Assembly (NCBI RefSeq): GCF_001921215.1
Contig: NZ_MSIF01000001.1
Coordinates: 248,001-312,000 of the forward strand
Source: Actinophytocola xinjiangensis
GTDB taxonomy: Bacteria; Actinomycetota; Actinomycetes; Mycobacteriales; Pseudonocardiaceae
Reading direction: 5' to 3'
Length of the DNA: 64,000 bases
Below the pieces are notes generated by a model. It was not told where the DNA came from. It did no database searches and was given only the letters and a program-made list of their open reading frames with translations. Below, in pieces: positions 1-64,000 of this stretch. The position numbers and the translations under genes are program-made. Each line of letters opens with the position of its first letter. Position 1 is the first letter of the stretch.

Positions 1-1
1 C

Positions 2-424
2 TACTACTACCCGACACTGGACGACCTGGTCGCCGAGGCGCTGCGCGAGGTCACCGAGGCCGCGCGCGCCGGGCTGGAGCAGTGGGCCGACCAGCTGACC
101 GGCGGCGACGACCAGGTCGGCACGCTGATCGCCCTGGTCCGCGACTGCCTCGACGACCGCGAGGTGACCCTGGTCTGCTACGAACTGACCCTCGCCGCGG
201 CCCGGGTGCCGGAACTGCGGCCGGCGGCGGTGCTGTGGATCGACGGTCTGCGCGGGATCTGCGCGCGGATCGCCGGCGGGCCGGAGCGGGGGTTCGCACT
301 GGCCGCACTGATCGACGGCACGGTGCTGCGGTCGCTGGCCAGCGGGCAGCCACCGGACGAGGAGGGGCTGCGGGCCGGTCTGGACGCCCTGGTCAACCCC
401 CGAACAACGGCAGGATCGACTTGA
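2..424 (+). CDS. TetR-family transcriptional regulator, C-terminal part (5' end outside window)
   Basis: The reading frame is open from the first bases of the window and stops at a TGA at 422-424, giving about 140 residues. It begins with YYYPTLDDLVAEAL, which matches the end of the TetR helix-turn-helix (the usual YYHF..K.DL segment) and the helix that follows. The remainder is an alpha-helical ligand-binding domain rich in Ala and Leu, ending LRAGLDALVNP. The N-terminal DNA-binding helices are cut off by the window edge. The 3' end overlaps the convergent small membrane-protein gene by 32 nt. The ligand and target genes cannot be told; the adjacent OFA carrier is a possible but unproven target. 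Confidence 0.75.
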   Translation, partial: YYYPTLDDLVAEALREVTEAARAGLEQWADQLTGGDDQVGTLIALVRDCLDDREVTLVCYELTLAAARVPELRPAAVLWIDGLRGICARIAGGPERGFALAALIDGTVLRSLASGQPPDEEGLRAGLDALVNPRTTAGST

Positions 425-530
425 TCGTCTGGTACAGGGCGTAGACCAGCGGGATGCCGACGATCAGCCACGAGACCACCAGACGCACGGACTGGTTCGG
501 CCGGCCGGCGGGTGCGGACGGTTCGGTCAC
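393..530 (-). CDS. Small single-helix partner protein of the OFA-type MFS transporter
   Basis: A 45-residue protein starting at a GTG with a GGAGGA ribosome-binding site a few bases upstream. After a polar N-terminus it has one hydrophobic helix (LVVSWLIVGIPLVYALYQTI) and a short tail ending in LPLFGG. It begins only 2 nt after the stop of the upstream MFS carrier gene, so the two are almost certainly co-transcribed. Short proteins of this shape are repeatedly found beside oxalate/formate-antiporter-like carriers in actinobacteria and are annotated as an MFS transporter small subunit. I infer that role from size, topology and position. The stop lies inside the end of the convergent TetR gene. 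Confidence 0.65.
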   Translation of the reverse strand: MTEPSAPAGRPNQSVRLVVSWLIVGIPLVYALYQTIKSILPLFGG

Positions 531-532
531 GG

Positions 533-1936
533 CTACTTCCTCCCTGCCTCGGCGAACGCGTCGGTGGTGTCGGCCGACTCGTGGAACCGGGTGGCGACCG
601 GGCGGACCAGCAGGTTCGCCACGAAACCGACGGCGAGCACCCCGATCATGGTGAACAGTGCCGGCCGGTAGTCGGCCGCGACGAGCTCGCCCGGTTCGCC
701 CCGGGCGTCCAGGAAACCGTTGATGATCAGCGGTCCGGCGATGCCGGCCGCCGACCAGGCCGTCAGCAGGCGGCCGTGGATCGCGCCGACCTGGTAGGTG
801 CCGAACAGGTCGCGCAGGTAGGCGGGAACGGTGGCGAAACCGCCGCCGTAGAAGGAGATGATCACGGCGGCGAGCAGGACGAAGACGGCGGTCGAGGTGT
901 GTCCGGCGACCGCCAGCAGGAAGTAGAGCACCATCCCGACGCCCAGGTACATGACGTAGGTCGGCTTGCGGCCGAGGAAGTCCGAGGTGGACGACCAGGC
1001 GAACCTGCCGGCCATGTTGAAGATCGAGAGCAGACCGACGAACGCGGTGGCGGCCGTGGTCGCGACGCTGGACGTGCCGCCCTCGCGGAAGAAGTCCTGG
1101 ATCATCGGGCTGGCCTGTTCCAGGATGCCGATGCCGGCAGTCACGTTGCAGAACAACGCCGTCCACAGCAACCAGAACTGCGGGGTCCTGATGGCATTGG
1201 CCGCCGACACGTTCGCCGTGGTGACCAGCGGTTTCGCCTTCAGTTTGGTCGGGTCGAAGCCGGCGGGGCGCCAGCCTGGCGGCGGCACCTTGACGTTGAA
1301 CACGCCGAGCATCATCACCAGGAAGTAGCCGATGCCCAGGGTGAGGAACAGCTTCGCGACGGCGTCGCCGGAGGCGACCGAGGACGCGACCGAGGAGTCG
1401 TAGGCTGGGTCGTAGAACGACATCAGCTGGCGTGAGAGCGGCGAGGCGACCAGGGCGCCGCCGCCGAACCCCATGATCGCCATGCCGGTGGCCAGGCCCG
1501 GCCGGTCGGGGAACCACTTGATCAGCGTGGACACCGGCGAGATGTAGCCGATGCCCAGGCCGATACCGCCGATGAACCCGTACCCCAGGTACACCAGCCA
1601 GAGTTGGCCGGTCGCGATGCCCAGGGCGCCGATCAGGAAGCCCGCCGCCCAGAAGCACGCTGCGGTGAACATGGCCGCGCGCGGGCCGACCCGCTCGACC
1701 CAGGTGCCCATGATCGCGGCCGAGACACCGAGCATGACGATCGCGATGGAGAAGACGATGCCGACGGCGGTCAGGCTGGTGTCGAAGTGTTCGACCAGCG
1801 CGTTCTTGTACACGCTGGTCGCGTAGGCCTGACCGATGCACAGGTGGATCGCCAGCGCGGCGGGCGGGATGAGCCACCTGCTGTAGCCCGGACTGGCGAC
1901 TGTGTGCTCGCGATCGAGGAACGACAGGGCGGCCAC
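533..1936 (-). CDS. OFA-family (OxlT-like) MFS carboxylate transporter
   Basis: A 467-residue, 12-helix major facilitator protein of the oxalate:formate antiporter family. The diagnostic stretch GYGFIGGIGLGIGYISPVS followed by LIKWFPDRPGLATG lies around residues 117-150 and is typical of OFA carriers. It probably exchanges or takes up a small mono- or dicarboxylate across the cytoplasmic membrane; the substrate cannot be fixed from sequence. The start is a GTG at 1936 preceded by GGAGGT at good spacing. It is followed after 2 nt by the small membrane partner and preceded by a LysR gene on the same strand, which suggests LysR control. No oxalyl-CoA or formate enzyme is seen nearby. Confidence 0.85.
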   Translation of the reverse strand: MAALSFLDREHTVASPGYSRWLIPPAALAIHLCIGQAYATSVYKNALVEHFDTSLTAVGIVFSIAIVMLGVSAAIMGTWVERVGPRAAMFTAACFWAAGFLIGALGIATGQLWLVYLGYGFIGGIGLGIGYISPVSTLIKWFPDRPGLATGMAIMGFGGGALVASPLSRQLMSFYDPAYDSSVASSVASGDAVAKLFLTLGIGYFLVMMLGVFNVKVPPPGWRPAGFDPTKLKAKPLVTTANVSAANAIRTPQFWLLWTALFCNVTAGIGILEQASPMIQDFFREGGTSSVATTAATAFVGLLSIFNMAGRFAWSSTSDFLGRKPTYVMYLGVGMVLYFLLAVAGHTSTAVFVLLAAVIISFYGGGFATVPAYLRDLFGTYQVGAIHGRLLTAWSAAGIAGPLIINGFLDARGEPGELVAADYRPALFTMIGVLAVGFVANLLVRPVATRFHESADTTDAFAEAGRK

Positions 1937-2039
1937 GACACACCTCCGTACGGGGAGCGTATGCGGTATGCAGGGAACCTAGTTCACAACCTACAACGGC
2001 CGGTTCGACCTGGGGAGAAATTCTCGGAGGGCGCGAAAA

Positions 2040-2963
2040 TCAGGCCAGGTACCGCTGGACCAGCTCGTCGAGCCGGGCGTGCACGTCGACCCGGTGCGCG
2101 GTGTCCAGCAACGCCCTGGCCAGCATCGGTTCCGGGTCGCGGTCGGCCAGGACCAGCCCGACCTGGTACTCGCGGCGCGGCCGTTCCAACGGCACCACCC
2201 GCAGCCCCTCCGGCACGCCGAACACGTGCAGCCAGGCGTGCGCGATGACCCCCGACCACTGCCGGGTGGCGACGTGCGCGTAGATCGAGGACACGCTGTC
2301 GGCCTCGACCGACGGGGTGACCGTGACGCCGGCCTCGGCGAAGTTCCGGTCGAGGATGCGGCGGTGCTGCATGACCGGCGCCAGCATGCACAGCGGGGTC
2401 TCGGCCAGCTCCTGCCAGCCGACCGAGTCGCGGGTGGCGAACTCGCCGTCGACGGCGGTGAGCAGCAGGTAGCGCTCGCGGTAGAGCGGCACGACGCGGA
2501 CCGTGCCCAGCGGCTCGTTGTCCACGTAGGTCATGCCGATGTCGAGGTCGAACTCGGCCAGCCGTTGCACGATCTCCTTGCTGGACAACGACTCGATCGA
2601 CACCCGCAGCTGCGGGTGGCGTTCGGACAGCGGGGTCGTGAGCAGCGAGGCGAGGGTGATCGCGGTGGGGATCGCGCCGATGCGCAGCACCCCGGACAGG
2701 CCGCCGCGCATGCTGGACAGCTCGTGGCGCATGGCGTCCTGCTCGGCGAGGATGCGGTGCGCCCACCGCAGGACCTGTTTGCCCTCCGGGGTGAAACCCT
2801 CGAAACGTTGCCCGCGCTGGACGATCTGCACGTCGAGCTCGGCCTCCAGCTTGCGGATGGCGGCGGAGAGCGCGGGTTGGGAGACGTGGCAGGACTGCGC
2901 CGCGCGACCGAAGTGACCTTCCCGCGCCAACGCGCTCAGGTACTCCAACTGGCGCAGCAACAT
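2040..2963 (-). CDS. LysR-family transcriptional regulator
   Basis: A 307-residue LysR-type regulator. Residues 1-60 form the winged helix-turn-helix, with HFGRAAQSCHVSQPALSAAI and the KLEAELDVQIVQR signature. Residues 90-300 form a periplasmic-binding-protein-like effector domain. I chose the ATG at 2963; a TTG two codons upstream (2969) is possible, and neither has a strong ribosome-binding site. The gene is transcribed toward the OFA carrier with a 103-nt gap, so carrier expression could be read-through or from its own LysR-controlled promoter. LysR proteins of this type occur beside formate/oxalate transport and oxidation genes in actinobacteria, which agrees with the neighbour, but the effector is unknown. 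Confidence 0.85.
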   Translation of the reverse strand: MLLRQLEYLSALAREGHFGRAAQSCHVSQPALSAAIRKLEAELDVQIVQRGQRFEGFTPEGKQVLRWAHRILAEQDAMRHELSSMRGGLSGVLRIGAIPTAITLASLLTTPLSERHPQLRVSIESLSSKEIVQRLAEFDLDIGMTYVDNEPLGTVRVVPLYRERYLLLTAVDGEFATRDSVGWQELAETPLCMLAPVMQHRRILDRNFAEAGVTVTPSVEADSVSSIYAHVATRQWSGVIAHAWLHVFGVPEGLRVVPLERPRREYQVGLVLADRDPEPMLARALLDTAHRVDVHARLDELVQRYLA

Positions 2964-3113
2964 GGACAAAGAGATACCCCCTTGACAGCCGTCGGTAAAG
3001 CCGGCACGGGTCTTGCCTCGACGGAGTTACCCTTCCGAAGGTGGAAGGTGACCGACTGTGTCTGAGTGACCCGCGTCCACGACGAGACACCGACGGGCTG
3101 ACGGATCAGGCGG

Positions 3114-4313
3114 TCAGGTGATCCGGATCGGGTTGACCAGGTCCGCGGTGACGGTGAGCAGCAGCAGGGCGCCGCCGAGCAGGACCAGGGTCAGGGTGAC
3201 GGTGGACAGCCGGGTGTAGTCGACGGGCGCGGCGGCCACCAGGCCCCGGCGTCGCCGGCGGCGGTTGCGCAGGTGTTCGTAGCTGACCACCGCGATGTGT
3301 CCGCCGTCCAGCGGCAGCAGCGGCAGCAGGTTGAACACGGCCATGAAGAAGTTGAGGCCGGCCAACAGAAGCAGGAACAGCGACCACAGGCCGGCCGCGA
3401 CGGCCTCACCGCCGATGCGGCTGGCGCCCACGACGCTGATCGGGGTGTTCGGGTCACGTTCGCCGCCGAAGATCGAGCTGACCAGCGCCGGGACGCGTTC
3501 GGGGAACTCGACCAGGCGGTGGAAGGTCTGGACGAACATGTCGGCGGAGAACGACATCGTGGCCGGGACCGCCGACAGCGGGCCGTAGGCGAAGGCCGTC
3601 GTGGTGGACACACCGGCCACCCCGACCTCGACCGGTCCGGTGTCCGACGGGCGGGTGACGGTCGGGACGTCGACGGTCAGCGTCAGCACCTGGTCGTCGC
3701 GCTGGACGGTGAACGCGGTCGGCCCGGCGGCGTCGCGGACCTCGGCGACCATCTCCGGCCAGGTGGGCGTCGGGGTGCCGGCCACGGCGAGGATCTCGTC
3801 GCCCGGCCGGATCCCGGCGGCCCGTGCCGGGCCGGTCGCCGAGGGCGGGCAGGTGGGGTTGGCCAGGTCCTCGGCGGTGCGCGCGTCGGTCACGCACGGC
3901 GCGGTGGTGGTGACGACCGGTTTCTCGGTCAGGTTCGGCAGACCCAGGGTGGTGGCCAGGGCGTAGAGCAGGACGAAACCCAGCAGCAGATGGGTCACCG
4001 GGCCGGCGGCCATGACCGTATTGCGTTTCCACGTCTTGTGTTTCCACATGGCCCGGCGTTCCTCGTCCGGCGTGAGGTCGTCGAGGGTGGTCATGCCGGC
4101 GATCTCGCAGAACCCGCCGAAGGGCAGGGCCTTGAGGCCGTACTCGGTCTCACCGCGCCGGAAGGAGAACACCGTCGGGCCGACACCGACGAAGTAGCGG
4201 CGGACCTTCATGCCGAACGCCTTGGCCGCCACCAGATGCCCGGCCTCGTGCAGCGACAGCGACAGACACACGCCCAGCACGAACAGCAGCACGCCGAGGA
4301 GGTAGGCCAGCAT
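3114..4313 (-). CDS. M50 site-2 protease (Rip1/RseP-like intramembrane metalloprotease)
   Basis: A 399-residue membrane protease. The zinc motif HEAGH is at residues 22-26 in the first helix, and the second metal ligand motif LDGGH is at 335-339 (Asp336). Between them is one PDZ-like domain, about residues 160-225, with AAGIRPGDEILAVAG. The FFMAVFNLLPLLPLDGG segment is typical of RseP/Rip1. Such enzymes cut transmembrane anti-sigma factors and other membrane proteins inside the bilayer. In most actinobacteria the main copy sits between dxr and ispG; here neither is present, so this may be a second paralogue. An Arg-rich loop (residues about 350-357) follows the LDGGH helix. Confidence 0.9.
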   Translation of the reverse strand: MLAYLLGVLLFVLGVCLSLSLHEAGHLVAAKAFGMKVRRYFVGVGPTVFSFRRGETEYGLKALPFGGFCEIAGMTTLDDLTPDEERRAMWKHKTWKRNTVMAAGPVTHLLLGFVLLYALATTLGLPNLTEKPVVTTTAPCVTDARTAEDLANPTCPPSATGPARAAGIRPGDEILAVAGTPTPTWPEMVAEVRDAAGPTAFTVQRDDQVLTLTVDVPTVTRPSDTGPVEVGVAGVSTTTAFAYGPLSAVPATMSFSADMFVQTFHRLVEFPERVPALVSSIFGGERDPNTPISVVGASRIGGEAVAAGLWSLFLLLLAGLNFFMAVFNLLPLLPLDGGHIAVVSYEHLRNRRRRRRGLVAAAPVDYTRLSTVTLTLVLLGGALLLLTVTADLVNPIRIT

Positions 4314-4415
4314 GCGCCAACACTGCCAGCGGCGGGGTGAAGTGACCGTTGGGGTAGCCGAGGACGCGAAACCGGCGTCGGTCCCGGTGTGACGACGCGA
4401 GCCCCGCGCCGATCG

Positions 4416-6239
4416 TCACGCCTCGGCGAGCGTGTCCAGGATCTGTTGGCCGTACTTGGCCAGCTTGTTCTCGCCGACGCCGTTGACCGTGCCGAGCTGG
4501 GCCAGGGTCGCCGGGGCGTCGGTGGCGATCTGGCGCAGCGTGGCGTCGTGGAAGATCACGTACGCCGGGACGCCCTGTTCCTTGGCGGTCGCGCCGCGCC
4601 ACGCGCGCAGCCGCTCGAAGACCGGCTTGGCCTCCGGCGCCAGCTCCACGACCGGGGTCGACCGGGAGCGGCTGGCGGACTTGGTGGGGCGCTTGGGTTC
4701 GGTGCGCAGCCGGACCTCACGGCGCCGGCCGAGCACCTCGGCGCTCGCCTCGGTGAGGACCAGCGTGCCGTGGTCGCCCTCGACGGTCAGCAGGCCCTGC
4801 GCCAGCAGTTGGCGCACGACCGTGCGCCACTCCGGCTCGGACAGGTCGGTGCCGACCCCGAACACCGTCAGCGTCTCGTGGCGGTGCTGGGTGACCTTCG
4901 CCGTCGTGCGTCCCAGCAGGATGTCGACGACGTGGCCGACACCGAACTTCTGGCGGCGTTCCCGGTCGAGCCGGTAGACCGTGGACAACACCTTCTGCGC
5001 GGCGATCGTGCCGTCCCAGGACTCCGGCGGCGACTGGCAGGTGTCGCAGTTGCCGCACGGGGTGGCCTGCTCGTCGAAGTAGTTCAGCAGCTGCACGCGG
5101 CGGCACTCCACGGTCTCGCACAGCGCCAGCATCGCGTCGAGGTGGGTGCCCAGGCGGCGGCGGTGCGCGTCGTCGCCCTCGGAGGTGGCGATCATCTTGC
5201 GCTGCTGCACGACATCGGCCAGGCCGTAGGCCAGCCACGCCGTGGACGGCAGGCCGTCGCGGCCGGCGCGGCCGGTCTCCTGGTAGTAGCCCTCGACCGA
5301 CTTGGGCAGGTCGAGGTGGGCGACGAACCGCACGTCCGGTTTGTCGATCCCCATGCCGAAGGCGATCGTGGCGACCACGACCAGACCGTCCTCGCGCAGG
5401 AACCGCGACTGGTTCGCCGCGCGGGTCCGCGCGTCCAGCCCGGCGTGGTAGGGCAGCGCCTCGATCCCGTTCTGGCTCAGGAAAGCGGCCGTGCGTTCGG
5501 TGGAGGCGCGGGACAGGCAGTAGACGATGCCCGCGTCGCCCCGGTGCTCGGTGGTGAGCAGCTCCAGCAGCTGCTGCTCGGGCTTGTTCTTCGACACGAT
5601 CCGGTACTGGATGTTGGGACGGTCGAAGCTGGCGACGAAGTGCCGCGCCTCGGTCAGGTTGAGCCGGGTGGCGATCTCCGCGCGGGTGGCCTCGGTGGCG
5701 GTGGCGGTCAGCGCGATCCGGGGCACCGTCGGCCAGCGCTCGTGCAGCGCCGACAGCCCGAGGTAGTCGGGGCGGAAGTCGTGGCCCCACTGGGCGACAC
5801 AGTGCGCCTCGTCGATCGCGAACACCGAGATCCGGCCCTGGTCGAGCAGCCGCTGGGTCGACTCGACGGTCAGCCGCTCCGGCGCGAGGTACAGCAGGTC
5901 CAGCTCGTCGTTCAGGAACTCGTTCTCGACCAGCCGCCGGTCCTCGAAGTGCTGGGTGGAGTTGAGGAAGCCGGCCCGCACACCGAGCGCGCGCAACGCG
6001 TCGACCTGGTCCTGCATCAGCGCGATCAGTGGGGAGACGACGACGCCGACACCGGGCCGCACGAGCGAGGGGATCTGGTAGCACAGCGACTTCCCGCCGC
6101 CGGTGGGCATCAGCACCAGCGCGTCACCACCGTCGACGACGTGGTCGATGATCTGCTGCTGTTCGCCGCGGAAGGCGTCGTAGCCGAACACGCGACGCAA
6201 CGTGTGCAGGGCGGGGGTGTCGGTGTGTGGCACGGTCAC
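4416..6239 (-). CDS. recQ: ATP-dependent DNA helicase RecQ
   Basis: A 607-residue SF2 3'-5' DNA helicase used in recombination and fork repair. Visible motifs in order are PTGGGKS (Walker A, about residues 45-51), DEAH (about 143-146), TATAT (motif III), the motif V/VI region with [12 protein letters not shown] and [10 protein letters not shown], the RecQ zinc site (EC..R.....YF, CGNCDTC), a winged-helix domain and a C-terminal HRDC domain (about 530-605). I favour the GTG at 6239: a TAGAAT -10-like box lies 7 nt upstream, which fits a leaderless mRNA common in actinobacteria. A GTG at 6287 would add 16 unconserved residues. Four short nucleotides separate that alternative start from the preceding gene. 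Confidence 0.92.
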
Positions 6240-6290
6240 CCCGGCGATTCTAGGGGCGCGCCCCGACACGCCCCACGAGTTGTCCACAGG

Positions 6291-7412
6291 TCAGGCGTGG
6301 CCGCCCACCGTGACCTCGCCGATGACCAGTTCCGGTGTCGCCTCCAGGATCTCGCCGACCCGGTCCACCTGCTCGTCGAGCGCCGCGCGGCGGAACCGGC
6401 CGAACGGTTCGACGGTCAGCACGACCCTGCGGCCGGAGCGGCGCTGGTGCCACCGGCCGCGCACGACCCCGTCGATGATCATGACCTGGAAGTTCCCGGC
6501 CGCCCGGTCGAACGCCGGACCGGGGTAGAGCCGGGGGCGGTCGTTGCCCACGGCGTAGGCGTAGGTGTCGAAGTAGGGCAGCAGGCGCAGGCCCCGGGGC
6601 GGGTCGTCGGGAACGTCGGTGTCACCCCGCCACACCCACGCCGGCTCGCCGTCGACCGTCACCTCCTCCAGCGAGCCGGCCAGGTCGGTGAACACCGTGC
6701 GCGCCCAGGCCGGCGGGGCCGCCGCCCAGTTCGCGAACCGGGCCGGGGTCGAGGGCCCGAAGGCGTGCAGGTAGGCGCGCAGGATCTCGGCCGGCGCCGG
6801 GGCGGCCGGGGCGAAACCGGGCAGCCAGCGGCGCGGGTTGGTGTAGGTGACCTTGCGGCCCCGGCCCGGTCCGAAACACAGCGCCCCGCGCAGGCCGGCC
6901 AGGTGCAGTGCCTGTCGCCAGCGCGGCCACTTCCCGCCGAAGGCCTCCATCACCGGGTCGCCGGCCCACGCGCCGCACGCCGCGACGACCGCGTCGGACA
7001 GCTCGTCGATGGTCAGCTCCGCGTCGGCGACCGCGTGCTCGACCGCCGCGATCACCTGCTCGGTCTGCTCGTCGGTCATCCGCACGTGCGCCGGGGGCTG
7101 ACCGCCACCGAACGGGATGGTGCCCAGCACACCGGTCCACATCGGCAGGTCGGCGGCGGCCAGCAGATGCACGGTGCCGCGCGGTCCGAACGTCTTGACC
7201 AGGCTGTGGTCGGTCCACAGGGCCTCGCGCACGGTCTGGCGGGTCGCGCCGGCCAGCCGCAGCCCGATCGACAGCTCGGCGGCGGACATGACCTGCGCGT
7301 GTGTGCCGGCCACGGCCGACGCGACGCCGGCCGGCCCGGTGGTGAGCGGCCCGGCGAGGCCGTGCCGGGCGAGGCGGCGGGCACAGACCTGCGCCCAGGT
7401 GAACGCGGTCAT
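6291..7412 (-). CDS. Winged-helix DNA-binding protein of the AlkZ/YcaQ (HTH_42) family
   Basis: A 373-residue protein of tandem winged-helix architecture related to AlkZ and YcaQ, DNA glycosylases that excise bulky or cross-linked alkylated bases. The family's N-terminal pattern is present (AVAGTHAQVMSAAELSIGLR). In AlkZ this position holds a QxQ catalytic motif; here it reads HAQ at about residues 38-40, so the first Gln is His. Later parts match the family, including FGPRGTVHLL and a C-terminal RRSGRRVVLTVEPFGR block. A repair glycosylase is a reasonable guess, but a non-catalytic DNA-binding role is possible. It overlaps the small gene upstream by ATGA and lies downstream of the palindromic operator at 7554-7578. 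Confidence 0.75.
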   Translation of the reverse strand: MTAFTWAQVCARRLARHGLAGPLTTGPAGVASAVAGTHAQVMSAAELSIGLRLAGATRQTVREALWTDHSLVKTFGPRGTVHLLAAADLPMWTGVLGTIPFGGGQPPAHVRMTDEQTEQVIAAVEHAVADAELTIDELSDAVVAACGAWAGDPVMEAFGGKWPRWRQALHLAGLRGALCFGPGRGRKVTYTNPRRWLPGFAPAAPAPAEILRAYLHAFGPSTPARFANWAAAPPAWARTVFTDLAGSLEEVTVDGEPAWVWRGDTDVPDDPPRGLRLLPYFDTYAYAVGNDRPRLYPGPAFDRAAGNFQVMIIDGVVRGRWHQRRSGRRVVLTVEPFGRFRRAALDEQVDRVGEILEATPELVIGEVTVGGHA

Positions 7413-7555
7413 CCGCGCACCGGCTCCGCTTCGCGCACGGAGCGCATTGCCGCGACGAACGCCGGCGGCGCGGAGTCGGCGACGTGGAGCCGCGGGAAGA
7501 CCTTGCCGACGGTCCAGAGGGTCACGGTGTTCATGGCGGCGACGGTAACCGTCAT
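7409..7555 (-). CDS. Small hypothetical protein translationally coupled to the AlkZ-like gene
   Basis: An open frame of 48 residues, beginning MTVTVAAMNTVTLWTVGK and ending AEPVRG, whose TGA overlaps the ATG of the winged-helix gene (ATGA). I do not recognise it. The first ATG (7555) lies inside the left arm of the palindrome at 7554-7578; an internal ATG at 7534 is the alternative and would leave 41 residues. The tight overlap argues for a real coding unit or a translated leader that couples the downstream gene to the operator. No transmembrane helix or motif is evident. It could also be a chance frame in GC-rich DNA. Confidence 0.4.
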   Translation of the reverse strand: MTVTVAAMNTVTLWTVGKVFPRLHVADSAPPAFVAAMRSVREAEPVRG

Positions 7556-7578
7556 GTAGGTCAGAATCTGACCTACAT
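7554..7578. promoter_or_regulatory. Perfect 25-bp palindrome between divergent WYL and AlkZ-like genes
   Basis: Two perfect 12-bp arms, ATGTAGGTCAGA at 7554-7565 and its reverse complement at 7567-7578, flank a single central A. It lies 20 nt upstream of the preferred start of the WYL regulator and overlaps the start of the leftward small gene. A perfect repeat of this length in the only gap between divergent genes is the expected form of a regulator-binding site, most simply an autoregulatory operator of the WYL protein also controlling the AlkZ-like gene. Confidence 0.75.
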
Positions 7579-7597
7579 GGGTGGCAGGGTGGGCGGT

Positions 7598-8548
7598 GTG
7601 AGTGAAGCCTCAGGCCGGTTGCTGGCCCTGCTGTCGTTGTTGCAGACCCCGCGCGAGTGGCCGGGCAGCGAACTGGCGCGGCGGCTGGAGATCAGCCAGC
7701 GCACCGTCCGCCGCGACATCGACCGGCTGCGCGCCCTCGGCTACCCGGTGCACGCCACCATGGGCGCCGAGGGCGGCTACCGGCTCGCGGCCGGCGCGGC
7801 GATGCCCCCGCTGCTGCTCGACGACGAGGAGGCGGTGGCGATCACCGTCGGCCTGCGGGTGTCGGCCGGGCAGGCCGTGGCCGGCATCGGGGAGGCGTCG
7901 GTGCGGGCGCTGACCAAGCTCGAACAGGTGTTGCCGGCCCGGCTGCGCTACCGGGTCGGCGCGCTGGGCGCGGCCACGGTGACCCTGCCCGGCACCGGGC
8001 CGGACGTGGACCCGGAGATCCTGACGCTGGCCGCGGCGGCGATCGCCAACCGGGAGCGGGTGCGCTTCGCCTACCGCGCCGGCGACGGTGCGCGGAGCCG
8101 TCGGCAGGTCGAGCCGCACAACCTGGTCTCCGCCGGCCGCCGGTGGTACCTGCTGGCCCACGACCTCGACCGCGACGACTGGCGGGTCTACCGGCTCGAC
8201 CGGGTCAGCGACCCGGTGGCCACCGGCGCCCGGTTCACGCCGCGGGCGGTGCCCGGCGGCGACGCGGCCGCGTTCGTCACCGCCAGGATGTACTCGACCG
8301 TGCCGAGCTTCCAGGCGGTGGTGACACTGCACCTGCCGGCCGCCGACGTGCCGCCGCACCTGGGCGGGCGGGTGACCCCCGTCGATGACGGCCGGTGCCG
8401 ATGGGAGAGTGTGGCCGACACCGTCGAGTGGTTGGCCTTCCGGCTGCTCACGCTCGGGTGCGAGTTCGACGCGCACGAGCCGGCTGAGCTGGTGGAACAC
8501 CTGGCCACGGTGTCCGCTCGCGCCGCGCGGGCAACTGGTGGGAAATAG
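7598..8548 (+). CDS. YafY/WYL-family transcriptional regulator
   Basis: A 316-residue regulator. Residues 1-60 form an HTH_11 winged helix (SELARRLEISQRTVRRDIDR), followed by the conserved LRALGYPV segment. The WYL domain is central (RRWYLLAHDLDRDDWRVYRL at about 195-215, with the W-Y-L triad). A WCX-like C-terminal domain follows. I chose the GTG at 7598 (VSEASGRLLALL), the family's usual N-terminus; an ATG at 7577 would start inside the palindrome. WYL domains sense nucleic acids or small ligands and often control DNA-damage or defence genes, so control of the divergent AlkZ-like gene is plausible. Downstream is a 78-nt gap before the DGPF operon. Confidence 0.88.
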   Translation: MSEASGRLLALLSLLQTPREWPGSELARRLEISQRTVRRDIDRLRALGYPVHATMGAEGGYRLAAGAAMPPLLLDDEEAVAITVGLRVSAGQAVAGIGEASVRALTKLEQVLPARLRYRVGALGAATVTLPGTGPDVDPEILTLAAAAIANRERVRFAYRAGDGARSRRQVEPHNLVSAGRRWYLLAHDLDRDDWRVYRLDRVSDPVATGARFTPRAVPGGDAAAFVTARMYSTVPSFQAVVTLHLPAADVPPHLGGRVTPVDDGRCRWESVADTVEWLAFRLLTLGCEFDAHEPAELVEHLATVSARAARATGGK

Positions 8549-8626
8549 TCTGGGGCGCGTGTCGATCCGGCCTCGGTGTGTTCGACGCCAGGTTGACGCC
8601 GGAACTGACCGAAGGGGAGTGACAAC

Positions 8627-9058
8627 GTGCGTTTCATGATCATCCGCAGGGCGGACGAGGAGACAGAGGCGGGGGCGCAGCCGAGCGAGGAGCTGTTCGA
8701 GGCCATGTCCCGCTACAACGAGGAGCTGCTCAAGGCGGGGGCGCTGCTCGACGGCGCCGGCCTGACACCCTCCTCGTTGGGCGCGGCCGTCGAGTGGCGC
8801 GGGGGCGCCGGCCCGACCGTCGTCGACGGGCCCTTCGCCGAGGGCAAGGAGCTGGTCGCCGGTTACACGATGATCCAGGCCGACTCGTTGCAGGACGCGA
8901 TCGAGCTGGTCAAGCGCTGGCCGACGCTCGACGGGCACGGCAACGTCGAGCTGGAGATCCGCCGGGTCGGCGAGCTGGAGGACTACGACATCAGCGACGA
9001 GCTCAAGGAGAAGGAACGCCAGCTGCGCGCCGACTCCGAGCAGAACCGGAAGGTGTGA
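8627..9058 (+). CDS. YCII/DGPF-domain protein 1
   Basis: A 143-residue ferredoxin-like-fold protein of the YCII-related DGPF family. It starts MRFMIIRRADEETEAG and has the signature VVDGPFAEGKE at about residues 65-75. The C-terminal 30 residues are charged and helical. Start is a GTG at 8627 with GAAGGGGAG upstream. Genes of this family typically precede an ECF sigma factor with an extended C-terminus, exactly as here: a second copy follows after 5 nt and the sigma gene after that. The biochemical role of DGPF proteins is not established; a ligand-sensing or small-molecule role for the sigma factor is often supposed. Confidence 0.85.
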   Translation: MRFMIIRRADEETEAGAQPSEELFEAMSRYNEELLKAGALLDGAGLTPSSLGAAVEWRGGAGPTVVDGPFAEGKELVAGYTMIQADSLQDAIELVKRWPTLDGHGNVELEIRRVGELEDYDISDELKEKERQLRADSEQNRKV

Positions 9059-9063
9059 ACGAC

Positions 9064-9480
9064 ATGCGGTTCATGGTGATGGTGCAGGGCGCCGAGGACC
9101 TGCCGGCCCCCAGCGAGGAAGTCTTCGCCGAGATGGCCCGGTACAACGAGGAACTGGTCAAGGCCGGCGTGATGCTCGCCGGCGAGGGCCTGATGCCCTC
9201 CTCCGACGGCGCGCTGGTCAGGTTCCGCGACGGGGTGCCGACGGTGATCGACGGGCCGTTCGCCGAGGGCAAGGAGGTCATCGGCGGGTTCTGGATCCTC
9301 GAGGTCAAGTCGCGCGAGGAGGCCATCGAGTGGATCAAGCGGGTGCCCGCCGACCCGAGCGTGCCGGGCCGTATCGAGATCCGTCAGATCGTCACCGTCG
9401 ACGACTTCGGTGACGCGGCGACCCCGGAGCTGCGGGCCAGGCAGGACGCCATGGAGGCGGAGCTCAAGCAGCGCCGCTGA
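9064..9480 (+). CDS. YCII/DGPF-domain protein 2
   Basis: A 138-residue paralogue of the preceding gene, starting MRFMVMVQGAEDLPAPSEE and carrying VIDGPFAEGKEVIGGFW. The two proteins share the same layout (MRFM start, RYNEEL.KAG segment, DGPFAEGKE loop), so they arose by tandem duplication. The gene starts 5 nt after its neighbour's stop and ends 56 nt before the ECF sigma gene, forming a three-gene operon. A C-terminal helix (ATPELRARQDAMEAEL) follows the fold. The stop codon lies in the first unit of a 12-bp tandem repeat. Confidence 0.85.
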   Translation: MRFMVMVQGAEDLPAPSEEVFAEMARYNEELVKAGVMLAGEGLMPSSDGALVRFRDGVPTVIDGPFAEGKEVIGGFWILEVKSREEAIEWIKRVPADPSVPGRIEIRQIVTVDDFGDAATPELRARQDAMEAELKQRR

Positions 9481-9508
9481 CCCTGCCGCTGACCCTGCCG
9501 CTGACCCC
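9477..9508. repeat. 12-bp tandem repeat between DGPF and ECF sigma genes
   Basis: Two full copies of CTGACCCTGCCG (9477-9488 and 9489-9500) are followed by a partial third (CTGACCCC, 9501-9508). The first copy includes the TGA stop of the upstream gene. Because the unit is a multiple of three and carries a TGA in this frame, added copies would not lengthen the protein but would change the spacer before the sigma gene. Confidence 0.8.
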
Positions 9509-9536
9509 AGGTTGCCACGTTCTCCACGGCTCTGTT

Positions 9537-10829
9537 GTGATAAGTCGCGTGGGGACGCTTGAGGCGAACCGGACGGTCGAGGCGGTCTGGCGGATCGAGT
9601 CCGCGAGGGTGATCGCCGGCCTGACCAGGATGGTGCACGACGTCGGCCTGGCCGAGGAACTTGCCCAGGACGCGCTGGTCGCCGCGCTGGAGCAGTGGCC
9701 GGAGTCGGGCGTCCCGGACAACCCGGGCGCCTGGCTCATGGCCATCGCCAAGCGGCGGGCGATCGACCAGTTCCGGCGGCGGGAGACGCTGGAACGCAAG
9801 GTCGTTGAGATCGGGCGGGACCTGGAGACCCAGGAGCTGCCCACCGCCGAGCCGGACTTCGACGCCATCGACAGCAACATCAGCGACGACCTGCTGCGGC
9901 TGGTGTTCATCTCCTGCCACCCGGTGCTGTCCACCGAGGCCCGGGTCGCGTTGACGCTGCGGCTGCTCGGCGGGCTGACCACCGAGGAGATCGCCCGCGC
10001 GTTCCTGACCCCCGAGCCGACGATCGCCCAGCGGATCGTGCGCGCGAAGAAGACCCTGGCGAAGAAGAAGGTGCCCTTCGAGGTGCCCGGCGCCGCCGAG
10101 CTCGGGGAACGGCTCGCGTCGGTGTGCGAGGTCGTGTACCTCGTGTTCAACGAGGGCTACTCGGCGACCGGCGGCTCGGACTGGGTGCGCCCGACGCTGT
10201 GCGAGGACGCGATGCGTCTGGGCCGGATGCTCGCCGAGCTGGTGCCGGCCGAACGTGAGGTGCACGGGCTCATCGCGCTGATGGAGATCCAGGCCTCCCG
10301 TACCCGCGCGCGGGTCGGCCCGGGCGGCGAGCCGGTGCTGCTGCTCGACCAGGACCGCCGCCGCTGGGATCAGCTACTGATCAACCGCGGGTTGGCCGCG
10401 CTGGACCGGGCGGCGAAGTTGCCGGGGCAGGCCGGTCCCTACGAGGTGCAGGCGGCCATCGCGGCCTGTCACGCGCGGGCGCGGACCCCCGAGCAGACCG
10501 ACTGGACCAGGATCGCCGCGCTGTACGCGCGGCTGGTCCAGGTGCTGCCCTCGCCGGTGGTGGAGCTGCACCGCGCGGTGGCCATGTCGATGGCCTTCGG
10601 CCCGGAGATCGGCCTGCGGATCGTGGACGAGCTGGTCGACGAGCCGCTGCTGAAGAACTACCACCTGCTGCCCAGCGTGCGCGGTGACCTGCTCGGCAAG
10701 CTCGACCGGCACGCCGAGGCCAGCGCCGAGTTCGCCAGGGCCGCCGAGCTGACCCGCAACGAGGTCGAGCAGCGGCTGCTGCGTGACCGGGCGGCGAAGG
10801 CGGCGGCGAGGGCCGGCGAGCTGGGTTAG
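9537..10829 (+). CDS. ECF RNA polymerase sigma factor with DUF6596-type C-terminal extension
   Basis: A 430-residue extracytoplasmic-function sigma factor. Region 2 lies at about 20-90 (MVHDVGLAEELAQDALVAAL, FRRRETLERK) and region 4 at about 125-185 (ARVALTLRLLGGLTTEEIARAFL). The remaining 240 residues form the helical extension found in the ECF group that is paired with DGPF proteins. GTG starts at 9537 and 9549 are both possible. No anti-sigma gene is adjacent, so the extension and the DGPF proteins may provide control. The TAG stop overlaps the convergent aldo-keto reductase gene by 4 nt. Its target promoters are unknown. Confidence 0.88.
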   Translation: MISRVGTLEANRTVEAVWRIESARVIAGLTRMVHDVGLAEELAQDALVAALEQWPESGVPDNPGAWLMAIAKRRAIDQFRRRETLERKVVEIGRDLETQELPTAEPDFDAIDSNISDDLLRLVFISCHPVLSTEARVALTLRLLGGLTTEEIARAFLTPEPTIAQRIVRAKKTLAKKKVPFEVPGAAELGERLASVCEVVYLVFNEGYSATGGSDWVRPTLCEDAMRLGRMLAELVPAEREVHGLIALMEIQASRTRARVGPGGEPVLLLDQDRRRWDQLLINRGLAALDRAAKLPGQAGPYEVQAAIAACHARARTPEQTDWTRIAALYARLVQVLPSPVVELHRAVAMSMAFGPEIGLRIVDELVDEPLLKNYHLLPSVRGDLLGKLDRHAEASAEFARAAELTRNEVEQRLLRDRAAKAAARAGELG

Positions 10830-11683
10830 CCGTCCAGGGCGGCCAGTTCCTCGGCGGTGAGGGTCAGGTCGACGGCCTTCACCGAGTCCAGGATCGTCTC
10901 CGGGCGCGACGAGCCGGGGATGGGGATCAGCACCGGTGAACGGGCGAGCATCCAGGCCAGGCACACCTGGTACGCGCTGACCCCGTGCGCCCGGCCGACC
11001 TCGGTGAACGCCGCGAACCGGTCGCCGAGCGCGCCGGCGTGCGCGATGCCGCCGAACGGACTCCACGGCAGGAACGCGATTCCCAGCTCGGTGCACAGCT
11101 CCAGCTCGGGCTCGCTGGACCGGAAGGCGGGGGAGAACTCGTTCTGCACGCTGGCCAGCCGCCCGCCGAGGATCTCGTTGGCCTCCCTGATCCGCGCGGG
11201 GTCCACATTGGACACGCCAGCCAGTCGGATCTTGCCGGCGTCGAGCAGGTCGCGCAGCGCCCCGACCGAGTCGGCGAACGGCACCTTCGGGTCGGGCCGG
11301 TGGAACTGGTAGAGCCCGATGGCCTCGACGCCGAGCCGCTTGAGCGAGGCGTCGCACGCGCGCTTGAGGTACTCCGGGGACCCGTCGAGGATCCACGAAC
11401 CGTCGCCGGGGCGCAGGTGTCCGCCCTTGGTGGCGATCAGTACCCCGGAGGTGTCGCCGCCGTAGCTGGCGACCGCGCCGGCGATCAGCGACTCGTTGTG
11501 GCCGACCTCGTCGGCGTGCACGTGATAGGCGTCGGCGGTGTCGAAGAGGGTCACGCCGGCGTCGAGCGCGGCGTGCACGGCCGCGACCGACCGCTGCTCG
11601 TCGGGCCGTCCCTCCACCGACATCGGCATGCCGCCGAGCCCGATGGCGCTGACCTCGACGTCGCCGATGCGGCGAGTCCGCAT
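10826..11683 (-). CDS. Aldo/keto reductase
   Basis: A 285-residue (beta/alpha)8 NADPH-dependent oxidoreductase. It begins MRTRRIGDVEVSAIGLGGMP and keeps the catalytic Asp in FDTADAY, the KGG lysine region, the QFHRPD histidine segment and the C-terminal IPGSSRPE phosphate-binding loop. The ATG at 11683 has a GGGAGG ribosome-binding site; a GTG 63 nt further upstream would add an unconserved tail. The physiological carbonyl substrate is not predictable. It lies 63 nt downstream of the GlxR-like gene on the same strand, so the two may be co-transcribed. Confidence 0.87.
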   Translation of the reverse strand: MRTRRIGDVEVSAIGLGGMPMSVEGRPDEQRSVAAVHAALDAGVTLFDTADAYHVHADEVGHNESLIAGAVASYGGDTSGVLIATKGGHLRPGDGSWILDGSPEYLKRACDASLKRLGVEAIGLYQFHRPDPKVPFADSVGALRDLLDAGKIRLAGVSNVDPARIREANEILGGRLASVQNEFSPAFRSSEPELELCTELGIAFLPWSPFGGIAHAGALGDRFAAFTEVGRAHGVSAYQVCLAWMLARSPVLIPIPGSSRPETILDSVKAVDLTLTAEELAALDG

Positions 11684-11746
11684 GATGCCTCCCGTGTGTC
11701 CGGAACCGTCCCGACCAGCTTCGGTGATCGACACCGTGCTGTCCAC

Positions 11747-12619
11747 CTACCGCCCGGAGAGCCGCTGCACGCCCAGCAGCAGCGCCGAGTGGTCGAGGTC
11801 GCCGTCGCCCTGGGCGCGGGCGGCGGCCATCAGCTGGGCGACCACCGCCCCCAGCGGGATCACCACGCCGGCCGCGCGCGCCGAGTCGACCACGATCCCC
11901 AGGTCCTTGTGGTGCAGGTCGATCCGGAAGCCGGGGGCGAACTCGCGGGCCAGCATCCCGGCGGCCTTGCGGTCCAGGACCGCGCTGCCGGCCAGGCCGC
12001 CGGCGAGCACCTCGACCGCCGGGCCGGACTCGACGCCGTGCGCGTCCAGGAACGTCAGCGCCTCGGCCACCAGCTCGATCGTGCCGGCGACGATGAGCTG
12101 GTTGGCCGCCTTCACCGTCTGGCCGGACCCGGCGGGGCCGACGTGCACGACCGTCGCGCCGAGCACCTCCAGCAGCGGGCGTGCGGCCTCGACGTCGGCC
12201 CGCTCACCGCCGACCATGATCGACAGCGTGCCGTCGATCGCGCCCCGCTCACCGCCGCTGACCGGCGCGTCCAGCGGACGCAGCCCGGCCTCGGTGGCCC
12301 GCTCGGCGACCGTGCGCGCGGTGGCCGGGGCGATGGTGCTCATGTCGATCAGCAGGGCGCCCCCGCCGGCCGAGGCCAGCACGCCGTCCTCGCCGAGGAC
12401 CACCGAGGTCACGTCGGGGGAGTCCGGCAGCATCGTGACGATCACCTCGGCGCCCCGGACGGCCTCGGCGATCGAGCCGGCCGCCGTGCCGCCGGCCTCG
12501 GCCAGGCTCGCCCGTCTGGCCGCGCCGCGGTTGTAGCCGACGACGTCGTGGCCGGCCCGCACGAGGTTTCCGGCCATGGGCAGGCCCATGATCCCGAGTC
12601 CGATGAACGCGATCCGCAT
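11747..12619 (-). CDS. NAD(P)-dependent beta-hydroxyacid dehydrogenase (GlxR-like)
   Basis: A 290-residue enzyme of the 3-hydroxyisobutyrate / tartronate-semialdehyde reductase family. The N-terminal Rossmann fold shows IAFIGLGIMGLPMAGNL; the substrate loop is DAPVSGG (about residues 117-123) and the catalytic lysine lies in GQTVKAANQ (Lys about 168). The ATG at 12619 starts right at the family N-terminus; a GTG at 12628 is possible. Closest functional guess is reduction of a 2-hydroxy-3-oxo acid, but family members cannot be separated by eye. A GntR/FCD regulator is divergent across a 212-nt gap and is the likely regulator. Confidence 0.82.
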   Translation of the reverse strand: MRIAFIGLGIMGLPMAGNLVRAGHDVVGYNRGAARRASLAEAGGTAAGSIAEAVRGAEVIVTMLPDSPDVTSVVLGEDGVLASAGGGALLIDMSTIAPATARTVAERATEAGLRPLDAPVSGGERGAIDGTLSIMVGGERADVEAARPLLEVLGATVVHVGPAGSGQTVKAANQLIVAGTIELVAEALTFLDAHGVESGPAVEVLAGGLAGSAVLDRKAAGMLAREFAPGFRIDLHHKDLGIVVDSARAAGVVIPLGAVVAQLMAAARAQGDGDLDHSALLLGVQRLSGR

Positions 12620-12672
12620 ACCGGGCACGGTACCGTCCGCACGTCAACCGCCGTACCAGCGTTGTTTTTACC

Positions 12673-12689
12673 GATCATTATCAGTGATC
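12673..12689. promoter_or_regulatory. Inverted repeat in GlxR-like / GntR divergent promoter region
   Basis: Arms GATCA (12673-12677) and TGATC (12685-12689) are separated by 7 nt in the locally AT-rich gap between the divergent GlxR-like gene and the FCD-GntR gene. The position and symmetry fit an operator of the GntR regulator, although the arms are short. Confidence 0.4.
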
Positions 12690-12831
12690 CGAAATGGACA
12701 ATAGCGTTTCGATCACGGAGATGAGCATGATTTAGCGGAAACATTGACGGGTCGCGAGAATCAGCCAAGAATGTCCCCCTGTCGGCGGACGTGGGTAACC
12801 GCCCAGCCGCACGAGATGGGGAGAATGTGTC

Positions 12832-13503
12832 ATGGCGTCCGCGAGGACCAGCCGTTCTGTCGCACGAATGCCGGAACCGGTAAACAAGATCACGCCCTAC
12901 CAACGCCTGAAGGACGCCATCCGGTCGGGAGATCTTCAACCGGGGCAGCAACTGGTCGAGTCGGCGTTGGCCGAATGGTGCGAGGTGAGCCGGACTCCGA
13001 TCAGGGAGGCGTTGTCCAAGCTCCAGCACGACGGTCTGGTCGAGCGCAGCGACCGGGGGTTGGTGGTCCGCGAACGCGGACCGGAAGAGGTCCTCGACAT
13101 CTACGAGACCAGGATCGCGCTGGAGGGCACCGCCGCCAGGCTCGCCGCCGAGCGCCGCTCCGTGCACGACCTGATGCTGCTGCGGCGGGCGCTGACCCGG
13201 CTGGAACTGGTGACCGACGGTGACGTCGACGGGATGGTCACCACCAACCGCCAGTTCCACACCGCGGTCTGGCGGGCCAGCCGCAACGTGTCGCTGATCG
13301 ACCTGCTGGAGCGCCTCGACCTGCACCTGGCCCGCTACCCGGCGACCACCCTGGCCAGCCCCGGGCGCTGGGAGCGGTCCAACGCGCAGCACCGGGCCCT
13401 GGTCGAGGCGATCGAGGCGCGGGCCGGCGACACCGCAGAGAAGATCGCCCTCGACCACTTCGCCGAGGCCAGGGACATCCGGCTGGCGCTCTACGACGTG
13501 TGA
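12832..13503 (+). CDS. GntR-family regulator (FCD/FadR subfamily)
   Basis: A 223-residue regulator. The winged helix spans about residues 20-85 (YQRLKDAIRSGDLQPGQQL, SRTPIREALSKLQHDGLVER). The FCD ligand domain follows, with the metal/ligand residues typical of the family: FHTAVWRAS near residue 140 and the HRALVEAIEA histidine near residue 190. The ATG at 12832 is preceded by GGGGAG. FCD regulators usually sense organic acids, which fits the divergent hydroxyacid dehydrogenase gene. The next gene is convergent. Confidence 0.87.
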   Translation: MASARTSRSVARMPEPVNKITPYQRLKDAIRSGDLQPGQQLVESALAEWCEVSRTPIREALSKLQHDGLVERSDRGLVVRERGPEEVLDIYETRIALEGTAARLAAERRSVHDLMLLRRALTRLELVTDGDVDGMVTTNRQFHTAVWRASRNVSLIDLLERLDLHLARYPATTLASPGRWERSNAQHRALVEAIEARAGDTAEKIALDHFAEARDIRLALYDV

Positions 13504-13516
13504 GACTCCGACCGGG

Positions 13517-13819
13517 TCAGCTGAGCCCGAGGCCGCCGACGACGTCGATCTCCTGGGCGTGGAACTCGCCGGTGAGCAGCGGCATCGCCTCGGCGATCGC
13601 GGCCCTGGTCGCCGGCAGTTCCAGCGACGCCTGGTGGTGCTCGGCGCTGCGCCAGACCTCCTGGACCCAGACCAGGTCGGGGTCGGTCTCGGAGGTGCCG
13701 ACGACGTAGAGCTCGCAGCCGGCGGCGCGCAGGCCGTCCTGACCGCTCAGCAGGATCCGCACGACCTCGTCGCGTCCGCCCGGCCTGGTTCGCATGGTGC
13801 CCAGATATCCGTACCGCAT
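13517..13819 (-). CDS. ABM-domain protein (putative quinol monooxygenase type)
   Basis: A 100-residue antibiotic-biosynthesis-monooxygenase-like protein with a single ferredoxin-like fold: MRYGYLGTMRTRPGGRDEVV, then CELYVVGTSETDPDLVWVQEVW and a final EFHAQEIDVVGGLG. Proteins of this size act as cofactor-free monooxygenases on quinols or as stress proteins, but many have no known reaction. It is convergent with the FCD-GntR gene and divergent from the alcohol dehydrogenase. Confidence 0.75.
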   Translation of the reverse strand: MRYGYLGTMRTRPGGRDEVVRILLSGQDGLRAAGCELYVVGTSETDPDLVWVQEVWRSAEHHQASLELPATRAAIAEAMPLLTGEFHAQEIDVVGGLGLS

Positions 13820-13970
13820 GCCAACAGCATGCCCTCACCGGCACCGGCCCGATTGGACGAACGCGACACCCGGCGATTCCCGGGTTTGTGCGCTGTGCCC
13901 AGTGGTGCACACCACTGTCGTCCTGGTGGTGGGAGCGGTCATCCTGAACGGTATAAAAATCGTCCGGCTG

Positions 13971-13996
13971 ATCGACGAACGAGATCGACGAACGAG
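13971..13996. repeat. Perfect 13-bp tandem duplication just upstream of the alcohol dehydrogenase
   Basis: ATCGACGAACGAG occurs twice in tandem (13971-13983 and 13984-13996). The second copy runs into the ribosome-binding site (GAGGGAG) of the dehydrogenase whose ATG is at 14005. A TATAAA box occurs about 20 nt upstream of the duplication, so it probably lies in the 5' leader. It may be a recent slippage event or a direct-repeat binding site. Confidence 0.75.
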
Positions 13997-14004
13997 GGAG
14001 AACG

Positions 14005-15078
14005 ATGGTCAGGGCAGCGGTGCTGATGCGGCAGGGTGAACCGCTCGAGGTGCGTGACATCGTGCTTCCCGATCCGGGCCCCGGCCAGGTACGGGTACGG
14101 ATCGCGGCCGCCGGGGTGTGCCACTCCGACCTGTCGCTGGCCAACGGCACGCTGGCGCCGACGATGCCCGCGGTGCTCGGGCACGAGGGCGCCGGCACGG
14201 TGGTGTCCGTCGGCCCCGGGGTGGACCGGGTCGTGGTCGGTGACCGGGTGGTGCTGAACTGGGCGCCGGCCTGCCGCGAGTGCTGGTTCTGCCAGGAGGG
14301 CGAGCCGTACCTGTGCGTGCACGCCGAGGAGCGTGCCTCCCAGCCCTACGGCGAGCTGGACGACGGCACGCCGCTCTACCCGGGCCTGGGCACCGGCGCG
14401 TTCGCCGAGGAAACCGTTGTGCCGCAACAGGGTGTGGTGCCGATCCCGTCGGACGTGCCGCTGGAGACGGCGGCGCTGCTCGGCTGTGCGGTGCTCACCG
14501 GCAACGGCGCGGTGCACAACACCGCGCGGGTGCGTCCGGGCCAGTCGGTGGTGGTGATGGGCCTGGGCGGGGTCGGCCTGTCGGTGCTGCAGGCGGCGCG
14601 GGCGGCGGGCGCGTCGCCGATCATCGGCGTGGACGTGACCGAGTCGAAGGCGGCGCTGGCGATCCTGCACGGCGCGACCGAGTTCGTCCGCGCCGACGAC
14701 GCGACCAGCAAGTCGGTACGCCGGCTGACCGGCGGCCGGGGTGCCGACCACGCGTTCGACTGCGTCGGTCAGCCCTCGACGATCCGGGCGTCGTGGTCGG
14801 CGAGCCGGCGCGGCGGCACGGTGACGGTCATCGGTGTCGGCAGCCGCCGCAGCCCGGTGGAGTTCAACGCCCTGGAGCTGTACTGGTTCGGCCGCACCCT
14901 GCAGGGCTGTGTGTACGGGTCGAGCGACCCGGACGTGGACGTGCCGAGGCTGCTGGCCGAGTTGGCCGACGGGCGCATCGACGTCGCGTCGCTGGCGACC
15001 GACAGCACCGACCTCGGCGGCGTGAACGAGGCGTTCGACCGCTTCGGCCGGGGCGGCCGGACCATCGTGCGTTTCTGA
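14005..15078 (+). CDS. Zinc-dependent alcohol dehydrogenase (medium-chain, class III-like)
   Basis: A 357-residue medium-chain dehydrogenase. The catalytic zinc ligands are in GVCHSD (Cys about 37) and GHEGAG (His-Glu about 60), with the third Cys in LLGCAVLTG. The four structural-zinc cysteines are in CRECWFCQEGEPYLC (about 89-103). The NAD-binding Rossmann motif is GLGGVGLSV. This composition matches NAD-dependent class III-type alcohol/formaldehyde dehydrogenases of actinobacteria; the true alcohol is unknown. A ferredoxin gene is convergent and an FAD oxidoreductase follows, so the region may form a small redox unit. Confidence 0.88.
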   Translation: MVRAAVLMRQGEPLEVRDIVLPDPGPGQVRVRIAAAGVCHSDLSLANGTLAPTMPAVLGHEGAGTVVSVGPGVDRVVVGDRVVLNWAPACRECWFCQEGEPYLCVHAEERASQPYGELDDGTPLYPGLGTGAFAEETVVPQQGVVPIPSDVPLETAALLGCAVLTGNGAVHNTARVRPGQSVVVMGLGGVGLSVLQAARAAGASPIIGVDVTESKAALAILHGATEFVRADDATSKSVRRLTGGRGADHAFDCVGQPSTIRASWSASRRGGTVTVIGVGSRRSPVEFNALELYWFGRTLQGCVYGSSDPDVDVPRLLAELADGRIDVASLATDSTDLGGVNEAFDRFGRGGRTIVRF

Positions 15079-15094
15079 ACCCGGACCGGGCCGC

Positions 15095-15292
15095 TCAGTC
15101 CTCGATGACCGAGATGGCCTGGCTCGGGCACATCTCGATGGCGTCGTGCACCGTGTCGGCGTGCGCGGGGTCGACCGTCTCGCTGAGCAGGACAACCGTG
15201 CCGTCGTCGTCGCTCTGGTCGAACACGGCTGGTTGGGTCAACACGCACTGACCGGCGCCCACACAGCGGGCGGTGTCGGCAACGACTCGCAT
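15095..15292 (-). CDS. Small ferredoxin ([3Fe-4S]/[4Fe-4S] type)
   Basis: A 65-residue ferredoxin starting MRVVADTARCVGAGQC with a GGAGG ribosome-binding site. The cluster ligands appear as Cys10, Cys16 and a C-terminal CPSQAI cysteine. The Cys-to-Gly/Ala change in the second ligand position of the first motif (CVGAGQC) suggests a [3Fe-4S] cluster, as in ferredoxins that feed cytochromes P450. No P450 gene lies in the window. The nearby FAD/NAD(P) oxidoreductase is on the opposite strand and could be its reductase, but this is not shown. Confidence 0.85.
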   Translation of the reverse strand: MRVVADTARCVGAGQCVLTQPAVFDQSDDDGTVVLLSETVDPAHADTVHDAIEMCPSQAISVIED

Positions 15293-15408
15293 GGAGTTCC
15301 TCCTTCGTCCGCCCTGACCGTACCGCGTGTGACCGGCGTCGCCCTGGAGCGTTGTCACGAACGTCGGCGAGTCCCCGTCCATCGTGCGAACGGCGAAGGG
15401 AGAACGTC

Positions 15409-16515
15409 ATGACACACATCGTGGTTCTCGGGGCGGGCTACTCGGGCCAGCTGGCGGCGAACCTGGCGGCCAGGCAGGACGGGGTGAGCGTCACGCTGGT
15501 CAACGAGCGGTACCGGTTCGTCGAGCGGGTGCGGCTGCACCAGGTCGCCGCCGGCCAGGACCTGCGCGAACGCGACCTGGGCGAGCTGTTGGCCGGGACC
15601 GGCGCGCGGCTGGTCGTCGATCGGGTGACCCGGATCGACCCGGACGCCAAGCGGGTGGAGCTGGCGTCGGGGGAGCCGCTGGCCTACGACGTGCTGATCT
15701 ACGCGCTGGGCAGCCGCGCCGATCTGGACTCGGTGCCGGGCGCGGCCGAGCACGCCCACGGCGTGGCCTCGGCCGAGCAGGCCGTCGCGCTGCGTGAGCG
15801 GGCCTCGTCGGCCGGCACGGCCACCGTCGTCGGCGGCGGGCTGACCGGCATCGAGGCGGCCACCGAGCTGGCGGAATCGTTGCCGTCGCTGAAGGTCCGG
15901 CTGGTCACCGGCGACGGCCTGGGGGAGCGGCTCTCGGAGCGGGGGCGGCGGCACCTGCGCCGGGTGTTCGACCGGCTGGGCATCGACGTGCGCGAGCGGG
16001 TGCTGGTGGAGCGGGTGCGGGCGGACGGGGTGGTGCTGGCCGGCGGCGAGCACGTCCCGTCGGACCTGGTGGTCTGGACGACGGGGTTCACCGTGCCGTC
16101 GCTGGCGACCGAGGCGGGGCTGGCGGTCGACGCCCGCGGCCGGATGCTGGTCGACGAGACGCTGCGCTCGACCTCGCACCAGGACGTCTACGCCGTCGGC
16201 GACGCCGCCTCGGTTCACCGGGCCGACGGCCAGGAGCTGCGGATGGCCTGGGCCACCGGACTTCCGGTGGCCCAGCAGGCGGTGCGGGCGATCCTGGCGC
16301 GGCGCGCGGGCCGGAACCCGAGGCCGGTGCGTTTCCGCTACCTCAACCAGTGCATCAGCCTGGGCCGCAGGGACGCGCTGATCCAGTTCGTGCACGGCGA
16401 CGACAGCCCGCGCGAGGCGGTGCTCACCGGGCGGATCGCCGCGCTGTACAAGGAGATGATCGTGCGGACCGCGCTGACGGTGCAGCGACACCCCGCCGTG
16501 CCGACGAGCTTCTGA
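15409..16515 (+). CDS. NDH-2-like FAD/NAD(P)-dependent oxidoreductase
   Basis: A 368-residue two-dinucleotide-fold flavoprotein. The FAD motif is at the N-terminus (HIVVLGAGYSGQLAAN), the NAD(P) motif at about residues 138-160 (TATVVGGGLTGIEAATELAE), and the FAD-closing motif DVYAVGDAA near 260. The family contains type II NADH dehydrogenases and related disulfide-less reductases. The ATG at 15409 has GAAGGGAGA upstream. It may act as a membrane-attached quinone reductase or as a ferredoxin reductase for the neighbouring ferredoxin; the C-terminus (LYKEMIVRTALTVQRHP) is amphipathic, as in NDH-2 anchors. Confidence 0.85.
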   Translation: MTHIVVLGAGYSGQLAANLAARQDGVSVTLVNERYRFVERVRLHQVAAGQDLRERDLGELLAGTGARLVVDRVTRIDPDAKRVELASGEPLAYDVLIYALGSRADLDSVPGAAEHAHGVASAEQAVALRERASSAGTATVVGGGLTGIEAATELAESLPSLKVRLVTGDGLGERLSERGRRHLRRVFDRLGIDVRERVLVERVRADGVVLAGGEHVPSDLVVWTTGFTVPSLATEAGLAVDARGRMLVDETLRSTSHQDVYAVGDAASVHRADGQELRMAWATGLPVAQQAVRAILARRAGRNPRPVRFRYLNQCISLGRRDALIQFVHGDDSPREAVLTGRIAALYKEMIVRTALTVQRHPAVPTSF

Positions 16516-16576
16516 GCTCCGCGCCCCGGCCAGTAGCATGCGCCACGGCGTGCCTGGTCGAGGTGGGGAGTGGTTC

Positions 16577-17521
16577 GTGCGGGACATCGCGGTCTTCAGT
16601 GGGAGCGCGCATCCGGAGCTGGCCGAGGAGATCTGCGCGCAGCTGGAGGTGCCGCTGCGCCCGGTGCGGGTGGAGCGCTTCGCCAACGACTGCCTCGAGG
16701 TGCAGCTGCAGGCCAACTGCCGGGAGCGGGACGTGTTCCTGATCCAGCCGCTGGTGGCGCCCGTGCAGGAGAACCTGGTCGAGCTGCTGCTGATGCTCGA
16801 CGCCGCCCGGGGCGCCTCGGCGGCCCGCACGACCGTGGTGCTGCCGCACTACGCCTATGCGCGGTCGGACAAGAAGGACGCTCCGCGCATCTCCATCGGT
16901 GCCCGGCTGGTGGCCGACCTGCTGGTGTCGGCCGGGGCGAGCCGGGTGCTGGCGATGACGCTGCACTCCCCGCAGGTGCACGGGTTCTTCAGCGTGCCGG
17001 TCGACCACCTGCACGCGCTGCGCGAGCTGGCGGCCTACTTCAGCCGGCTTGACCTGTCCAACGCGGTGGTGGTGTCGCCCGACCTGGGCAACGCCAAGGA
17101 GGCCTCGCACTTCGCGCGGCTGCTGAACGTGCCGGTCGCGGCCGGTGCCAAGCAGCGCTTCGCCGACGACAAGGTCACCATCTCCGACATCATCGGCGAG
17201 GTCGAGGACCGCGACGTGATCGTGCTCGACGACGAGATCGCCAAGGGCAGCACGGTGATCGAGCTGCTGGACCGGTTGCGCGAGCGCGACGCCCGGTCCA
17301 TCAGGGTCGCCTGCACCCACGGGCTGTTCGCGGCGGGGGCGCTGCGGCGCATCGGCGAGCAGCCCGACGTCATCGAGATCGTGTGCACCAACACGGTTCC
17401 GGTGCCGGGCGGTGAGCGGACACCGAAGCTGACCGTGCTGTCGATCGCGCCGGCGCTGGCCGAGGCGATGCGCCGCATCCACAACGGGGAGTCGGTCAGC
17501 GCGCTGTTCGACTCCCCGTGA
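16577..17521 (+). CDS. Ribose-phosphate pyrophosphokinase (PRPP synthase)-like protein
   Basis: A 314-residue protein with both phosphoribosyltransferase-fold domains of PRPP synthase. It retains LPHYAYARSDKKDAPRISIG (flexible-loop and catalytic region, about 91-110), the MTLHSPQVHGFF segment and the PRPP/ribose-5-phosphate loop, which reads VIVLDDEIAKGSTV (about 215-228) instead of the canonical DDMIDTGGT form. These changes suggest a divergent paralogue and leave its activity open. Start is a GTG at 16577 with AGGTGGGGAG upstream. The usual partner glmU is absent, which also argues against the housekeeping copy. Confidence 0.82.
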   Translation: MRDIAVFSGSAHPELAEEICAQLEVPLRPVRVERFANDCLEVQLQANCRERDVFLIQPLVAPVQENLVELLLMLDAARGASAARTTVVLPHYAYARSDKKDAPRISIGARLVADLLVSAGASRVLAMTLHSPQVHGFFSVPVDHLHALRELAAYFSRLDLSNAVVVSPDLGNAKEASHFARLLNVPVAAGAKQRFADDKVTISDIIGEVEDRDVIVLDDEIAKGSTVIELLDRLRERDARSIRVACTHGLFAAGALRRIGEQPDVIEIVCTNTVPVPGGERTPKLTVLSIAPALAEAMRRIHNGESVSALFDSP

Positions 17522-17540
17522 GACGGCCCCGTGAGGCTCA

Positions 17541-17588
17541 CCGTGCGGGTCTCCGTGTGGGTCTCCGTGTGGGTCTCCGTGCGGGTCA
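17541..17588. repeat. Four 12-bp tandem repeats between convergent genes
   Basis: Four consecutive 12-mers of consensus CCGTGYGGGTCT (17541-17552, 17553-17564, 17565-17576, 17577-17588) fill the space between the PRPP-synthase-like stop and the convergent membrane-protein stop; the last unit contains that gene's stop codon. The units differ only at one C/T and the final base. Slippage-type expansion in a 3' intergenic region is the simplest reading. Confidence 0.85.
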
Positions 17589-18059
17589 GCGCGGCAGCTG
17601 CCGGTTGAGCGCCGACGTGGCGCTGCGCCCGGTGTACGCGGGGCTCTCGGCCGGGTTGGGCACGGCGGTGCCGTAGGCGGCGTCGGCCTGCTCGTTGGCC
17701 AGCCGCCGCGCCTCCCGCTCCTGGCGGACCTCGTCGAACTCCTGGCGGTCACGGATCCGGGTGAGCGCGGTGATCGCCACCCAGTGGGCGACCCCGAGCA
17801 CGATCAGGGTCACCCCGAGGCGCAGCACGATGCCCTCGGTCGCGTTGTCGGCCGGCAGGTCGACCGTGGAGATGAGCGCCAGCACGCCCAGCACCACCAG
17901 GTGGAACAGCACCGACACGAGCCTGGTCAGCGACTCGGCGGCGGCATTGGGTCCGGACTGTCGCAGGAACCTGCGGCCGTTGCGGTAGATGACCTGGCCG
18001 TCCAGCAGGACCAGCACGGTGCCGATCAGCAGGAAGGCCAGGTAGCTGTTGGTGTCCAC
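17586..18059 (-). CDS. Small membrane protein of unknown function
   Basis: A 157-residue protein, GTG start at 18059 with an AGAGG-type ribosome-binding site. It has three hydrophobic helices: NSYLAFLLIGTVLVLLDGQV near the N-terminus, LVSVLFHLVVLGVLALI, and LRLGVTLIVLGVAHWVAI. A charged cytoplasmic-type tail rich in Arg, Glu and Gln follows (about residues 105-157). I do not recognise the family beyond similarity to actinobacterial hypothetical membrane proteins. It is divergent from the following acidic-protein operon and convergent with the PRPP-synthase-like gene. Confidence 0.7.
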   Translation of the reverse strand: MDTNSYLAFLLIGTVLVLLDGQVIYRNGRRFLRQSGPNAAAESLTRLVSVLFHLVVLGVLALISTVDLPADNATEGIVLRLGVTLIVLGVAHWVAITALTRIRDRQEFDEVRQEREARRLANEQADAAYGTAVPNPAESPAYTGRSATSALNRQLPR

Positions 18060-18216
18060 GCCTGTCCACCTCTTCCCTCGTTCGGGTACCTGCGGCGTTA
18101 CCCACAGCGACCAGCCTGAAACCCGGATCCGCCGGGTGGACGGCCCCGGTCGGGGTGTTTGCCGGCCGGCGGCGCGGGCACCCTGACCGCGTCCGGTGAG
18201 GAAGGAGCACCCCGGT

Positions 18217-18669
18217 ATGCGCAGAGCGACAGCCGCCCAGGCCACCGCGCATCGGCTGGTCCACTGTGTGCTGGACGGCGACGCGGCGGGTCTGTCGACC
18301 GCGCTGGGGACCGTGGTGGACCAGGGCGACGAGCAGTTGCGGCCCTACGTACGCGCGGTGGTCGCCGAGCTGATCCAGGTGGCGTCCACGGCGGTGCGGG
18401 ACACGGCCGGACGTACCGGCGGCGAGATCACCTTCGCCGTCGACCTGCGGGACGACGACGACACCAGGGTGTCCATCGACGAGTTGGCCCCGCCGGCGCG
18501 GGCGACGGTCCGGGCGCTGCTGGCCGACCTGAACGGCAGTCCGGCGGACGCGGCGTTCCAGTTGGACCTCGCGGTGATCGGGCTGGATCCCCTGACCGGT
18601 ATCGACACCGTGCGACGCGCGCTGACGATGACCGTGGCCCTGCTGCAGTGGACAGGTGATGAGACGTGA
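18217..18669 (+). CDS. Hypothetical actinobacterial protein, first gene of an acidic-protein operon
   Basis: A 150-residue soluble protein beginning MRRATAAQATAHRLVHCVLDG. The ATG at 18217 is well placed behind AAGGAG; a GTG at 18196 overlaps that site and is less likely. The sequence is mostly helical at the N-terminus with an acidic stretch (DLRDDDDTRV) in the middle. No known domain is recognised. Its stop overlaps the next gene's GTG start by 4 nt, so the three small genes here are co-translated. Confidence 0.65.
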   Translation: MRRATAAQATAHRLVHCVLDGDAAGLSTALGTVVDQGDEQLRPYVRAVVAELIQVASTAVRDTAGRTGGEITFAVDLRDDDDTRVSIDELAPPARATVRALLADLNGSPADAAFQLDLAVIGLDPLTGIDTVRRALTMTVALLQWTGDET

Positions 18670-18839
18670 ACCCCGACGCGAACCCGGCGGACGTTCTCGA
18701 GCAGTCACGTGAGGTCGGCGAGACCGACGAGGTCACCGAGCCGGAGCCGGCGCCGGTCGTCGGCGAGGCCGACCCGGTCGACGTGCACGAACAGAACGTG
18801 CCGGTACCCGCCGAGGACGAGGACTGGCCGGATGGATGA
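18666..18839 (+). CDS. Very acidic 57-residue hypothetical protein
   Basis: The GTG at 18666 overlaps the previous stop (GTGA) and the frame ends at TGA 18837-18839, overlapping the next gene's ATG at 18832 by 8 nt. The protein is nearly free of basic residues and rich in Glu, Asp, Pro and Val (TEPEPAPVVGEADPVDV). It is probably intrinsically disordered. Its existence rests on the double overlap and on uninterrupted coding in this frame; function is unknown. Confidence 0.6.
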   Translation: MNPDANPADVLEQSREVGETDEVTEPEPAPVVGEADPVDVHEQNVPVPAEDEDWPDG

Positions 18840-19080
18840 GGACGGCCGGATGGACCAGGACACCGGCGAACCGGACCAGGCGGAATGGGACCCGGCGACG
18901 CTCAACAGCGCGGAGGAACTCGACGAGGACGAACTCGGCGTGGATCCGCTGGAGGAGGGCGCGCAGGCGCCGGACCACTGGTCGGTCGCCGAGACGTACG
19001 GCACCACCGCCTACGAGCAGGAGCAGGGCGAGGGTCTGGACCGCAAGCTCGCCGCCGAACGACCCGACGTCGAGCCGTAG
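18832..19080 (+). CDS. DUF5709-type protein
   Basis: An 82-residue acidic protein with the DUF5709 pattern: STAEELDEDELGVDPLEEG-like segment, then APDHWSVAETYGTTAYEQ and LDRKLAAERPDV at the end. DUF5709 proteins are small actinobacterial proteins of unknown function that share the DPL.EG...P and E..LD..L..E.PD elements seen here. It overlaps the upstream acidic gene by 8 nt and ends 63 nt before the acyltransferase gene on the same strand. Confidence 0.75.
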   Translation: MDEDGRMDQDTGEPDQAEWDPATLNSAEELDEDELGVDPLEEGAQAPDHWSVAETYGTTAYEQEQGEGLDRKLAAERPDVEP

Positions 19081-19143
19081 ATCGGCGCGCACCGTCCGCG
19101 ACGTGGCATGCTGGCCAACGGAGCCGAGACGGGAGACAGACCT

Positions 19144-19812
19144 GTGCTGCACCAGTTAGTCCGATATGTCCTCGCACCGACCGCTCGGCTGGTCTACCGG
19201 CCGAGGGTGCACGGCCTGGAGAACGTGCCGGCGGACGGGCCGGTGATCCTGGCCGCCAACCACCGGGCCGTGCTGGACACGGCGGTGATCTCGCTGGTGG
19301 TGCGCCGGCGGGTGCAGTTCCTCGGCAAGGCGGAGTACTTCACCGCCGGCGGGATCCGCGGCCGGCTGATGGCCGCGGCCATGGACGGTCTGGGCTACAT
19401 CCCGGTCGAGCGCGGCAACGCGCATGCCGGGCTGGCGGCGCTCAACGCCGGCCAGCAGGTCCTCAACGCCGGTGGCGCGTTCGCGATCTACCCCGAGGGC
19501 ACCCGCTCCCTGGACGGGCGGCTCTACCGGGGGCACACGGGGGTGGCGGTGCTGGCGTTCAGCACGGGGGCGCCGGTGGTGCCGGTGGCGCTGACCGGGA
19601 CCGAGAAGCTGATGCCGCGCGGCGGCAAGATCCCCCGGCCGGCGCGGATCTCCGTGCGGTTCGGCCAGCCCCTGGACTTCTCCGCCTGGACCGAGCACAA
19701 CCTGCGGGCGCGTCGGGCGGCCACCGACGAGGTGATGGCCGCGATCCAGGCGCTGTCCCAGCAGGAGTACGTCAACAGCTACCACCGGCGGCCGGACGAG
19801 AACATCGCCTGA
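19144..19812 (+). CDS. 1-acyl-sn-glycerol-3-phosphate acyltransferase (PlsC-like)
   Basis: A 222-residue membrane-associated acyltransferase. It carries the catalytic NHRAVLD box (HX4D, about residues 41-47), the glycerol-phosphate binding EGTRS motif (about 118-122) and the PVVPVALTGTE block. It transfers an acyl chain to lysophosphatidate or a similar acceptor during phospholipid synthesis. The GTG at 19144 follows GGGAGACAG. It is convergent with a TetR gene; the 44-nt gap shows no strong terminator. Confidence 0.87.
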   Translation: MLHQLVRYVLAPTARLVYRPRVHGLENVPADGPVILAANHRAVLDTAVISLVVRRRVQFLGKAEYFTAGGIRGRLMAAAMDGLGYIPVERGNAHAGLAALNAGQQVLNAGGAFAIYPEGTRSLDGRLYRGHTGVAVLAFSTGAPVVPVALTGTEKLMPRGGKIPRPARISVRFGQPLDFSAWTEHNLRARRAATDEVMAAIQALSQQEYVNSYHRRPDENIA

Positions 19813-19856
19813 GGCGTGGCAGCGCCTCGCTCACAGCGGAGTCGCTCGGAGCAGAC

Positions 19857-20435
19857 TCAGTCGAAGGTGACTCGGGCGAGCAGCCGGTCGAGCAGGTCGG
19901 GCAGCGGCACCTCGCCGGCGTTCTCGAACCACAGCGTGCCGGCGGTGCGCAGCGTGCCCAGGAAGGTCGCGGCCATCAGCCGGGACAGCTCGTAGTCCTC
20001 CTCGCCCCGCTCGCGCAGCACGTCGACCAGGTCGCGTTCCAGCGTGAACTGGTCGCCGGCCTGCCTGGCCAGCAGCGACGGGTGCCGGCGCAGCAGGCGC
20101 AGCTGGGCGACCCACTCGGGGTCGCGTTGGGCGCGGCGGCGGTAGAGGTCGGCGGCACCGCGGCGCAGGGCGTCCCACGCCGGTTCGTCGGCCGGGCGGT
20201 CGCGCAGCACTTCCAGCAGGCGGCGCATCCGCTCGCGGTCGGCGTAGAGGACCGCGTCCTCCTTGTTGGCGAAGTAGTTGGAGAACGTGCGCCGGGACAC
20301 CCCGACCTCGTCGGCGATGTCCTCGACGGTGACGCCGTCCAGCCCCCGGGCGACCGCCAGGCGCAGGGCGGTCTCGTGCAGCGACTGTCGCGTCGCTGCT
20401 TTCTTGCGTTCACGCAGAGTGCTGGTTGGCTCCAC
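19857..20435 (-). CDS. TetR-family repressor divergent from an MFS exporter
   Basis: A 192-residue TetR regulator. The helix-turn-helix is at residues 16-62 (VTVEDIADEVGVSRRTFSNYF followed by NKEDAVLYAD), and the C-terminal ligand domain is helical. It starts with GTG at 20435 and is separated from the divergent DHA2-type exporter by 94 nt that contain an imperfect 17-bp palindrome. This is the standard layout of a TetR repressor controlling a multidrug efflux pump, so regulation of the pump is likely. Confidence 0.88.
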   Translation of the reverse strand: MEPTSTLRERKKAATRQSLHETALRLAVARGLDGVTVEDIADEVGVSRRTFSNYFANKEDAVLYADRERMRRLLEVLRDRPADEPAWDALRRGAADLYRRRAQRDPEWVAQLRLLRRHPSLLARQAGDQFTLERDLVDVLRERGEEDYELSRLMAATFLGTLRTAGTLWFENAGEVPLPDLLDRLLARVTFD

Positions 20436-20480
20436 GGAATATCACCCTATCCGTGTCGTGTTAGATTCGCTGTGGGCAAT

Positions 20481-20497
20481 TTTGCACAATGCGCAAA
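20481..20497. promoter_or_regulatory. Imperfect palindromic operator between TetR and MFS genes
   Basis: TTTGCACAATGCGCAAA reads as an inverted repeat with outer arms TTTGC/GCAAA perfect and 14 of 17 positions symmetric. It is 33 nt upstream of the exporter start and 45 nt upstream of the repressor start in an AT-rich patch. Size and position fit a TetR operator. Confidence 0.6.
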
Positions 20498-20529
20498 TCG
20501 GGCGTCAACCCAGAGGAAGGACGCAGGGG

Positions 20530-22134
20530 ATGGGTGAGGCCAAGGCCGTGGGTGGGGCCGTGGGTGAGGCGGCCGGCACGACCACCGGCGAGGCGATGCC
20601 GCACCGGCAGGTACTGGAGTCGTTGTCGGGCCTGTTGCTGGTGCTGTTCGTGGCGATGATCAGCTCGACCGTGGTCTCCACGGCGCTGCCGCTGATCATC
20701 GGTTCGCTCAACGGGTCACAGACCCAGTACACGTGGGTGGTCACCGCGACGCTGCTGACCGCCACGGCGAGTACCCCGATCTGGGGCAAGCTCGCCGATC
20801 TGTTCAACAAGAAGACCCTGGTCCAGGTCGCGATCGTGATCTTCGTGCTCGGCTCGGTGGCCAGCGGGTTCGCCCAGAACGCCGAGCAGCTCATCGGCGC
20901 CCGCGCGGTCCAGGGCCTGGGGGTCGGCGGTCTGCAGGCGCTGGTCCAGGTCGTGATCGCGGCGATCATCCCGCCTCGCGAGCGCGGCCGGTACAACGGC
21001 TACCTCGGCGGCGTGATGGCCGTCGCCACGGTCGGCGGTCCGCTGCTCGGCGGGCTCATCGTCGACGTGCCGTGGCTGGGGTGGCGCTGGTGCTTCTTCG
21101 TCGGCGTGCCGATCGCGGCCATCGCGTTCCTGGTGCTGCAGAAGACGCTCAAGCTGGAGACCGTGCGCCGCGACGACGTGCAGGTCGACTACGCCGGTGC
21201 CGCGCTGATCGCGGCCGGGGTGAGCGTGCTGCTGATCTGGGTGTCGTTCGTCGGCAACTCGTTCGACTGGGTGTCCTGGCAGAGCGCCGCGATGGTCGGC
21301 GGCGGGGTGGTGTTGCTCGCGATCGCCGTCTGGGTGGAGTCCCGGGTGCGCGAACCCGTTGTGCCGCTGCGGATCGTGCGGACCAGGACGGCCTCGCTGG
21401 CCATCCTCGGCAGTCTCGCCGTCGGGCTCGCGATGTTCGGCGGGGCGGTGTTCCTCGGCCAGTACTTCCAGGTCGGCCGCGGCTACACCCCGACGGAGGC
21501 CGGTCTGCTGACGATCCCGATGATGGCCGGTGTGCTGGTCGCCTCGACCGTGGCCGGCCGGATGATCAGCCGGTCCGGGCGGATCAAGCCCTATGTGGTG
21601 ACCGGCGCGGTCGTGCTGGTGCTCGGGTTCCTCGGTCTGGGCACGATCGACCACGACACCTCGCTGGTTGTGGTGTCCGGTGCGATGGTGCTGGTCGGGG
21701 TCGGCGTCGGGATGACGATGCAGAACCTGGTGCTGATCGTGCAGAACTCCGTGCCGCTGCGTGATCTCGGTTCGGCGAGCGCGTCGGTGACGTTCTTCCG
21801 TTCGCTGGGCGGCACGATCGGCGTCTCGGTGCTGGGTGCGGTGCTGGCCAACCGGGTCACCGCCGACCTGACGACCGCGTTCGGCGGGCGCGGGCTCACC
21901 GGGGGCGGCGAGGAGACCAGCGCGCTGAACCTGGCCGCGCTGCCGCCGGAGGTCCAGCAGGTCGTGCGGATGGTGTACGGGGACGCGACGGCGCACATCT
22001 TCGTCATCGCCGCGGGTGCCGCGCTGGTCGGGCTGATCGCGGCGCTGCTGCTCAAGCCGGTGACCCTGCGCAACACGATCGACCTGGAGCAGTCCCCGAA
22101 GGACGAACCGGTGACCGACCCGATCACGAGGTAG
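20530..22134 (+). CDS. DHA2-family MFS drug exporter (EmrB/QacA type)
   Basis: A 534-residue, 14-helix major facilitator exporter. It has motif D1/C-like features of proton antiporters: VVSTALPLIIGSLNGS in helix 1, IWGKLADLFNKKTL (motif A), GARAVQGLGVGGLQAL, and VGGPLLGGLIVD (motif C). The ATG at 20530 follows AGGAAGGACGC. It likely expels a drug or secondary metabolite using the proton gradient. A UspA gene follows after 15 nt in the same direction and may be co-transcribed. Confidence 0.9.
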   Translation: MGEAKAVGGAVGEAAGTTTGEAMPHRQVLESLSGLLLVLFVAMISSTVVSTALPLIIGSLNGSQTQYTWVVTATLLTATASTPIWGKLADLFNKKTLVQVAIVIFVLGSVASGFAQNAEQLIGARAVQGLGVGGLQALVQVVIAAIIPPRERGRYNGYLGGVMAVATVGGPLLGGLIVDVPWLGWRWCFFVGVPIAAIAFLVLQKTLKLETVRRDDVQVDYAGAALIAAGVSVLLIWVSFVGNSFDWVSWQSAAMVGGGVVLLAIAVWVESRVREPVVPLRIVRTRTASLAILGSLAVGLAMFGGAVFLGQYFQVGRGYTPTEAGLLTIPMMAGVLVASTVAGRMISRSGRIKPYVVTGAVVLVLGFLGLGTIDHDTSLVVVSGAMVLVGVGVGMTMQNLVLIVQNSVPLRDLGSASASVTFFRSLGGTIGVSVLGAVLANRVTADLTTAFGGRGLTGGGEETSALNLAALPPEVQQVVRMVYGDATAHIFVIAAGAALVGLIAALLLKPVTLRNTIDLEQSPKDEPVTDPITR

Positions 22135-22149
22135 CGGGAGAGGGCAGCG

Positions 22150-22626
22150 ATGGACACCGAACCCACCGGCGTGTTCGAGTCCACTGTGGAGCGGTACGGG
22201 CCGCCGGCGACCGCCCGGAGCACGATCATGGTCGGCGTCGACGGCTCGGACACCGCGATGCGGGCGGCCGCCTACGCGTTCGGTCTGGCGCGTCGGCAGG
22301 GTTTCCACCTGCTGGTGGCCCTGGTCGGCACGTGTTCCGGGCTGGCGCTCAGTGGCTCGGCGATGGCCTTCGAGCAGCGCACCTACACCCAGCTGCGGGC
22401 GGAGCTGAGCGCGGAGATGCGCGAGCGCGCCGAGGAGTTGGGCGTGTCGGTCACGTTCCTGTCGCTGCACGGCGACCCGTTCGGCAGCCTGCGTGACATC
22501 GCCGACCGCTGCCAGGCCGACACGGTGGTGGTCGGGGCGTCCACGAGTGCCGGGCATCGCATCGCCGGCTCGGTGGCCACGCGGCTGATCCGCTGCGGCC
22601 GGTGGCCGGTGGTCGTGGTGCCCTAA
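22150..22626 (+). CDS. Universal stress protein (UspA fold)
   Basis: A 158-residue single UspA domain. The N-terminal strand IMVGVDGSDTAMRAAAYAF (about 26-44) and the C-terminal ADTVVVGASTSAGHRIAGSVATRL match the family's ATP-binding pattern (G2XG9X(S/T)), although the loop reads GASTSAGHRIAGS. The ATG has GGGAGAGGG upstream. It is 15 nt downstream of the MFS exporter. Role is inferred as stress or nucleotide-sensing; no experimental function can be given. Confidence 0.83.
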   Translation: MDTEPTGVFESTVERYGPPATARSTIMVGVDGSDTAMRAAAYAFGLARRQGFHLLVALVGTCSGLALSGSAMAFEQRTYTQLRAELSAEMRERAEELGVSVTFLSLHGDPFGSLRDIADRCQADTVVVGASTSAGHRIAGSVATRLIRCGRWPVVVVP

Positions 22627-22638
22627 GTTAGAAACTTA
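22624..22638. promoter_or_regulatory. Short perfect inverted repeat upstream of the GH3 gene
   Basis: TAAGTT and AACTTA arms flank AGA, directly after the UspA stop and 34 nt before the GH3 start. A TATCGT -10-like box at 22660-22665, 7 nt before the ATG at 22673, suggests a leaderless transcript. The repeat would lie near the -35 region, suitable for a repressor or activator. Confidence 0.4.
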
Positions 22639-22672
22639 CGATCTATAGGTCGGTTGCGTTATCGTTGAACGC

Positions 22673-23776
22673 ATGCGACGTGGACTGTTCTTCCGGTTGC
22701 TGGTCGGGATCCTCGCCCTGGGAACGGTCGCGGTGACCGATGCCGGCGACGACGCGGTGGTCGCCGAACTGGCCTTCGCCCGGCAGGCCGCCGGCCAGCG
22801 GGTGATCTACTCCTATCCCGGGCTGGTGCCGCCGGCGGGCCTGCTCGCCAGGATCCGCGCCGGCGAGGCCGCCGGCGTGATCTTCTTCGGTGAGAACGTG
22901 TCGAGCAGCACCCAGATCGCCGGGGTCGTCGCCCAGCTGCGGGCCGCCGCCGCACAGAGCCCGGTGCGCGAGCCGCTGCTGCTGATGACCGACCAGGAGG
23001 GCGGACTGATCCGCCGGCTGCCCGGCGCACCGGCCCTGTCGCACAAGGACGTCGGCCTCGCGGCGGACCCGTCGGCCGCCGCGACCGCCGCCGGCCGGGG
23101 AGCGGGGGAGAACCTGACCGGCGTCGGCATGAACGTCAACCTGGCGCCGGTGCTGGACGTCTTCCACGCCCCCGGCGACCTGATGGACGCCTACGAGCGC
23201 TCGTTCAGCTCCGACCCGACGGTGGTCGCCGCGCTGGGCGCGGACTATGTGCGCGCCCAGCAGGCGCAGGGAGTGGCCGCCACGGTGAAACACTTCCCGG
23301 GGCTCGGCCCCGCCGAGGCCGCCGACAACACCGACCTGCGCCCGGTGAGCCCGCCGGTGCCGCTGGCGGACCTGCGCGCCGTGCACGAGGCCCCCTACCA
23401 GGCGTCGATCGCCGCCGGCGCGAAGCTGGTGATGGCGTCGTGGGCGGTGTACCCGGCGCTGGACCGCGCCCACCCCGCCGGACTGTCCACTGTAGTCATC
23501 GAACAGGAACTACGTTCCCGCAACGGTTTCACCGGCGTCACCATCACCGACGCGCTGGAAGCCGGCGCCCTGCGCGACTACGGCTCGACCGGCGAGCGCG
23601 CCGTCCTCGCCGCCGGCGCCGGCATGGACCTGATCCTGGCCTCTGCCCGCGACGTGAACCAGGGCGACCAGGCCGCCGACGCCCTGGCCACCGCCCTGGC
23701 CGACGGCACCCTCGACCCCATCCACTTCGGCGACGCCCTGTCCAGGATCAACGCCCTGCGCGCCGGCCTGCCCTAG
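22673..23776 (+). CDS. Secreted glycoside hydrolase family 3 protein (NagZ-like fold)
   Basis: A 367-residue exported GH3 protein. The first 24 residues form a signal peptide. The substrate-binding TDQEGGLIRRLPGAP motif is at about 104-118; the nucleophile Asp is in TITDALEAGAL (about 291-301). The KHFPGLG segment is present (about 204-210). In NagZ/LpqI the loop after this motif ends in Asp-Ser-His, whose His serves in acid/base catalysis; here it reads AADNTD, with no His. It may therefore act on a different glycan, or act weakly. A peptidoglycan-related hexosaminidase role is inferred only from the fold. A strong hairpin follows the gene. Confidence 0.83.
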   Translation: MRRGLFFRLLVGILALGTVAVTDAGDDAVVAELAFARQAAGQRVIYSYPGLVPPAGLLARIRAGEAAGVIFFGENVSSSTQIAGVVAQLRAAAAQSPVREPLLLMTDQEGGLIRRLPGAPALSHKDVGLAADPSAAATAAGRGAGENLTGVGMNVNLAPVLDVFHAPGDLMDAYERSFSSDPTVVAALGADYVRAQQAQGVAATVKHFPGLGPAEAADNTDLRPVSPPVPLADLRAVHEAPYQASIAAGAKLVMASWAVYPALDRAHPAGLSTVVIEQELRSRNGFTGVTITDALEAGALRDYGSTGERAVLAAGAGMDLILASARDVNQGDQAADALATALADGTLDPIHFGDALSRINALRAGLP

Positions 23777-23795
23777 ACAGGTGTCGGCGCGCCAG

Positions 23796-23831
23796 GACCC
23801 GCGCGCCGCCGGTGAGGGCGGCGCGCGGGTC
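23796..23831. terminator. Strong hairpin between convergent genes, probable bidirectional terminator
   Basis: A perfect 15-bp stem, GACCCGCGCGCCGCC (23796-23810) with its complement at 23817-23831, closes a 6-nt loop. It sits 20 nt after the GH3 stop and 20 nt before the stop of the convergent small secreted gene. It lacks a T-run, as is common for actinobacterial terminators. Confidence 0.75.
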
Positions 23832-23851
23832 GGCGAACCAGCTACCGCTGA

Positions 23852-24145
23852 TCAGTCGTCGCCCTGATCGTTGTCGCCCTGATCGGTGTCGCCGTTGCCG
23901 GCGCAGTCGCCGACGTTCACAGTGACGGGAACGCCGATCGTGTTCGCCGCGGTCTGACAGAAGTCGATGCCCTCCGCGAACGTGGTGGCGACCTGGTCGG
24001 CGGCGTCCCCGGCGTTCTCGGAGATGTCCTCGATGATCGAGTACATGCCGTCAGGGGCGTCCTGGGCACTGGCCGAGCCGGCCCCGGCGATGATGGCCAG
24101 CGCGGCTCCGGTCGAGGTCAGGACGGTCATGATGATTCGGCGCAT
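23852..24145 (-). CDS. Small secreted acidic protein, unknown function
   Basis: A 97-residue protein with a clear signal peptide (MRRIIMTVLTSTGAALAIIA, cleavage probably after ASA at 24-27). The mature part has two cysteines (FCQTAAN and GDCAGNG) that could form one disulfide, and an Asp/Gly-rich tail (GDTDQGDNDQGDD). The ATG is preceded by AGGAGA. The family is not recognised. Small secreted acidic proteins with chaplin-like size occur in mycelial actinobacteria, but no chaplin motif is present. Confidence 0.72.
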   Translation of the reverse strand: MRRIIMTVLTSTGAALAIIAGAGSASAQDAPDGMYSIIEDISENAGDAADQVATTFAEGIDFCQTAANTIGVPVTVNVGDCAGNGDTDQGDNDQGDD

Positions 24146-24237
24146 GTCGCGTGTCTCCTGAAGGTTGGTGTCGCCGCGGCGACGTGGCGGTGCGCCAGGG
24201 GATTGCCGCCACGGTGATCAACAGCCGGCGCGCCCAC

Positions 24238-24255
24238 CACCTTCACCTGAAGGTG
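24238..24255. promoter_or_regulatory. 18-bp palindrome upstream of the small secreted gene
   Basis: CACCTTCA and TGAAGGTG arms flank a central CC. It lies 93 nt upstream of the small secreted protein start and 18 nt past the stop of the MMPL gene. A second partial half (CTGAAGGTTGG) occurs at about 24157-24169. It could be an operator for the secreted gene or a weak terminator of the MMPL gene, which is transcribed in the same direction. Confidence 0.45.
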
Positions 24256-24272
24256 TACGAGACCGGTGCCGC

Positions 24273-26465
24273 CTAGACCGGCACGGGGACGCGGTCGCGG
24301 CGCTCGTCGCGTGGGGGGTCGACGAGGCGCTGGCCCTCGATGTCGACGTTGGGGAGCAGGCGGTCCAGCCAGCGGGGCAGCCACCAGGCGCGGCGGCCGA
24401 GCAGGGCCATCACGGCCGGCACGATCGTCATCCGGATGACGAAGGCGTCGACGGCGACGCCGACCGCCAGGGCGAAGCCGATCGACTGGATCAGGGTGTC
24501 CTCGGCGAACACGAACCCGGCGAACACGCTGATCATGATCAGCGCCGCGGCGACGACCACCCGGGCGCCATGGCGGAAACCGCTGATCACGGCCTCGCCC
24601 GCCGGTGTCCCGTGGACGTGGTCCTCGCGCATCCTGGTGACCAGGAAGACCTGGTAGTCCATCGCCAGTCCGAACAGGACACCGATCAGCAGGATCGGCA
24701 GCACGCTCATGATCGGGCCGGTGCTCTCCACCCCGAGCAGGTCGGTCAGCCACCCCCACTGGAACACCGCGACCACCGCGCCGAACGTCGCCGCCACCGA
24801 GCCGAGGAACCCCAGCGTCGCCTTGAGGGGCACGACCAGTGAGCGGAACACCAGCGTCAGCAACAGGAACGCCAGCCCGACGATCAGCAGCAGGTAGGGC
24901 AGCATCGCGTCGGCGAGCTTGGCGGAGACGTCGATGTTGGCGGCGGTCTGGCCGGTCACCGACAGCCGCGCGCCGGTGCCCTCCTCGAGGTCGCCGGCGG
25001 TGGCGCGCAGCGACGAGACCAGGTCCTCGGTCGCGGTGTCGCTCGGGCCGGTGGTGGGCAGGACGGTGAGCAGTGCGGTCGTGCCGGCCGGGTTGAACCG
25101 CGGCGGGGTGACCATGGCGACGCCGTCCAGCCCGTCGATGCGCCGCATGGCCGTCGCCGCGGCGGCCTGCGGGTCGGCGCTGTTCCCGGCGTCGACGACC
25201 ACCACCAGCGGGCCGTTGGCCCCGGGGCCGAACGCCTCGCTGACCAACTCGTAGGCCTGGTGCTCGCCGGAGTCGGGGGCGGCGGTGCTGTCGTCGGGCA
25301 GGCCGAGTCGCATGCTGGCCGCCGGGACGGCCAGCACCGCCAGCCCGACCACGGCGGTGACCAGCACCGGCCACCGGCGGCGCGACACCAGCCGCGCCCA
25401 GCGCTCGCCCATGCTCGCGGCGCCCGGCTTCGGGCCGCCGCGCAGGCCGGGCAGCCGGCCGCGTACCCGGTCGCCGGCGAAGCCGAGGACGGCGGGCAGC
25501 AGGGTCAGCGCGATCAGCACGGCGACCGCGACGGTGATCGCCGCGGCGACACCCATCTGCGCCAGGAACGGGATACCGACCACCGACAGCCCGGCGAGCG
25601 CGACGATCACCGTGAGCCCGGCGAACACCACGGCCGACCCGGCGGTGCCGGTCGCGCGGGCCACCGCCTGTTCGTGGTCCAGCCCCCGACCGAGTTCACT
25701 TCGGTAGCGGGAGACGATGAACAGCGCGTAGTCGATGCCGACGGCCAGGCCGATCATCAGCGCCAGCACCGGGGTGTTGGCGTTCAGCTCGGTGAACCCG
25801 GACATCGCGGTGATGCCGGCGATGCCGATACCGACCCCGACCAGCGCGGTCAGCAGCGGCAGCCCGGCGGCGAGCAGCGAACCGAAGGTGATCACCAGCA
25901 CGACGGCGGCGACCGCCACCCCGAGGATCTCGGTGGCGCCGGTCTCCGGCGCGCCGCGCACCGCGTCCCCGCCGATCTCGACCCGCAGTCCCGCCTGCTC
26001 ACCGACGGTCGCGGTGTCCAGCAGGGCCTCGCGGTCGTTGTCGGTGAGCTCGAAGGCCTGCTGGTCGTAGCCGACCTGGACGAGCGCGACCGTGCCGTCC
26101 GGCGCGACCGCCCCGCTCTGGAACGGGTCGGCCACCCGCGCGACCTCCGGTGCGTCCCGCAGCGCGGCGACGACCTGGCCGACCGCGGCCTGGTTGGCCG
26201 GCTCGGCGAGCGACTGGCCCTGCGGCGCGGCGATCGCCACCCGCGCGGTGGCGCCGCCCACCCCGGCCTCCGGGAAGGTCGACTCGAGGTGGTCGATGGC
26301 GCGTTGCGCCTCGGTGCCGGGGATGGAGACGGCGTTGGACAACTGGCCGGACAGGCCGACCGCGCCCAGCCCGAACACGATGAGCAGGACGGTCCAGATC
26401 CCGGTGATCAGCCAGCGGCGCCGGAAGGACGCGCGGCCGAGCCGGTAGAGAAATGTTGCCACCAC
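24273..26465 (-). CDS. MMPL-family RND exporter
   Basis: A 730-residue membrane protein with two MMPL halves, each of one helix, an external porter domain and five helices. The proton-relay helices show GLAVGIDYALF (about 232-242) and GLAMDYQVFLVTRMRED (about 600-615), the Asp-Tyr pairs typical of MmpL3-type pumps. The C-terminus ends with a short basic tail. Substrates of such proteins are lipids, siderophores or drugs. The gene is divergent from a TetR repressor over four regularly spaced operator-like motifs, which suggests tight inducible control. Confidence 0.88.
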   Translation of the reverse strand: MVATFLYRLGRASFRRRWLITGIWTVLLIVFGLGAVGLSGQLSNAVSIPGTEAQRAIDHLESTFPEAGVGGATARVAIAAPQGQSLAEPANQAAVGQVVAALRDAPEVARVADPFQSGAVAPDGTVALVQVGYDQQAFELTDNDREALLDTATVGEQAGLRVEIGGDAVRGAPETGATEILGVAVAAVVLVITFGSLLAAGLPLLTALVGVGIGIAGITAMSGFTELNANTPVLALMIGLAVGIDYALFIVSRYRSELGRGLDHEQAVARATGTAGSAVVFAGLTVIVALAGLSVVGIPFLAQMGVAAAITVAVAVLIALTLLPAVLGFAGDRVRGRLPGLRGGPKPGAASMGERWARLVSRRRWPVLVTAVVGLAVLAVPAASMRLGLPDDSTAAPDSGEHQAYELVSEAFGPGANGPLVVVVDAGNSADPQAAAATAMRRIDGLDGVAMVTPPRFNPAGTTALLTVLPTTGPSDTATEDLVSSLRATAGDLEEGTGARLSVTGQTAANIDVSAKLADAMLPYLLLIVGLAFLLLTLVFRSLVVPLKATLGFLGSVAATFGAVVAVFQWGWLTDLLGVESTGPIMSVLPILLIGVLFGLAMDYQVFLVTRMREDHVHGTPAGEAVISGFRHGARVVVAAALIMISVFAGFVFAEDTLIQSIGFALAVGVAVDAFVIRMTIVPAVMALLGRRAWWLPRWLDRLLPNVDIEGQRLVDPPRDERRDRVPVPV

Positions 26466-26504
26466 GGACTCCCTCGATGCGTGTGTGATCCCTCCCCGAA
26501 GCTA

Positions 26505-26585
26505 GCCGAACGGCAAGCAGACGCCAAGCCGATCGGCAAGTATGTGACTGGCCGCACGGCTAGTTGCCTGTTTGCCGATCGGCAA
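26505..26585. promoter_or_regulatory. Array of four GCCGNNCGGC operator motifs at exact 23-bp spacing
   Basis: Decamers GCCGAACGGC (26505), GCCGATCGGC (26528), GCCGCACGGC (26551) and GCCGATCGGC (26574) start exactly 23 bp apart in the gap between MMPL and TetR genes. The fourth extends to a perfect 14-bp palindrome, TTGCCGATCGGCAA (26572-26585); flanking AAG/CTT or CTAG bases recur at the others. The equal spacing argues for cooperative binding of several TetR dimers over both divergent promoters. Confidence 0.8.
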
Positions 26586-26624
26586 GCTGAGAAGGTAGGC
26601 TGAAACTCTCAGCGAGGAGGTCTG

Positions 26625-27209
26625 ATGACGCCTGTACCGCCGGCGGCCGCGCGGGCCGGTGACACGCGTGACCGGCTGCTCGCCACGGCCCTGGAGTTGT
26701 TCGCCCAGCACGGTGTCGAGGGCACGTCGCTGCAGATGATCGCCGACGCGCTCGGCGTCACCAAGGCGGCGGTCTACTACCACTTCAAAACCAAGGACGA
26801 GATCACCGAGGCGGTGGCCGAACCGGCGCTGCGTCAGCTCGGCACGATCGCCCGCGAGGCGACCACGCTGCGGCGGCGGGGCGCGCAGGTCGACCACGTG
26901 CTGGCCGGGATCGTCGAGCTGGTCGTCGGCCACCGCGCGCTGGCGGCCGTGTTCTCCAGCGACCCGGGCGTGGCCCGCGCGCTGGAACGCACCCTCCACG
27001 AGGAGGGCAACGTCAAGGAGTGCCTCACCGACCTGCTCTGCGGCGGCGACAGCGACCCGGCCGCGAAGGTCGCCGCGCACGTCGCCATGCTCGGCATCGC
27101 GCTGGCCGGTGGCTCACCCGGCCTGGACTCCCTGACCGACGACGAGCTGCGCCGGCACCTGATGGAGGCCGGTCGACGCCTACTCGGCCGCCCGCGCCGC
27201 CGTGACTGA
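26625..27209 (+). CDS. TetR-family repressor divergent from MMPL exporter
   Basis: A 194-residue TetR regulator; the ATG at 26625 follows GAGGAGG. Helix-turn-helix residues are at about 18-62 (TSLQMIADALGVTKAAVYYHF and KTKDEITEAV). The C-terminal domain is helical with a VFSSDPGVARALE segment. It should bind the motif array at 26505-26585 and control both itself and the MMPL exporter. The 3' end overlaps the convergent AraC gene by 30 nt. Confidence 0.88.
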   Translation: MTPVPPAAARAGDTRDRLLATALELFAQHGVEGTSLQMIADALGVTKAAVYYHFKTKDEITEAVAEPALRQLGTIAREATTLRRRGAQVDHVLAGIVELVVGHRALAAVFSSDPGVARALERTLHEEGNVKECLTDLLCGGDSDPAAKVAAHVAMLGIALAGGSPGLDSLTDDELRRHLMEAGRRLLGRPRRRD

Positions 27210-28034
27210 CCCCGCGACTGATCGGGGCCCCGGCCAGCCCCAGGCGACGTCGTCGACCGCCAGGAACGGCTCGTCGACCACGGTCGCGGGGGTCAGCCCG
27301 GTGAACTCGTGGACGTCGCGGTGCAGGTGGGACTGGTCGGCGTAGCCGCGGTCGGCCGCGACCCCGGCGGCGTCCTGCCCGGCGACCAGACCGTGCACGG
27401 CGTGGTCGAAACGCACGAGCTTCGCGGCGCGTTTGGGCGGCAGGCCCAGGCGTGTCTGGAACCGGGACCACAGCCGTTTGCGGCTCCAGCCGAGCTCGTC
27501 GGCCAGGTGCTCGATGCGGACCCCGCCTCGGGTGGCGGCGATCCGGCGCCACGCCCGGTCGACCTCCGGTTCCAGCGGCGCGGCGCTCGCGCGGCGGCCG
27601 GCGATCCAGTCGTCGGCCAAGGCGAACCGTTCCTCCCAGGTGGACAGAGCGCCCAGCCGCTCGCTGACCCGATCGGCCTCGCGCCCCCACAGCTCGTCGA
27701 GCGTCACCGCCGCGCCGTCCAGTTCGGCGGACGCGCCCCCGAGCACCGCGTGCGCGACCACCGGCGAGAGACGGATCTGGAGGCACTCGAACGCCTCCGC
27801 GCGTACCGCGCGGAACGCCTCACCGAACCCGAGCCCGGCGACGAAGCCACCCGTCCGCCGCCGCCCGGAGGCGTCCTCCATGACGATGGTGCCACCGAAC
27901 ACGAGGATGAGCGTGACCGCCGGGTGCGGGATGAGCCGGAGGCCGGGCGGGGTGATGCCCCGGTCGCCGAACCCCGCCATGGTGACGCCCGGTACGCGGC
28001 TCGGGCGCGTCGGGCAGGTGATGTCCCACAGCAT
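27180..28034 (-). CDS. AraC-family transcriptional regulator
   Basis: A 284-residue regulator with an N-terminal effector domain (about 1-160, ending before RRASAAPLEPEV) and a C-terminal double helix-turn-helix (about 165-260): IEHLADELGWSRKRLWSRF and GVAADRGYADQSHLHRDVHEF. It is divergent from an alpha/beta hydrolase gene across 62 nt, a common pairing in which the AraC protein controls the hydrolase. Effector unknown. Confidence 0.85.
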   Translation of the reverse strand: MLWDITCPTRPSRVPGVTMAGFGDRGITPPGLRLIPHPAVTLILVFGGTIVMEDASGRRRTGGFVAGLGFGEAFRAVRAEAFECLQIRLSPVVAHAVLGGASAELDGAAVTLDELWGREADRVSERLGALSTWEERFALADDWIAGRRASAAPLEPEVDRAWRRIAATRGGVRIEHLADELGWSRKRLWSRFQTRLGLPPKRAAKLVRFDHAVHGLVAGQDAAGVAADRGYADQSHLHRDVHEFTGLTPATVVDEPFLAVDDVAWGWPGPRSVAGSVTAARAAE

Positions 28035-28096
28035 GCGGCCATGCTACGGAACATTTCTCCAAGCCGGCGGGGTCCGCGGTCGGCGAGAGTGCGGGC

Positions 28097-28915
28097 ATGA
28101 CCGTGACACCGTACGCCGCCGAGTCGACACTGCCCCTGGCCGACGGCGAGATCCACGTGTGCCAGGACGGCCCCGCCGACGCTCCTGGTGTGTTGCTCAT
28201 CCACGGCACCGCCGCGTCGGCGCGCTCGTGGGAACCGATGCTGCCGCTGCTGACCGGGTCGCACCGGGTGATCCGGGTCGACCTGCTCGGCTGCGGCCGT
28301 TCGTCCACTCCGGACGGTGCGAGCTACACGGTGGAGGATCAGACCCGCCGGGTGGCCGAGGCGTTGGACCTGCTGGGCGTCGAGAGCGTCGTCGCGGTCG
28401 GCCACTCCAGCGGCAGCGCGGTCGCCACCGCCCTGGCCGAGCGCCGCCCCGACCTGGTGACCGGCATCGTCGTGATCAACTTCGGCCCCGACATGGCCGC
28501 CTACACGGAGAAAACCGCCGCGATCGACCCGGCCCGGTGGCCACACTTCACCGATGACCAGCTGCGCGAGGCCGTCCGCTCCGGCTTCGCCCCCGGCTAC
28601 CGGATCCCGGACGATTTCCTGGAACAGGTCCGAGCCATGAACCTCCTCGTCTTCGGCGCGACGACCGTGGGGGTGCGCGCCTACCTCGACGAGAGCGGCC
28701 TGGTGGAACGCCTGACCGCGCTCGCCCAACCCCTCCTGGTGATCTTCGGCGCCGAGGATCTCCGCTGGAGCCCCTCGGCGGCGGCCGAGTACCGGCGCGT
28801 CCCGGGGGCGACGGTGGAGATGCTCGCCGGACTGGGCCACTCACCCAACCTGGAGAACCCGCGCCGAACCGCCGCACCACTGCTGGCCTTCACGAGAAGT
28901 CTTGCGGCGAGGTGA
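28097..28915 (+). CDS. Alpha/beta-fold hydrolase
   Basis: A 272-residue hydrolase. The oxyanion motif LLIHGTAASAR (about 33-43) precedes the nucleophile elbow GHSSGS (Ser about 97). The acid lies in FGAEDLRWSP (Asp about 216) and the His in LAGLGHSPNLENP (about 246). Members include esterases, haloperoxidase-like and C-C bond hydrolases. The ATG is at 28097. The gene is divergent from an AraC regulator that may control it. A GC-rich gap with weak hairpins (for example CCCCCG at 29024-29029 pairing with CGGGGG at 29045-29050) separates it from the convergent next gene. Confidence 0.85.
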   Translation: MTVTPYAAESTLPLADGEIHVCQDGPADAPGVLLIHGTAASARSWEPMLPLLTGSHRVIRVDLLGCGRSSTPDGASYTVEDQTRRVAEALDLLGVESVVAVGHSSGSAVATALAERRPDLVTGIVVINFGPDMAAYTEKTAAIDPARWPHFTDDQLREAVRSGFAPGYRIPDDFLEQVRAMNLLVFGATTVGVRAYLDESGLVERLTALAQPLLVIFGAEDLRWSPSAAAEYRRVPGATVEMLAGLGHSPNLENPRRTAAPLLAFTRSLAAR

Positions 28916-29092
28916 CAGCGCGGCCACAGTCATCCCCGCTCGCGCTGCTGCGCCGGGCTCGGCGAACGCACTGGTACGGCGGCGGTTCCAGGGCCCACGG
29001 AATGCCTGTGGGGCGCGGGGATCCCCCCGTTTTCCAGCTTACTCCGGGGGACTGACGGTTTCGGGGTCGCTGGCTGGTGGTTGTGGACAGGG

Positions 29093-31441
29093 TCAGCGGG
29101 CGGCCGCGGATGGTGCGGAGTCGGACCGGGGGCTGAAGGTGCGGAGGAATCGGTCCCGGAACGTGTCCATGCGCCAGACGGTCGCGTCCGGTGCCGGGGT
29201 GAGGCCGGGTTGCCATTCCCAGGAGGCGATGTGGGACATCACCGTCGGGTCCTTGGTGATGATGGAGATCGGGACGTCCCAGGTGGCGCCTTTGCCGGTC
29301 ACGATCGGGGCTGGTTGGTGGTCGCCGAGGAGGATGAGGACGAAGTTGTCGTCGGCGTGGGTTTCGGTGTAGGAGATGAGAATGTTGAGGGAGTACCGGA
29401 CGGCGTCGCCGTAGGCGTGGCGGACCTTGGTGGGGTCGGGCCAGATGTGTTGGGACCTGGTGTCGCTGGTGGGTTCGAACGACGACCCATCGTCCACTTC
29501 GGACCAGTCGAGGGTGGTGGGGAGAGGGACCCAGGGGGTGTGGGACGACGTCAGGTCCAGTTCGGCCATGACGGGGCGGCGGTCGGTGGCCGTTCGCTCG
29601 GTGCGGTCGAAGTGGGCCAGCGCGTACTGGTCGGGCATCTTGGAGTACGCGAAGATCGGGCCCTCGTAGCCGACGTTGTTCGCGTCGTAAACCTTGTCGT
29701 AGCCGAAGAAACGTCCCTCCGGCCACGCCCTGGTGATCGCCGGGGCCACGCAGACCGTGCGCCAGCCGGCCCGGCGGAAGGCGCCGGACAGGGTCAGGCG
29801 GTCGCCGGCGGTCAGGGCGTCGTAGCGTTGCTGGTTGTTGATCCACAACCCGGACTGGAGGGTCGCGTGGGCGAACCAGCTCCCACCGCCGGACGTGGAC
29901 GATTCCAGGAACGCGCTGCGGGAGTCGAAACCGGCCGCCCGTAGCCGCTCGGTGCCCTCGTCGAGAACCTGGCGCACCTCGCCGGCGATGTCGGAGTCCT
30001 GGATCGCCACGCGGCCGTAGCTCTCCACGAACGCCACCACCACGTCCTTGCCCCGCAACGCCGTCAGCAGCTCGCTGCCGGGGGTGTGGCGGAAGTCGTC
30101 GTCGGCGGCCTCCTTGGCGAAACGCAGCGGATCCAGCAGCCCGGTTCGGATCTGCCGCGCGTCCTGGTAGGCGGCCGACGCCGCGGCGTGGGCGGCCAGC
30201 GGGGTCTGCGGCGCGAACTGCACCCCGAACGCCGCGCACACCATCCACACCACCCCCAGCACGGTGATCGTGTGCGCCGAGCGGACCTGGTGGGCGGCCA
30301 CCAGCCGCGACAGCCGCGCCACCGACCAGCACATCGCCACGATCACGCCCAGGGCCAACGCGCCCGCCCCCACGACCACCAGGTCAGCGCCGACACCGCC
30401 GATCGAGTCGTGCAGGAACTCGACGCCGGGGCCGAGGAACGTCCAGTCGAAGATCGGGTCGAAGGGCCTGGCGAGGGTCTCGTTGAAGCCGATGTCGAAG
30501 AACTTCATGATCGTCAGCAGGCCGAGCCCGACACCCACCAGCACCACCGCCGCCCGGCGCGCGCGGCGGGGGAGCACCAGCGCCAGGCCGGCGATCAGGA
30601 TCGCCTCGACCGGGATCCGCAGGAACGCCGACGGGGTGAACAGGGCCAGGTCACCGGGCGCCAGCAGCGCGAACAGCACCAGTACGCCGGCCACCCCGGT
30701 CGCCACCGGGCGCAGGACCCGGCGTAACCGGGTCTGCTCCTTCGGCTCGACGACCCGCTGGTCACGCAGCCACACCAGGTCCCGGCCGAACGACCACAGC
30801 AGGCCCGCCAGCGCCAGCGCCACCACGGCCACGGTCACCGGCGCGGGCAGCAGCCGGGACGCCGCGACCGCGAGCACCACCCCCTGCACCGCCGCGACCG
30901 TCTTGCGCGGCAGCGACGGCGGCAGCGGCGCCCGCAACCACCCGAACACCCGCCCGGCCGCCACCCACAGGTAACGCATACCGCCGATCGCCAGCACCCA
31001 CGGCCCCAACTCGCCCGCCATGTGCACGCTGAGCACCAGGATCAGGAACGCGTCGACCTCCATGTCGAACCGCGCGCCGAACGGGGAGATCGTGCCGGTG
31101 CGTCGCGCGACCCGGCCGTCGACCGCGTCCAGCGCCAGCGCCAGCGACGCCACCGCCACCAGCAGCGGCACCGGCGCCGAACCGTCGGCCACCAGCGCGC
31201 TCACCCCGCCGACCAGCGCCGCCCGGCCCAGCGTCACCAGGTCGGCCGGCCCGAACGACCCGACGGCGAAACGCCTGGTCGTCACGGTGAGCGCGGTCGC
31301 GCCGGCCGCGCAGTACGCCAGCCCGGCCACCCAGCCCGCCGGGCCGAGGCCGCCGATCACCGCCAGCACGCCGAGCAGGCACAGCTGCCCGAACGCCGCG
31401 GCGGCGACGGTCCGTACCGGGGACGCTGTCAGTAGGGCCAC
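29093..31441 (-). CDS. Fused CDP-alcohol phosphotransferase / sulfatase-fold (LtaS-like) membrane protein
   Basis: A 782-residue protein with two enzyme modules. Residues about 60-220 carry the complete CDP-alcohol phosphotransferase motif: D105, D108-G109, A112-R113, G122, D126 and D130 (VDGRVARR then FGARFDMEVD). Residues about 245-410 add several membrane helices. From about 465 an alkaline-phosphatase/sulfatase fold follows, with FVESYGR (metal Glu473), a SSTSGGGSW block (about 514-522) that holds the likely nucleophile, and GDHQP (707-710). The fusion suggests one protein that makes a phospholipid-type head group and then moves or trims it, as LtaS does with phosphatidylglycerol. GTG start with GGGAGGA. 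The precise products are unknown. Confidence 0.8.
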   Translation of the reverse strand: MALLTASPVRTVAAAAFGQLCLLGVLAVIGGLGPAGWVAGLAYCAAGATALTVTTRRFAVGSFGPADLVTLGRAALVGGVSALVADGSAPVPLLVAVASLALALDAVDGRVARRTGTISPFGARFDMEVDAFLILVLSVHMAGELGPWVLAIGGMRYLWVAAGRVFGWLRAPLPPSLPRKTVAAVQGVVLAVAASRLLPAPVTVAVVALALAGLLWSFGRDLVWLRDQRVVEPKEQTRLRRVLRPVATGVAGVLVLFALLAPGDLALFTPSAFLRIPVEAILIAGLALVLPRRARRAAVVLVGVGLGLLTIMKFFDIGFNETLARPFDPIFDWTFLGPGVEFLHDSIGGVGADLVVVGAGALALGVIVAMCWSVARLSRLVAAHQVRSAHTITVLGVVWMVCAAFGVQFAPQTPLAAHAAASAAYQDARQIRTGLLDPLRFAKEAADDDFRHTPGSELLTALRGKDVVVAFVESYGRVAIQDSDIAGEVRQVLDEGTERLRAAGFDSRSAFLESSTSGGGSWFAHATLQSGLWINNQQRYDALTAGDRLTLSGAFRRAGWRTVCVAPAITRAWPEGRFFGYDKVYDANNVGYEGPIFAYSKMPDQYALAHFDRTERTATDRRPVMAELDLTSSHTPWVPLPTTLDWSEVDDGSSFEPTSDTRSQHIWPDPTKVRHAYGDAVRYSLNILISYTETHADDNFVLILLGDHQPAPIVTGKGATWDVPISIITKDPTVMSHIASWEWQPGLTPAPDATVWRMDTFRDRFLRTFSPRSDSAPSAAAR

Positions 31442-31542
31442 GCGATCCTCCCGAGGTCGTGGTCACGCCCTCCATACGTCCCTACTCGGCGAACGGTTCT
31501 ACCGCTCGGTGAACTTCCTGGTCACCGTGTACGTGTTAGCTG

Positions 31543-32361
31543 ATGAGAGCCGACGAGCGGAGGACCGTGCACACCCAGTTCGCACCAGAGTGGCTCGCGC
31601 TGCGGGAACGCGCCGACGCCACGGCCCGCAGCGAGGGCCTGCTCGACACGTTGCGCGACCACCTCGACGGGCCGCTGGTCGTCCGTGACCTCGGCTGCGG
31701 AACGGGGTCGATGGGCCGCTGGCTCGCGCCGCGCCTGCCCAACCCGCAGCACTGGATCCTGACCGACCGCGACCTGGGCCTGCTCCGCCGCGCCGCGTCC
31801 AGCCTGCCGGTGCCGGCGGTGACCGTGCAGCGCGACATCACCGAGCTGACCGCCGCCGACCTCGCCGGCACGTCGCTGGTCACCGGGTCGGCGCTGCTGG
31901 ACCTGCTCACCGCCGACGAGGTCGAGCACCTGGCCGAGGCCTGCGTGCGCGCCGGGCTGCCGGCGCTGCTGACCCTGTCGGTGTCCGGGCGGGTCGAGCT
32001 GGACCCGGCCGACCCGCTCGACGGCGAGGTCGCCGCCGCGTTCGACGCCCACCAGCGGCGCACGGTCGAGGGCCGCGCGCTGCTCGGGCCGGACGCGGTC
32101 GCCGCGACCGCCGCCGCGTTCGAACGCCGCGGCGCGACCGTGCACCGCCGGCCGAGCCCGTGGCAGCTCGGGCCGGCCGACGCCGCCCTGACCGGGCAGT
32201 GGCTGACCGGCTGGGTGGGGGCCGCCGCCGAGCAGGAACCCGACCTGGACCTGGCCGGCTACCTGGACCGGCGGCGCGCGGCCTGCGCGGCGGGCGAGCT
32301 ACGGGCGGTCGTGCACCACGAGGACCTGCTGGCCCTGCCGGACATCAGCGCTGCTCGGTGA
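31543..32361 (+). CDS. Class I SAM-dependent methyltransferase
   Basis: A 272-residue methyltransferase with the SAM motif I VVRDLGCGTGSMGRWLA (about 46-62), an acidic motif II (LTDRDLGLL) and a motif-IV-like SALLDLLT. A GTG at 31567 behind GGAGG is an alternative start that removes 8 residues. The substrate is unknown. It is divergent from the fused CDP-alcohol phosphotransferase gene; related genes are found near such membrane enzymes in other actinobacteria, which hints at lipid or pterin-type chemistry. Its end overlaps the convergent DUF427 gene by 17 nt. Confidence 0.82.
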   Translation: MRADERRTVHTQFAPEWLALRERADATARSEGLLDTLRDHLDGPLVVRDLGCGTGSMGRWLAPRLPNPQHWILTDRDLGLLRRAASSLPVPAVTVQRDITELTAADLAGTSLVTGSALLDLLTADEVEHLAEACVRAGLPALLTLSVSGRVELDPADPLDGEVAAAFDAHQRRTVEGRALLGPDAVAATAAAFERRGATVHRRPSPWQLGPADAALTGQWLTGWVGAAAEQEPDLDLAGYLDRRRAACAAGELRAVVHHEDLLALPDISAAR

Positions 32362-32716
32362 TGTCCACCTTGGTGGCGTAGAACGCGACGTGCCCGGCGA
32401 TCTCGGCGACCGCCGGGTAGGGCTGCTCGTAGGTCCAGATGACGTCGGTCAGCTCGCCCTCGGGCAGGTCGAGGCTGTAGTAGGAGGCGTCGCCCTTGTA
32501 CGGGCAGTAGGTCTGGGTGTCGGTGGGCCGCAGCAGCGTCTGGTCGACGTCGACCAGCGGCAGGTAGGACACCGCGGGATAGGTCGACTCCCGCAGGCTC
32601 AGCGCCGAGGTCGAGTCGGCGACGACCCGGTCGCCGACCCGGACGACGACCCTGGCCGGGTTCGGCTCGATCGTGATGGGGTGGTCGGGCCCGGGAACGA
32701 TCTGCTGTCCTGGCAT
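32345..32716 (-). CDS. DUF427-domain protein
   Basis: A 123-residue beta-rich DUF427 protein. Typical elements are VVVRVGDRVVADST, the E-T-YP.V.Y segment (ESTYPAVSYLP), YCPYKGDASYYSLD and the final HVAFYATKVDI. The ATG is preceded by AAGGCGG. The family is widespread in actinobacteria and fungi with no settled activity. It is convergent with the methyltransferase gene and divergent from a secreted EEP gene. Confidence 0.85.
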   Translation of the reverse strand: MPGQQIVPGPDHPITIEPNPARVVVRVGDRVVADSTSALSLRESTYPAVSYLPLVDVDQTLLRPTDTQTYCPYKGDASYYSLDLPEGELTDVIWTYEQPYPAVAEIAGHVAFYATKVDITEQR

Positions 32717-32829
32717 GATCCGCCTTCCGTATCGTCGAGGATGTCGTCGAGGAGGTCCTCGTCAGGTGCAAGGCGTGCTCTGCCCCGAATGTTCCCGGCC
32801 CGCGACGATCCGGCACGGACGGAGTGACG

Positions 32830-33750
32830 ATGGCACGTCGAGGTCCGGCGGTCATGATCGCCGCCGTGGTCGTCGGGCTGTCCTCGCCGATGATGCTCCC
32901 GGCCACGGCCCAGTCACCGGCACCCGCGCCGCACGACCAGGAGGTGGAGCGCGTGGTGATCGGTCCGGCCACCGGCGACCAGCTGCACGTGATGACGTTC
33001 AACCTGCGGTTCGCGTCGGTCACCGAGCCGAACTCGTGGGCGCGGCGCCGCCCGGTGATGGCCGAACTGCTCGACCGCGAGCAGCCGACGGTGCTCGCCA
33101 CCCAGGAGGGTGTCTACCCGCAGCTGCGGGAGCTGGCGCGTGACCTGCCGAGGGGCTACGACTGGATCGGTGCCGGCCGCGACGGCGGCAGCCGGGGCGA
33201 GTTCATGGCGGTCTTCTACGACACCGCCCGGCTGGAACCGGTGGCCTACGACCACTTCTGGCTCTCCGACACGCCCGCGCTCGCCGGCTCGCGGACCTGG
33301 GGCAACCGCATTCCGCGCATGGTCACCTGGGTCCGGTTCCTCGACCGGCGCACCGGCGCCGAGTTCGTCGTGGTCAACACCCATCTCGACGACCGGTCGG
33401 CCAACGCCCGGCTGCTCGCCGCGCGGCTGCTCCGGACGCGGATCACCGCGTTCGGCGAGGACCTGCCGGTGCTGCTCACCGGCGACTTCAACGTCGCGGC
33501 CGGTGCCTCGGACGTGTACGCGTTGCTCACCGAGGAGCTGACCGACACCTGGACCGCGGCCGGGCGGCGTGGTCCGGTGTTCGCCACCTGGCACGGCTAC
33601 CGCCCGCTGCGTCCCGGCGGTGAACGTATCGACTGGATCCTCGCGCGCGGCCCGGTCGAGGTGGCGGCGGTGGCGGTCAACACCTTCGCCCGCCACGGAC
33701 AGTTCCCCTCCGATCACCTACCGGTCCAGGCGTTGGTCTCGCTGGGCTGA
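32830..33750 (+). CDS. Secreted endonuclease/exonuclease/phosphatase (EEP) family protein
   Basis: A 306-residue DNase I-like-fold phosphohydrolase with an N-terminal signal peptide (about 1-28). Active-site motifs are MTFNLRF (metal Asn about 56), ATQEG (Glu), VVNTHLDDRS (His), LTGDFNVAAG (Asp-Asn) and the terminal PSDHLPV (catalytic His). The ATG at 32830 is placed behind GGAG; a GTG 6 nt upstream is an alternative. Secreted EEP proteins may cut nucleic acid, sphingomyelin-like or inositol phosphoesters. The 3' end overlaps the convergent secreted gene by 37 nt. Confidence 0.85.
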   Translation: MARRGPAVMIAAVVVGLSSPMMLPATAQSPAPAPHDQEVERVVIGPATGDQLHVMTFNLRFASVTEPNSWARRRPVMAELLDREQPTVLATQEGVYPQLRELARDLPRGYDWIGAGRDGGSRGEFMAVFYDTARLEPVAYDHFWLSDTPALAGSRTWGNRIPRMVTWVRFLDRRTGAEFVVVNTHLDDRSANARLLAARLLRTRITAFGEDLPVLLTGDFNVAAGASDVYALLTEELTDTWTAAGRRGPVFATWHGYRPLRPGGERIDWILARGPVEVAAVAVNTFARHGQFPSDHLPVQALVSLG

Positions 33751-34853
33751 GCGGCTCCGCCGACGCTCTCGACGGTGCCGGTCAGCTCGTCGTACCAGTA
33801 GACGGTGGTCCGCTTGAACCCCGGCGTGGTCAGGCCGCCGACGCGGGTGGTCATCAGTCCGGCGCGGACGTCGTCGGTGCCGCCGAACCAGCGCCACGGC
33901 CGCCCGTCCTTCCAGACGTGGACCTTGTCCGGGAACCGGCCGTCCGGTGAGGTGATCTCGTAGCGCGGGCCGTGGGGCGCCTGGATGTCCAGCCCGCCGT
34001 CATCGCGGATGGTGAGGGTGACCACGAGGTTGCCCTGCGCGTCCTCGATCGGGGCCGGGTCGCCGGCGTAGAACTTGCCGCGGCCCTCGCCCTTGACGTC
34101 CATGCCGTTGTAGTAGGTCCTGCCCTGGCGGTCCATCCAGAAGTGCGGCACGTGGGCGCGCGGCGCGGAGTAGTCCGGACCGGGGTAGTAGGCGAGGTGC
34201 CAGTGCGGCGGGTTGTCCGAGTGCAGCGTGTTGTTGGTCTCGAAGCCCATCAGCGAGAAGAAGTGTCCGCGCCGCCGGGCCTGTTCGATCAGGCCGGAGT
34301 CGCGCAGGACGGCCTCGCAGGCCAGCAGCAGGTTGAGGTAGGTCCTGGTCTGGTTGGCCGGCCACGGCACGGTGTGCCAGACGCCGGCGACCCGGTCGGG
34401 GTCGTTGTGTTCGATGCGCCAGTGCAGGCCGGTGGCCATGTCCTCGCTGAGGAAGGTCCACACCTGCAACGTCGCCTGCAGCGAGTTGGTGGTCGCGCCG
34501 GTGACCCGGACGGTGAAGCTGACCGCGCCGTCGGGTTCGGTGGTGAGCGGCAGGCGGGTCTTGCCCGACACCACGGCCCTGATCGGCACACCGGGCCAGC
34601 GCACGGTCACCCGAACGGCGGGGTTGGACGGTCCCTGGATGAACGAGTAGAACTCCGCGCGGCTGGGGACCTGGTAGGTCGAGCCGGCGACGGTGGTGTA
34701 GCCGTCGGGGAGGATGATCTCGGGGGCGCCGGTGTCCGCCGGGGTGTGTTTCACCAGGCGGAAAACGCCGTAGGAGAGGGTTTGTGCGGTGGCCGGCGCC
34801 AGTGGCGCGACCAGGGCCAGCAGGGACAGTACGACCAGCAGGCGTCGCCACAT
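33714..34853 (-). CDS. Secreted protein of unrecognised family
   Basis: A 379-residue protein with a signal peptide (WRRLLVVLSLLALVAPLAPA, cleavage near ATAQ at 21-24). The mature part is rich in Trp, Tyr, His and beta-type sequence, with blocks such as TLHSDNPPHWHLAYYPGPDY and YYNGMDVKGEGRGKFY, and one Cys. The clustered His residues (HSDNPPHWH) could bind metal, but no catalytic family is recognised. The stop overlaps the EEP gene on the other strand. Divergent from DUF2330. Confidence 0.75.
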   Translation of the reverse strand: MWRRLLVVLSLLALVAPLAPATAQTLSYGVFRLVKHTPADTGAPEIILPDGYTTVAGSTYQVPSRAEFYSFIQGPSNPAVRVTVRWPGVPIRAVVSGKTRLPLTTEPDGAVSFTVRVTGATTNSLQATLQVWTFLSEDMATGLHWRIEHNDPDRVAGVWHTVPWPANQTRTYLNLLLACEAVLRDSGLIEQARRRGHFFSLMGFETNNTLHSDNPPHWHLAYYPGPDYSAPRAHVPHFWMDRQGRTYYNGMDVKGEGRGKFYAGDPAPIEDAQGNLVVTLTIRDDGGLDIQAPHGPRYEITSPDGRFPDKVHVWKDGRPWRWFGGTDDVRAGLMTTRVGGLTTPGFKRTTVYWYDELTGTVESVGGAAQPSETNAWTGR

Positions 34854-34952
34854 GGAAAAAAGGCTAACGGGCAGAACTTACGACTAAAAGGACCATCTGG
34901 TGGACAAATGACCAACACGGAACGGAATCGGAACGGCCGGCATCGTAGGGCC

Positions 34953-35990
34953 ATGCGCATGACTCGTCTGTTTCTCGTGGTGTCCGTGGCCGTCCTCGGA
35001 CTGGTCGGGTTCGGTCCCGGCGTGGCGGGGGCCTGCGCGTGCGGCGCGGTCATCACCGACCAGCGGCTGACCGACGTCCAGGAGACCGCGCTGGTCGAAC
35101 TCGTCGACGGGACCGAGGCGGTGACGCTCAACATCGGCGCCGCCATCGAGACCGACGACGCCGCGTTCGTCATGCCGGTCCCCGCGCGGGCCCGGTTCGA
35201 GCTGGCCGACGGCGCGGTGTTCGCCGAACTGGACGAGCTGACCGCGCCCCGCATCGAGTACAAGGACGTGGTGATCGACGGGGACGGTGCCGGCGCCGCG
35301 CCCCCGGACAAGGGCGTCACGATCGTCGACCAGGTCGAGGTCGGGCCCTACGAGGTCGCCCAGCTCGCCGGCGCCGACTCGACCTCGGTCGCGGACTGGT
35401 TGACCCACAACGACTTCCAGCTCTCCGACGAACTCGGCAAGGCACTCACGCCCTACCTGGCCGAGGGCTGGCTGGTGCTGGCCGTGCGGCTGACCGCCCA
35501 GGACACGTCCTTCGCCGACGGCCTGCCGTCCATGCGGATCACCTTCGCCACCGACCGCCCGGTGTACCCGATGCGCCTGTCGGCGACCGCCACCAGCGCC
35601 CAGCCGCTGCGGCTCTACGTCCTGGCCGACCACCGGATGGACGTCACCAACCCGGCGCCGGAGTTCGCCCCGGCCGAACTCACCTACGCCGGCTGGGTCG
35701 AACCCGCCGACCTCACCGACCACCCCGTGCTGGCCGCCCTCGTCGACCAGCGCCGCTTCCTCACCCGCTACGACGCGCGGTTCCGCCCCGACGCCATCAC
35801 CGACGACATCGCCTTCACCCGCGCCGCGGGCGACCAGACCCACCGCGCGGTCGTCGTCCAGCGCCGCTTCGTCGAGGGCACCTCGGTCGAGGCGGTCCTG
35901 GTCATCGGCGGCGCCTCGGCCCTGCTGGCCGGCGCGGTCGGCGGCGGCGTCTGGTACCTGCGCGGCCGCCGCCGCACCCGGCCGGCCTAG
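34953..35990 (+). CDS. DUF2330 membrane-anchored secreted protein
   Basis: A 345-residue protein with an N-terminal signal peptide and a C-terminal membrane helix (AVLVIGGASALLAGAVGGGV) followed by Arg-rich residues. DUF2330 features include the CACG motif just after the signal peptide (residues about 27-30), the VMPVPARA segment and the L..W...N.F.L...L repeat region. The ATG at 34953 has weak TAGGG upstream; an in-frame ATG at 34908 would add MTNTERNRNGRHRRA, giving a Tat-like basic start. Function unknown; probably an exposed wall or surface protein. It overlaps the convergent SIS gene by 4 nt. Confidence 0.8.
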   Translation: MRMTRLFLVVSVAVLGLVGFGPGVAGACACGAVITDQRLTDVQETALVELVDGTEAVTLNIGAAIETDDAAFVMPVPARARFELADGAVFAELDELTAPRIEYKDVVIDGDGAGAAPPDKGVTIVDQVEVGPYEVAQLAGADSTSVADWLTHNDFQLSDELGKALTPYLAEGWLVLAVRLTAQDTSFADGLPSMRITFATDRPVYPMRLSATATSAQPLRLYVLADHRMDVTNPAPEFAPAELTYAGWVEPADLTDHPVLAALVDQRRFLTRYDARFRPDAITDDIAFTRAAGDQTHRAVVVQRRFVEGTSVEAVLVIGGASALLAGAVGGGVWYLRGRRRTRPA

Positions 35991-36736
35991 GGCTCGATCG
36001 GACGGACGCGGGCACCGTAACGGTCGGTGAGGGTCTGGTTGTGGGCGTCGCCGGCCGCGAGGTTGGCCGAGACGTAGACCGGGACGTCCTGGCCCATCTC
36101 CAGCAGGTGGCGGCAGGTCAGCTCGGTGATCACCTGGGCGATGAGCACCCCGGTCAGCGACGACACCGCGCCGATACGCACCCCCTGACCGACCTCGATC
36201 GCCGCGTCGCCCGGCGGGGCCAGGTTGTCGATCACCACGTCGGCCAGGTCGGCCAGGTGCGCCCCGCCGGATCGGCGTGCGTCGGTGGACCTGGTGTGCG
36301 CCAACGAGGTCACCGCGATCAGCCGGTGCCCCCTCGCACGCACCAGGTGCGCCATCTCGACGATGGCGGCGTTGAGGCCGGAGTTGGACACGATGAGGAA
36401 CAGGTCGCCCGGCGCCACCCCGCCGAGGTCGTAGACCCGCTCGGCGAGGCCGGACACGCGCTCGTACTTGGGATCCAGGATCGCGGCCGGGTCCTCGTCG
36501 CCGAACATCACCAGGTCCTTGACCGCCAGCATGCTGACCGGGGCCAGCCCCCCGGCCCGCGCCGCCAGCTCCAGGGTGACGATGCGGGAGTGACCGGTGC
36601 CGAAGGCCTGCAGGACCCCGCCGCCGGCGACGCACTCCGCCACCATCGCCGCCGCCGCGCGCATCGCCGGCAGCTGGGTGTCGACCAGACGGCGGACCAG
36701 GCCGTCGGCCATCGACGCGTACTCGGACTCGATCAC
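35987..36736 (-). CDS. SIS-domain phosphosugar-binding protein
   Basis: A 249-residue sugar-isomerase-fold protein, last gene of the six-gene operon. Phosphosugar-binding signatures are FGTGHSRIV (about 45-53) and IVSNSGLNAAIVEM (about 113-126). Such proteins isomerise or bind phosphorylated sugars, or open 1,6-anhydro or ether bonds as in MurQ; the exact reaction is unknown. The GTG start overlaps the stop of the ceramidase-fold gene (GTGA), so the two are translationally coupled. Its position after a BadF-type kinase suggests it handles that kinase's sugar-phosphate product. Confidence 0.85.
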   Translation of the reverse strand: MIESEYASMADGLVRRLVDTQLPAMRAAAAMVAECVAGGGVLQAFGTGHSRIVTLELAARAGGLAPVSMLAVKDLVMFGDEDPAAILDPKYERVSGLAERVYDLGGVAPGDLFLIVSNSGLNAAIVEMAHLVRARGHRLIAVTSLAHTRSTDARRSGGAHLADLADVVIDNLAPPGDAAIEVGQGVRIGAVSSLTGVLIAQVITELTCRHLLEMGQDVPVYVSANLAAGDAHNQTLTDRYGARVRPIEP

Positions 36737-37980
36737 CAGCGCTCCTCGTTGTCTCGCACGGAGTTGTCTCGCCGGGAGTTGTCCCGGACGGACCCGACCG
36801 CCGCCACCGCCGCGTCCACGACCAGCTCACCGCTGCCCGCGCTGACCGGACTGACCAGGGTCTCGTAGCTCGGCGGCGTGTCCACTGTGGGCAGATAGCC
36901 CAGGTAACCGTTGGCGTAGCCCAGAACCACCACGTCCTGCCCGGTGCGTTCGCGGATCCGCTCGCCGAGCTCCAGGAACAGCTCGCCGGGGATCGCGACG
37001 ATCACCAGACCGGCCAGGCCCACCGCGGCCACCTCGATCTCGTAGGTGTCGGGCCGCCCCTTTGCCGCCAGGTCCCGCGCGATCCGCTGGCCCTGCTCGA
37101 ACACCTCGCGGACCCGGGCGTCGGTCAGCGCCGAGGCCGGCGGGGTCGCCCCGGCCGCCGCGTCCACCTCCGACCGGGGTTTGGCCGCCAGACGCAGCGA
37201 CCGGGACACCGGGGGAGTGACCCCGCCCCGCCGGGCCGGCGGCGGCGCGTCGACGCCCAGGCCGGCGGCGACCAGCGCCGCGAGCCGGTCGATCTCGGCG
37301 GCGCTGCGGCCCTGGCGGGTGTGGCGGGTGCTGATGTCGCCGCTGGCGCCGGTCGCGGCGACCACCCAACGCCCCGGGGCGCCCAGCGCCCGGCGGATAC
37401 CGCCGTTGAGGTCGGCGCTGACGTCGCTGTTGCCGGCCGGCAGCACCGTCGGGTGCACCGGGGACACGGTCAGCACACCGGTCGGTGTCTGGCCGTCGGC
37501 CACCACGACGGCGTCCACCGGGATGTCGGTGGCGGCGGCGTCACCGGCGTTGCGCCGCCCGGCCAGGTCCGCCAGCCACGCCCGGGTGTGGGCCACGGTG
37601 GCGTCCCGCTCGGCGGCGACCGCCGCCTTGGCCGAGAGCACGGCGGCCTCCAGCAGCCGGTCGCCGACCCCGGCCGGGGTCGGGCTGCCGCCGGGGGCGC
37701 AGCCGGCCTCCGGGCTGGCGTGGGTGTGGGTGGCCGCCACCCAGCACGAGTCGACCCCCAGTCCCGCCACGGCCGCCCGGATCCGGTCGACGACGTCGGC
37801 GTTGACACAGATCAGGTCCGCCACGACGAGCGCGAAGCGGTGGGCGTGGTCGGCGAACGTGACCACGTGGACCTCCAACGGGTCCAGGACGTCGCGAACA
37901 CCCTGCGAACGGTCGGCGTAGCCACCCATCCGCTCACCGGGGAGCACCTCGAGGCGCCGTGTCCCGTGGCCGACTCTCAC
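36733..37980 (-). CDS. Cytoplasmic neutral/alkaline ceramidase-fold protein
   Basis: A 415-residue protein matching the N-terminal domain of neutral ceramidases: GYADRSQGVRD near the start, VVADLICVNADVV, and the zinc-ligand stretch ATHTHASPEAG (about residues 83-93), then GELFLELG and GYANGYLGYLPT near the end. No signal peptide is present, so it acts in the cytoplasm, unlike true secreted ceramidases. In a sugar-uptake operon a deacylase or hydrolase acting on an N-acyl sugar-like substrate is more likely than ceramide. The C-terminus carries three 5-residue repeats (VRDNS, RRDNS, VRDNE). Both ends overlap neighbours by GTGA. Confidence 0.75.
   Translation of the reverse strand: MRVGHGTRRLEVLPGERMGGYADRSQGVRDVLDPLEVHVVTFADHAHRFALVVADLICVNADVVDRIRAAVAGLGVDSCWVAATHTHASPEAGCAPGGSPTPAGVGDRLLEAAVLSAKAAVAAERDATVAHTRAWLADLAGRRNAGDAAATDIPVDAVVVADGQTPTGVLTVSPVHPTVLPAGNSDVSADLNGGIRRALGAPGRWVVAATGASGDISTRHTRQGRSAAEIDRLAALVAAGLGVDAPPPARRGGVTPPVSRSLRLAAKPRSEVDAAAGATPPASALTDARVREVFEQGQRIARDLAAKGRPDTYEIEVAAVGLAGLVIVAIPGELFLELGERIRERTGQDVVVLGYANGYLGYLPTVDTPPSYETLVSPVSAGSGELVVDAAVAAVGSVRDNSRRDNSVRDNEERW
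36746..36790. repeat. Three 15-bp repeats encoding the C-terminal pentapeptide repeats of the ceramidase-fold gene
   Basis: Three consecutive 15-nt units (36746-36760, 36761-36775, 36776-36790) share GTTGTC and encode V/R-R-D-N-S/E. Unit length keeps the frame. It looks like a recent in-frame slippage expansion at the protein's C-terminus. Confidence 0.7.
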
Positions 37981-38897
37981 GCATTGTCACCTTTCTCTGC
38001 GAGGTTCGTGTACGGCGGGGCGCCGTGGACCAGCGTCAGGCCGCCCTCCAGCGGGGACCCCAGGGGCTCGACCAGCTCCAGGCCGCGCGCCGCGAGCTGG
38101 TCGGCCAGCTCCTGGCGCAGCGCCGCGTTGGAGGAGACCAGCCGGCCCGAGTGCGCCACCCGGCGGCCGGCGTCGGGCCGGCGGGTCACCGCCGCCCTGG
38201 CCAGGTCCGCGAGGTCCGCGGCGGCCGCGTGGCACAGGGCCGTCGCGACCGGGTCGCGGCCGGCCGCGCCGAGGACCTGGCGGGCGAAGCCGGCGACCAG
38301 CGCCACCACCCCCGGGTCGCGGTAGAACCGTTGCAGGCTCGCCAGATCCGTGCCGCCGACGGTCTGCTCGAACCGCCCGGTGAGCACCGTGTCCCGGCCG
38401 ACGCCGTCCAGCGCGGCCGACGCGGCGCGCAGGCCGGCCAGACCGATCGCGTACGCGCTGCCCCGGTCGCCGAGCAGGGGCCCCCAGCCGTCGAGCGTGG
38501 TGTGCTCGCCGCCTTCGCCGACGGCCAGGACGTTGGTGCCGGTGCCCACGCACAGCACGGTCCCCGGTCCGTTCAGCGCCCCGGCATGGGCCAGGTACAC
38601 GTCCGTGACGACCAGGGCCGGGCCGCCGAACAGCTCGGCCAGCCGCCGGGTCAGCTGCCGGCGCAGCGCGGGGTCACCGGGCACACCGGTCAGGCCGGCG
38701 ACCACTCCGGCCACCGTGTCCGGCAGTTCGACGGTGGCCGCCGCCTGCCGCACGCCCTCGACGATCCGGTCGACGCCGTCCTCGCCGGGGAGGTAGAGCA
38801 TGCCGGGGCCGGTGCCGGTCTGCCGGTGCTCGCCGGTGGCCACCAGCAACCGCAGTGCCGACTTGCCGCCGTCGATGCTGACCAGCGTGCCGGTCAC
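37977..38897 (-). CDS. BadF/BadG-type sugar kinase (N-acetylglucosamine kinase-like)
   Basis: A 306-residue ASKHA-fold kinase. The phosphate-1 motif is VSIDGGKSALRLLVATG at the N-terminus, phosphate-2 is VLCVGTGTNVLAVG (about 110-123), and a conserved GWGPLLGDRGSAYAIG (about 133-148) is the BadF signature shared with N-acetylglucosamine kinases. It likely phosphorylates the sugar imported by the upstream ABC transporter. The GTG start overlaps the permease stop (GTGA) and the stop overlaps the next start. Confidence 0.85.
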   Translation of the reverse strand: MTGTLVSIDGGKSALRLLVATGEHRQTGTGPGMLYLPGEDGVDRIVEGVRQAAATVELPDTVAGVVAGLTGVPGDPALRRQLTRRLAELFGGPALVVTDVYLAHAGALNGPGTVLCVGTGTNVLAVGEGGEHTTLDGWGPLLGDRGSAYAIGLAGLRAASAALDGVGRDTVLTGRFEQTVGGTDLASLQRFYRDPGVVALVAGFARQVLGAAGRDPVATALCHAAAADLADLARAAVTRRPDAGRRVAHSGRLVSSNAALRQELADQLAARGLELVEPLGSPLEGGLTLVHGAPPYTNLAEKGDNA

Positions 38898-39793
38898 TTC
38901 GACATCCCCGCGGTCAGGCCGCTGATGATGTGCTTGGTCGCCAGGGCGAACACCACCGCCAGCGGCACCAGGGCGATCACCAGCCCGGCGAACAGTGTCG
39001 CCCGGTCGGCGGCGTACTCGCCGAAGAACCGGGTCAGTCCGACCGGGACGGTGTACTTGTCGTCGCTGCGCATGAGGACCAGTGGGTAGAAGAAGTCGTT
39101 CCAGGTCGGGGCGAACTGGAACACCGTGGCCACCGCCAGCGCCGGGCGCATGACCGGCAGGACGACCGACACGAACATCCGGCCCTCGTCGCAGCCGTCC
39201 AGCCGCGCGGCCTCCTCCAGCTCGTCGGGCATGCCGCGCATGAAACCCATGATCACGAACACCGAGAACGGGATGCCGCTGGCCGCGTAGAGCAGCACCA
39301 GGCCGATCCGGTTGTCGATCAGGCCCCAGGACTGGAACATGTAGAACACCGGCAGCAGCCCCAGCTTCGCCGGGATCATCAGTCCGGAGATGAACAACGC
39401 CGCCAGCAGTGCCCGGCCCCGGAACCGCCAGCGGGACAACGCGTAGGCCGCCATCGCGGACACCGTGACGCACAGTGCCACCGAGGCCACCGTGATGGTC
39501 AACGAGTTCACGAAGTAGGTGGACAGCGACGCGGTTTCCCACGCCCGTGCGTAGTTGTCGAAGTTCAGCGAGTCCGGCAGGCCGACCGGCTCGCGCAGGA
39601 TGTCGGCGTTGGGCCGGAACGACCCGATCAGCACCAGCACCAGCGGACCGAACGCCAGCGCCGCGTAGACCCACAGCAGCGCCTGGACGCCCAGGCGGCT
39701 CAGCCCGGACCCGTGGCGCCCGGCCGCGCGACGTGGCCGCTTGCTCGGGGCCGGCGACGCCGCGCGGGCCTTCGGGGGCAGCAGCGCCGTCAT
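38894..39793 (-). CDS. Sugar ABC transporter permease (MalG type)
   Basis: A 299-residue inner-membrane permease with six helices. The ATPase-coupling EAA loop reads LEEAARLDGCDEGRMFVSVV followed by LPVMRPALA (about residues 190-220). The N-terminus is a basic cytoplasmic segment. It starts 1 nt after the stop of the partner permease. No ATPase gene is in the operon, so an MsiK-like shared ATPase elsewhere is likely, as in Streptomyces sugar transporters. Confidence 0.9.
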   Translation of the reverse strand: MTALLPPKARAASPAPSKRPRRAAGRHGSGLSRLGVQALLWVYAALAFGPLVLVLIGSFRPNADILREPVGLPDSLNFDNYARAWETASLSTYFVNSLTITVASVALCVTVSAMAAYALSRWRFRGRALLAALFISGLMIPAKLGLLPVFYMFQSWGLIDNRIGLVLLYAASGIPFSVFVIMGFMRGMPDELEEAARLDGCDEGRMFVSVVLPVMRPALAVATVFQFAPTWNDFFYPLVLMRSDDKYTVPVGLTRFFGEYAADRATLFAGLVIALVPLAVVFALATKHIISGLTAGMSK

Positions 39794-39794
39794 G

Positions 39795-40751
39795 TCAGCT
39801 CACCTCCCGGCGCCGGAGCACCCGTTCGAGGGCGATGGACACACCGAAGATGACGAGGAAGATCATCATGGCCAGCGCGGAGGACTCGCCGATCGCGTTG
39901 GCGCCGCCCTCGAAGGCCGTCCGGTAGTACAGCAGCCCCAGCACGTCCATCGCGCCGCCGGGACCGCCGTCCGAGCCGCCGAGCGCGTAGACCAGGTCGA
40001 AGATGTTGAAGCAGCCGATGAACGTCAGCACCGTGATCACGCCGACGGCGGGCATCAGCAGGGGGAACCGCACGCTCCAGAACGCCCGCGCGGCCGAGGC
40101 ACCGTCCAACGAGGCCGCCTCCTCCAGCTCCCTCGGGATGCCGCCCAGCGCGGCGAGGAAGATCAGCATCGGGCCGCCGATCCACTGCCAGGCGTTGACC
40201 AGGATCAGCACCGGCAGCGCCGTGTCCGGTTCACCCAGCCACGGCCGGGCCCACGACTCCAGCCCGACCGACTCCAGGATGTGGTTGATCGGCCCGAACG
40301 ACGGGCTCAACAGCAGCGACCAGATGTAGCCGACGATCAGCGGGCTGATCAGGTACGGCAGCGAGAAGACCGCCTGGAAGAACCGCTTGAACCTCGGGTT
40401 GCGGTAGAGCATCACCGCCAGGCCAAGGCCGATGGTGTTCTGGATGGCCATCGTGCCGACGAAGAACAGCACGTTGTGCCACAGGGCCACCGGGATCTGT
40501 TCGCCCAGCGGATACCGGGTGAGGACCTCCTGGTAGTTGCCCAGACCGGTGAACTCGGCCTGCTTGGTGCCCTCCCACCGGAAGAACCCGTAGTAGAACG
40601 CGGTCACCAGCGGGACGACGATCAGCAGGCCGTAGAGCACCAGCGCCGGCAGGGTGAACCCGGCGATCCAGCCGAGGGGGGTGCGGTCGGGGCGGTAACG
40701 CCGACGCACCCCCCTCGCCCGTCGTGGGGTTACGGCTTCGGCTTGAACCAC
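39795..40751 (-). CDS. Sugar ABC transporter permease (MalF type)
   Basis: A 318-residue, six-helix permease. The EAA motif is ELEEAASLDGASAARAFW with FPLLMPAVG (about 215-245). The GTG at 40751 overlaps the end of the binding-protein gene by 22 nt; a GTG at 40709 is an alternative that removes 14 residues. It pairs with the following MalG-type permease to form the channel. Its lipoprotein partner is encoded directly upstream. Confidence 0.9.
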   Translation of the reverse strand: MVQAEAVTPRRARGVRRRYRPDRTPLGWIAGFTLPALVLYGLLIVVPLVTAFYYGFFRWEGTKQAEFTGLGNYQEVLTRYPLGEQIPVALWHNVLFFVGTMAIQNTIGLGLAVMLYRNPRFKRFFQAVFSLPYLISPLIVGYIWSLLLSPSFGPINHILESVGLESWARPWLGEPDTALPVLILVNAWQWIGGPMLIFLAALGGIPRELEEAASLDGASAARAFWSVRFPLLMPAVGVITVLTFIGCFNIFDLVYALGGSDGGPGGAMDVLGLLYYRTAFEGGANAIGESSALAMMIFLVIFGVSIALERVLRRREVS

Positions 40752-42025
40752 TGGTCAACGCCCTGCTGAATGTGGGTGGCGGCCTCCTGGGCCGACGACT
40801 GGCCGAGCACGTACTTCGACAGACCCTCCGAGGCGAGGTCCCAGGCCGTCGGCTCGCCGCTGGAGAAGTAGGCGTAGGTGACGTACGGGCTGGGGTTGGC
40901 GGTGTAGGCCTCCAGCGCCTCGGCCAGCAGCTCGTCGGTCGGTACGACCTCGGGCACGGCGCTGATCTGGCGCAGCTGCTCGGTGAACGCCTGGCCGAAC
41001 TCGGGCGAGGCCATCCAGTTCACCAGCTTCAGCGCGGCCTCCTTGTCCGGGGACTTGGCCGAGACGCCGTACGAGCCGTCGACGTAGCCGGGGACCAGCG
41101 TCTCGGTGGCGGCGGCGCCCGGTGGCGGCGGGACGTTGAAGATGCCCAGCTCCAGCTCGGGGTTGGCCTGGCTGAACACCGCCAGCTCCCACACCCCGCC
41201 GGGGAAGGCGGCGGCCTGGCCGGAGGTGAACAGCGCCTGCGCGTCGGCGTAGTTCACGCCCTGGAAGTTGGCCTCCCAGTACTGGCTGGTGTTCTTCCAC
41301 GTCGTGAGCGAGTCGACCCACGGCTTGTCGGTGAACGACGCCTGGCCGGCGAGCATCCTGTCCAGGTAGGCGTGGCCGCCGTAGGTGGTGGCGCCGAAGA
41401 TCTCCTGCTGGATGGGCAGCATCCAGGTGTCGGAGATCGTCGCCGACAGCGGGGTGACGTCGGCGCCCTTGAGCGTGGCGAACGCGGCGTTGAGGTCGTC
41501 CCAGGTCTCGGGCTCCTCGATGCCGTGCTCGGCGAAGATCTTCTTGTTGTAGATGACGTGCAGCGTCTGCAGCGCGAACGGCACGCCGTAGACCTTGCCG
41601 TCCTCGACGCCGCGCGCGCCGTCGAGGGTGGCCTCGGGGAACTCGGCCAGCGCGTCGACCTCGTCGTCGAGCGCGACGACGCTGTCCGAGGCGACCAGCG
41701 GTTGGAGCAGGCCGTAGGAACGCAGCTGCGCGACGTCCGGACCGTTCGCGTCGGACAGTCCGGTGCGCAGGATGGTGTCGTACTCGTCGGCCTTGTAGGG
41801 CACGTACTTGACGGTGACGCCCGGGTTGGCGTCCTCGTAGGTCGCGAAGATCTTCTTGTAGGCGGCGGCGTCCTCCTGCCGCCACCCCCAGACCTCGAGG
41901 GTGACGTCGCCGCCAGCGCCCGAGCCACTGTCCGAGCCGCCGTCCGACGCACCGGGGCTGCACGCCCCGATGGCCAGCGCCAGCGTCCCGAGGGCGGCGA
42001 TCAAGCCGCTTCGCCTGCCGATCAT
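40730..42025 (-). CDS. Sugar ABC transporter substrate-binding lipoprotein
   Basis: A 431-residue extracellular solute-binding protein of family 1. The signal peptide ends in a lipobox AIGAC (Cys22), followed by a Gly/Ser-rich linker (DGGSDSGSGAGG). The mature start TLEVWGWRQED is typical. It binds an oligo- or amino sugar and delivers it to the two permeases. The ATG has AGGAGA upstream. A canonical -35/-10 promoter lies 38-66 nt upstream with the regulator site inside it. The arrangement, a GntR gene divergent from binding protein and permeases, resembles the DasR-DasABC locus of Streptomyces. Confidence 0.9.
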   Translation of the reverse strand: MIGRRSGLIAALGTLALAIGACSPGASDGGSDSGSGAGGDVTLEVWGWRQEDAAAYKKIFATYEDANPGVTVKYVPYKADEYDTILRTGLSDANGPDVAQLRSYGLLQPLVASDSVVALDDEVDALAEFPEATLDGARGVEDGKVYGVPFALQTLHVIYNKKIFAEHGIEEPETWDDLNAAFATLKGADVTPLSATISDTWMLPIQQEIFGATTYGGHAYLDRMLAGQASFTDKPWVDSLTTWKNTSQYWEANFQGVNYADAQALFTSGQAAAFPGGVWELAVFSQANPELELGIFNVPPPPGAAATETLVPGYVDGSYGVSAKSPDKEAALKLVNWMASPEFGQAFTEQLRQISAVPEVVPTDELLAEALEAYTANPSPYVTYAYFSSGEPTAWDLASEGLSKYVLGQSSAQEAATHIQQGVDQWFKPKP

Positions 42026-42062
42026 GTGGGTCTCCTGGTCAGAGGGATGACACTGACCGGGT

Positions 42063-42091
42063 ACGCTAATACTGGTCTATACCGCTGTCAA
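42063..42091 (-). promoter_or_regulatory. Sigma-70-type promoter of the ABC operon with dre-like operator in the spacer
   Basis: On the minus strand a perfect TTGACA (42086-42091) is separated by 17 nt from TAGCGT (42063-42068). Between and overlapping them lies ACTGGTCTATACCGCT (42071-42086), which matches the DasR dre consensus (ASTGGTCTAGACCAST) at 14 of 16 positions. A regulator bound here would cover both promoter elements and block RNA polymerase. The site is also 83 nt upstream of the GntR gene itself. Confidence 0.75.
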
Positions 42092-42168
42092 CGACCCGGC
42101 CGATCGGACGGGCGGCCGGCACCGGTTCGTAGAATGACCTCATCCAGGTCGGTAAGGGGGACACCGCA

Positions 42169-42936
42169 GTGCCAAGGCCGCGTCACGAGGCCGGCGACGT
42201 CGCGCCGGACGTGTTCACCAAGGAGCGCGACCGGCCCAAGGGCCAGCACATCAAGGACGTGCTGGCCACGCTGGTGCTGGAGTCGCCGGACGGTTCGCTG
42301 CTGCCCTCCGAACGGGTGCTCGCCGAGCGGTTCGGGGTGGCCAGGATGACCGTGCGGGGCGCGGTCGGCGACCTGGAGGACCGGGGCCTGGTGCGCCGGG
42401 TCGCCGGCCGGGGGACCTTCGTCCAGCACCCGACGCTGACCCACTCCGAGATCTTCACCTCGTTCAGCGAGGACATGCGCAACCGGGGCATGTCACCGGG
42501 TTCGCGCAGCTACCGGGCCCGGACCAGGCCGGCCACCCGCGAGGTCGCCCAGCGCCTGGGCATCGAGGCGTCGGCCCCGGTGCACTCCATCGAGCGGGTC
42601 CGCACCGCCGACGGCATCCCGATGGCGCTGGAGCGCACCAACCTCTCCGCCCAGCGCTACCCCACCCTGCTCACCGTGATGGGCCGTGACGAGTCGCTCT
42701 ACGAGGTGCTCGGCGCGACCTTCGGCGTGCGGCTGGAGTCGGCCGAGCAGAAGGTGGCGATCGCGCGGCTGAGCCCGGCCGAGGCCAAGCGGCTGGAGGT
42801 GCCCGAGTACGACCCGGCGTTCCTGATCGAGCGGGTGTCGGTGGACAACATGGGCAACGTCGTCGAGTTCGGACGCTCGCTCTACCGGGGCGACCGGTAC
42901 GCCATCCAGATGCACGTCAGCCGGCCGGCCGAGTAG
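42169..42936 (+). CDS. GntR/HutC-family regulator (DasR/NagR-like)
   Basis: A 255-residue regulator. The winged helix (about 25-85) contains LLPSERVLAERFGVARMTVR and RGLVRRVAGRGTFV. The UTRA effector domain (about 95-245) has SFSEDMRNRGMSPGSR and the IERVRTADGIPMALERT segment typical of DasR/NagR proteins that sense amino-sugar phosphates. Length equals that of DasR. GTG start. It is divergent from the sugar ABC operon, and dre-like sites lie on both sides of the gene, before the ABC operon and before the secreted hydrolase gene. Confidence 0.88.
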   Translation: MPRPRHEAGDVAPDVFTKERDRPKGQHIKDVLATLVLESPDGSLLPSERVLAERFGVARMTVRGAVGDLEDRGLVRRVAGRGTFVQHPTLTHSEIFTSFSEDMRNRGMSPGSRSYRARTRPATREVAQRLGIEASAPVHSIERVRTADGIPMALERTNLSAQRYPTLLTVMGRDESLYEVLGATFGVRLESAEQKVAIARLSPAEAKRLEVPEYDPAFLIERVSVDNMGNVVEFGRSLYRGDRYAIQMHVSRPAE

Positions 42937-43003
42937 CCGGTCAGCTCCCACGGCCGGCGCGGCCAGCGGTGTCCGAACACCGCCCGTGCCGGCTTTTCCT
43001 CCC

Positions 43004-43058
43004 TTGTCAGTGCTCCCACCGGGTGTTAGCGTCCGGCGAAATACCGGTCTAGACAGGA
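43004..43058 (+). promoter_or_regulatory. Promoter of the secreted hydrolase operon with downstream dre-like operator
   Basis: TTGTCA (43004-43009) and TAGCGT (43027-43032) are spaced 17 nt, with the same -10 as the ABC operon promoter. The dre-like ACCGGTCTAGACAGGA at 43043-43058 follows near the expected start of transcription and matches the dre consensus at 12 of 16 positions, including the nonamer GGTCTAGAC. Binding there would block early elongation. The gene start (ATG 43080) has GAGGAG upstream. Confidence 0.7.
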
Positions 43059-43079
43059 ATCATCACCCTGAGGAGCGCG

Positions 43080-44135
43080 ATGAGGATCAAGCTGGTGGCC
43101 CTGGCCGCCGCCGCGTGCGCGGCGCTGGCCGTGGTGGCGGCGGCGCCGACCGTGGCCGCGGCACCCGAGTCCGACGCGGGAACGGCGTCGCGACCGCAGG
43201 AACGCGACGTGCGCTTCCTGGACTTCAACTTCGCCGGCAACGGGTTCAACGGCGGCGACACCGGCGCGCCGGTGACCGACACCGCCAACCGGATCGCCGC
43301 CGAGCGCGCGGAGATCATCGGTCTCAACGAGATGTGCTACACCCAGTGGGTCGCGCTGCGCGACGCGCTGAAGGCCAAGCCCGGCTACGCCGGCCTGAGC
43401 GACCAGGTCGTGGTCACCAACTACGACATCCCCAACTGCTACGACCCGGTCGTCAACCCCGACGGCTGGTACGTCATGGGACTGATGAGCAAGTACGACT
43501 CCGAGCGGGTCATGTTCGGCGACACCCCCTACCTCGACCTCGGCTACCACTACCGCGAGCGCTACCGCAAGCTGGTCTGCGGCGACGTGGACATCCCGCG
43601 CGCCCGCGAGGTCCGCGCCTGCGTCACCCACACCGAGGTCCCGCTGCCGCTGGTCAACGAGACGTCCTTCCCGAACGACCCGGACATCGCCCAGGACCCG
43701 AACTACGGCCGCTCGATCAACTACGCGCAGGCCGAAGTCATCGCCGAGGCCATCACCCCGATGGCCAAGCGGATGCCCGTCGCGCTGATGGGCGACCTCA
43801 ACGAACTGCCCTTCCTGCCCTCGCTGGACTTCTTCTACAGCAAGTGCGGCGGCAAGGGCGTGTTCAACGAGGTCGACAGCCGCGACCCGCGCTGGCCCGT
43901 CATCCGGCACTTCAACCTGGGCACCGAGAAGTGTGGACACCGGCAGGGCGAGTGGACCATGGGCCGGGAGGGCCAGCCCGACATCTACGACCAGCCCTAC
44001 TCCAGCAACCGACGCATCGACTACATCTTCGTCGACCAGCGGCACTTCACGGTCGGCCCGGAGTCCGGTTGGGTGATCACCACGCCCTTCTCCGACCACC
44101 GGATCGCGGTCGGTGACGTCACCCTGAAGCGCTGA
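43080..44135 (+). CDS. Secreted EEP-fold phosphohydrolase
   Basis: A 351-residue exported protein (signal peptide about 1-28). It has the DNase I-like pattern: FLDFNFAGNGFNGG (first metal Asn), IIGLNEMCYTQW (Glu), MGDLNELPF (Asp-Asn), RRIDYIFVD and the terminal SDHRIAVGDV (catalytic His). Four or more Cys (EMCYTQ, NCYDPV, VCGD, RACVTH, SKCGG, EKCGH) suggest disulfides. The loop insertions DFNFAGNGFNGG and NINGG-type sequences are shared with the third gene of this locus, so both form one uncommon EEP subfamily. The substrate could be a phosphoester lipid, an inositol phosphate or nucleic acid. Confidence 0.83.
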   Translation: MRIKLVALAAAACAALAVVAAAPTVAAAPESDAGTASRPQERDVRFLDFNFAGNGFNGGDTGAPVTDTANRIAAERAEIIGLNEMCYTQWVALRDALKAKPGYAGLSDQVVVTNYDIPNCYDPVVNPDGWYVMGLMSKYDSERVMFGDTPYLDLGYHYRERYRKLVCGDVDIPRAREVRACVTHTEVPLPLVNETSFPNDPDIAQDPNYGRSINYAQAEVIAEAITPMAKRMPVALMGDLNELPFLPSLDFFYSKCGGKGVFNEVDSRDPRWPVIRHFNLGTEKCGHRQGEWTMGREGQPDIYDQPYSSNRRIDYIFVDQRHFTVGPESGWVITTPFSDHRIAVGDVTLKR

Positions 44136-44146
44136 GGGAGTCCGAC

Positions 44147-45952
44147 ATGCGCCACAGGAGAACACTGCTCGCGCTCGCGAGCCTCACCGCACTGGTCCTC
44201 CCGCTGGCCGTGGCCTCACCGGCCAGTGCCGGCGGCGGGTCGCGGGAGGAGTTCCGCGTCCTGCCCTACCTGCAGAGCCCCAGCGAGTCGGGGATCAGGG
44301 TCACCTGGTTCACCGAGGACGGTGAGCCGGGCACACTGACCGTGCGCGGCCCCGGTGTCCAGGGCAGCCGCACCTACCACGTCGGCGGGACGACCCAGCC
44401 GGAACTGGCCTACACCGACGCCGAGCGCGCCGAGCAGATCCCCGGCCTCGACCAGGGATCATGGCTGCGCGGCCCGCACAACTACAAGCACACCGAGCTG
44501 GTCGGTGGCCTGCGGGCCGGTCACCGCTACCAGTACACCGTCCGGCAGGGACGGTCCACCGTGTCCGGTCGGTTCGCCACCGCCCCGAGCGCGCGGAACT
44601 GGAACCACCTGCGGCTGATCGCCATGTCGGACTCGGAGACTGAGCCCAGGGGGCGGGTGCAGAAACGCGAGTGGGCGCCGGGGGCCGGTGCCGACGGGCG
44701 GCCCTCGGCGGCGTCCGGGTCGGCCTGGGACCAGGTGCACGGAACGACGACGCTGTCCGGCTCGCAGGTGCTGCGCTACCCGCTGACCGAGGACGAGGGC
44801 CTGCGCCGCAACCTCGCGGCCGTCCAACAGCGACAGCCCGACGCGGTGCTGTTCACCGGCGACCTGGTCCAGGGCGGCGGGTACCAGCCGGGGTGGGACG
44901 AGTTCTTCCGCAACACCGCCGGGGTCAACGGGAACCTGCTGTCGTCGGTGCCGATCCTGCCGGCGTTCGGGAACTGGGAGAGCTTCGGCGCGCTCAACGG
45001 CGGCTACGGCACCCCCGAGGACCGGACACCGGTCGTGCGGTCCAGGGCCAAGTTCCACGCGTACTTCGACAGCCCCGGCAACGGGACCGAGCGGTACCAG
45101 GACAACTACTACCGGGTGGACTACGGCCCGGTGACGATCCTGACCCTGGACAGCAACAACGGCGAGCCGGACGACGCGGCGGCGAACTACGCGCCGGAGG
45201 AGAAGCTGACCGGGCGCGAGTACACCGGCCCGGGCACCGACACGCAGGAGAACTTCACCCGCGAGCAGTACGAGCGTGCCGGCGGCGACGACATCGCCGC
45301 GTACAACCCGGGCAGCGTGCAGTGGAACTGGGTGGAGCGCCAGTTGGCCGACGCGCGCGCCAGGGGACAGGCCGTGCTGGTGCAGTTCCACCACGTGCCC
45401 TACAGCTCCGGTGAGCACGGGCTGCCGATGAACCACGCGCTGACCTCCGGGCAGGGCGGCACGCCGATGCGCGTGTACAGCCCGCTGTTCGAGCGCTACG
45501 GGGTCGCGGCGGTGATCTCCGGGCACAGCGAGATGTTCGAGCGCAGCTTCGTCGACTCGGACGGCGACGGTGTCGGCGTGCACTACTACGACGTCGGCGT
45601 GTCCGGCGACGGTCTGCGTGGTGTGCGCCGCGAGGGGTCGACGCTGGACAGCGCGCCGCTGGAGTACAACCAGTACAGCCGGTGGACCGCTGACCAGAGC
45701 GAGCCCGAGCGGTGGACCAGCGGGCGCGACGGCGAGCCACGGCTGGTCGGCGGTGGCAAGCACTACGGCCACCTGGAGATCAACGTGGATCGCGTGCGCG
45801 GGGACCGGAACCGGACCGCGCGGATCACGCTGACACCGGTGCACCTGTTCCCGGTCCTTGACCAGGACCTGGAGGTGGTGCGGACCGAACGTCGTACCTA
45901 CGACGACGAGGTCGTGATCGACATCGGCCGGCGGGGAACACCCGTCCGGTGA
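44147..45952 (+). CDS. Secreted purple-acid-phosphatase-like metallophosphoesterase
   Basis: A 601-residue exported protein (signal peptide about 1-27). An N-terminal fibronectin-like domain (about 35-145, FRVLPYLQSPSESGIRVTWF) precedes a calcineurin-like phosphoesterase domain. Metal-ligand motifs are visible but altered: MSDSETE in place of the usual D.H/GD entry, FTGDLVQGG, GNWESF instead of GNHE, QFHHVPY, and SGHSEMFER instead of GHxH. The Trp and Glu replacements suggest an unusual metal centre. It begins 11 nt after the EEP gene stop, so both are in one operon, and ends in a strong terminator. Confidence 0.82.
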   Translation: MRHRRTLLALASLTALVLPLAVASPASAGGGSREEFRVLPYLQSPSESGIRVTWFTEDGEPGTLTVRGPGVQGSRTYHVGGTTQPELAYTDAERAEQIPGLDQGSWLRGPHNYKHTELVGGLRAGHRYQYTVRQGRSTVSGRFATAPSARNWNHLRLIAMSDSETEPRGRVQKREWAPGAGADGRPSAASGSAWDQVHGTTTLSGSQVLRYPLTEDEGLRRNLAAVQQRQPDAVLFTGDLVQGGGYQPGWDEFFRNTAGVNGNLLSSVPILPAFGNWESFGALNGGYGTPEDRTPVVRSRAKFHAYFDSPGNGTERYQDNYYRVDYGPVTILTLDSNNGEPDDAAANYAPEEKLTGREYTGPGTDTQENFTREQYERAGGDDIAAYNPGSVQWNWVERQLADARARGQAVLVQFHHVPYSSGEHGLPMNHALTSGQGGTPMRVYSPLFERYGVAAVISGHSEMFERSFVDSDGDGVGVHYYDVGVSGDGLRGVRREGSTLDSAPLEYNQYSRWTADQSEPERWTSGRDGEPRLVGGGKHYGHLEINVDRVRGDRNRTARITLTPVHLFPVLDQDLEVVRTERRTYDDEVVIDIGRRGTPVR

Positions 45953-45957
45953 CGGCG

Positions 45958-45993
45958 ACGGGCCGGGCGGCGACACCCGCCCGGCCCGTTTTT
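45958..45993 (+). terminator. Intrinsic terminator after the metallophosphoesterase gene
   Basis: A perfect 13-bp GC stem (ACGGGCCGGGCGG at 45958-45970 with its complement at 45977-45989) closes a 6-nt loop CGACAC and runs into TTTTT. It lies 6 nt after the phosphoesterase stop and only 33 nt before the next gene's ATG, so that gene is either expressed by read-through or from a promoter overlapping the hairpin. Confidence 0.88.
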
Positions 45994-46022
45994 CCTGTGA
46001 GGGCAAGGAAAGGAGTGACCCC

Positions 46023-46982
46023 ATGAGGTGGCGGGCAGCACTGGGCGCGATCCTGGCGGCCTCGGCGTTCCTGGTGCCGGCGGCGACCGCCGCGCAGGCC
46101 GAGCAGGTCCGCACGTTCACGGTGTGGGACTGGAACATCTCCGGCAACCTGATCAACGGCGGCTCAACGACCAACGGGATCGTGCGCGAGTCGGTGACCT
46201 CGATCCTGGAGCAGGACGCGGACTTCGCGTCGTTCAACGAGATCTGCTGGGGGCAGTACAAGGCGATCCAGTCGAGCCTGAGCGCCAACGGCTGGCCGGC
46301 CTCGGCGGACTTCTCCCGGTTCGCGGCGACCCGCGACCCACACCCGGAGATCTGCGCCGGGAACGAGACGTTCGGCCAGGCGCTGTTCAGCCGGGAGGCG
46401 CTGGGCACCTCCCGGCAGTACGAGCTTCCCTGGGACGGCAAGGCGGGCACCCGCAAGCTGCTGTGCGCCCCGCTGCGGGACACCCCCGCGATGACGTTCT
46501 GCACCGTGCACATCACGACCCAGACCCTGGTCCCGCCGGACTCGCCGCCGGGCGCCCCCGACGCGAAAACCCAGCAGCTCAACCACATGCTCGGCCTGCT
46601 CGACGGTTTCCACGCCGCCGGTGAGGCGTACCTGATCGCCGGCGACTTCAACGCCCAGCCCGACTACGGCCGCCTCAACGGCTACTACTCGCCGTCGGCG
46701 AACACCGTCAACAACCCCAACAACACCGGTGCCCACCGCGAACTCGACGACGCCGACCCCGCCCACTGCCCCGGCTACGGCGAATGGACCGCCGACGACC
46801 CCCCGACCACCATTCCTCCGTGCGGCGGCTACGCCAAGGTCGACATGATCATGGCGCGGGAGTCCCGGATCGTCGGCTCCTACACCGCCGACGCCCTGCC
46901 CATCCCCACGACGTGCACCGGCGTCCCCCAGTGCGCCGACCACCAGGCCATCGTCGGCACGGTCACCCTCCGCGTCCCCTGA
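46023..46982 (+). CDS. Second secreted EEP-fold phosphohydrolase of the locus
   Basis: A 319-residue exported protein (signal peptide about 1-27). EEP motifs: TVWDWNISGNLINGG (metal Asn), FASFNEICWGQY (Glu), VHITTQ (His), IAGDFNAQPD (Asp-Asn) and the terminal CADHQAIVG (catalytic His). Six or more cysteines suggest disulfide bonding. It shares the N...GG insertion after the first motif with the EEP protein at 43080-44135. GGAG lies upstream of the ATG. A terminator precedes it closely, so its level may be set by read-through of the dre-controlled operon. Confidence 0.82.
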   Translation: MRWRAALGAILAASAFLVPAATAAQAEQVRTFTVWDWNISGNLINGGSTTNGIVRESVTSILEQDADFASFNEICWGQYKAIQSSLSANGWPASADFSRFAATRDPHPEICAGNETFGQALFSREALGTSRQYELPWDGKAGTRKLLCAPLRDTPAMTFCTVHITTQTLVPPDSPPGAPDAKTQQLNHMLGLLDGFHAAGEAYLIAGDFNAQPDYGRLNGYYSPSANTVNNPNNTGAHRELDDADPAHCPGYGEWTADDPPTTIPPCGGYAKVDMIMARESRIVGSYTADALPIPTTCTGVPQCADHQAIVGTVTLRVP

Positions 46983-47056
46983 GCCCGTCCCGTCCTCGCC
47001 TGCTACCGGGTCAGCTCGTCGACCCCACCCACGCCGGGGACGTTACTGTCCCCGGC

Positions 47057-48052
47057 TCACCAGCGGGTCGGTTCGCCGATGAAGTCGGGGATCTCGGTCG
47101 CCCCACCGGATTCCCTGGCCCTGCCCAGGACGTGGTGGCCGACGGCGAGGTCGAGGATGCCCAGGCCGAAGGGGGAGAAGATCACCGGGCGGTCCGGGTC
47201 GAGGTCGACCGTGCCCCGCAGGTGGGCGCCCAGGGTGCCGTTGACGAAGTCGCGGTTGCCGGTGAGCTGTTCGGTCAGGTGCGGGGAGGTCTGGGCCTTC
47301 AGACAGTGGTCGACGTCGTCGACGATGTTGTTGGACCGCAGCAGCAGCGCCGGGGGCAGGTCGCGCAGGGAGATGTTGAGCAGGACCTGGCCGGGGCGCG
47401 CCGCGGTCTGTTCGGGGACCCACGGGCTCGCGGCGGTGGTGGCGAACACGACCAGGTCCGCGGCGAGCGCCTCGGCGGCGGTGCCGGTGCGGCTGGGCAC
47501 CGAGAACACCCCGGCGGCGTGCCGTGACAGGTTCTCGGCGCTGGGGTCGTCGCGGTCGTGGACGAGGACCTCGGTGGGCTCGATGCCGGCCGCCGCCAGG
47601 TAGTCGGCGATGGTCCTGGCGATCACCCCGGCACCGACGAACGCCACGCTGCCGGGCCCGGACACCAGCTCACGGGCGGCCAGCGCCGCCGACGCCGCCG
47701 TGCGGGCCGCGCTGATCCCGGCCGCCTCCAGGCACGCGGTCGGGTAGCCGGTCCGGTAGTCGTTGAGCAGCAGCACCGCCGACGCGCGGGGCAGGCCCTC
47801 GGCGACGTTGCCGGGGAAGCTCGCGATCCACTTGATGCCGATCGTGTCGACGTCGCCGCCGAGATAGGCGGGCAGGGCGATCACCCGGGAGTCCGGCTTG
47901 TCGGGGAACCGCAGGAAGTAGCTGTCCGGGTTGACCGAGTGGCCGTCCTCGTGGGCCAGGTAGGTCCGGGCGACCACCTGGAGCAGGTCCTGGTGCGCGG
48001 TGGACAGGATCTGGGACACGACCGTGCCTGGTACGACGGTGAACGAGGTCAT
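47057..48052 (-). CDS. SbnB-like NAD-dependent dehydrogenase (ornithine cyclodeaminase fold)
   Basis: A 331-residue protein matching SbnB: SVNPDSYFLRFPDKPDSRVI near residue 40, GIKWIASFPGN, RASAVLLLND and TGYPTACLEAAGISAARTAAS, then an NAD Rossmann motif VAFVGAGVIARTIADY (about 136-151). SbnB oxidises N-(amino-carboxyethyl)glutamate to give 2,3-diaminopropionate and works with SbnA. No SbnA, peptide synthetase or siderophore gene is in the window, so it may supply an amino acid to a distant cluster or act in another pathway. ATG with AAAGG upstream. Divergent from the YbaB/EspC pair. Confidence 0.8.
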   Translation of the reverse strand: MTSFTVVPGTVVSQILSTAHQDLLQVVARTYLAHEDGHSVNPDSYFLRFPDKPDSRVIALPAYLGGDVDTIGIKWIASFPGNVAEGLPRASAVLLLNDYRTGYPTACLEAAGISAARTAASAALAARELVSGPGSVAFVGAGVIARTIADYLAAAGIEPTEVLVHDRDDPSAENLSRHAAGVFSVPSRTGTAAEALAADLVVFATTAASPWVPEQTAARPGQVLLNISLRDLPPALLLRSNNIVDDVDHCLKAQTSPHLTEQLTGNRDFVNGTLGAHLRGTVDLDPDRPVIFSPFGLGILDLAVGHHVLGRARESGGATEIPDFIGEPTRW

Positions 48053-48224
48053 GATCGCCTTTCAGCTCGCCCGCGGGGCGTGGACACGGGCGTGGGTACG
48101 GCCGCCGGTGCAGGGTAGTGGTCGGCCACTTCGCCCGTCCGTACCCGTTCGGTGCGGGGGCGACGTAGGGTGGCGGGGTGGATGGGCCGATGAGCTGGCC
48201 CGATGATGTCGCGGGAGTCGACCC

Positions 48225-48752
48225 ATGAGTGACCCGATGGCGGACACCCTTCGGATGCTGGACAACTGGGAGCGGGACGCCGAGCAGAAGGCGGCGCGGT
48301 TCCAGAGCATGGCCGACCGGGTGGCGGAGGTGTCGATCACCGAGTCGGTGGCCGGCGGCGCGGTGAGCGCCACCGTCGGCAACAACGGGCTGCCGACCAA
48401 CATCGCGATGACCGACAAGGTCAGGGAGATGGCGCCCGACGACATCGCGGCCAGTGTGATGGCCGCCATCCGCAAGGCGCAGTCCCGGTACCCGCGGCGG
48501 CTGGCCGAGATCATGGCCGAGACCGTCGGCGACGACCCGGCCGGCGCGCACATCGTGGCGACCGCCGAACGGAACTTCCCGGCACCGCCCGACGAGGACG
48601 ACGCCCGGCCGGAGGACTCGCGGCCGATGGCGTTCGAGGAGATCGAGGACGAGCCGGCCGACACCCCGCCGCCGCCCCCGCCCCGGCCCACCAGCGGTGA
48701 CGGTGACGACGACGGTGACGACTTCGGCGGCCAGTCCGTCTTCGGCCGATAG
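48225..48752 (+). CDS. YbaB/EbfC-like actinobacterial protein
   Basis: A 175-residue protein with a helix-strand YbaB-like core (about residues 1-100) beginning MADTLRMLDNWERDAEQKA, a strand region (SITESVAGGAVSATVGNNG), then a disordered acidic/Pro-rich tail (DTPPPPPPRPTSGDGDDDGD). In actinobacteria such genes typically precede EspC-like ESX substrates, as here with a 16-nt gap. The protein may be a nucleoid or chaperone-like partner; its true role is unknown. Confidence 0.78.
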   Translation: MSDPMADTLRMLDNWERDAEQKAARFQSMADRVAEVSITESVAGGAVSATVGNNGLPTNIAMTDKVREMAPDDIAASVMAAIRKAQSRYPRRLAEIMAETVGDDPAGAHIVATAERNFPAPPDEDDARPEDSRPMAFEEIEDEPADTPPPPPPRPTSGDGDDDGDDFGGQSVFGR

Positions 48753-48768
48753 GAGAGGGGACCCCACG

Positions 48769-49080
48769 GTGGAAGGCTTCGAGGTACTCGGCGGCGAGCT
48801 GTCCTCGCACGCCGGCAAGGTCGACGGGCTCACCGACCGAATGCGCACCGCGGTCGACGCGGCGAACACGGTCACCATGGACAACAGCGCCTACGGCGTG
48901 GTCTGCCAGCCGTTCGCGATGCTGCTCCAGCCGTTCGAGGAGCTGGGCGTGCGGACGCTGCGGGACAGTGCCGAGGCGCTGGCCGACACGGCCAGGAAGG
49001 TCCGGGACACCGTGCGTGACTACGACACCACCGAGACCGCCGAGGCCACCCGTCACGAGTCGATCGAGGCCGACCTGTAG
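48769..49080 (+). CDS. EspC-family type VII secretion-associated protein
   Basis: A 103-residue helical-hairpin protein: GFEVLGGELSSHAGKVDGL, then MDNSAYGVVCQPFAMLLQPF and a long final helix with Arg and Thr. The conserved L..H...V..L.D and AYG..C motifs mark the EspC (DUF2580-type) family of ESX-linked substrates. It lacks WXG. The ESX machinery itself is not in the window. GTG start behind GGAGAGGGG. It is convergent with KptA. Confidence 0.8.
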   Translation: MEGFEVLGGELSSHAGKVDGLTDRMRTAVDAANTVTMDNSAYGVVCQPFAMLLQPFEELGVRTLRDSAEALADTARKVRDTVRDYDTTETAEATRHESIEADL

Positions 49081-49094
49081 CGCCCGGCGGGAGC

Positions 49095-49634
49095 TCAGCC
49101 GAGGAACTCCGGCGGCACCGCGCCGACCAGCCACACCCCGTTGGCGCTGACCCGGAAGGTGTGCCCGGCCGCGCCCATGGCGGCCGCGTCGACCCGCAGC
49201 ACCACCGGTGTCCCGTGCCGGGCGCCGACCCGCCGCGCCGTCTCCGGATCGGCCGACAGGTGCACGTCGTGCCGGTCCATCGGCCGCAGTCCCTCCCGGG
49301 CGATCGCGTCGCGGAACCGGTGCGCCGTGCCGTGGTAGAGCACGTCCGGCGGTGTCGCCACCGGCAGATCGAGGTCGACGGCGACGGTGTGCCCCTGGTT
49401 GGCCCGGATCCGGGTGCCGGCCGGGTCGAAGGCGTAGCGCTGCTTGTCGTTGGCCGTCACCACGTGTTCCAGCTCGGCCCGGGTGAGGGCGAAGCCGTTG
49501 GCGGCACAGGCGGCCAGCAACACGTCGACGTCCACCCAGCCGCCGGTGTCCAGCACCAGGCCCAGCCGCTCGGGCTGGTGGCGCAGGTGCTTGGCGAGGT
49601 ACTTGGAGATCCGGATCATCCGGCGTTCGTCCAT
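49095..49634 (-). CDS. kptA: RNA 2'-phosphotransferase (KptA/Tpt1)
   Basis: A 179-residue Tpt1 homologue. The N-terminal winged domain contains SKYLAKHLRHQP with catalytic Arg-His, and the ADP-ribosyl fold carries YHGTAHRF, the DVHLSADPETA block and RVSANGVWL. It moves a 2'-phosphate of RNA to NAD as ADP-ribose 1'',2''-cyclic phosphate. Its bacterial substrate is uncertain because bacteria lack the tRNA-splicing pathway that makes such ends. The start of MhuD-like gene precedes by 7 nt on the same strand, so both may be co-transcribed. Confidence 0.92.
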   Translation of the reverse strand: MDERRMIRISKYLAKHLRHQPERLGLVLDTGGWVDVDVLLAACAANGFALTRAELEHVVTANDKQRYAFDPAGTRIRANQGHTVAVDLDLPVATPPDVLYHGTAHRFRDAIAREGLRPMDRHDVHLSADPETARRVGARHGTPVVLRVDAAAMGAAGHTFRVSANGVWLVGAVPPEFLG

Positions 49635-49641
49635 CGCCGGC

Positions 49642-49947
49642 TCACCCCGCGCGCGGGCCGGTCTGCTCGATGACCTCGAACGTCCACGCCTCCGAGCCGC
49701 TGGCCGCCGGCCGACCGCCGCCGCCGTGCCCGGCGCCGGTGCTCGCCATCCAGTTCTGGAAGTCCTCCTCGCTGCGCCAGCGGGTGTAGACCAGGTACCG
49801 GTCGGTGCCCTCGACCGGCCGCAGCAGCTCGAACCACTCGAACCCGTCGGAGCCCTCCACCATCCCGGCGCGCGCGGCGAACCGCTGTTCGAGCGTCTCC
49901 CGCATCTCCTCCGGCACGGTCAACACGTTGATCTTCACGATGCTCAT
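49642..49947 (-). CDS. MhuD-like heme-degrading monooxygenase
   Basis: A 101-residue ABM-fold protein close to mycobacterial MhuD: MSIVKINVLTVPEE, GFEWFELLRPVEGTDRYLVY, then the WRSEEDFQNW segment. MhuD's catalytic residues are kept: Asn7, Trp66 and a His at position 74 (MhuD His75). It should degrade heme to release iron, with the partial products typical of MhuD. ATG at 49947. It is upstream of KptA with a 7-nt gap and divergent from a small membrane-protein gene by 16 nt. Confidence 0.82.
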   Translation of the reverse strand: MSIVKINVLTVPEEMRETLEQRFAARAGMVEGSDGFEWFELLRPVEGTDRYLVYTRWRSEEDFQNWMASTGAGHGGGGRPAASGSEAWTFEVIEQTGPRAG

Positions 49948-49963
49948 GTCCCCATCTTGGCCC

Positions 49964-50566
49964 ATGACGGGAACCCCCGGCCCCCGACGCCGTCCAACCC
50001 CGGTGACCCGACGACGTCTGGCCTGGCCGGCCGTGGCACTGGCCGTCGCGTTGGTGGCCGCCGCCGCGCTGGGCACGGCCCGCCCCGGGGGTTTCGTGGT
50101 GTTCGACCAGCTCGCGCGGCCGTTCCTGTTCGGTGTCGCCGCGCTGGCCCTGCTGGCGGTCGCCGGGTGGCTGACCGTCCGCGAACGGGTGTCGCGCACG
50201 GTGCTGACCGGTCTGCTGGCCGTCGTGGCCCTCGGCTGGGCGGGGCTGGGCCTGCTCGCGCAGGGGATGCGCACGGAGCTCACCGAACTGTCCCGGCACC
50301 GCTCACCCGACGGTGACCGCGAGGTGCGGGTGCTGCGGGGGAGCAACATCATCGACCCGACGTGGGAGCTGCGGGTGCGTTCGGGCGGTGGGCTGGCCGA
50401 GCGCGAGTGGGACCTTGGCTGCGTCAACTCCGACCAGCACACGTTCACCAGGGTCGAGTGGACCGGCCGCGACGGCCTGCGGGTGTGGCTGTCCGTCGGC
50501 TCGGTCACGGTGACGCTCGACGGCGGGACCGGGCGGCCGTCGCGGGTGCTGTCCTACGGCTGCTAG
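49964..50566 (+). CDS. Hypothetical membrane protein
   Basis: A 200-residue protein with three N-terminal hydrophobic helices (WPAVALAVALVAAAALG, LFGVAALALLAVAGWLTV, VLTGLLAVVALGWAGLGLLA) followed by a soluble, probably extracellular domain (DREVRVLRGSNIIDPTWELR) containing two Cys. The family is not recognised. ATG at 49964; a GTG at 50003 is an alternative. Ends 6 nt from the convergent DUF1345 gene. Confidence 0.68.
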   Translation: MTGTPGPRRRPTPVTRRRLAWPAVALAVALVAAAALGTARPGGFVVFDQLARPFLFGVAALALLAVAGWLTVRERVSRTVLTGLLAVVALGWAGLGLLAQGMRTELTELSRHRSPDGDREVRVLRGSNIIDPTWELRVRSGGGLAEREWDLGCVNSDQHTFTRVEWTGRDGLRVWLSVGSVTVTLDGGTGRPSRVLSYGC

Positions 50567-50572
50567 AGCGGG

Positions 50573-51208
50573 TCAGTCGTTGGCGACCGCGCCGGCCACC
50601 AGGTTGATGGTGGTCGCCAGGACGCTGGTGCCGAACACGTAGGACAGCAGGTTGTGCCGCAGGACGACGGCGCGGATCGTCGAGCTGGACACGTCGGTGT
50701 CGGCGACCTGGTAGCACATGCCGAGGTTGTAGCTGAAGTACAGGAAGTCCCGGTAGGTCGGCGCCTCGTCGGAGTGGAAGTCGATGCCGCCGGAGGCGGA
50801 GTAGTAGAGGTGGGCGTAGCGGGTGGCGTACATCAGGTGCAGCGCCGCCCACGCCATGAACACCCCGGCGAGCGCGACCGCGGCGACCGCGTGCCGGGCG
50901 CCGGTGTGCGGCAGCAGGAGCAGCACCACGATCCCGACCAGCCCACACGCCGAGACCCCGACGACGGCCAGTTCCTCGGCCACCGGACGGAAGTCCTCAC
51001 GGCGGGTGTTGCGGCGGGTCTGGTCGCCGTCCATCGGCCACAGCACGATCCAGCCGGTCACCACGAAGACCGCCTCGGTCACCGCGATGCCGGCGAGCAC
51101 GCCCAGCGGCTCGGTCGTGAACAGCGACACCACCGCGCCGAGCGCCGCGCCGGCGACCACGGCGAGGACGAGACGGGTGACCGCCGACACGCGCAACCTG
51201 GTCGTCAT
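50573..51208 (-). CDS. DUF1345 membrane protein
   Basis: A 211-residue integral membrane protein with about five helices. The DUF1345 block [21 protein letters not shown] followed by [20 protein letters not shown] is complete, ending with [14 protein letters not shown]. Function is unknown; the family is widespread in actinobacteria and proteobacteria. ATG at 51208. Confidence 0.85.
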
Positions 51209-51249
51209 CGACCATCACCCTAACCGCGTGCCGACCCCCGCACCCGGTG

Positions 51250-52833
51250 TCAGTTCGACGAGGGCACCCTCGTGTGCTCGGTGATCATCTCCGGCGGCAC
51301 CATCGCCCGCAGCGCGTCGACCTGCTCGGGGGTGACCGACAGCTCCGTGGGGTGCTCGCTGGCGCGCTTGCTGCCGGGGAGGCGGACGGTGAACATGGCG
51401 GCGGTGTCCTGGGCGGTGCCCAGCACCCGGATGAGGTGGACCTGTTCGAGTGCCTCCCACGGCAGCGCCGTGCTGACCGGGTCGTCATCGGTGGTCTTGC
51501 CCGACAGCCACACGAACGGCTCGCGGACCCCGCCGACGAGCACCACGCCGGTGAGGGTGTGCAGCTTCTCGCCGTAGTCGGCGTGCGAGGCGAACCGGAA
51601 CGCCACGATCATGAGCACCGCGACGAACACCAGGTGCGCGATCACCGTCCCGCCCTGCCACGGCCCGGTCGTGGGCAGCTCACCGAAGATCAGGATCGCG
51701 ATGACGGCGAGGAAGTCCAGGACCGCCGCCAGCAGCACGAAGCGGGCGACGTCGCGCACCGGCCGGCTGAACGCCGGCCCCCACGCCGCCGGGGACGGCT
51801 CGCCCGCGGACACCTGGCCGATCGCCCGCACCGGCGTGCGCTTCGGGCGGCGCCGGCCGAGCAGCCGGGCGAACCCGCCCAGGACGAACGCGGCCGCCGC
51901 GCTGAACAGCTGCCACTGCGGTTCGGTGGCCAGCCAGCCGAGTGGGCCGGGGTCGATCGCCCAGTCCCACAGTTGGATGAACTCGGTGCTGACGAGATGG
52001 GCGAAGCCGCGCCCGACGCCCACGACCGTCAGGTAGAGCCCGGCCACCACCAGCACGACGCCGGAGCCCGCGGCCACCAGGTCACCGGCCCGCGGGCGGG
52101 TGGTGTCGCGGTGGCGCAGCAGGAACCCGAAGCGGATGCGCCACCACAGGAGCACCAGCGCGCAGGCCGGCCAGAACGCCACCCACGCCAGCTGCGGCCC
52201 GGTGGCCACCGGCACCGCCTCCTCGGCCGAGGTCTGCTCGCCCGGGTCGGCCCGCACGGACTCCGGGGTCGGCTCCGGTGTCGGTGTTGGTGTCAGGGTC
52301 GGTGTCGGCACCGCTTCGGTGGTCTCCGGCGGGTTGGTGTCTACCTGGATGAGGGTGGCGCCGCGCAGGTCGGCGTCCCGGGTGTCGGTGCGGTACATCG
52401 TGGCCTGGATGAGCTCGGCGTCGCGCAGGTCCGCGTCGCGCAGGTCCGCGCGGGTCAGGTCGGCCTGGATGAGCCGCGCGTGCCGCAGGTTCGCGCCGCG
52501 CAGGTTCGCCCCGACCAGGTCGGCCTGGCTGAGACTGGCGCCGGCGAGATCGGCGCCGGCGAGGTTCGCGTTGGTCAGGTTCGCCTGGACCAGCGACACT
52601 CCCTGGAGGTTGGAGCCGTGCAGGTCAGCGCCCTCCAGATCCTCCTGGCCGAAGTCGATGCCGCGCAGGTCGGCGCAGGCCAGCTGGTCCAGCGACGGGA
52701 TGACGTGGTCGGCCACGCGTTCCGGGACGGTGAGCGGGCCGCACGGGGCGCTCACCGCGGCGGCGGGCGCGGTCGGGAGCAGCACGGCGGCGCTCACCGC
52801 GACCGCGCCGAGCACGTTACGTAAGAAGCTCAC
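51250..52833 (-). CDS. Secreted pentapeptide-repeat / multi-helix membrane chimera
   Basis: A 527-residue protein of unusual layout. A signal peptide (about 1-27) is followed by about 20 pentapeptide repeats of the A(D/N)L.. type (about residues 53-165, for example ADLRGIDFGQ and ANLRGANLRHAR). A Thr-Pro linker (TPTLTPTPTPEPTPE) leads to several transmembrane helices (about 215-385) and a C-terminal cytoplasmic domain with a PH-like pattern (HTLTGVVLVGGVREPFVWL, then a Glu-Gln-Val-His-Leu-Ile block). The pentapeptide helix should lie outside the membrane. GTG start overlapping the PH-type gene stop (GTGA). Function unknown. Confidence 0.78.
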   Translation of the reverse strand: MSFLRNVLGAVAVSAAVLLPTAPAAAVSAPCGPLTVPERVADHVIPSLDQLACADLRGIDFGQEDLEGADLHGSNLQGVSLVQANLTNANLAGADLAGASLSQADLVGANLRGANLRHARLIQADLTRADLRDADLRDAELIQATMYRTDTRDADLRGATLIQVDTNPPETTEAVPTPTLTPTPTPEPTPESVRADPGEQTSAEEAVPVATGPQLAWVAFWPACALVLLWWRIRFGFLLRHRDTTRPRAGDLVAAGSGVVLVVAGLYLTVVGVGRGFAHLVSTEFIQLWDWAIDPGPLGWLATEPQWQLFSAAAAFVLGGFARLLGRRRPKRTPVRAIGQVSAGEPSPAAWGPAFSRPVRDVARFVLLAAVLDFLAVIAILIFGELPTTGPWQGGTVIAHLVFVAVLMIVAFRFASHADYGEKLHTLTGVVLVGGVREPFVWLSGKTTDDDPVSTALPWEALEQVHLIRVLGTAQDTAAMFTVRLPGSKRASEHPTELSVTPEQVDALRAMVPPEMITEHTRVPSSN

Positions 52834-53354
52834 TCGGGCTCACCCCAGTCGACGACCTTCACCCCGGCGGGTGCCAGCAACTCACTCAGTGTCAACGCCG
52901 TGTCCGGTGGGAACACCGTGCCGGAGATCAGCCGGATCGCGCGGCCGTCGCGCAGCACGACCTCCAGCTCGTCACGGTGCGCCGCGACCGACTTCGCCGC
53001 GCTGCCGCAGTCGCACCACACCTGCACGGCCGCGACCTTGTCCAGTTCGTACTCGACGACGCCGCGCAGGCCGCGCAGCACCAGCCGCGTCGGCGAGGTG
53101 GTGACCCACAGCTGACCGTAGGACCGCAGGTCCCGGGCCGTCCCGACGACGAACGTCGACGCCAGCACCAGCCCGGCCAGGCCGGCCAGCCACGGCGTGG
53201 TCATCCCCCACGGCGTCAGCACGGCCCCGAATCCGGCCGCCACCCCCGACGCGGACAGTGAGATGGCCGTGCGCCGGACGAACGCGGTGCCCCGCGCCCG
53301 GACCCTGCCGACGACGGGCGCGGCCAGCCCGGACCCGGTCTGATGTTCGATCAT
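52830..53354 (-). CDS. PH-like membrane protein
   Basis: A 174-residue protein with two helices (ISLSASGVAAGFGAVLTPWG and WLAGLAGLVLASTFVVG) followed by a beta-rich domain typical of bacterial PH-like (bPH) proteins: SYGQLWVTTSPTRLVLRGLRG, then YELDKVAAVQVW and ELEVVLRDGRAIRLISG. It is translationally coupled (GTGA overlap) to the pentapeptide chimera, whose C-terminus has a related fold, so the two may form one membrane complex. Function unknown. Confidence 0.72.
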   Translation of the reverse strand: MIEHQTGSGLAAPVVGRVRARGTAFVRRTAISLSASGVAAGFGAVLTPWGMTTPWLAGLAGLVLASTFVVGTARDLRSYGQLWVTTSPTRLVLRGLRGVVEYELDKVAAVQVWCDCGSAAKSVAAHRDELEVVLRDGRAIRLISGTVFPPDTALTLSELLAPAGVKVVDWGEPE

Positions 53355-53485
53355 GCGGATTGTTCCTTCGTCACCACCAGCGGATGGTAGCCAGATCGGA
53401 CATTCGCCAGGACGGCACCCGGATCGCCCACGGCCGGTCCTTTGCTCCCGCTACGGATGCCGGCCCGGCCCCTTGCGAGACACGC

Positions 53486-54007
53486 TCAGGACGGATATCT
53501 CAGGTGGTCGCCGAAGCGGGCGCGGACGGTGTCCACGGCACGCACGTCCATCAGCTCGACGCACCACGGGACCCGCGCGCCGGCGACCTCCACATAGGCC
53601 CAGAAGTCGCCGGGCCCCGGTGGCGTCGCGGTGCACAGCGACGTCGGCGCGTAGCTCACCTGCGCGCCCGGCGGGAGCGCGGCCAGCGCGTCGGGCACGC
53701 TGGGCACCCAGACGCAGACGTGGTGGATGCCCGGCCCGTGTGCCGCGAGCCAGCGCGAGGTCCTGGTCTCGCCGGTGCGGGGCTCGACGAGTTCCAGCGC
53801 GGTGTCGCCGAAACGGCCGAAGGCGACCCGGGAGGTGGCCTCGCCGGTCGGTTCGCCGAACAGGGTGACCGCCCCGGCCGGCTGGGTGATGTCGGCCTCG
53901 AACCAGTCGCCGACGCCGAGCAGGGGGCCCCAGCTCCGGCGGAACTCGGCGATGTCGGGGACGGCGAGGCCGAGGTGGCACACGCCGAGGACCTCCAGCC
54001 CACTCAT
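53486..54007 (-). CDS. VOC-family (glyoxalase/dioxygenase fold) protein
   Basis: A 173-residue vicinal-oxygen-chelate protein with two beta-alpha-beta-beta-beta modules: VLGVCHLGLAVPDIAEF (metal His about 10) and GPGIHHVCVWVPSVPDAL (second His about 91). A Glu ligand is likely in LELVEPRTGE or WCVELMDV. It could be an epimerase, lyase or dioxygenase in the catabolic cluster to the right. It is divergent from the FCD-GntR gene with only 28 nt between starts. Confidence 0.8.
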   Translation of the reverse strand: MSGLEVLGVCHLGLAVPDIAEFRRSWGPLLGVGDWFEADITQPAGAVTLFGEPTGEATSRVAFGRFGDTALELVEPRTGETRTSRWLAAHGPGIHHVCVWVPSVPDALAALPPGAQVSYAPTSLCTATPPGPGDFWAYVEVAGARVPWCVELMDVRAVDTVRARFGDHLRYPS

Positions 54008-54035
54008 GCGACCCCCCTCATGCGACGATGACCGG

Positions 54036-54794
54036 GTGCTGGCAGGCGACGAGCAGGCCCGGCGGCCGAAGCGTTCGCTGGAGGTCGCCCGGCAGATCGT
54101 GCAGACGATGTACGACGACGGGATGGTGCCGGGGGACCGGTACCTGTCCGAGGCGGAGGCGATCCGCCGGCACGGCGTGGGCCGGGGCACCTACCGCGAG
54201 GCGCTGCGCATCCTGGAGAACCACGGGGTGATCGCCATGCGCCCTGGGCCGGGTGGCGGGCCGGAGATCGTCGCGCCGGGATGGCCGCACCTGGCCTCCA
54301 CGTTCGCCCTGCTGCTCCAGTTCGCGGGGGCGCCGCTGCGGACCGTGCTGGACGCGCGGGTCGCGATCGAGCCGGGGATGGCGGAGTTGGCGGCGCGCAA
54401 CGCCACGGCCGGGCAGATCGCGGAGATGGCCGAGGACCTGGCCGAGGTCGAGGCGGGGATCGGGGTGTACCGGCGGTTCGCCGCGGCCTACGAGTCGTTC
54501 TGGCGCCATCTGGCGGCCAGCAGCCACAACGAGCTGTTCGCCTTCCTCAGCCCGGCGCTGCGGGCCATCGTGAACAGCGCGGGGTTCGTGCCCGACGAGC
54601 CCTACCGGGTCGAGGTGCTGGGCAGGCTGCGCGGGATCCTCGAGGCGGTCCGTGAGCACGACCCGGTGCTGGCGGCCCGGCGGATGCGTGACCTCGAGGT
54701 GGAGTTCGGCCGGCGGCTCACCGAGGGCTACCCGCGTCAGGTGGCCGAGCCGATCGCCTGGTCGGATCTGCATCGCTTCACCTCCTTCACCTGA
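54036..54794 (+). CDS. GntR-family regulator (FCD subfamily) of the catabolic cluster
   Basis: A 252-residue regulator. Helix-turn-helix: DGMVPGDRYLSEAEAIRRHG and GRGTYREALRILENHGVIAM (about 25-65), then an FCD domain containing LDARVAIEPGMAELAARNAT and SFWRHLAASSHNELFAF. It likely binds the AT-rich motif shared by the SDR promoter and the CaiB/HyuA divergent promoter. I prefer GTG 54036; an in-frame ATG at 54006 would overlap the divergent VOC start. The stop is at 54792-54794, just before the AT-rich motif. Confidence 0.85.
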   Translation: MLAGDEQARRPKRSLEVARQIVQTMYDDGMVPGDRYLSEAEAIRRHGVGRGTYREALRILENHGVIAMRPGPGGGPEIVAPGWPHLASTFALLLQFAGAPLRTVLDARVAIEPGMAELAARNATAGQIAEMAEDLAEVEAGIGVYRRFAAAYESFWRHLAASSHNELFAFLSPALRAIVNSAGFVPDEPYRVEVLGRLRGILEAVREHDPVLAARRMRDLEVEFGRRLTEGYPRQVAEPIAWSDLHRFTSFT

Positions 54795-54817
54795 TATCTA
54801 TGAAAGATATATAAGAT
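54794..54817. promoter_or_regulatory. AT-rich operator/promoter motif before the SDR gene
   Basis: ATATCT (54794-54799) and AGATAT (54805-54810) form an inverted repeat, and AAGATATATAAGAT (54804-54817) is an AT-only-type box in otherwise GC-rich DNA. The identical 14-mer recurs at 59066-59079 between CaiB and HyuA. It may combine a -10 element with a regulator site. Confidence 0.72.
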
Positions 54818-54843
54818 GACAGGTGAACGCGAGAGGAGCTGCC

Positions 54844-55671
54844 ATGTCCGTGCGTGGAAAGCGGGTACTGGTCATGGGTGCGGCCCGGTCGACCGGCATC
54901 GGCCGCGCGCTCGTGGCGCGCCTGGCCGGCGGCGGCGCCTCGCTGGTGATCGGTGACGCGGTCGCCCCGGCCGGCACACCGGGCACGCACACCGCCACCC
55001 CCGAGGCCCTCGCCGAGGTCGTGGCCGAGGCGAGCGAACTGGCCGGCCACCCGGTCCCGGCCACCGAACTCGACCCGCTCGACCCCGACCAACTCGACCG
55101 GTTCGTCGCCGACGGCGTGCGCCACCTCGGTGGGATCGACGCGCTGTGCCACCTCGTCGGTGCCACCGGCGCCGGCTTCGGCGACGGCCCGCTGGCCGAC
55201 GTCACGCCCTCGGCGTGGGCGCGGGGCGTCGACTGGAACCTGACCGCCTCCTGGCTCGCCGCGCGGGCCGCGGCCGCCGCGATGGGCGAGGCCGGCGGCT
55301 CGGTCGTGCTGCTGTCCTCCTACGCCGGCCTCGACTCCACGCCCCGCGCCGGGGTCGTCGGCGTCGCCAGGGCCGGCGTCAACCACCTCGCCGGGGTGCT
55401 CGCCCGGGAGCTGGGACCCCGGGGGATCCGGGTGAACACGGTGTGCCCGTTGGGGGTCAGCGAGTCCCACGACGGCGTGCACAACCCCGGGCTGGTGAAG
55501 CTGGCCGAGGCGGCCGGCCTGTCGCTGGCCGACTGGCTGGCGGAGCGGATCCCGCTTGGCCGGGGCCAGTCGCCCGACGAGGTCGCCGCCGTGTTCGAGT
55601 TCCTGGTGTCCGACGAGTCCTCGTTCGTCAGCGGAGCCTCGGTCCCGGTCGCCGGCGGCGCCCGCGCCTGA
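54844..55671 (+). CDS. SDR-family protein lacking catalytic Tyr-Lys
   Basis: A 275-residue short-chain dehydrogenase/reductase fold. The nucleotide loop reads VMGAARSTGIGRALVARL (about 10-27), the Asn132 site is in DWNLTASW, and Ser158/159 is in VVLLSSYAGL. Where YxxxK is expected (about 172-176) the sequence is VGVAR: the Tyr is Val and the Lys is Arg. The downstream GPRGIRVNTVCPLG is normal. It is therefore probably not a normal dehydrogenase; it may bind ligand, or catalyse another reaction. ATG at 54844 follows GAGGAG; it lies downstream of the AT-rich motif. Confidence 0.83.
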   Translation: MSVRGKRVLVMGAARSTGIGRALVARLAGGGASLVIGDAVAPAGTPGTHTATPEALAEVVAEASELAGHPVPATELDPLDPDQLDRFVADGVRHLGGIDALCHLVGATGAGFGDGPLADVTPSAWARGVDWNLTASWLAARAAAAAMGEAGGSVVLLSSYAGLDSTPRAGVVGVARAGVNHLAGVLARELGPRGIRVNTVCPLGVSESHDGVHNPGLVKLAEAAGLSLADWLAERIPLGRGQSPDEVAAVFEFLVSDESSFVSGASVPVAGGARA

Positions 55672-55688
55672 CCGCTACCCGACCACCC

Positions 55689-57800
55689 TCACACGACCAC
55701 CAGCGCGTCCACCGCGACCACGCCGAGACCCTTCGGTCGCACCAGCAGCGGGTTGACGTCCACCTCGGACACCAGGTGGCCGACGTCGAGCACCAGGTCG
55801 TGCAGCCGCAGGATCGTGGTCACCAGCGCGTCCAGGTCACCGGCCGGACCACCGCGAAAGCCGCCGAGCAGCGTGCCGATCCTGGTCTGCCCGACCATCC
55901 ACCGCGCGTGCTCCTCGTCGAAGGGCGGCACGCCGAACGCGGTGTCGGCCACCAGTTCGGCCAGCACCCCGCCCAGGCCCACGGTGATCGTCGGCCCGAA
56001 CGGGTGCTGGTGGCTCACGCCCAGCAGCACCTCGGCGACCGCGTCGGTCACCTGCCGCGCCACCACCACACCGCCCAGCCGCGCGGCCGGCGCCCGCTCG
56101 GCGGCGGTGGCCACGATGCGGTCGTAGGCGGCACGCGCGGCGTCGGCCCCGGTGACGCCGGTGATCACCAGCCCCAGGTCGGACTTGTGCGCGAGGTCGG
56201 GCGAGAGCGCCTTGAGCACCACCGGGCCGTCGACCTCGGACGCCGCCTTGGCCGCCGCCCCGGCCGAGGTCACCACCTGGGACGGGAGCACCGGGATGCC
56301 GTAGGCGCGCAGCAGCTCACCCGACTCGCGCTCGTCGCGGATCCCCGGCCTGGTCAGGTCCGGGGTCGTCCGCCGGCGGACCGTACTGACCGTCGCGATC
56401 CGGGGCCGGGTCCGCCGGTCGGTGTGGAAGTCGGCCATCGCCCTGATCCCGACGACCGCTCCCCGGAAGGAGTGGAACAGCGGCACGCCCGCCGCGCACA
56501 GCGCCTGGTGGGACTCGTCGCGCACCGGCGAGGTCCACACCGCCACCACCGGCTTGGGCCCCCGCCGGTGCAGGTCGACCAGGTCGCGGGTGATGGCGTC
56601 GGACAGGCCGGGGAACGCGCCGTTGATCGGCGCCAGCAGCACGTCGGTCGCCGGGTCGTCCATCAGCGCCTCCAGTACCGCGCGGCCCTCCGGCCGGGAG
56701 GTGGCGACGCCGCCGGTGTCCACCGGGTTGTCCACGTGCAGGTAGCCGGGCAGCAGCGAGCGCAGCCGCTGACTCGTTTCCGGTGCCAGCGGCGGAAGTT
56801 CCAGGCCGTACTGTCCACACAGGTCGGCCACGTGCGAGCCGGTGCCGCCGGACATCACGCACAGCGCGACCCGCCGGCCGGTGACCGGCGCGCTGTGACA
56901 GAACGCGCCGGCGGTCTCGATCGCCTCGTCGATGTCCTCCATCCGGATCACGCCGGCCTGGCGGAACACCGCGTCGTGCACGGCGTCGTTGCCGGTCAGA
57001 TGGCCGGTGTGCGCGCGGGCCATGGCCGCGCCCTGCTCGGTCCGGCCGACCTTGATCACGATCACCGGCACCCCGGCGCGCAGCGCGCGGTCGGCGGCCA
57101 GGCGCATCGTCCAGCCGTCCTTGAAGCCCTCGACGTAGGCGACGATCGCCCCGACCTCGGGCCGCCCGGCGAACTCGGCGACGAAGTCGGCGAACTCCAG
57201 GTCGACCTCGTTGCCCAGCGGTGCCCAGCTCGCCACCCCGACGCCGAGTGCCTCGGCCTGCACGATCGGCCGGCCGATGTTGCCCGACTGCGAGATCACC
57301 GCGATCTTGCGGCCCGGCAGTCCTTCGGCCCACGGCTCGTAGATGTTCAGGTTGGTGTTCGGGCCAAGCACCCGCATCGGGCCGTTGGCGATGCGGGCCA
57401 GCTGCCGCTGCGCGCGGTCGCCCTGCTCGGTGCCCAGTTCGGCGAAGCCGGAGGCGAACACGATCGCGAACCGCGTCCCGGCGGCCAGGCACTCGCGCAG
57501 TACCGGCAGCGGCTCACGGATGAGCAGCACGGCGGTGTCCACCGGCTCCGGGACCGCCGAGACGGTCCGGTAGGCGGGCACGCCGTCCACGGTGTCCTTG
57601 GTGGGGTGCACCGGGTGCACGGCGCGGGCGCCCAGCGCGAGCAGGCGCTCGCGGGCCTGGCGCCACTGGTAGGCCTGGGGGCTGCCCTCGGTGTCGGTGG
57701 CGCCGACGACGGCGACCACCTCGGGGGTGAACAGGTGCTGCCAGGCGATCGTGCGTAGGCCGGTCGGTCTGTCCGCCGGGCGCGGGGGAGTGTCGGGCAA
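55689..57800 (-). CDS. ADP-forming acyl-CoA synthetase (fused alpha-beta, ATP-grasp)
   Basis: A 703-residue NDP-forming acyl-CoA ligase in a single chain. Order: CoA-binding domain (VVAVVGATDTEGSPQAYQW, about 28-46), a succinyl-CoA-ligase-like domain with GPNTNLNIYEPW and ISQSGNIGRP, the phospho-His region RTEQGAAMARAHTGHLTGND (about 260-280), then a C-terminal ATP-grasp domain (SEVDGPVVLKALSPDLAHKS and DVNPLLVRPKG). It makes an acyl-CoA from a carboxylic acid with ATP, or ATP from acyl-CoA. The start is a TTG at 57800 with GAGGAG 6 nt upstream. It follows CaiB by 19 nt in one operon. Confidence 0.87.
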   Translation of the reverse strand: MPDTPPRPADRPTGLRTIAWQHLFTPEVVAVVGATDTEGSPQAYQWRQARERLLALGARAVHPVHPTKDTVDGVPAYRTVSAVPEPVDTAVLLIREPLPVLRECLAAGTRFAIVFASGFAELGTEQGDRAQRQLARIANGPMRVLGPNTNLNIYEPWAEGLPGRKIAVISQSGNIGRPIVQAEALGVGVASWAPLGNEVDLEFADFVAEFAGRPEVGAIVAYVEGFKDGWTMRLAADRALRAGVPVIVIKVGRTEQGAAMARAHTGHLTGNDAVHDAVFRQAGVIRMEDIDEAIETAGAFCHSAPVTGRRVALCVMSGGTGSHVADLCGQYGLELPPLAPETSQRLRSLLPGYLHVDNPVDTGGVATSRPEGRAVLEALMDDPATDVLLAPINGAFPGLSDAITRDLVDLHRRGPKPVVAVWTSPVRDESHQALCAAGVPLFHSFRGAVVGIRAMADFHTDRRTRPRIATVSTVRRRTTPDLTRPGIRDERESGELLRAYGIPVLPSQVVTSAGAAAKAASEVDGPVVLKALSPDLAHKSDLGLVITGVTGADAARAAYDRIVATAAERAPAARLGGVVVARQVTDAVAEVLLGVSHQHPFGPTITVGLGGVLAELVADTAFGVPPFDEEHARWMVGQTRIGTLLGGFRGGPAGDLDALVTTILRLHDLVLDVGHLVSEVDVNPLLVRPKGLGVVAVDALVVV

Positions 57801-57819
57801 CGGTTCTCCTCGGGGTGGG

Positions 57820-59040
57820 TCAGGCCAGTGCGCCGGCCGCGCGCAGCCGGTGGAGGTCCTCGTCGGACACCCCGGCGGCGCGCAGGACCTCGTCGGTGTG
57901 CTGGCCGACGGCGGGGGCGGGGGCAGGGGGTGCGAGCCGCTCGCCGACCAGGTGCACCGGCAGGCCGACCAGGTCGGCGCCGTACTCGGCGGCCGGCAGC
58001 CACGGGTTGCGGTGGCGGAAGTGCGGATCGTCGGCCAGTGAGCGGGGGTCGTTGACCGGCGCGACGGGGAAGTTCTCGGCCAGGCCGAGCGCCACCCAGT
58101 CCACTGTGGACCGCTGGGTGAACAGTCCGGCCAGCTCGCGGCGCAGGGCGTGGTCGCCGATGGCGTGCGAGGTGGCGGTGGCGCCGTCGCCGGTGAGGTC
58201 CGGCCGGCCGACGGCCGTGCAGAAGTTGACCCAGAACTTCTGCTCGGTGGCCATGAACAGCACGTGGCCGTCGCGGCTGCGGTAGACCTGGTAGCGCACG
58301 CTCTCGCCGATGCCGGCGGTGCCCGGTTCGCGGCGGGCGCCCCCGTCGTTCGGGTTGCCGGTGACCTCCGACTCGGGCCGTTCGTGAGCGCGGTGGCCCT
58401 CGACGGTCAACCAGTCCACCGCCATCGCGGCGTCCGCCTCGGCGATGTCCAGGGTCGCGCCGGCACCGCTGGTCCTGGCCCGCAGCACGGCGGCCAGTAC
58501 CGAGGTCGCGGCCAGCAGTGGGGTGACCCGGGTGCCCAGCGGCACCCGCACCGAGCCGCTCGGGTGGCCCTCGGGGGTCTGGGTGACGGTCATCAGCCCG
58601 GCCCACGCGTCGAAGGCGAGGCCGTGGGCGGCGAGGCGGGCGTAGGGGCCGGTGGTGCCGTAGCCGGAGACCGTGCACCACACCAGTTCTGGCCGCCGCG
58701 CGCGCAGTGCCGCCGCGCCAAGGCCCCGCCGGTCGAGCGCGCCGGGGCGCATGCCCTCGACCACGACGTCCGCGCCGAGCATGAGCCGGGTGGCGAGCGC
58801 GGCGCCGTCGGGGTGGGCGAGGTCAAGGGCCACACTGCGTTTGCCCCGGCCGAGGTGGTGGTGCATGAGCGACACACCCTCGACGAACGGCCAGCCGGCC
58901 GTGCGTACCGGGTCGCCCGTTCCTGGGCGTTCGATCTTCACCACGTCGGCGCCGAGGTCGGCGAGGACCGTGCCGACACCACCCGCCTCGAAGAGGGCGA
59001 TCTCGACCACCCGCAGCCCGTCCAGCAGTCTCGTCTGCAC
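57820..59040 (-). CDS. CaiB/BaiF-type (family III) CoA transferase
   Basis: A 406-residue family III CoA transferase. Signatures: LLDGLRVVEIALFEAG at the N-terminus, ADVVKIERPGTGDPVR, RGKRSVALDL, and the catalytic Asp in AFDAWAGL (about 161-168). It moves CoA between carboxylic acids, probably activating the catabolic substrate. I prefer the GTG at 59040, since the TTG at 59061 falls inside the AT-rich promoter. It leads the operon with the acyl-CoA synthetase and is divergent from HyuA across only 42 nt. Confidence 0.87.
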   Translation of the reverse strand: MQTRLLDGLRVVEIALFEAGGVGTVLADLGADVVKIERPGTGDPVRTAGWPFVEGVSLMHHHLGRGKRSVALDLAHPDGAALATRLMLGADVVVEGMRPGALDRRGLGAAALRARRPELVWCTVSGYGTTGPYARLAAHGLAFDAWAGLMTVTQTPEGHPSGSVRVPLGTRVTPLLAATSVLAAVLRARTSGAGATLDIAEADAAMAVDWLTVEGHRAHERPESEVTGNPNDGGARREPGTAGIGESVRYQVYRSRDGHVLFMATEQKFWVNFCTAVGRPDLTGDGATATSHAIGDHALRRELAGLFTQRSTVDWVALGLAENFPVAPVNDPRSLADDPHFRHRNPWLPAAEYGADLVGLPVHLVGERLAPPAPAPAVGQHTDEVLRAAGVSDEDLHRLRAAGALA

Positions 59041-59050
59041 GAAGCCTGTT

Positions 59051-59079
59051 ATATCAAACAAAACTAAGATATATAAGAT
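59051..59079. promoter_or_regulatory. AT-rich operator/promoter motif between CaiB and HyuA
   Basis: The whole 42-nt gap is AT-rich in GC-rich surroundings. AAGATATATAAGAT at 59066-59079 is identical to the box before the SDR gene; ATATC at 59051-59055 mirrors GATAT. A TATAAG-type box ends 6 nt before the HyuA ATG (59083), so HyuA is probably leaderless, and CaiB is read the other way from TATAAC at about 59048-59053. This one box may control both divergent genes. Confidence 0.75.
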
Positions 59080-59082
59080 TAC

Positions 59083-61127
59083 ATGACGGTTGTGGTCGGA
59101 GTCGACTCCGGCGGAACGTTCACCGACACGGTGGTGACCTTCGCCGACGGGCTGACGGTGGTCGGCAAGGCACTGAGTACCCCCGACCAGGTCGAGGTCG
59201 GTGTGCTCAACTCGATCGGCGCGGCCGCCCGCGCCGCCGGGCTGGAGCTACCCGACCTGCTGGCCCGCGCCAGCGTGGTCACCCACGGCACCACGGTCGG
59301 CCTCAACGCGCTGCTCACCGGCAAACGGGCCAGGGTCGGGCTGCTGACCACCGCCGGGTTCGAGTCCACGCTGGCCATCGCCAAGGCCAACAAGACCCAC
59401 GCCTCGACCAGGCCGAGGCGACCATGCCGGTGCGCTGGCGCAAACCCGGCCGGCTGGTCGACCCGCTGGACATCGCCGGCGTGCCCGAACGGATCGACCG
59501 CGACGGCGAGGTCGTCGTCCCGCTCGACGAGGACGCCGCCCTGGCCGCCATCGACCGGCTCGCCGCCCGCCAGGTCGAGGCGGTGGCCATCGGGCTGCTG
59601 TGGTCGTGCGTGCGGCCCGACCACGAGCTGCGGCTGGCCGAACTGGTCACCGAACGGCTGCCGGACGTTCCGGTGTCGGTGTCCTCGCGGGTCGCGCCGG
59701 TCGTCGGCGAGTACGAGCGGTTCGCCACCACCGTCATCGACGCCTCCATCGCGCGGGCCGTCGCCAGCTACCTCGGGCGCCTGGACGCCGAGCTGACCGC
59801 GCTCGGGTTCACCGGCCGCCTGCTGGTCCTGCGCACCGGCGGCGGCGCCGAACCGGTGGCCCGCACCCGTGCCGCGCCGGTGAACTCGCTGCGCTCGGGC
59901 CCGGTCGCCGGCCTCACCGCGGCCGCCTCGATCGGCGCCGCGCTGGGCCACGAGCGGATCATCGCCACCGACGTCGGCGGCACCAGCTTCGACGTCGGGC
60001 TCGTCGTGGACGGCGAGGCGCAGCGTTCCGGCCGCCCGCTGGTCGACCGGCACCCGCTGGCCGTGCCGGCCATCGAGGTGGTCTCCATCGGCACCGGCGG
60101 CGGCAGCATCGCCTGGTACGACGGGGATCTGGGCGCGCTGCGGGTCGGGCCGCGCAGTGCCGGCGCGGCACCGGGCCCGGCCTGCTACGGCCGGGGCGGC
60201 ACCAGCCCGACCCTCACCGACGCCGCCGCCGTGCTCGGCTACGTCGACCGGCTCGGCGGTGACGTGCGGCTGGACGTCGCCGCCGCGCGGGCGGCCGTTG
60301 GCCAGCTGTGCGGCCCGCTGCGGCGCACGGTCGAACAGGTCGCCGAGGGGATCGTGCGGGTGGCCACCGACCAGCTCAAGGACCTCATCCGGCGCACGAC
60401 CATCCAGCGCGGCCACGACCCGTCGGCCTTCGCGCTGTTCGCCTTCGGTGGCGCCGGCCCGCAGTACGCCGCCTGGTACGCCGCCGGCCTGCGGGTGCGG
60501 GACGTGGTCGTGCCGCCCTTCGCCGCCGAGCTGTCCGCCTACGGCGCCGCCACCGGCGACGTGGTCCTTGGCGCCGAACGCGACCTGCCGCCGACCCCGC
60601 TGGCCGAGGCCACCCGTCTGCTCGACGAGGAGTTCGCCACCCTCGACGAGGATGCCGCCCCGGGCGCGGTCCGCCGCCGCGCGGTGTCGCTGCGCTTCCC
60701 CCGCCAGCCGCGCACGATCAGCCTGCCGGTCGACCGCTGGGACACCCCGGCGGCGCTCGCGGCGCTGGCCGCCGAGTTCCGCGCGCGCTACGAGCGGGTC
60801 ACCGGCCAGGGCACCGCGCCGCCGGAGCTGACCGTGGAGGTGGTGGCCGTCCGCTCCGAGCAGGTCAGCGCCATGCCCCCGGGCCGGCTGCCCCGCCCGC
60901 CGCGTGAGCCGGCGCGCCCGCAGCGGCAGCGGGTCGCGTGGTTCCACGACCACGCGCGGGAGTGCCCGGTCTACCGGTGGACGCACATCGGGGTCGGCCA
61001 GGTCGTCGCCGGGCCGGCGTTCGTGGAGTCAGACCAGAGCACCCTGGTCGTGCCGCCCGGCCACACGGCCAGGATGGACGAGCGGGGCTGCTTCCACCTC
61101 ACCGACGGAGAAGCCCGTGCTCGATGA
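59083..61127 (+). pseudogene. Hydantoinase/oxoprolinase A-type subunit (HyuA) interrupted by a 1-nt frameshift
   Basis: Two overlapping frames together give a full-length HyuA of about 681 residues. Frame 1 (59083 to about 59400) starts MTVVVGVDSGGTFTDTVV, the ASKHA phosphate loop, and reads to AKANKTH. From 59403 a second frame reads LDQAEATMPVRWRKPGRLVD and runs to the TGA at 61125-61127, with TDVGGTSFDVGLV, GTGGGSIAW and FGGAGPQYAAW. Restoring one G at 59400/59401 (CACGCC to CACGGCC) joins them as THGLDQAEA, the family's expected sequence. It may be a real loss-of-function mutation or a sequencing error. The stop overlaps HyuB by 11 nt. Active form would cleave cyclic imides or carboxylate substrates with ATP. 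Confidence 0.8.
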
Positions 61128-63273
61128 GATCGACTTCGAGATCCTGCGCCACCGCCTCGACTCGATCAACGAGGACGCCGCCGCGATCCTGGCCAACCAG
61201 TCCGGTTCCCAGCTCGCCGCCGAGGCGCGCGACCTGAACTCGGTGATCATGGCGCCTGACGGCGCGGTGGTCTGCTGTGGACGGTACGTGCTCGCCCAGG
61301 TCGTCTCGATGCACCTGGTGGTGCGCGACATCCTCGACCGCTACCGGGACAACCCCGGTTTCGGGCCGGACGACCAGTTCCTCACCAACGACCCGTACGT
61401 CGGCACGCTGCACCAGCCGGACGTGGTGGTGGTCGCGCCGATCTTCGTCGGTGACCTGCTGGTCGGCTGGAGCGGTTCGACCACCCACCAGCCCGACGTC
61501 GGCGGCCCCAACCCGGGCGGCATCACCTACGACGCTCGCTCGATCCACGACGAGGCGCTGCCGATCCCGCCGATCCGGCTGGTCGAGCGCGGTGTGCTGC
61601 GCGCGGACCTGGAACGCGAGTACCTGTCCCGCTCGCGCACCGCCGAGCTGAACCGGCTGGACCTGCTCGGCCAGATCGCGGCCAACGCGTCGGTCGTGGA
61701 GCAGGTGCGGGCGATCTGCGCGGAGTACGGCACCGAGCGGGTCACCGAGACCTTCGACCGGCTGCTCGACCGGGCCGAGGCGATGTTCCGCGACCGCCTG
61801 TCCCGCCTGGCCGACGGCACCTTCCGGCACGTCGCCTACGTCGAGTACCGCCCGCACGGGCTGCCCGAGGGTGAGCCGGAGCAGGTGTACACGGTGCGCC
61901 TGGCGATGACCAAGACCGGTGACCAGCTCGTGCTGGACTTCGCCGGCAGCGACCCGCAGGCCCCCGGCACGATCAACGCCACCTACCCGGCCCTGGCCAA
62001 CTTCGCGGTGGGCGCGGTGCTGATCCACCTGTGCGGGGGGCTGCTGTGGGCGCCGGGCGGGATCTGGCGGGCGGTGGAGATCCGCAGCCGGCCTGGCACG
62101 GTGGTGCACGCGCGGTGGCCGGCGGGGGTCGCGATGAGCACCGCGTCCACGTGCCAGGCGATCCGGGTGTGCGTCAACGCCTGCGCGGCGCGGCTGCTGG
62201 AGACCGACCCCGACCTGGCCCGGCACGTGATGGCCAGCTGCCAGGGCGCGGGCGGCGGTGGCGGCACGATCCACGGGACGCTGCCCGACGGCCGCGCCTT
62301 CGCCACCATGACCCTCGACGAGATCACCGGCGGCGGCGGCGCGACCTGGTCGGCCGACGGCGCGGACTCCTCCGGGTTCACCACCTCGCCGGGGGCGTCC
62401 TGCGTCGACGTGGAGGTCAACGAGACCTACCTGCCGATCCTCTACGAGCGCCGAGCCGAGCTGGCCGACACCGGCGGTCCCGGTACCCGGCGCGGCGGGG
62501 TCGGCTCGCTCGCCCAGTGGCGTCCACACGGGACGGACAGGATCGAGGCGATGTCGTTCGGCCAGGGGCTCCAGCACCCGGTGGCGACCGGGGTCGCCGG
62601 GGGCGAGTACGGCGGCCAGAGCGTGCTGGCCGTGCTGCCCGGGGCGCACGCCGAGGTGGCGACCGAGCAGCCGATGCCGGTCCGGACCTATCCGGTCGCC
62701 GGCGACCAGGTGCACCTGGCGGTGTCCCAGGGCGGCGGCGGGCTCGGTGACCCGCTGGACCGCGACCCGGCCGAGGTGCTGGCCGACGTGGTCACCGGGT
62801 ACGTGTCGGCCGGCGGAGCGCTGCGGGACTACGGCGTGGTCATCGTGGACGGCACGGTGGACGGCACGGTGGACGGCTCGCTGGACGGCTCGCTGGACAG
62901 TGCCGTCGACGGGCCCGGTACCGAGGCGGCCCGGGAGGCCAGGCGGACCGAACGGATCGGCCGCGCGCCCCGGCCGCCGCAACCCGAACGGCGGGGTCGG
63001 CCGGTGGCCGCGACGCTGGACCTGGTCGAGCGCCGGACGTGCTGCGCGCGCTGTGGGACCGACCTGTGCGGTGCCGGGGACGACCCGTACGAGGTGCTGG
63101 TGGTGGGGGAGCGGGCGATGCCCGACCGCAGCCCGTTCGGCGTGCGGTACCGGGGGCACGAGAGGTTCGTCATGCGGCACTTCTGGTGCCCGGGGTGTGC
63201 GGCCCAGGTCGACGTCCAGCTCGCGCGTACCGGTGACCCGGTCGTGCGCTCCTTCGAGCTCGACGTCCGTTGA
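61117..63273 (+). CDS. Hydantoinase/acetone-carboxylase B-type subunit (HyuB) with C-terminal Cys-rich domain
   Basis: A 718-residue HyuB-family protein. The core (about 1-560) shows DEIDFEILRHRLDSINEDAA, NDPYVGTLHQPDVVVV, then GPNPGGITYDARSIHDEAL and GGLGDPLDRDP. Ordinary HyuB ends near residue 560-600. Here a low-complexity repeat stretch (VDGT/LDGS, about 577-600) leads to a C-terminal domain with C643-x2-C646, C651 and C691-x2-C694, a zinc-binding pattern resembling the small third subunit of acetone or acetophenone carboxylases. GTG start at 61117 overlaps HyuA. The partner HyuA carries a frameshift. Confidence 0.85.
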   Translation: MLDEIDFEILRHRLDSINEDAAAILANQSGSQLAAEARDLNSVIMAPDGAVVCCGRYVLAQVVSMHLVVRDILDRYRDNPGFGPDDQFLTNDPYVGTLHQPDVVVVAPIFVGDLLVGWSGSTTHQPDVGGPNPGGITYDARSIHDEALPIPPIRLVERGVLRADLEREYLSRSRTAELNRLDLLGQIAANASVVEQVRAICAEYGTERVTETFDRLLDRAEAMFRDRLSRLADGTFRHVAYVEYRPHGLPEGEPEQVYTVRLAMTKTGDQLVLDFAGSDPQAPGTINATYPALANFAVGAVLIHLCGGLLWAPGGIWRAVEIRSRPGTVVHARWPAGVAMSTASTCQAIRVCVNACAARLLETDPDLARHVMASCQGAGGGGGTIHGTLPDGRAFATMTLDEITGGGGATWSADGADSSGFTTSPGASCVDVEVNETYLPILYERRAELADTGGPGTRRGGVGSLAQWRPHGTDRIEAMSFGQGLQHPVATGVAGGEYGGQSVLAVLPGAHAEVATEQPMPVRTYPVAGDQVHLAVSQGGGGLGDPLDRDPAEVLADVVTGYVSAGGALRDYGVVIVDGTVDGTVDGSLDGSLDSAVDGPGTEAAREARRTERIGRAPRPPQPERRGRPVAATLDLVERRTCCARCGTDLCGAGDDPYEVLVVGERAMPDRSPFGVRYRGHERFVMRHFWCPGCAAQVDVQLARTGDPVVRSFELDVR
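62845..62892. repeat. Four in-frame 12-bp repeats inside HyuB
   Basis: Units 62845-62856 and 62857-62868 (GTGGACGGCACG), 62869-62880 (GTGGACGGCTCG) and 62881-62892 (CTGGACGGCTCG), with a degenerate fifth to about 62904. They encode (V/L)DG(T/S). The repeat forms a flexible linker before the Cys-rich domain and could change in length by slippage without losing frame. Confidence 0.85.
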
Positions 63274-63332
63274 CTCGGTCGCCCAAATCAAGGATCCTAG
63301 TTTTCTCGACCACTGGCCAAAGGAGGCTTGAC

Positions 63333-63578
63333 GTGGGATCCGTCGCCGAAGAACTAGTAGCCCAGTTCGACACCATGGTCCGCCGGGACGGCGGGGCGGT
63401 ACGCCTGGTCAGCGAAGGGCCCGACCGGATCGAGGTCGCCTACCGGCCAGGCTCGGCCGGCCCCGACTGCTCCGACGACGTGTGCGTGCTGCCCCAGAAC
63501 GAGCTGGCGACCCTGATGGCCGAGACACTCGGCCGGCGCAGTCCCGGCACCGAGCTGGTCGTGACGGTGGCGCCATGA
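63333..63578 (+). CDS. Small NifU-like protein of the HyuAB cluster
   Basis: An 81-residue protein; GTG 63333 follows AAGGAGG. It resembles the NifU C-terminal alpha-beta fold (VAEELVAQFDTMVRRDGGAVRL; R...GGAV.LV pattern) but replaces the CxxC iron-sulfur site with CSDDVC (CX4C), and the C-terminus reads SPGTELVVTV. I treat it as NifU-related rather than a proven scaffold. It ends in ATGA overlap with the UGSC-type gene. It is probably an accessory of the hydantoinase-like complex. Confidence 0.6.
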   Translation: MGSVAEELVAQFDTMVRRDGGAVRLVSEGPDRIEVAYRPGSAGPDCSDDVCVLPQNELATLMAETLGRRSPGTELVVTVAP

Positions 63579-64000
63579 CCGCCTCGCTCAGGATCGTCAA
63601 CCCGGTCGCCACCCCGCGTTCGCACGCCGGCGGTGACCGCTGGCCGCCGGCCCGTCGTCCATCCACACTGGACAACGCGACGGTCGCGCTCTACTGGAAC
63701 GGCAAGCAGAACGGCCTCGACGCGCTCGTGCGGGCCCGCGAGCTGATCGAGGAGAAGTACACCGGCGTGCGGTTCGTCGAGCTGACCGGCGCCCTGGGCG
63801 GCACCACCCGCTACCTGTCGGCCGACCAGCTGGCCACCATCGAGTCCGAGGTGGACGTCATGGTCGCGACCACCGCCGACTGCGGCAGCTGCTGCTCGTG
63901 GCTGATGCGCGACCTGTGCGAGGTGGAACGCCGGGGCGTGCCGGCCGTCGGGTACACCGCCGAGGTGTTCGACGAGGACGCCCGGTTCAGCCTGGAGACC
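63575..64000 (+). CDS. UGSC-family protein, Cys form (3' end outside window)
   Basis: A partial frame of 142 residues (starts MTASLRIVNPVATPRS). The diagnostic motif TADCGSCCSWLMRD lies at about residues 108-121; in UGSC selenoproteins the first Cys of CGSC is selenocysteine (UGSC). Here it is TGC, a true Cys codon. The family's reaction is not established, but such genes occur beside acyl-CoA and hydantoinase-type degradation genes. ATG overlaps the NifU-like stop. No SECIS-type hairpin is needed or expected. The C-terminus is cut by the window edge. Confidence 0.8.
   Translation, partial: MTASLRIVNPVATPRSHAGGDRWPPARRPSTLDNATVALYWNGKQNGLDALVRARELIEEKYTGVRFVELTGALGGTTRYLSADQLATIESEVDVMVATTADCGSCCSWLMRDLCEVERRGVPAVGYTAEVFDEDARFSLET

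Follow-up and report, generated by a model that had tools for sequence, protein, structure and literature searches.

The closest described systems to the locus reported here are the DasR/NagR regulons, in which a GntR-family regulator is paired with dre-type operators at the promoters of importers and secreted hydrolases, and the Nag pathway of NagK, the amidohydrolase NagA, which takes off the N-acyl group, and NagB. The available portion of PMC4333415 gives R38, R48 and G69 (NagR numbering) as base-contacting residues and reports a half-site asymmetry in native Bacillus dre sites, with G-5 changed to T in one half. For the Streptomyces SIS_2-family GlcNAc-6-P dehydratase NagS (SCO4393), the accessible text of PMC12680351 lists H53, R64, E94 and D179 as essential, and describes homologues of 25.7-35.7% identity as inactive or nearly so on GlcNAc-6-P.

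The present locus shares with the DasR/NagR regulons the regulator family, the DNA- and effector-contact residues and the placement of dre-type operators; in contrast to them, its regulator is a paralogue, 36% identical, in a genome that also encodes a true DasR, its target set is small and linked, and the secreted enzymes are an EEP-MPE pair. As in the Nag pathway, a kinase and a sugar-phosphate enzyme are encoded in a sugar-importer operon, but a ceramidase-fold hydrolase (CER) stands in the place of NagA and a SIS protein where NagB would act. The gene set is compact and probably serves to release an N-acylated amino sugar, take it up and degrade it, all controlled by a single sugar-sensing switch; some other bacteria reuse its core with different secreted enzymes.

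Organization of the locus

Coordinates are given throughout as positions within the window, the whole 64,000-nt stretch of DNA that was analysed (Table 1). Open reading frames and Pfam matches place a DasR/NagR-type GntR gene between an operon for SBP, permeases, BadF, CER and SIS and the secreted EEP1-MPE pair, confirming the gene set that an initial annotation had described around this regulator. The interval assigned there, 36733-46982, omits nearly all of the SIS gene at its start. EEP2, which had been counted as a member of the unit, is placed outside the regulon because a terminator-like hairpin precedes it and it is absent from the conserved gene set.

Table 1. Genes, promoter elements and putative operators of the locus, in window coordinates.
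Feature	Position	Strand	Basis
SIS_2 sugar-phosphate protein (SIS)	35987..36736	-	Pfam SIS_2 1.3e-36; PDB 3cvj 4.8e-35, 9eol (SCO4393) 1.5e-32
Ceramidase-fold hydrolase CER	36733..37980	-	Pfam PF04734 (Ceramidase_alk) 1.6e-7; profile and fold match 2zws
BadF-family sugar kinase	37977..38897	-	Pfam 3.5e-13; PDB hexokinase 2e2n, MurNAc/GlcNAc kinase 8zo3, NAGK
ABC sugar permease PermG	38894..39793	-	Pfam BPD_transp_1
ABC sugar permease PermF	39795..40751	-	Pfam BPD_transp_1
Sugar-binding protein SBP	40730..42025	-	Pfam SBP_bac_1 2.5e-38; lipobox-type signal by eye
-10 (TAGCGT) of SBP operon	42063..42068	-	sequence
dre-like operator ACTGGTCTATACCGCT in SBP promoter spacer	42071..42086		between -35 and -10 in 7/7 aligned loci
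-35 (TTGACA) of SBP operon, 17-nt spacer	42086..42091	-	sequence
Candidate -10 (TAGAAT) of GntR gene	42130..42135	+	by eye; reverse-strand columns CAT..TACG invariant in 7/7 loci
GntR/HutC (UTRA) regulator, DasR/NagR type	42169..42936	+	PDB DasR 4zs8 2.2e-37, NagR (YvoA) 2.3e-35
-35 (TTGTCA) of EEP1 unit	43004..43009	+	sequence
-10 (TAGCGT) of EEP1 unit, 17-nt spacer	43027..43032	+	sequence
dre-like operator ACCGGTCTAGACAGGA, core GGTCTAGAC	43043..43058	+	10 nt past EEP1 -10; footprint in 4/4 loci
EEP1, endonuclease/exonuclease/phosphatase fold, secreted (by eye)	43080..44135	+	Pfam PF03372 (Exo_endo_phos) 5.1e-9
MPE, calcineurin-like metallophosphoesterase, secreted (by eye)	44147..45952	+	Pfam PF00149 (Metallophos) 7.3e-10
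Terminator-like hairpin 3' of EEP1-MPE unit	45957..45990	+	1 found, 0.6 expected (shuffles of 41900-46100)
EEP2, Exo_endo_phos	46023..46982	+	ORF and Pfam

Operators at both promoters and their conservation

Both promoters and both dre-like operators are present as first described, one operator in the SBP promoter spacer and the other just past the EEP1 -10; the latter has the same half-site asymmetry as the Bacillus sites, G-5 to T in one half. Chance occurrence in the window of either operator alone is unlikely to a modest degree: core GGTCTAGAC is found once (0.15 expected; 12 of 100 shuffles reach 1), as is the SBP 16-mer at up to three mismatches (0.10 expected; 9 of 100 shuffles reach 1), and a loose combined 16-mer matches 12 places (7.0 expected), a number reached by 10 of 100 shuffles. 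The strong evidence for these putative operators is their conservation in other genera, rather than the window statistics.

The nine genes are syntenic, and both operators are present, in Jiangella endophytica, J. muralis and Phytoactinopolyspora, three genomes of two other genera. This is the co-occurrence of genes and sites that the initial annotation had named as support, and it favours the single regulon proposed there for both units. Within its intergenic region, conservation peaks at the EEP1 operator, where 18 of 19 columns are invariant against a median of 6 over 95 windows; the importer promoter-operator window likewise scores highest, at 13 of 19 (median of 8 over 62 windows). What is conserved at the importer promoter is the layout of promoter and operator, not the letters of its TAGCGT -10.

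Among 13 loci retrieved by CER alone, BadF, CER and SIS occur together in 11 and GntR in 12. All three Micromonospora loci carry a secreted GH84 beta-N-acetylglucosaminidase in the place of the EEP protein, with an operator past the likely -10 (one with two core mismatches) and the GH84 start ~170-320 nt downstream, while in J. muralis a second exact EEP1 operator lies upstream of a GH84-GH20 pair, ~190 nt before the GH84 start. The GH84 search gave no match in the genome studied here, and none in the search's control genomes either, so this negative does not establish absence. In J. anatolica, GntR and BadF are not separated by ABC genes, but one of the three motif matches in that genome is followed by genes for an ABC importer and for two secreted proteins; homologues of these secreted proteins adjoin the CER clusters of both Labedaea and a same-genus genome. 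In Kibdelosporangium, CER and GntR lie beside a mannose-family PTS, a context that fits CER acting on a sugar phosphate. The loci of Labedaea and Thermomicrobiales gave no dre-like match, and the sole match in Virgisporangium is 2 kb past the GntR gene of that locus.

A genome-wide scan, as suggested at the outset, was run with an IUPAC pattern instead of a position matrix, using the consensus ACYGGTMTAKACMRGW derived from the locus operators and related sites. In the 9.5-Mb genome the EEP1 operator is the only exact match; allowing one mismatch brings in the SBP site and a further three places (L071, L072, L073), at which no link to the regulon was seen. Looser matches are mostly noise, since at up to two mismatches 73 strand hits stand against 47 for the reversed control. 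In eight related genomes, the 31 strand hits of the one-mismatch pattern compare with 16 for the reversed control (4 and 0 in J. anatolica, 10 and 4 in J. muralis), so single matches distant from the locus are weak. The pattern marks 20 places in these genomes when up to one mismatch is allowed: 10 are at the CER locus, two (J. muralis C1 and J. anatolica C122) adjoin related genes, two precede a large secreted protease-like gene and were excluded from the regulon (L065, L069), and six are without evident link (five inspected, L067 left out). The sites of the Micromonospora MW-13 locus (L036) exceed one mismatch and fall outside the 20; a match there at 1341 is probably due to chance, and it is the site at 1510, with two core mismatches, that lines up with those of L037 and L041.

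The regulator is a paralogue of DasR

The regulator combines a GntR DNA-binding domain (PF00392) with a UTRA domain (PF07702) and keeps the base-contacting R38, R48 and G69 of NagR. Of the 15 NagR residues that contact GlcNAc-6-P or GlcN-6-P, 12 are identical and the other three conservatively replaced, compared with 11 of 15 kept in the DasR of the same genome and 3-5 of 15 in five other paralogues (five of eight further matches were compared, two of which, L003 and L006, have alignment gaps). It is not the DasR orthologue, as a gene on contig 72 is closer to DasR 4zs8 (E 2.7e-95, against 2.2e-37 for the local GntR).

The existence of this orthologue, with dre-type sites elsewhere in the genome adjoining chitinase- and LPMO-like (both by eye), DasABC-like and NagA-like genes, raises the alternative that the true DasR controls one or both units as outliers of a global GlcNAc regulon; in its favour, too, the SBP site agrees with the dre consensus except at 2 of 16 positions. 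We regard this alternative as rather unlikely, since the operators accompany the local regulator in Jiangella, Phytoactinopolyspora and Micromonospora as well as here. In addition, all eight dre places outside the locus have A or T following ACC (on the side left free by the pattern), whereas the local importer or core sites have C before GG in at least one half-site in 8 of 9 loci, a contrast that is only suggestive because the dre search pattern forced T on the other side. It is likely that the local GntR, rather than the true DasR, binds the putative operators, although DasR may share them. The genome also encodes NagA- and DasABC-like proteins, with dre sites at their genes, and a BadF kinase close to its DasR, so a second GlcNAc route would need a reason.

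A cytoplasmic ceramidase-fold protein in the proposed catabolic core

CER is a single-domain protein of 415 aa with no signal peptide by eye. Its Pfam match to PF04734 covers residues 17-92 only and, at 30.8 bits, falls below the cut-off of 32.1; the profile match to the neutral ceramidase 2zws (3.9e-14) and the Foldseek match of its AF2 model (E 5.5e-18) identify the fold. Residues H85, H87, H176, S217, E333 and Y362 are invariant in 13/13 and were matched to the enzyme active site by eye. CER thus shares with neutral ceramidase (2zws, 4wgk) the catalytic fold and the His, Glu, Tyr and Ser active-site columns, but differs in its length of 415 aa, in its apparent lack of a signal peptide, in its sugar operon and in its sub-threshold Pfam score. 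The fold, the conserved active-site residues and the apparent lack of a signal peptide support the cytoplasmic ceramidase-fold hydrolase of the initial annotation. A supposed link of ceramidases to inositol clusters was discarded, as the protein concerned is, in the available part of PMC9430895, the glucosylceramidase-like SrfJ.

Most simply, CER would be a deacylase in the role of NagA; no NagA-type amidohydrolase domain was found among the 10 locus proteins scanned (Pfam, E 0.001). The sugar operon context speaks against ceramide as the substrate. CER might instead be an amidase or esterase for some other acylated compound, with the amino-sugar features confined to the regulator and the secreted enzymes: its family is named for ceramide hydrolysis, its identity to ceramidases is 15-17%, and the Labedaea cluster also encodes an aldolase of the DHDPS family and an NAD epimerase, which may be compatible with other sugars. 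We consider this unlikely in view of the single-domain, apparently signal-less protein, of BadF and SIS alongside it in 11 of 13 loci, and of an ABC or PTS sugar importer likewise in 11 of 13 (PTS domains were checked on one of the two PTS loci); no lipid-metabolism genes were noticed by eye beside CER in the loci read.

As for the other core enzymes, BadF would be the kinase, and SIS an isomerase, deaminase or dehydratase. SIS is a distant relative of NagS that keeps the equivalents of H53, R64, E94, D179 and N228 (alignment by eye) but has P for S91, A for G227 and different gene neighbours. NagS itself is delimited by a Streptomycetaceae clade, at least 58.7% identity and a dmdR1 neighbour; the SIS gene adjoins CER and its product matches at E 1.5e-32, outside these bounds. 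Given the absent or nearly absent activity of distant NagS homologues on GlcNAc-6-P, SIS may act on another amino sugar.

The secreted EEP1 and MPE

EEP1 has an Exo_endo_phos domain with the N, E, D-x-N and DH residues of the EEP superfamily, presumably catalytic; N50, E84, D239, N241, D339 and H340 are invariant in five sequences. No PDB relative of EEP1 or MPE was found by sequence. The EEP1 model (pLDDT 51) is too poor for the subfamily to be named from it, and its Foldseek list was used for the fold only. The window has more loose PHO-box-like matches (16) than any of 100 shuffles.

Both folds are common in phosphatases and nucleases, and the EEP1 model, though of low confidence, is similar to EEP proteins of the TDP2 and nuclease types, but EEP1-MPE is very unlikely to be a separate unit for scavenging phosphate or nucleic acid that just happens to adjoin the sugar regulon, as the dre-like operator at EEP1 is conserved in 4/4 loci, none of the 16 loose PHO-box-like matches lies near the EEP1 promoter, so that PHO-box control was rejected, and EEP1 is found in three of eight related genomes (E 1e-15), in one copy each and only at the equivalent locus, while it is absent from the 149 other family genomes (E 1e-30) and 395 phylum genomes (E 1e-25) sampled.

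A proposed N-acylhexosamine regulon

The locus is most likely an N-acylhexosamine regulon, because GH84 or GH84-GH20 genes lie behind such operators and the effector residues of the regulator are kept; together with the relatives of the kinase and of the SIS protein, these features also favour the amino-sugar-type ligand suggested initially. The same annotation had the ligand as phosphorylated or acylated; on import it need not be phosphorylated, as a kinase is encoded and a phosphatase-like protein secreted. With somewhat better than even confidence, we propose a dedicated acquisition and catabolism regulon run by the local DasR/NagR-type protein, which would act as a repressor rather than an activator. 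When the amino sugar is scarce, GntR would occupy the operator in the importer-promoter spacer and that past the EEP1 -10. Secreted EEP1 (phosphodiesterase-like) and MPE (phosphomonoesterase-like) would free the sugar from a putative phosphorylated glycan or conjugate, and the ABC importer would bring it into the cell, where, in the order envisaged, BadF would phosphorylate it, CER would remove the N-acyl group, and SIS would isomerise, deaminate or dehydrate the sugar phosphate. An aminosugar phosphate would release the repressor.

More tentatively, and at slightly less than even confidence, a ceramidase-fold enzyme may have been recruited to deacylate N-acylhexosamines or their 6-phosphates in the cytoplasm, replacing NagA without being its orthologue, within a portable BadF-CER-SIS cassette that operates under a DasR-like switch and is plugged into interchangeable acquisition modules. 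These modules would be the secreted phosphodiesterase and phosphatase pair, opening sugar-phosphate glycans; the GH84 hexosaminidase; the two secreted proteins together with an ABC importer of their own; and the mannose-family PTS, with CER and the switch only. If correct, this would give small cytoplasmic ceramidase-fold proteins a role, provide one of the best-known sugar pathways with a deacylase of independent evolutionary origin, and illustrate how a single catabolic core is adapted to different food sources when the same operator comes to precede a new secreted enzyme. Phosphate-linked glycans opened by the EEP-phosphatase pair could then be a hidden source of amino sugar.

The proteins of the three syntenic loci are 57-87% identical to those here, compared with 69% for a GatB control (J. 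anatolica against this genome), which, with this one control gene, is suggestive of a horizontal origin of the best-conserved genes.

Layout and synteny of the CER cluster

The minus-strand genes run in the order SBP, PermF and PermG (ABC importer), BadF (sugar kinase), CER (ceramidase-fold protein) and SIS (SIS_2 sugar-phosphate protein), with intergenic gaps of -22, 1, -4, -4 and -4 nt; because these gaps span only -22 to 1 nt, the six genes most likely form a single transcription unit. The gene of the DasR/NagR-type regulator (local GntR) is divergent from this operon, and on the plus strand the genes of the Exo_endo_phos-fold protein EEP1 and the metallophosphoesterase MPE lie 11 nt apart, the pair being closed by a terminator-like hairpin. 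On reading the sequence, both promoters and both dre-like sites were present as described in the initial annotation. Domains were assigned from Pfam and signal peptides were assessed by eye; CER, EEP1, MPE and EEP2 had no NCBIfam match at E 0.001. Past the hairpin lies the gene of EEP2, likewise a secreted protein with the EEP fold (29% to EEP1), and in Phytoactinopolyspora a further EEP paralogue is found 3' of the SIS gene.

Relatives were sought by a pattern-limited scan in which a ceramidase alignment was run against 84,980 species genomes; it gave 76 stretches, 13 of them confirmed; all 13 loci were fetched via CER alone, and the CER match of one (L046) covers residues 211-364 only. Three of these loci, from J. 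endophytica (L034), Phytoactinopolyspora (L038) and J. muralis (L040), carry nine genes in the same order (MPE, EEP1, GntR, SBP, two permeases, BadF, CER and SIS) together with both operators, so that the co-occurrence of genes and sites proposed as a check in the initial annotation is found in other genomes. All three of BadF, CER and SIS are encoded in 11 of the 13 loci, GntR in 12 and the ABC genes in nine. At E 1e-40 CER was found in 3/150 family genomes and 1/396 phylum genomes, and EEP1 in 1/150 (E 1e-30) and 1/396 (E 1e-25), the genome of the window being counted in each. Because both genes are so rare, their adjacency in four genomes is not due to chance; the loci were gathered by CER, and EEP1 without CER was sought in the family and phylum samples and eight related genomes. 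Among the papers listed in literature searches covering few subscription journals, no title or abstract opening described a cluster of this kind.

The loci of J. aurantiaca and J. anatolica hold GntR, the operator, BadF, CER and SIS, and no ABC genes intervene between GntR and BadF; these contigs end shortly after SIS. One of the three motif hits in J. anatolica precedes genes for an ABC importer, a propeller-like protein and a secreted protein that matches no Pfam family; homologues of these adjoin the CER clusters of Labedaea and one same-genus genome. This secreted family accompanies CER clusters and stands directly behind a dre-like operator in J. anatolica. In one same-genus genome (L022) the ceramidase gene seems to span two reading frames, through a frameshift or a sequencing error.

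Coordinates of sites and genes in the window and in related stretches
Feature	Stretch	Position	Strand
SBP operator, in promoter spacer	window	42071-42086	
EEP1 operator, downstream of -10	window	43043-43058	
EEP2	window	46023-46982	+
Further EEP paralogue	Phytoactinopolyspora L038	12183-13139	
Pfam-less secreted family	L088	6440-7474	
Pfam-less secreted family	Labedaea L021	14491-15480	
DHDPS-family aldolase	Labedaea L021	6209-7324	
NAD epimerase	Labedaea L021	2031-3056	
Apparently split ceramidase gene	L022	7570-8807	
AACGGTATAGACCAGT	Jiangella L089	near 6869	
AACGGTATAGACCAGT	Jiangella L090	near 6473	
ACTGGTCAATACCAGT	L072	G000:C6:92233-92248	
ACCGGACTAGTCCGGT	L087	near 4690-4720	

Operators and regulator

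Within the window each operator core is unlikely by chance to a moderate degree only, and the loose combined pattern shows no significant excess. Across the 9.5-Mb genome the local consensus, itself built from the EEP1 and SBP sites plus related sites, matches exactly at the EEP1 site only; allowing one mismatch brings in three further places besides the SBP site. Conservation in other genomes, rather than chance statistics, provides a strong test of the putative operators. In the GntR-EEP1 intergenic alignment (window, L034, L038 and L040), AAATACYGGTCTAGACAGG has 18 of 19 columns invariant, against a median of 6 over 95 windows. The SBP-GntR alignment covers seven loci; there the promoter-operator window ranks best (13/19 invariant; median 8 over 62 windows), the -10 letters differ and the operator lies constantly between -35 and -10. 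The EEP1 operator shares the half-site asymmetry of native Bacillus dre sites, in which G-5 is reported to be often replaced by T in one half (PMC4333415). Two Jiangella keep a dre-like operator, AACGGTATAGACCAGT, ~40 nt upstream of a very large secreted protein (>2,100 aa within the stretch; protease-like by eye). Another palindrome of the window's genome, ACTGGTCAATACCAGT, lies ~80 nt upstream of a different GntR ORF that adjoins phage-like genes, by eye.

The local GntR is a GntR/HutC protein whose nearest PDB relatives are DasR and NagR. It is not the DasR of its own genome, which sits on contig 72 near a BadF kinase gene; dre-type sites in this genome lie by chitinase-, LPMO-, DasABC- and NagA-like genes (chitinase and LPMO by eye). 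With contact residues taken from PMC4333415, all three NagR base contacts are kept, as are 12 of 15 effector contacts (changes T90S, I166L and A224G). The figure is 11 for the own-genome DasR and 9-12 for seven regulators encoded at related loci; five of the eight further paralogue matches in the same genome were compared and keep 3-5, two of these five being gapped at some positions.

Secreted enzymes and cytoplasmic cassette

Three Micromonospora loci (L036, L037 and L041) hold the regulator, importer, BadF, CER and SIS, whereas searches at E 1e-15 found no EEP1 in these genomes and MPE had no hit within the loci. Their place is taken by a secreted GH84 beta-N-acetylglucosaminidase of ~1,110 aa (PF07555; E-values 6e-80, 1.3e-80 and 1.4e-81). 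Its upstream region has the EEP1 layout: TTGACG, a 17-nt spacer, a -10-like hexamer and, after that, the operator; the start codon follows only after ~170-320 nt, and in L036 the operator core carries two mismatches. J. muralis has just one other exact consensus match, a further copy of the EEP1 operator lying ~190 nt upstream of a GH84 gene that is followed by a GH20 gene. These two separate placements therefore tie the ligand to N-acetylhexosaminides. In J. muralis a different palindrome, ACCGGACTAGTCCGGT, is closer than the dre-like operator to the start of GH84; it resembles a variant site in Kibdelosporangium, where CER and GntR stand beside a mannose-family PTS and the variant site is ~50 nt before the PTS genes.

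The CER model has the fold of neutral ceramidase: only four Foldseek hits fell below 0.001, all ceramidase chains, and a 13-sequence CER profile finds 2zws at 3.9e-14. In that profile's alignment to 2zws, inspected by eye, the invariant residues H85/H87, H176, S217, E333 and Y362 fall on H97/H99, H204, a serine, E411 and Y448, the zinc ligands and nucleophile of the enzyme. The nearest relatives of BadF are hexokinase and MurNAc/GlcNAc kinases. SIS is distantly related to NagS, a GlcNAc-6-P dehydratase, and keeps the four NagS-essential residues named in PMC12680351; since NagS homologues of 25.7-35.7% identity are described there as inactive or nearly so on GlcNAc-6-P, we withhold the name NagS.

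Most likely, EEP1 and MPE would liberate a sugar outside the cell, which would be imported and then phosphorylated, with an aminosugar phosphate as the probable inducer. CER would then most likely deacylate the sugar and SIS isomerise, deaminate or dehydrate it. Either could act first: in Streptomyces, NagS is reported to act before NagA, which deacetylates the NagS product. The pairing of CER with a PTS in Kibdelosporangium suggests that a sugar phosphate is the substrate of CER. In Labedaea, genes for a DHDPS-family aldolase and an NAD epimerase belong to the CER cluster as well, a hint that the pathway may end differently there.
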